A stretch of 6,499 nt of DNA from Candidatus Latescibacterota bacterium (GTDB lineage Bacteria; JAAXHH01; JACQVL01), in assembly GCA_016209865.1 (NCBI GenBank), contig JACQVL010000321.1, positions 1-6,499 of the forward strand, given 5' to 3'. The notes under the pieces were generated by a model. It ran no database searches. It saw only the letters and a program-made list of their open reading frames with translations, and was not told the origin of the DNA. Of this stretch, positions 1 to 6,499 are shown in pieces; the first letter of the stretch is position 1, and each line of letters opens with the position of its first letter. A program made the translations under genes and the position numbers.

Positions 1-142
1 CATCTGCGCCGGGTTCTCGTCGGGCGCCAACGTCGCCTGTGCGCTGAAACTCGCCCGGAAGGCGGCCAGCGGGACGGTGATCGTCACGACACTGAATGAT
101 TCCGGGTCGAAGTACCTGAGCACGGACTTGTTTCCGGGATAA
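1..142 (+). CDS. Cysteine synthase family PLP enzyme, C-terminal end only
   Basis: Reading from base 2 gives 46 codons ending in TAA at 140-142; the gene starts outside the window. The visible protein contains GFSSGANVACALKLARK, then VIVTTLNDSGSKYLSTDLF. These are the two C-terminal signatures of O-acetylserine sulfhydrylase/cysteine synthase (CysK/CysM), a cytoplasmic enzyme that makes cysteine from O-acetylserine and sulfide. In this family the serine of the G-x-S-S-G-A loop contacts the pyridine nitrogen of PLP, and it is present here. The PLP lysine and the phosphate loop lie upstream and cannot be checked. The protein stops about ten residues earlier than E. coli CysK after the YLST-LF motif. 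CysK, CysM or a cystathionine beta-synthase-like paralogue cannot be separated from this fragment, so no symbol is given. The next gene starts 10 bp downstream and its Shine-Dalgarno site touches this stop codon, so the two are probably co-transcribed and translationally coupled. Confidence 0.9.
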   Translation, partial: ICAGFSSGANVACALKLARKAASGTVIVTTLNDSGSKYLSTDLFPG

Positions 143-152
143 GGATGAACGT

Positions 153-1154
153 ATGCCCAACATCGTCCGGTACGGCATCATCGGGTGCGGCGGCATCGCG
201 CACGGGTACCATCTCCGTGAGCTGACCGCCATCCCCGCCGCAAGACTCATCGCCACCGCAGACACCGACGGCGAACGAGCGAAAGCGACGGCAGAACGGT
301 ACGGCGCGGAAGTATGGTACACCGACTACACACGCCTGCTCGCCCGCGACGACATCGACGCGGTCATCGTCTCCACCTGGCACCCGACGCACGCGGCCAT
401 CGGGATCGCCGGCCTGGAAGCCGGGAAGCACGTGCTCGTCCAGAAGCCGCTGACGACGAAGATGGCGGACGCCGACCGGTTCGTGGACGCGGCACAAGCG
501 GCGCGCGCACGCGGCCAGAAAATCCAGTGCTTCCCCTACAACTGGTCGCCGAAGTACGAGATGGCGCAGCGGCTGATGGCGGAGGGGGTGATCGGCAAGC
601 CGTGTATGGGTCGGGCCAGGGTGGCCCACAGCGGGCCGACCCGGGGGTCATGGTTCTACGACCCGGCGCGCGCGGAATACGGCGTTTCCGTCGACCTCGG
701 CGTGTACGCGGTCAGCATGCTCACCGGACTGTTAGGGCCGGCGACGAGCGTCTCCGGACTGGTGCGGGCGTTGGAGGAGGGCGTCCAGATCGACGACAAC
801 GCTTGCATCCTGATGGAATTCGCCAGCGGGGCGATCGGGACGGCGGAGACGAGCTGGACGGAAGCCGCGTCGCAGGAAGGGACGGTCGTCTACGGCATGG
901 ATGGAACGTTGTACCTCGACCTCGCCGGGACGCCCCTCTCCGTCTTCCTGAAGAAGCCCGTCCGGGGCTGGGTGCGGCCGGACGTCCCGCCGATGCCCCC
1001 CAACGCGACGCACCAGCACTTCATCGACTGCATTCTCAAGGACGAGCAGCCGAAGGGAACGCCGGAGCACGCCCGGCACGTCGTGGAGATTCTGCTGGCC
1101 GCTCACGAGTCGTCCCGGACCGGGCAACGGGTGACGATCAGGACGACGTTTTAG
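153..1154 (+). CDS. Gfo/Idh/MocA family NAD(P)-dependent oxidoreductase
   Basis: This 333-residue protein has the usual length and layout of the family. An N-terminal Rossmann fold carries the dinucleotide-binding turn GIIGCGGIA at residues 8-16. Residues 91-100 contain VQKPL, the family's E-K-P motif with Glu replaced by Gln; Lys98 and Pro99 remain. The C-terminal alpha/beta domain contains DLGVYAVSML from Asp181, where many members have D-x-x-x-H; Tyr185 takes the His place, as in dihydrodiol-dehydrogenase-like members. The family oxidises or reduces sugars, inositols and related polyols in the cytoplasm; the substrate cannot be told from sequence, and the Gln and Tyr replacements make a standard inositol or glucose-fructose enzyme less likely. 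The ATG is chosen because AAGGAT (141-146) lies 6 nt upstream and the Rossmann strand starts at residue 5. There is no signal peptide. It sits between the cysteine synthase and the peptidase in one apparent operon. Confidence 0.92.
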   Translation: MPNIVRYGIIGCGGIAHGYHLRELTAIPAARLIATADTDGERAKATAERYGAEVWYTDYTRLLARDDIDAVIVSTWHPTHAAIGIAGLEAGKHVLVQKPLTTKMADADRFVDAAQAARARGQKIQCFPYNWSPKYEMAQRLMAEGVIGKPCMGRARVAHSGPTRGSWFYDPARAEYGVSVDLGVYAVSMLTGLLGPATSVSGLVRALEEGVQIDDNACILMEFASGAIGTAETSWTEAASQEGTVVYGMDGTLYLDLAGTPLSVFLKKPVRGWVRPDVPPMPPNATHQHFIDCILKDEQPKGTPEHARHVVEILLAAHESSRTGQRVTIRTTF

Positions 1155-1174
1155 ATACCGTTACGGGGCAGAAA

Positions 1175-2794
1175 ATGAGACCTCTCTCTTTCATCTTTGC
1201 CTTCACTCTTTTCCTCTTCGCATCCCAGACAAGGGGACAGGGCGTGAACCTCTCTTCCCTCAACACACGCGCGGAAAGTTCTCAGTATACAGAGACGACG
1301 CGGTATGAGGAGGTCATGGCGTTCCTCACCACCGTGACCAAAGCCTCAAAACAGATGCACCTCACCTCGTTCGGGTACACGACCGAAGGCCGGTCGCTGC
1401 CGCTGGTCGTCGTCGGCCGCGTGAAGGATGCCAGTCCAGAGGCGGTGTTCGCGTCGAAGAAAACCCGTGTCTTCCTCCAGGCGAACATCCACGCGGGGGA
1501 GGTGGAGGGGAAGGAAGCCCTCCTGATGCTCCTGCGGGCGCTGGCGACCGGACAGCATGCCCAGTGGGCGGATTCGTTAGTGCTGCTCATCGCCCCCATC
1601 TACAACGCGGACGGGAATGAACGGGTGAGCCTCTACAACCGGCCGCTGCAGTACGGCCCGGTCGGCGGGATGGGCCAGCGGCCGAACGCGCAGGGGTTCG
1701 ACCTCAACCGCGATCACATGAAGCTGGAGTCGCCCGAGGCGCGGTCGCTCGTCCGGCTGATGCGCCAGTACGACCCCCATGTCCTGGTCGACCTGCACAC
1801 GACGGACGGGACGGTTCACGCGTACCATCTCACCTATTCCCCGCCGCTCAACCCCAATACCTACGCTCCGATCATTTCTCTGCTGCGCGGCGACTGGCTC
1901 CCCTCGATGACGAAGACGATCAAGCAAAAGTACGGGTGGGATTATTACTACTACGGCAACCTGCCGGGGCCGGCCGGCCCTGACGTCGGGACGCCGCGCG
2001 GCTGGTACACGTTCGACCACCGTCCGCGCTTCAACAACAACTACATCGGCCTCCGGAACCGCATCGCCATCCTGAGCGAAGCGTACTCATACGCGATATT
2101 CGAAGAGCGGATCCGCGCGACCCTCTATTTTGTTGAAGAGATCCTCAACTACGCACAGACTCACTCATCCCGGATTCGCCAGGTCGTCGAGGCGGCAGAC
2201 GCCCGTTCGATCGTGGGTGAGTCGTTCGCGGTGCGGGCGCAGTTCGCGCGCAGTTCCACGCCGGTCGAGATCCTGCTGGGTGAAGTCGCCCAGGAGAAGC
2301 ATCCGTATACCGGCGCGGCCATGTGGCGACGGCTGGACGTGCGCAAGCCGGAACGGATGGACGAGTACGGGACGTTCGAGCCGACGGAGACCGTGACCGC
2401 TCCCAGGGTCTACTTCGTTCCCCCGGCCCTCAAGAACGCGGTGGATCGCTTGGAGGCGCACGGCATCCGGTACGAGACGCTCACGGCGGAGCGGAGGCTG
2501 ACGGTCGAGCGGTTCCGCATCGACTCGACGAAAGACGCGGATCAGCCATTCCAGGGCCATCGTGAGCGCACCCTGTTCGGGGCGTACGAGCGGATGGAGG
2601 TTACCCTTCCCGCCGGGACGCTCGTCGTCCCGGTCGATCAGCCGTTGGGCCGTCTGGCGTTCTACCTGCTGGAACCGCGCTCCGACGATGGCCTCGTCGA
2701 TTGGGCGCTGTTGGACGATGTGCTCGCTGGCGCGAAGTACTATCCGATCCTGCGTCTGCCAGCGGACGCGGATAAAGGTGAAAAAGGCCGATGA
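1175..2794 (+). CDS. Exported M14 family zinc carboxypeptidase
   Basis: The protein has 539 residues. It starts with a signal peptide (Met-Arg, hydrophobic core at about residues 4-16, likely cleavage near 18-21, no lipobox), so it should be exported. The M14 catalytic domain follows: the H-x-x-E zinc pair in NIHAGEVEGKEA (His106, Glu109), Asn178-Arg179 in GFDLNRD matching the carboxylate-binding Asn-Arg of carboxypeptidase A, the third zinc ligand His208 in LVDLHTTDG, and Glu302 in ILSEAYSY as the probable general base. All expected metal and catalytic positions are therefore present. Residues from about 345 form a C-terminal extension rich in predicted beta strands, seen in large bacterial M14 proteins; its role is unknown. 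The reading frame stays open far upstream through the oxidoreductase gene, but the signal peptide decides for the ATG at 1175, 20 bp after the previous stop. Only a weak GGGG precedes it. The true substrate (protein, peptide or cell-wall peptide) is not predictable. Confidence 0.9.
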   Translation: MRPLSFIFAFTLFLFASQTRGQGVNLSSLNTRAESSQYTETTRYEEVMAFLTTVTKASKQMHLTSFGYTTEGRSLPLVVVGRVKDASPEAVFASKKTRVFLQANIHAGEVEGKEALLMLLRALATGQHAQWADSLVLLIAPIYNADGNERVSLYNRPLQYGPVGGMGQRPNAQGFDLNRDHMKLESPEARSLVRLMRQYDPHVLVDLHTTDGTVHAYHLTYSPPLNPNTYAPIISLLRGDWLPSMTKTIKQKYGWDYYYYGNLPGPAGPDVGTPRGWYTFDHRPRFNNNYIGLRNRIAILSEAYSYAIFEERIRATLYFVEEILNYAQTHSSRIRQVVEAADARSIVGESFAVRAQFARSSTPVEILLGEVAQEKHPYTGAAMWRRLDVRKPERMDEYGTFEPTETVTAPRVYFVPPALKNAVDRLEAHGIRYETLTAERRLTVERFRIDSTKDADQPFQGHRERTLFGAYERMEVTLPAGTLVVPVDQPLGRLAFYLLEPRSDDGLVDWALLDDVLAGAKYYPILRLPADADKGEKGR

Positions 2795-2811
2795 GAGGAA
2801 TTCCCCGCCAC

Positions 2812-2894
2812 CCCCTGGATCTTCTCAGGGGATAGGCTGTGACAGAAGGCAAGCTGTGCTATCGGTTTGCGACTTTCTTCAGGAGGAAGACGAA
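2812..2894. repeat. Tandem two-hairpin element, copy 1
   Basis: This is the first of two related units placed 94 bp apart. Bases 2822-2889 match 2916-2983 at 58 of 68 positions by direct counting. The unit begins with hairpin I, CCCCTG (2812-2817) pairing with CAGGGG (2826-2831) over an 8-nt loop. It ends with a degenerate hairpin II, 2868-2879 against 2883-2894, with ten of twelve pairs if G-U is allowed. A competing stem, GCAAGC (2849-2854) with GTTTGC (2865-2870), shares three bases with hairpin II. It starts 17 bp after the M14 stop codon. It may be a transcribed RNA structure or a REP-like repeat; no poly-T run follows, so a simple intrinsic terminator is unlikely. Confidence 0.75.
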
Positions 2895-2906
2895 TCCCCT
2901 ACCGCT

Positions 2907-2988
2907 CCCCTCATGTTCTCAGGGGATATGCTGTGACAGAGGGCAGGCAGTGCTATGAGTTTGCCACTTTCTTTAGAAGAAAGTGGCA
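2907..2988. repeat. Tandem two-hairpin element, copy 2
   Basis: This is the second unit. Hairpin I is CCCCT (2907-2911) with AGGGG (2921-2925); ATCCCCT at 2894-2900 could pair with AGGGGAT at 2921-2927 instead. Hairpin II is perfect here (see the separate entry). The competing stem is kept as GCAGGC (2943-2948) with GTTTGC (2959-2964), using two G-U pairs. Several differences from copy 1 keep pairing: G2871-C2891 becomes C2965-G2985, and two G-U pairs of copy 1 are A-U in copy 2. The unit ends 15 nt before the first possible ATG of the sugar-binding protein gene. Confidence 0.75.
2962..2988. promoter_or_regulatory. Perfect 12-bp hairpin in the leader of the binding-protein gene
   Basis: TGCCACTTTCTT (2962-2973) and AAGAAAGTGGCA (2977-2988) are exact reverse complements around a TAG loop, giving a 12-bp stem. 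The following bases are not a T run, so it does not look like an ordinary intrinsic terminator. It ends 15 nt upstream of the ATG at 3004 and no Shine-Dalgarno site lies between them. A role in translation control, transcript-end protection or protein binding is possible; the structure is seen, the role is inferred. Confidence 0.55.
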
Positions 2989-3003
2989 TAACCAACATAT
3001 TTC

Positions 3004-4425
3004 ATGGCACAGCAAAGCACCATGGCAACGATACAAACGATGGCACCGCATCGATTGAAGCAGAATTCGTTCTCTCTTCCGACCTTTTTCCTTCTCCTCC
3101 TATCCCCCACGCTGTGGACCTGCACTCCCGCGCCGTCCTCATCCCGCCAGACAGTCGTCATCTGGGGGATGAACCCGACCATCCCGCGCGGCGGCCGGGA
3201 ACAATACCGCCGGTTTACGAAGGCACACCCGGACATCAACCTGGTCGCCCAGGCACAGGTGGCCGCCGCCGGACAGACGATGGAAAGCATGCAAAAACTG
3301 ATGACCGCCATCGCCGCCGGCGTCCCGCCCGACGTCACGATCATCGACCGGTTCGTCGTCGGCGGCTGGGCGGCGCGCGGGGCGCTCCGGCCGTTAGACG
3401 ACCTGATCGGCCGCGACCGGTTCCTCTGGTCGGACTTCTACGAACCCTGCCGGGATGAGGCCACGTATAAAGGCCACATCTACGCCATCCCGACCGGGAC
3501 GGACAATCGCGGGTTGTACTGGAATAAGCGGTTGTTCCGTGAAGCCGGCCTCGACCCGGACAGGCCGCCGCGCGACTGGGCGGAGATCGTGTCGTACGCG
3601 AAACGGCTGAACCGGACGGATCAGAACGGCGCGATCATCACCCTGGGGTTCAGTCCGATCTACGGCCAGAACGCCCTCTACCTGTACGGCTGGCAGAACG
3701 GCGGGGAGTTCATGTCGCCCGACGGAGAGCGGTGCACGATGAACGACCCGAACATCGTCGCCGCGCTCGACTGGCTCGTCAACCTGTGCGATGCGCTCGG
3801 CGGCGCGGAGCAGATCGGGGCGTTCGGGTCGTCCTTCCAGGGCGAAGATCAGCATCCATTCTTGAACGGCAGGATCGCCATGATCGTCGACGGCAACTGG
3901 ATCTTAGGCGTGATCGCCCGGTACCGGCCAGACCTCGACTTCGGCGTGGCTCCGGTTCCGATGCCGGACGAGCGGCAGCCGCCCATCAGTTGGGCGGGCG
4001 GCTGGGCGTGGGCCATCCCGCGTGGGACGCGGAACGTAGAGGGAGCGTGGACGACCATCAAATGGCTCATCGGGCCCCAGGGACACAAAGCGAACGCGGC
4101 CGGGGAACACGCGTTCAACCAGCGCCTGCACAGCCCCTACGTCGTTGGGATGACGGGCAACGGACGGATCGACCGGGAGCTGGCCAGCATCTACAATCCC
4201 CTCTTACAGAATGACCACCTTGCCCAGTCGATGGAGATGTTCCTCGGCCTGATGCCGGTCAGCCGGTTTCGTCCGGTGACCCCGGTCGGCGCTGAGTTGT
4301 GGAACGAACAGGCACGGGCAGTCAACAACGCGATCTATCATAAGATGACTCCCCAGCAGGCGCTGGACACGGCGACGGCAAACGTCCAGCGCGCGCTGGA
4401 TGAGTTTTTCCGGTGGCATCCGTGA
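3004..4425 (+). CDS. ABC transporter sugar-binding lipoprotein (family 1 extracellular solute-binding protein)
   Basis: From the first ATG the protein has 473 residues. It carries a hydrophobic segment at about 23-38 ending in LWTC, so Cys40 is a plausible lipidation site, although Trp at -2 and Thr at -1 are not the commonest lipobox residues. After it comes a complete solute-binding domain: VVIWGMNP at the first strand, AAGVPPDVTIID, the hinge segment GHIYAIPTGTDNRGLYWNK, FLNGRIAMIVDGNW, DFGVAPVPMP and GGWAWAIPRG. This pattern belongs to the UgpB/MalE-like family that delivers sugars to CUT1-type ABC importers outside the membrane. An in-frame TAA at 2989-2991 limits the start to ATG at 3004, 3022 or 3040. 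None has a clear Shine-Dalgarno site; the start at 3040 would give a normal 27-residue lipoprotein signal. No permease or ATPase gene follows, so its membrane partners must be elsewhere or upstream of this window. The ligand cannot be named. Confidence 0.9.
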   Translation: MAQQSTMATIQTMAPHRLKQNSFSLPTFFLLLLSPTLWTCTPAPSSSRQTVVIWGMNPTIPRGGREQYRRFTKAHPDINLVAQAQVAAAGQTMESMQKLMTAIAAGVPPDVTIIDRFVVGGWAARGALRPLDDLIGRDRFLWSDFYEPCRDEATYKGHIYAIPTGTDNRGLYWNKRLFREAGLDPDRPPRDWAEIVSYAKRLNRTDQNGAIITLGFSPIYGQNALYLYGWQNGGEFMSPDGERCTMNDPNIVAALDWLVNLCDALGGAEQIGAFGSSFQGEDQHPFLNGRIAMIVDGNWILGVIARYRPDLDFGVAPVPMPDERQPPISWAGGWAWAIPRGTRNVEGAWTTIKWLIGPQGHKANAAGEHAFNQRLHSPYVVGMTGNGRIDRELASIYNPLLQNDHLAQSMEMFLGLMPVSRFRPVTPVGAELWNEQARAVNNAIYHKMTPQQALDTATANVQRALDEFFRWHP

Positions 4426-4525
4426 AGGTCCCAAGTTCCAGGTCTCAGGTCCCAAGTCGAAAAACAAGGGGCGGACTAATAAAGAGCATGTATCCGGTGT
4501 TTGACCTGGGACTTGAGACCTGGAA
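4426..4525. repeat. Long inverted repeat made of AGGTCCCAAGT words, possible terminator
   Basis: Directly after the binding-protein stop codon, AGGTCCCAAGT occurs at 4426-4436 and again at 4447-4457, a 21-bp period. Bases 4436-4458 are then mirrored by 4503-4525: 21 of 23 positions pair, and the two exceptions are one G-U pair and one A-C mismatch. The loop is 44 nt. As RNA this would form a strong stem after the gene, followed by a weak T-rich stretch (TTGCTTTTG, 4526-4534), so it could end or protect the transcript. The wordy GGTCCC/GACCTGGGAC composition also resembles dispersed intergenic repeats of many bacterial genomes, which cannot be tested in a single window. Confidence 0.65.
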
Positions 4526-4570
4526 TTGCTTTTGACTCAATATTCATCACTGATTGTATGGAATCACTGT

Positions 4571-4610
4571 GTGTGGAATTTTCTCACAATTGTCTGAAAT
4601 TTTATCACAC
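4571..4610. promoter_or_regulatory. Imperfect operator-like dyad centred on ACAATTGT
   Basis: An 8-bp palindrome ACAATTGT (4586-4593) lies inside TTC..ACAATTGT..GAA (4581-4598), and the block is bounded by GTGTG (4571-4575) and CACAC (4606-4610), one base off symmetry. Nearby, TTGTCTGAA (4590-4598) recurs inverted as TTCAGACAA (4673-4681), and TTCTCACAA (4581-4589) is nearly inverted as TTGTGAGAGAA (4661-4671). Such nested dyads in an AT-rich spacer can be repressor sites, but no promoter is firmly placed here, so this is a weak suggestion. Confidence 0.25.
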
Positions 4611-4763
4611 GGCTGATGTAATTGTGCATCAAACACTTCATTGTATTCTGGTGTGCGACCTTGTGAGAGAAATTCAGACAAGATAGCCCTCATACGGCTC
4701 ACACACGGGGTCTGATCGTATTTCATTATTGCCGGTTTTTCATCATCTCGCACCGTGCCTTCT

Positions 4764-4793
4764 TTCCCATAATGTCTTGTCCTCCTGTATGAT
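4764..4793 (+). promoter_or_regulatory. Weak candidate sigma-70-type promoter upstream of the TIR-CHAT gene
   Basis: TTCCCA (4764-4769) matches four of six bases of the -35 consensus and TATGAT (4788-4793) five of six of the -10 consensus, with an 18-bp spacer. It would leave a leader of about 190 nt before the TIR-CHAT start. In an AT-richer spacer such matches arise by chance, and the promoter preferences of this organism are unknown. Confidence 0.22.
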
Positions 4794-4965
4794 AGATTAA
4801 TCTCATCGAGTTAGGAACTGGTCATTCCCAGTCTGTCACACCGAATACGTGATGGATTGGCATATAGATTGCAAATGGTGAGCGGGTGCTGACTCACTCA
4901 TTTAGCGTCACCTCACTGTTCCTATCTTCCGACCATCATCCGAAATCCGCAATCGGCCCAAGATC

Positions 4966-4987
4966 CAGGGTTCACCCTGAGCAAGGA
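4966..4987 (+). promoter_or_regulatory. Small leader hairpin and Shine-Dalgarno site of the TIR-CHAT gene
   Basis: AAGGA at 4983-4987 lies 5 nt before the ATG at 4993 and fixes that start. Just upstream, CAGGG (4966-4970) can pair with CCCTG (4975-4979) around TTCA, ending 3 nt before the Shine-Dalgarno site. The ribosome site is convincing; a regulatory role for the short hairpin is only a possibility. Confidence 0.6.
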
Positions 4988-4992
4988 TTCCC

Positions 4993-6499
4993 ATGAGCGC
5001 CGGTTTCGTTTTTATCTCTCATGCCAGCAAGGATGATGACTTTGTTCAAAAACTGCGTCTTACCCTCGAAAGCCGGCGGATCAGCGTGTGGGTGGATTCC
5101 CGGAACCTGCGCGGCGGCGCTAAACTGGCATCGGAAATCGAGCAAGCGATCCAACAGGCGCGGCAGGTCGTGGTGGTACTCAGTCTCCATACCATCAATT
5201 CTCCCTGGGTCCGCAAAGAGATTCAGAAGGCTCAACAGGTGGAGCAGCAGCGTAAGGCTGAGGGGTACCGGGTGATCCCACTTCTCTTGCCCGGGGTCGA
5301 GCCCGCAGCCCTGGCCTCGTGGTTTGACGAAGAACCTGTCGCTGTGCCCATCCGGTTGAACCCCGGTGGCCTGGATGAGGCGTTGCCTGCGATCCTCGCC
5401 GCACTGGGGGAGCGCCTTCCTACCGACGCCCAACCGTTGCAGACCGTTGAGACGAAGCCCGTCGAAGAACTCATGCTGGAATTAAGCGACCCCCAAATCC
5501 AGAGCCATGAAGGCAAGCGTCGGGGCACAGCCACCGCCACTCTGGTCTATGAACCCGCCGATCGGACGGCTCGGAGGGTGGAAAGCACGCGCTTTCGCTT
5601 TACTGCACCACTCGGTCCTATCGAAGCCGAAGACCTGCGCTGGTATCTGGAGGGCTACTATCTCTGGCCGACGGGGGTCTTTAAGGAGCGTGCTGAGCGC
5701 ATCGAGGCCCAACTGCCGCACTGGGGCCAGGAGTTGTACCAGGCCGCGTTGGCCACCCCGGCCGCCCAGGACGCTCTGACGATCTGGCAACAGACCGCAG
5801 GCGGTGCAGAGCGCCGGTTCTCTGTGCTGGTCGATAGTGATTTGCCCGACGGGACGAGTCAGGAAGAACGGACTGCCGCCCGTGAGGCCGCCAGCGATTT
5901 GCTGGCTTTGCCGTGGGAACTCCTGCACGATGGGCGGGGCTATCTGTTTCAGGGCAGGCATGCCGTCCGGGTCCGTCGCCGGTTGCCCAATCGCCGTCCA
6001 CAACCCGTGGCCGTGACCGATTTACCCATCCGCATCTTACTGGTCAGTCCCCGGCCTGAAGACGAACAGACTGGCTACCTCGACCACCGCAGCAGTGCTT
6101 TGCCCCTGGTGGAGGCGGTAGAGAGCCTGGGGGAACTGGCGACCCTCACCGTACTCACCCCGCCGACTTTCCCCGCTTTGCAAGAAGTCCTGCAACGGGC
6201 TGCGGACGAGGAGCAGCCGTTTGATGTGGTGCATTTCGACGGTCACGGGGTGTATGACCGTGAACACGGACTGGGTGTGCTGTGCTTTGAAGACCCGAAC
6301 AACGCGCAGAAATTGCACAACCGGGCGATGATCCCGGTGCATGCCGAAAAATTAGCCGGCGTGATGCGCGATTACCGCATTCCGCTGGTCTTTCTGGACG
6401 CCTGTCAGACCGCCACCACGGAGGACGACCCTACCGCCTCCGTTGCCGCCCGGCTGTTGGACGAGGGGGTCACGTCCGTGGTAGCCATGAGCCACAGCG
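4993..6499 (+). CDS. TIR-CHAT fusion protein, probable immune or cell-death effector, 3' end cut
   Basis: My translation from 4993 is open for 502 codons to the window edge. Residues 4-100 form a TIR domain: FVFISHASKDDDF (box 1), VWVDSRNLRGG (box 2), the helix ASEIEQAIQQA, VVVVLS and SPWVRKEI (box 3). Residues 105-155 look like a linker. Residues 160-350 are a pre-domain with WYLEGYYLWPTGVF and LLALPWELLHDGRGYLF. From about 346 comes the CHAT protease (caspase/separase fold, clan CD): VVHFDGHGVY puts the catalytic His at 418 and LVFLDACQTA the nucleophile at Cys471, followed by SVAARLLDEGVTSVVAM. Both dyad residues are intact, so an active cysteine protease is expected. TIR domains act as NAD-cleaving enzymes or as signalling adaptors; CHAT proteases act in bacterial immunity, for example the Csx29 partner of type III-E CRISPR. 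A role in defence or programmed death is inferred, not shown. There is no signal peptide or membrane segment. Any C-terminal sensor or repeats lie beyond the window. Confidence 0.92.
   Translation, partial: MSAGFVFISHASKDDDFVQKLRLTLESRRISVWVDSRNLRGGAKLASEIEQAIQQARQVVVVLSLHTINSPWVRKEIQKAQQVEQQRKAEGYRVIPLLLPGVEPAALASWFDEEPVAVPIRLNPGGLDEALPAILAALGERLPTDAQPLQTVETKPVEELMLELSDPQIQSHEGKRRGTATATLVYEPADRTARRVESTRFRFTAPLGPIEAEDLRWYLEGYYLWPTGVFKERAERIEAQLPHWGQELYQAALATPAAQDALTIWQQTAGGAERRFSVLVDSDLPDGTSQEERTAAREAASDLLALPWELLHDGRGYLFQGRHAVRVRRRLPNRRPQPVAVTDLPIRILLVSPRPEDEQTGYLDHRSSALPLVEAVESLGELATLTVLTPPTFPALQEVLQRAADEEQPFDVVHFDGHGVYDREHGLGVLCFEDPNNAQKLHNRAMIPVHAEKLAGVMRDYRIPLVFLDACQTATTEDDPTASVAARLLDEGVTSVVAMSHS

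Follow-up and report, generated by a model that had tools for sequence, protein, structure and literature searches.

The window analysed here, 6,499 nucleotides long, is an entire contig (C284) of a Candidatus Latescibacterota genome of 3.75 Mb in 356 contigs (83% complete), and its 3′ end holds the start of a gene whose frame is still open where the contig stops (Table 1). The cut-off ORF corresponds to roughly the front third of a large receptor protein. Its product matches Pfam TIR_2 at aa 6–105 (E 1e-24, 87.6 bits against a cut-off of 28) and Pfam CHAT at aa 302–499 (E 5e-15, 56.2 bits against a cut-off of 24), which bears out the proposal of an earlier note on this DNA that one chain holds a CHAT protease together with a complete TIR domain. 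However, CHAT is incomplete in the window, because the match covers only profile positions 34–229 of 289; with the same profile (PF12770), relatives reach E values up to 2e-26. Glu76 fits the predicted position of a catalytic glutamate of the SARM1 E642 type (WxxxE). The predicted His418/Cys471 dyad is intact, as that note had read it, both residues being invariant in 65 aligned rows and also in plasmid relatives that lack TIR and are about 30% identical. Across 56 full-length relatives, Glu76, Asp416, His418 and Cys471 are all invariant (56/56).

Table 1. Features of the receptor gene in the window and on contig C154.
Feature	Position	Strand	Details
TIR-CHAT-STAND-TPR gene, 5′ part	4993..6499	+	ATG at 4993; 502 codons; contig end reached with frame open
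TIR domain, PF13676 match aa 6–105	5008..5307	+	Pfam TIR_2; modelled TIR fold ~aa 2–143
Glu76, predicted NADase glutamate, NSPWVRKE motif	5218..5220	+	Invariant in 56/56 full-length relatives and 65 aligned rows
Beta/alpha linker and pre-CHAT region, aa 152–300	5446..5892	+	Alignment, AF2 model; partly common to TIR-less CHAT-TPR proteins
CHAT caspase-like protease domain, N-terminal two thirds, aa 302–499	5896..6489	+	PF12770, E 5e-15
His418, predicted catalytic histidine, HFDGHG	6244..6246	+	Invariant
Cys471, predicted catalytic cysteine, LDACQT	6403..6405	+	Invariant
47-nt contig end overlapping end of C154	6453..6499	+	91% identical; 4 synonymous differences
Likely rest of gene: CHAT end, STAND NTPase, TPR	L003:17096-19999 (C154)	-	ORF of 967 aa

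The AF2 model of the window protein, built with 64 relatives, has a mean pLDDT of 84.7 and a pTM of 0.60 and is weakest at linker residues 149–151 (pLDDT <50). In the model, strand 412–415 enters the His motif and strand 465–468 enters the Cys motif, as would be expected for the caspase-like protease pattern. The modelled TIR domain resembles the TIRs of SPARTA TIR-APAZ (Z 18.6), SARM1 (Z 16.1) and AbTir (15.8), and the matches listed for the window model in a PDB fold search are TIR structures. The CHAT profile also finds 8tl0, a CHAT protein of solved structure (E 0.008), and puts the His and the Cys of the two in register. Profile and secondary structure are thus the two levels at which the analysis addressed the counter-sign named in the earlier note, a missing CHAT fold or a displaced His/Cys pair.

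Two inverted repeats lie elsewhere in the window. The longer, at 4436–4525 after a solute-binding protein gene, is imperfect, with 26-nt arms that are 88% complementary; its core 19-mer occurs only once in the genome, and an interspersed repeat was rejected. The other, at 4590–4681 in the gap upstream of the receptor gene, has 23-nt arms that are 83% complementary.

The missing 3′ part very likely, though not provably, continues on contig C154, the join not being letter-exact. The overlap encodes LLDEGVTSVVAMSHS on both contigs, and the C154 ORF contains by profile search the remainder of CHAT, a STAND NTPase (AAA_22, NB-ARC and NACHT matches) and TPRs. The genome offers no other good match to the overlap and holds the C154 part only once; its only TIR_2 match and its two CHAT pieces are those of the window and of C154. 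Single ORFs of relatives match both halves at nearly the same identity, L022 at 67.5 and 66.2% and L023 at 64.7 and 64.7%. The two contigs could instead carry pieces of different proteins brought together by an assembly artefact, the window protein having no STAND-TPR part; four mismatches within 47 nt and a GC content of 62% in one ORF part against 59% in the other would fit this, but every difference in the overlap is synonymous, no further piece of either half exists in the genome, and relatives of sufficient length run on from CHAT into STAND. We regard such an artefact as very improbable. The four mismatches suggest that strain variants were assembled, paralogues being rated less likely, and the joined protein is likely to be a single polypeptide of about 1455 aa in the order TIR, linker, CHAT, STAND ATPase, TPR. 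The sensor or NTPase that the earlier note thought might lie in the unseen downstream region thus does exist, but as C-terminal parts of the same protein.

Two genes after this likely remainder, behind a weakly DUF445-like gene, C154 encodes a SLATT_2 membrane protein (L003:15242-16093, minus strand; E 5e-34), the sole one in the genome. SLATT proteins are predicted pore-type effectors in bacterial conflict systems. The SLATT_2 and DUF445-like genes were rejected as conserved partners, no blastp match being found near 80 relatives.

C154 and its relatives show the characters of AP-ATPase/NLR-type STAND proteins, namely P-loop, Walker B, sensor 1, a CED-4-like fold and repeats; P-loop K145, Walker-B D223 and sensor-1 R267 (C154 numbering) are invariant (56/56). 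The STAND-TPR part of L022, modelled with a pLDDT of 88.4, matches CED-4 with Z 26.0 over 340 residues, NRC4 with Z 24.7, RPP1 with Z 21.3 and the TPRs of LGN with Z 30.2, and its top Foldseek match is the bacterial STAND-TPR protein 6mfv (E 5.5e-14).

Scanning 84,980 species genomes returned at least 80 loci, spread over at least 12 phyla, including Pseudomonadota, Cyanobacteriota, Planctomycetota, Chloroflexota, Acidobacteriota, Actinomycetota, Myxococcota and Chlorobiota; all are TIR-linker-CHAT and 44–69% identical, and this shared order rules out that TIR and CHAT were joined in the window by chance or as a chimera. TIR, CHAT, STAND and TPR lie within one ORF in the 56 full-length relatives, complete ORFs are mostly 1437–1590 aa, and both relatives that were profile-scanned along their whole length have the order TIR_2, CHAT, AAA_16/NB-ARC, TPR. 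No PADLOC or NCBIfam profile matches the protein over its whole length. Among matches in phage and plasmid records there were only TIR-less CHAT proteins, about 30% identical. Mean pairwise identity among the full-length relatives is 62% for CHAT, 52% for the NBD, 51% for the TPRs and 46% for TIR. Distances in TIR correlate with those in CHAT (Mantel r 0.78, 199 permutations), which is what one old fusion inherited, and travelling, as a unit would give.

In the tree, phyla are intermixed, with nine changes needed for Pseudomonadota, five for Planctomycetota and four for Acidobacteriota, counts to be read with the caveat that bins may hold stray contigs and that paralogues can split groups; for these reasons we call horizontal transfer likely, not proven. 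The window sequence groups with one KSB1, two proteobacterial and one acidobacterial sequence. The gene was not found in 15 other genomes of the same order, and among 384 sampled genomes it occurs in its own genome only, which marks it as rare and sporadic. Taken together, the gene is sporadic, stands alone and has probably moved horizontally. Filamentous or mycelial growth prevails among the cultured, named hosts of the relatives listed, as in Thiothrix, Leucothrix, Nodosilinea, Stenomitos, Leptolyngbya and Actinoplanes, a predominance that stands without a control comparison.

Six relatives (L035, L057, L058, L086, L097, L099) are split into two ORFs by a frameshift or stop, which may represent decay, assembly error or inactivation. 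Leucothrix pacifica, an Aminicenantes and a Chlorobiaceae bin each have two diverged receptor copies (the pairs being L039+L053, L033+L065 and L069+L079).

Apart from a Nodosilinea-type cyanobacterial synteny and common superfamilies, no gene recurs beside the relatives; there is no conserved operon, and the strands of neighbouring genes are near random. The conserved housekeeping context that the earlier note had named as counting against defence is not what we found: the surroundings are variable, mostly of ordinary metabolism, with scattered defence-type genes (DpdF, PsyrT, methyltransferases, toxin-antitoxin) counted without a control set. This content neither proves nor excludes a defence role. 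The same note had also suggested a downstream gasdermin or toxin as substrate, and the 25 commonest neighbour families contain no such recurrent gene. As far as can be read from sequence, the receptor would act alone.

The TPR region (L003:17096-19999, minus strand, aa 591–885, and its relatives) is as conserved as the ATPase, which is odd for a pathogen sensor. This conservation suggests a constant ligand, and since fast-changing phage sensors behave differently, a host factor may serve as trigger.

We consider it probable that this protein is a single-chain, NLR/apoptosome-like immune or cell-death receptor, in which assembly through the STAND ATPase activates two enzymes, the TIR as NADase and the CHAT as protease. 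Observed in its favor are the domain order, the conservation of the predicted active sites, the fold class of the TIR and STAND-TPR parts and the sporadic spread. From these we infer assembly, both enzyme activities, trigger, substrate, order of events and outcome, along the following lines. At rest the receptor would be a closed, nucleotide-bound monomer. Its TPR arm would bind the trigger, probably a conserved molecule linked to invader or damage, upon which the STAND module would swap its nucleotide and build a ring like those of CED-4 and plant resistosomes. The ring would bring the N-terminal domains together, TIRs pairing into an active NADase, and the CHAT domains, activated in turn, could cut either a substrate in trans or, within their own chain, the linker. 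Loss of NAD+ and proteolysis would then amount to abortive infection or programmed cell death. The suggestion that the TIR domain drives assembly by itself has lost ground: the NTPase and the sensor belong to the same protein, making the STAND ATPase the more likely driver.

Three other readings of function draw on the same data. Many TIR domains are adaptors, and here TIR could be a non-enzymatic assembly domain that aids clustering, leaving the CHAT protease as sole effector. CHAT is indeed the most conserved domain by mean pairwise identity (62% vs 46% for TIR), and TIR-less CHAT-STAND/TPR relatives exist; however, a pure adaptor need not retain the WVxxE glutamate, which is kept in 56/56, and NADases (SPARTA, SARM1 and AbTir) are among the nearest TIR folds, so we think this unlikely. 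Caspase-like proteases often self-process, and the low model confidence of the TIR/pre-CHAT linker means that it could be exposed, which would suit a two-step zymogen whose CHAT cuts the linker in cis and whose freed TIR or TIR-CHAT would then work at a distance from the receptor. We found no cleavage site in the linker, though, and TIR NADases are normally active only while clustered; we hold this to be rather improbable.

The remaining alternative is a STAND-type regulator of the AfsR/MalT kind, serving development, secondary metabolism or kin recognition rather than antiphage defence. It would explain the similarity of the TPR part to AfsR and MalT-like TPRs, a sensor that is not hypervariable, the filamentous habit of most cultured hosts and the lack of a clear defence island, but no DNA-binding domain was found, the distribution is sporadic across phyla, and both effector domains of the protein are of kinds usual in immunity and cell death. 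We doubt this reading.

If the preferred reading of a dual-effector receptor is true, one bacterial protein holds two eukaryotic death machines in compact form. To a further-reaching possibility we give somewhat less than an even chance: that the family is an undescribed and widespread kind of bacterial apoptosome, in which one ring activates two different killing enzymes at the same time, the TIR as NADase and the CHAT as caspase-like protease, and a single chain combines the effector principles of plant TIR-NLRs with those of animal apoptosomes. With two effectors on one receptor, their order (together, or protease first) becomes testable. Thiothrix fructosivorans, Leucothrix, Nodosilinea nodulosa and Actinoplanes are cultured hosts with genes of about 1450 codons and no conserved partner genes, so that a one-gene transfer is possible.

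In the literature searched, with most subscription journals outside its coverage, we found neither the ordered chain TIR-CHAT-STAND-TPR nor TIR-CHAT, CHAT-TIR, CHAT-STAND or CHAT-NACHT fusions; STAND, TIR and caspase fusions have been discussed broadly (PMC8195603). In the Thiohalocapsa DGR 2 target, CHAT and TIR are reported in one predicted conflict protein (PMC10907252), but that is a C-lectin target diversified by a retroelement, for which a STAND-TPR module is not described. CHAT also occurs in Borvo (PMC10952713), and the match to BovA (E 0.005) extends over part of CHAT only. Craspase TPR-CHAT of type III-E CRISPR (PMC9729208) shares the CHAT His-Cys dyad, the TPRs and the principle of a regulated sensor that activates the protease; however, it is activated by gRAMP-crRNA, has separate genes and neither TIR nor STAND, and its TPRs precede CHAT, an order absent here, where the TPRs are C-terminal of CHAT. 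Fungal CHAT-bearing NLRs (PMC10197012) and bacterial CHAT-STAND/TPR proteins (Nostoc BAY35406.1) have CHAT fused to an NTPase and/or TPRs. Neither group carries a TIR. The bacterial ones are homologous to the window protein in the pre-CHAT and CHAT region at about 30% identity; the genes of the fungal proteases often sit in a cluster with one for a gasdermin, a pairing not seen among the 25 commonest neighbour families here. With the CED-4/CED-3 apoptosome the receptor shares the STAND fold (Z 26) and the notion of a caspase-like protease turned on by an ATPase ring, whereas here the protease is fused rather than recruited, a TIR is added and the sensor is made of TPRs. Bacterial and plant TIR-NLRs (PADLOC TIR-NLR; RPP1, ROQ1) likewise have an N-terminal TIR with a catalytic-type Glu, a CED-4/NLR-type STAND ATPase and a C-terminal repeat sensor. 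In that class the STAND receptor has TIR directly at its N terminus as its one effector, whereas here a second effector, the CHAT protease, stands between TIR and STAND and the sensor is TPR; the match to the PADLOC TIR-NLR model is weak and confined to TIR. The component domains are each already known from immunity and cell death, and the exact family, apparently uncharacterised, is best seen as a variant of the STAND receptor with two enzymatic effectors.
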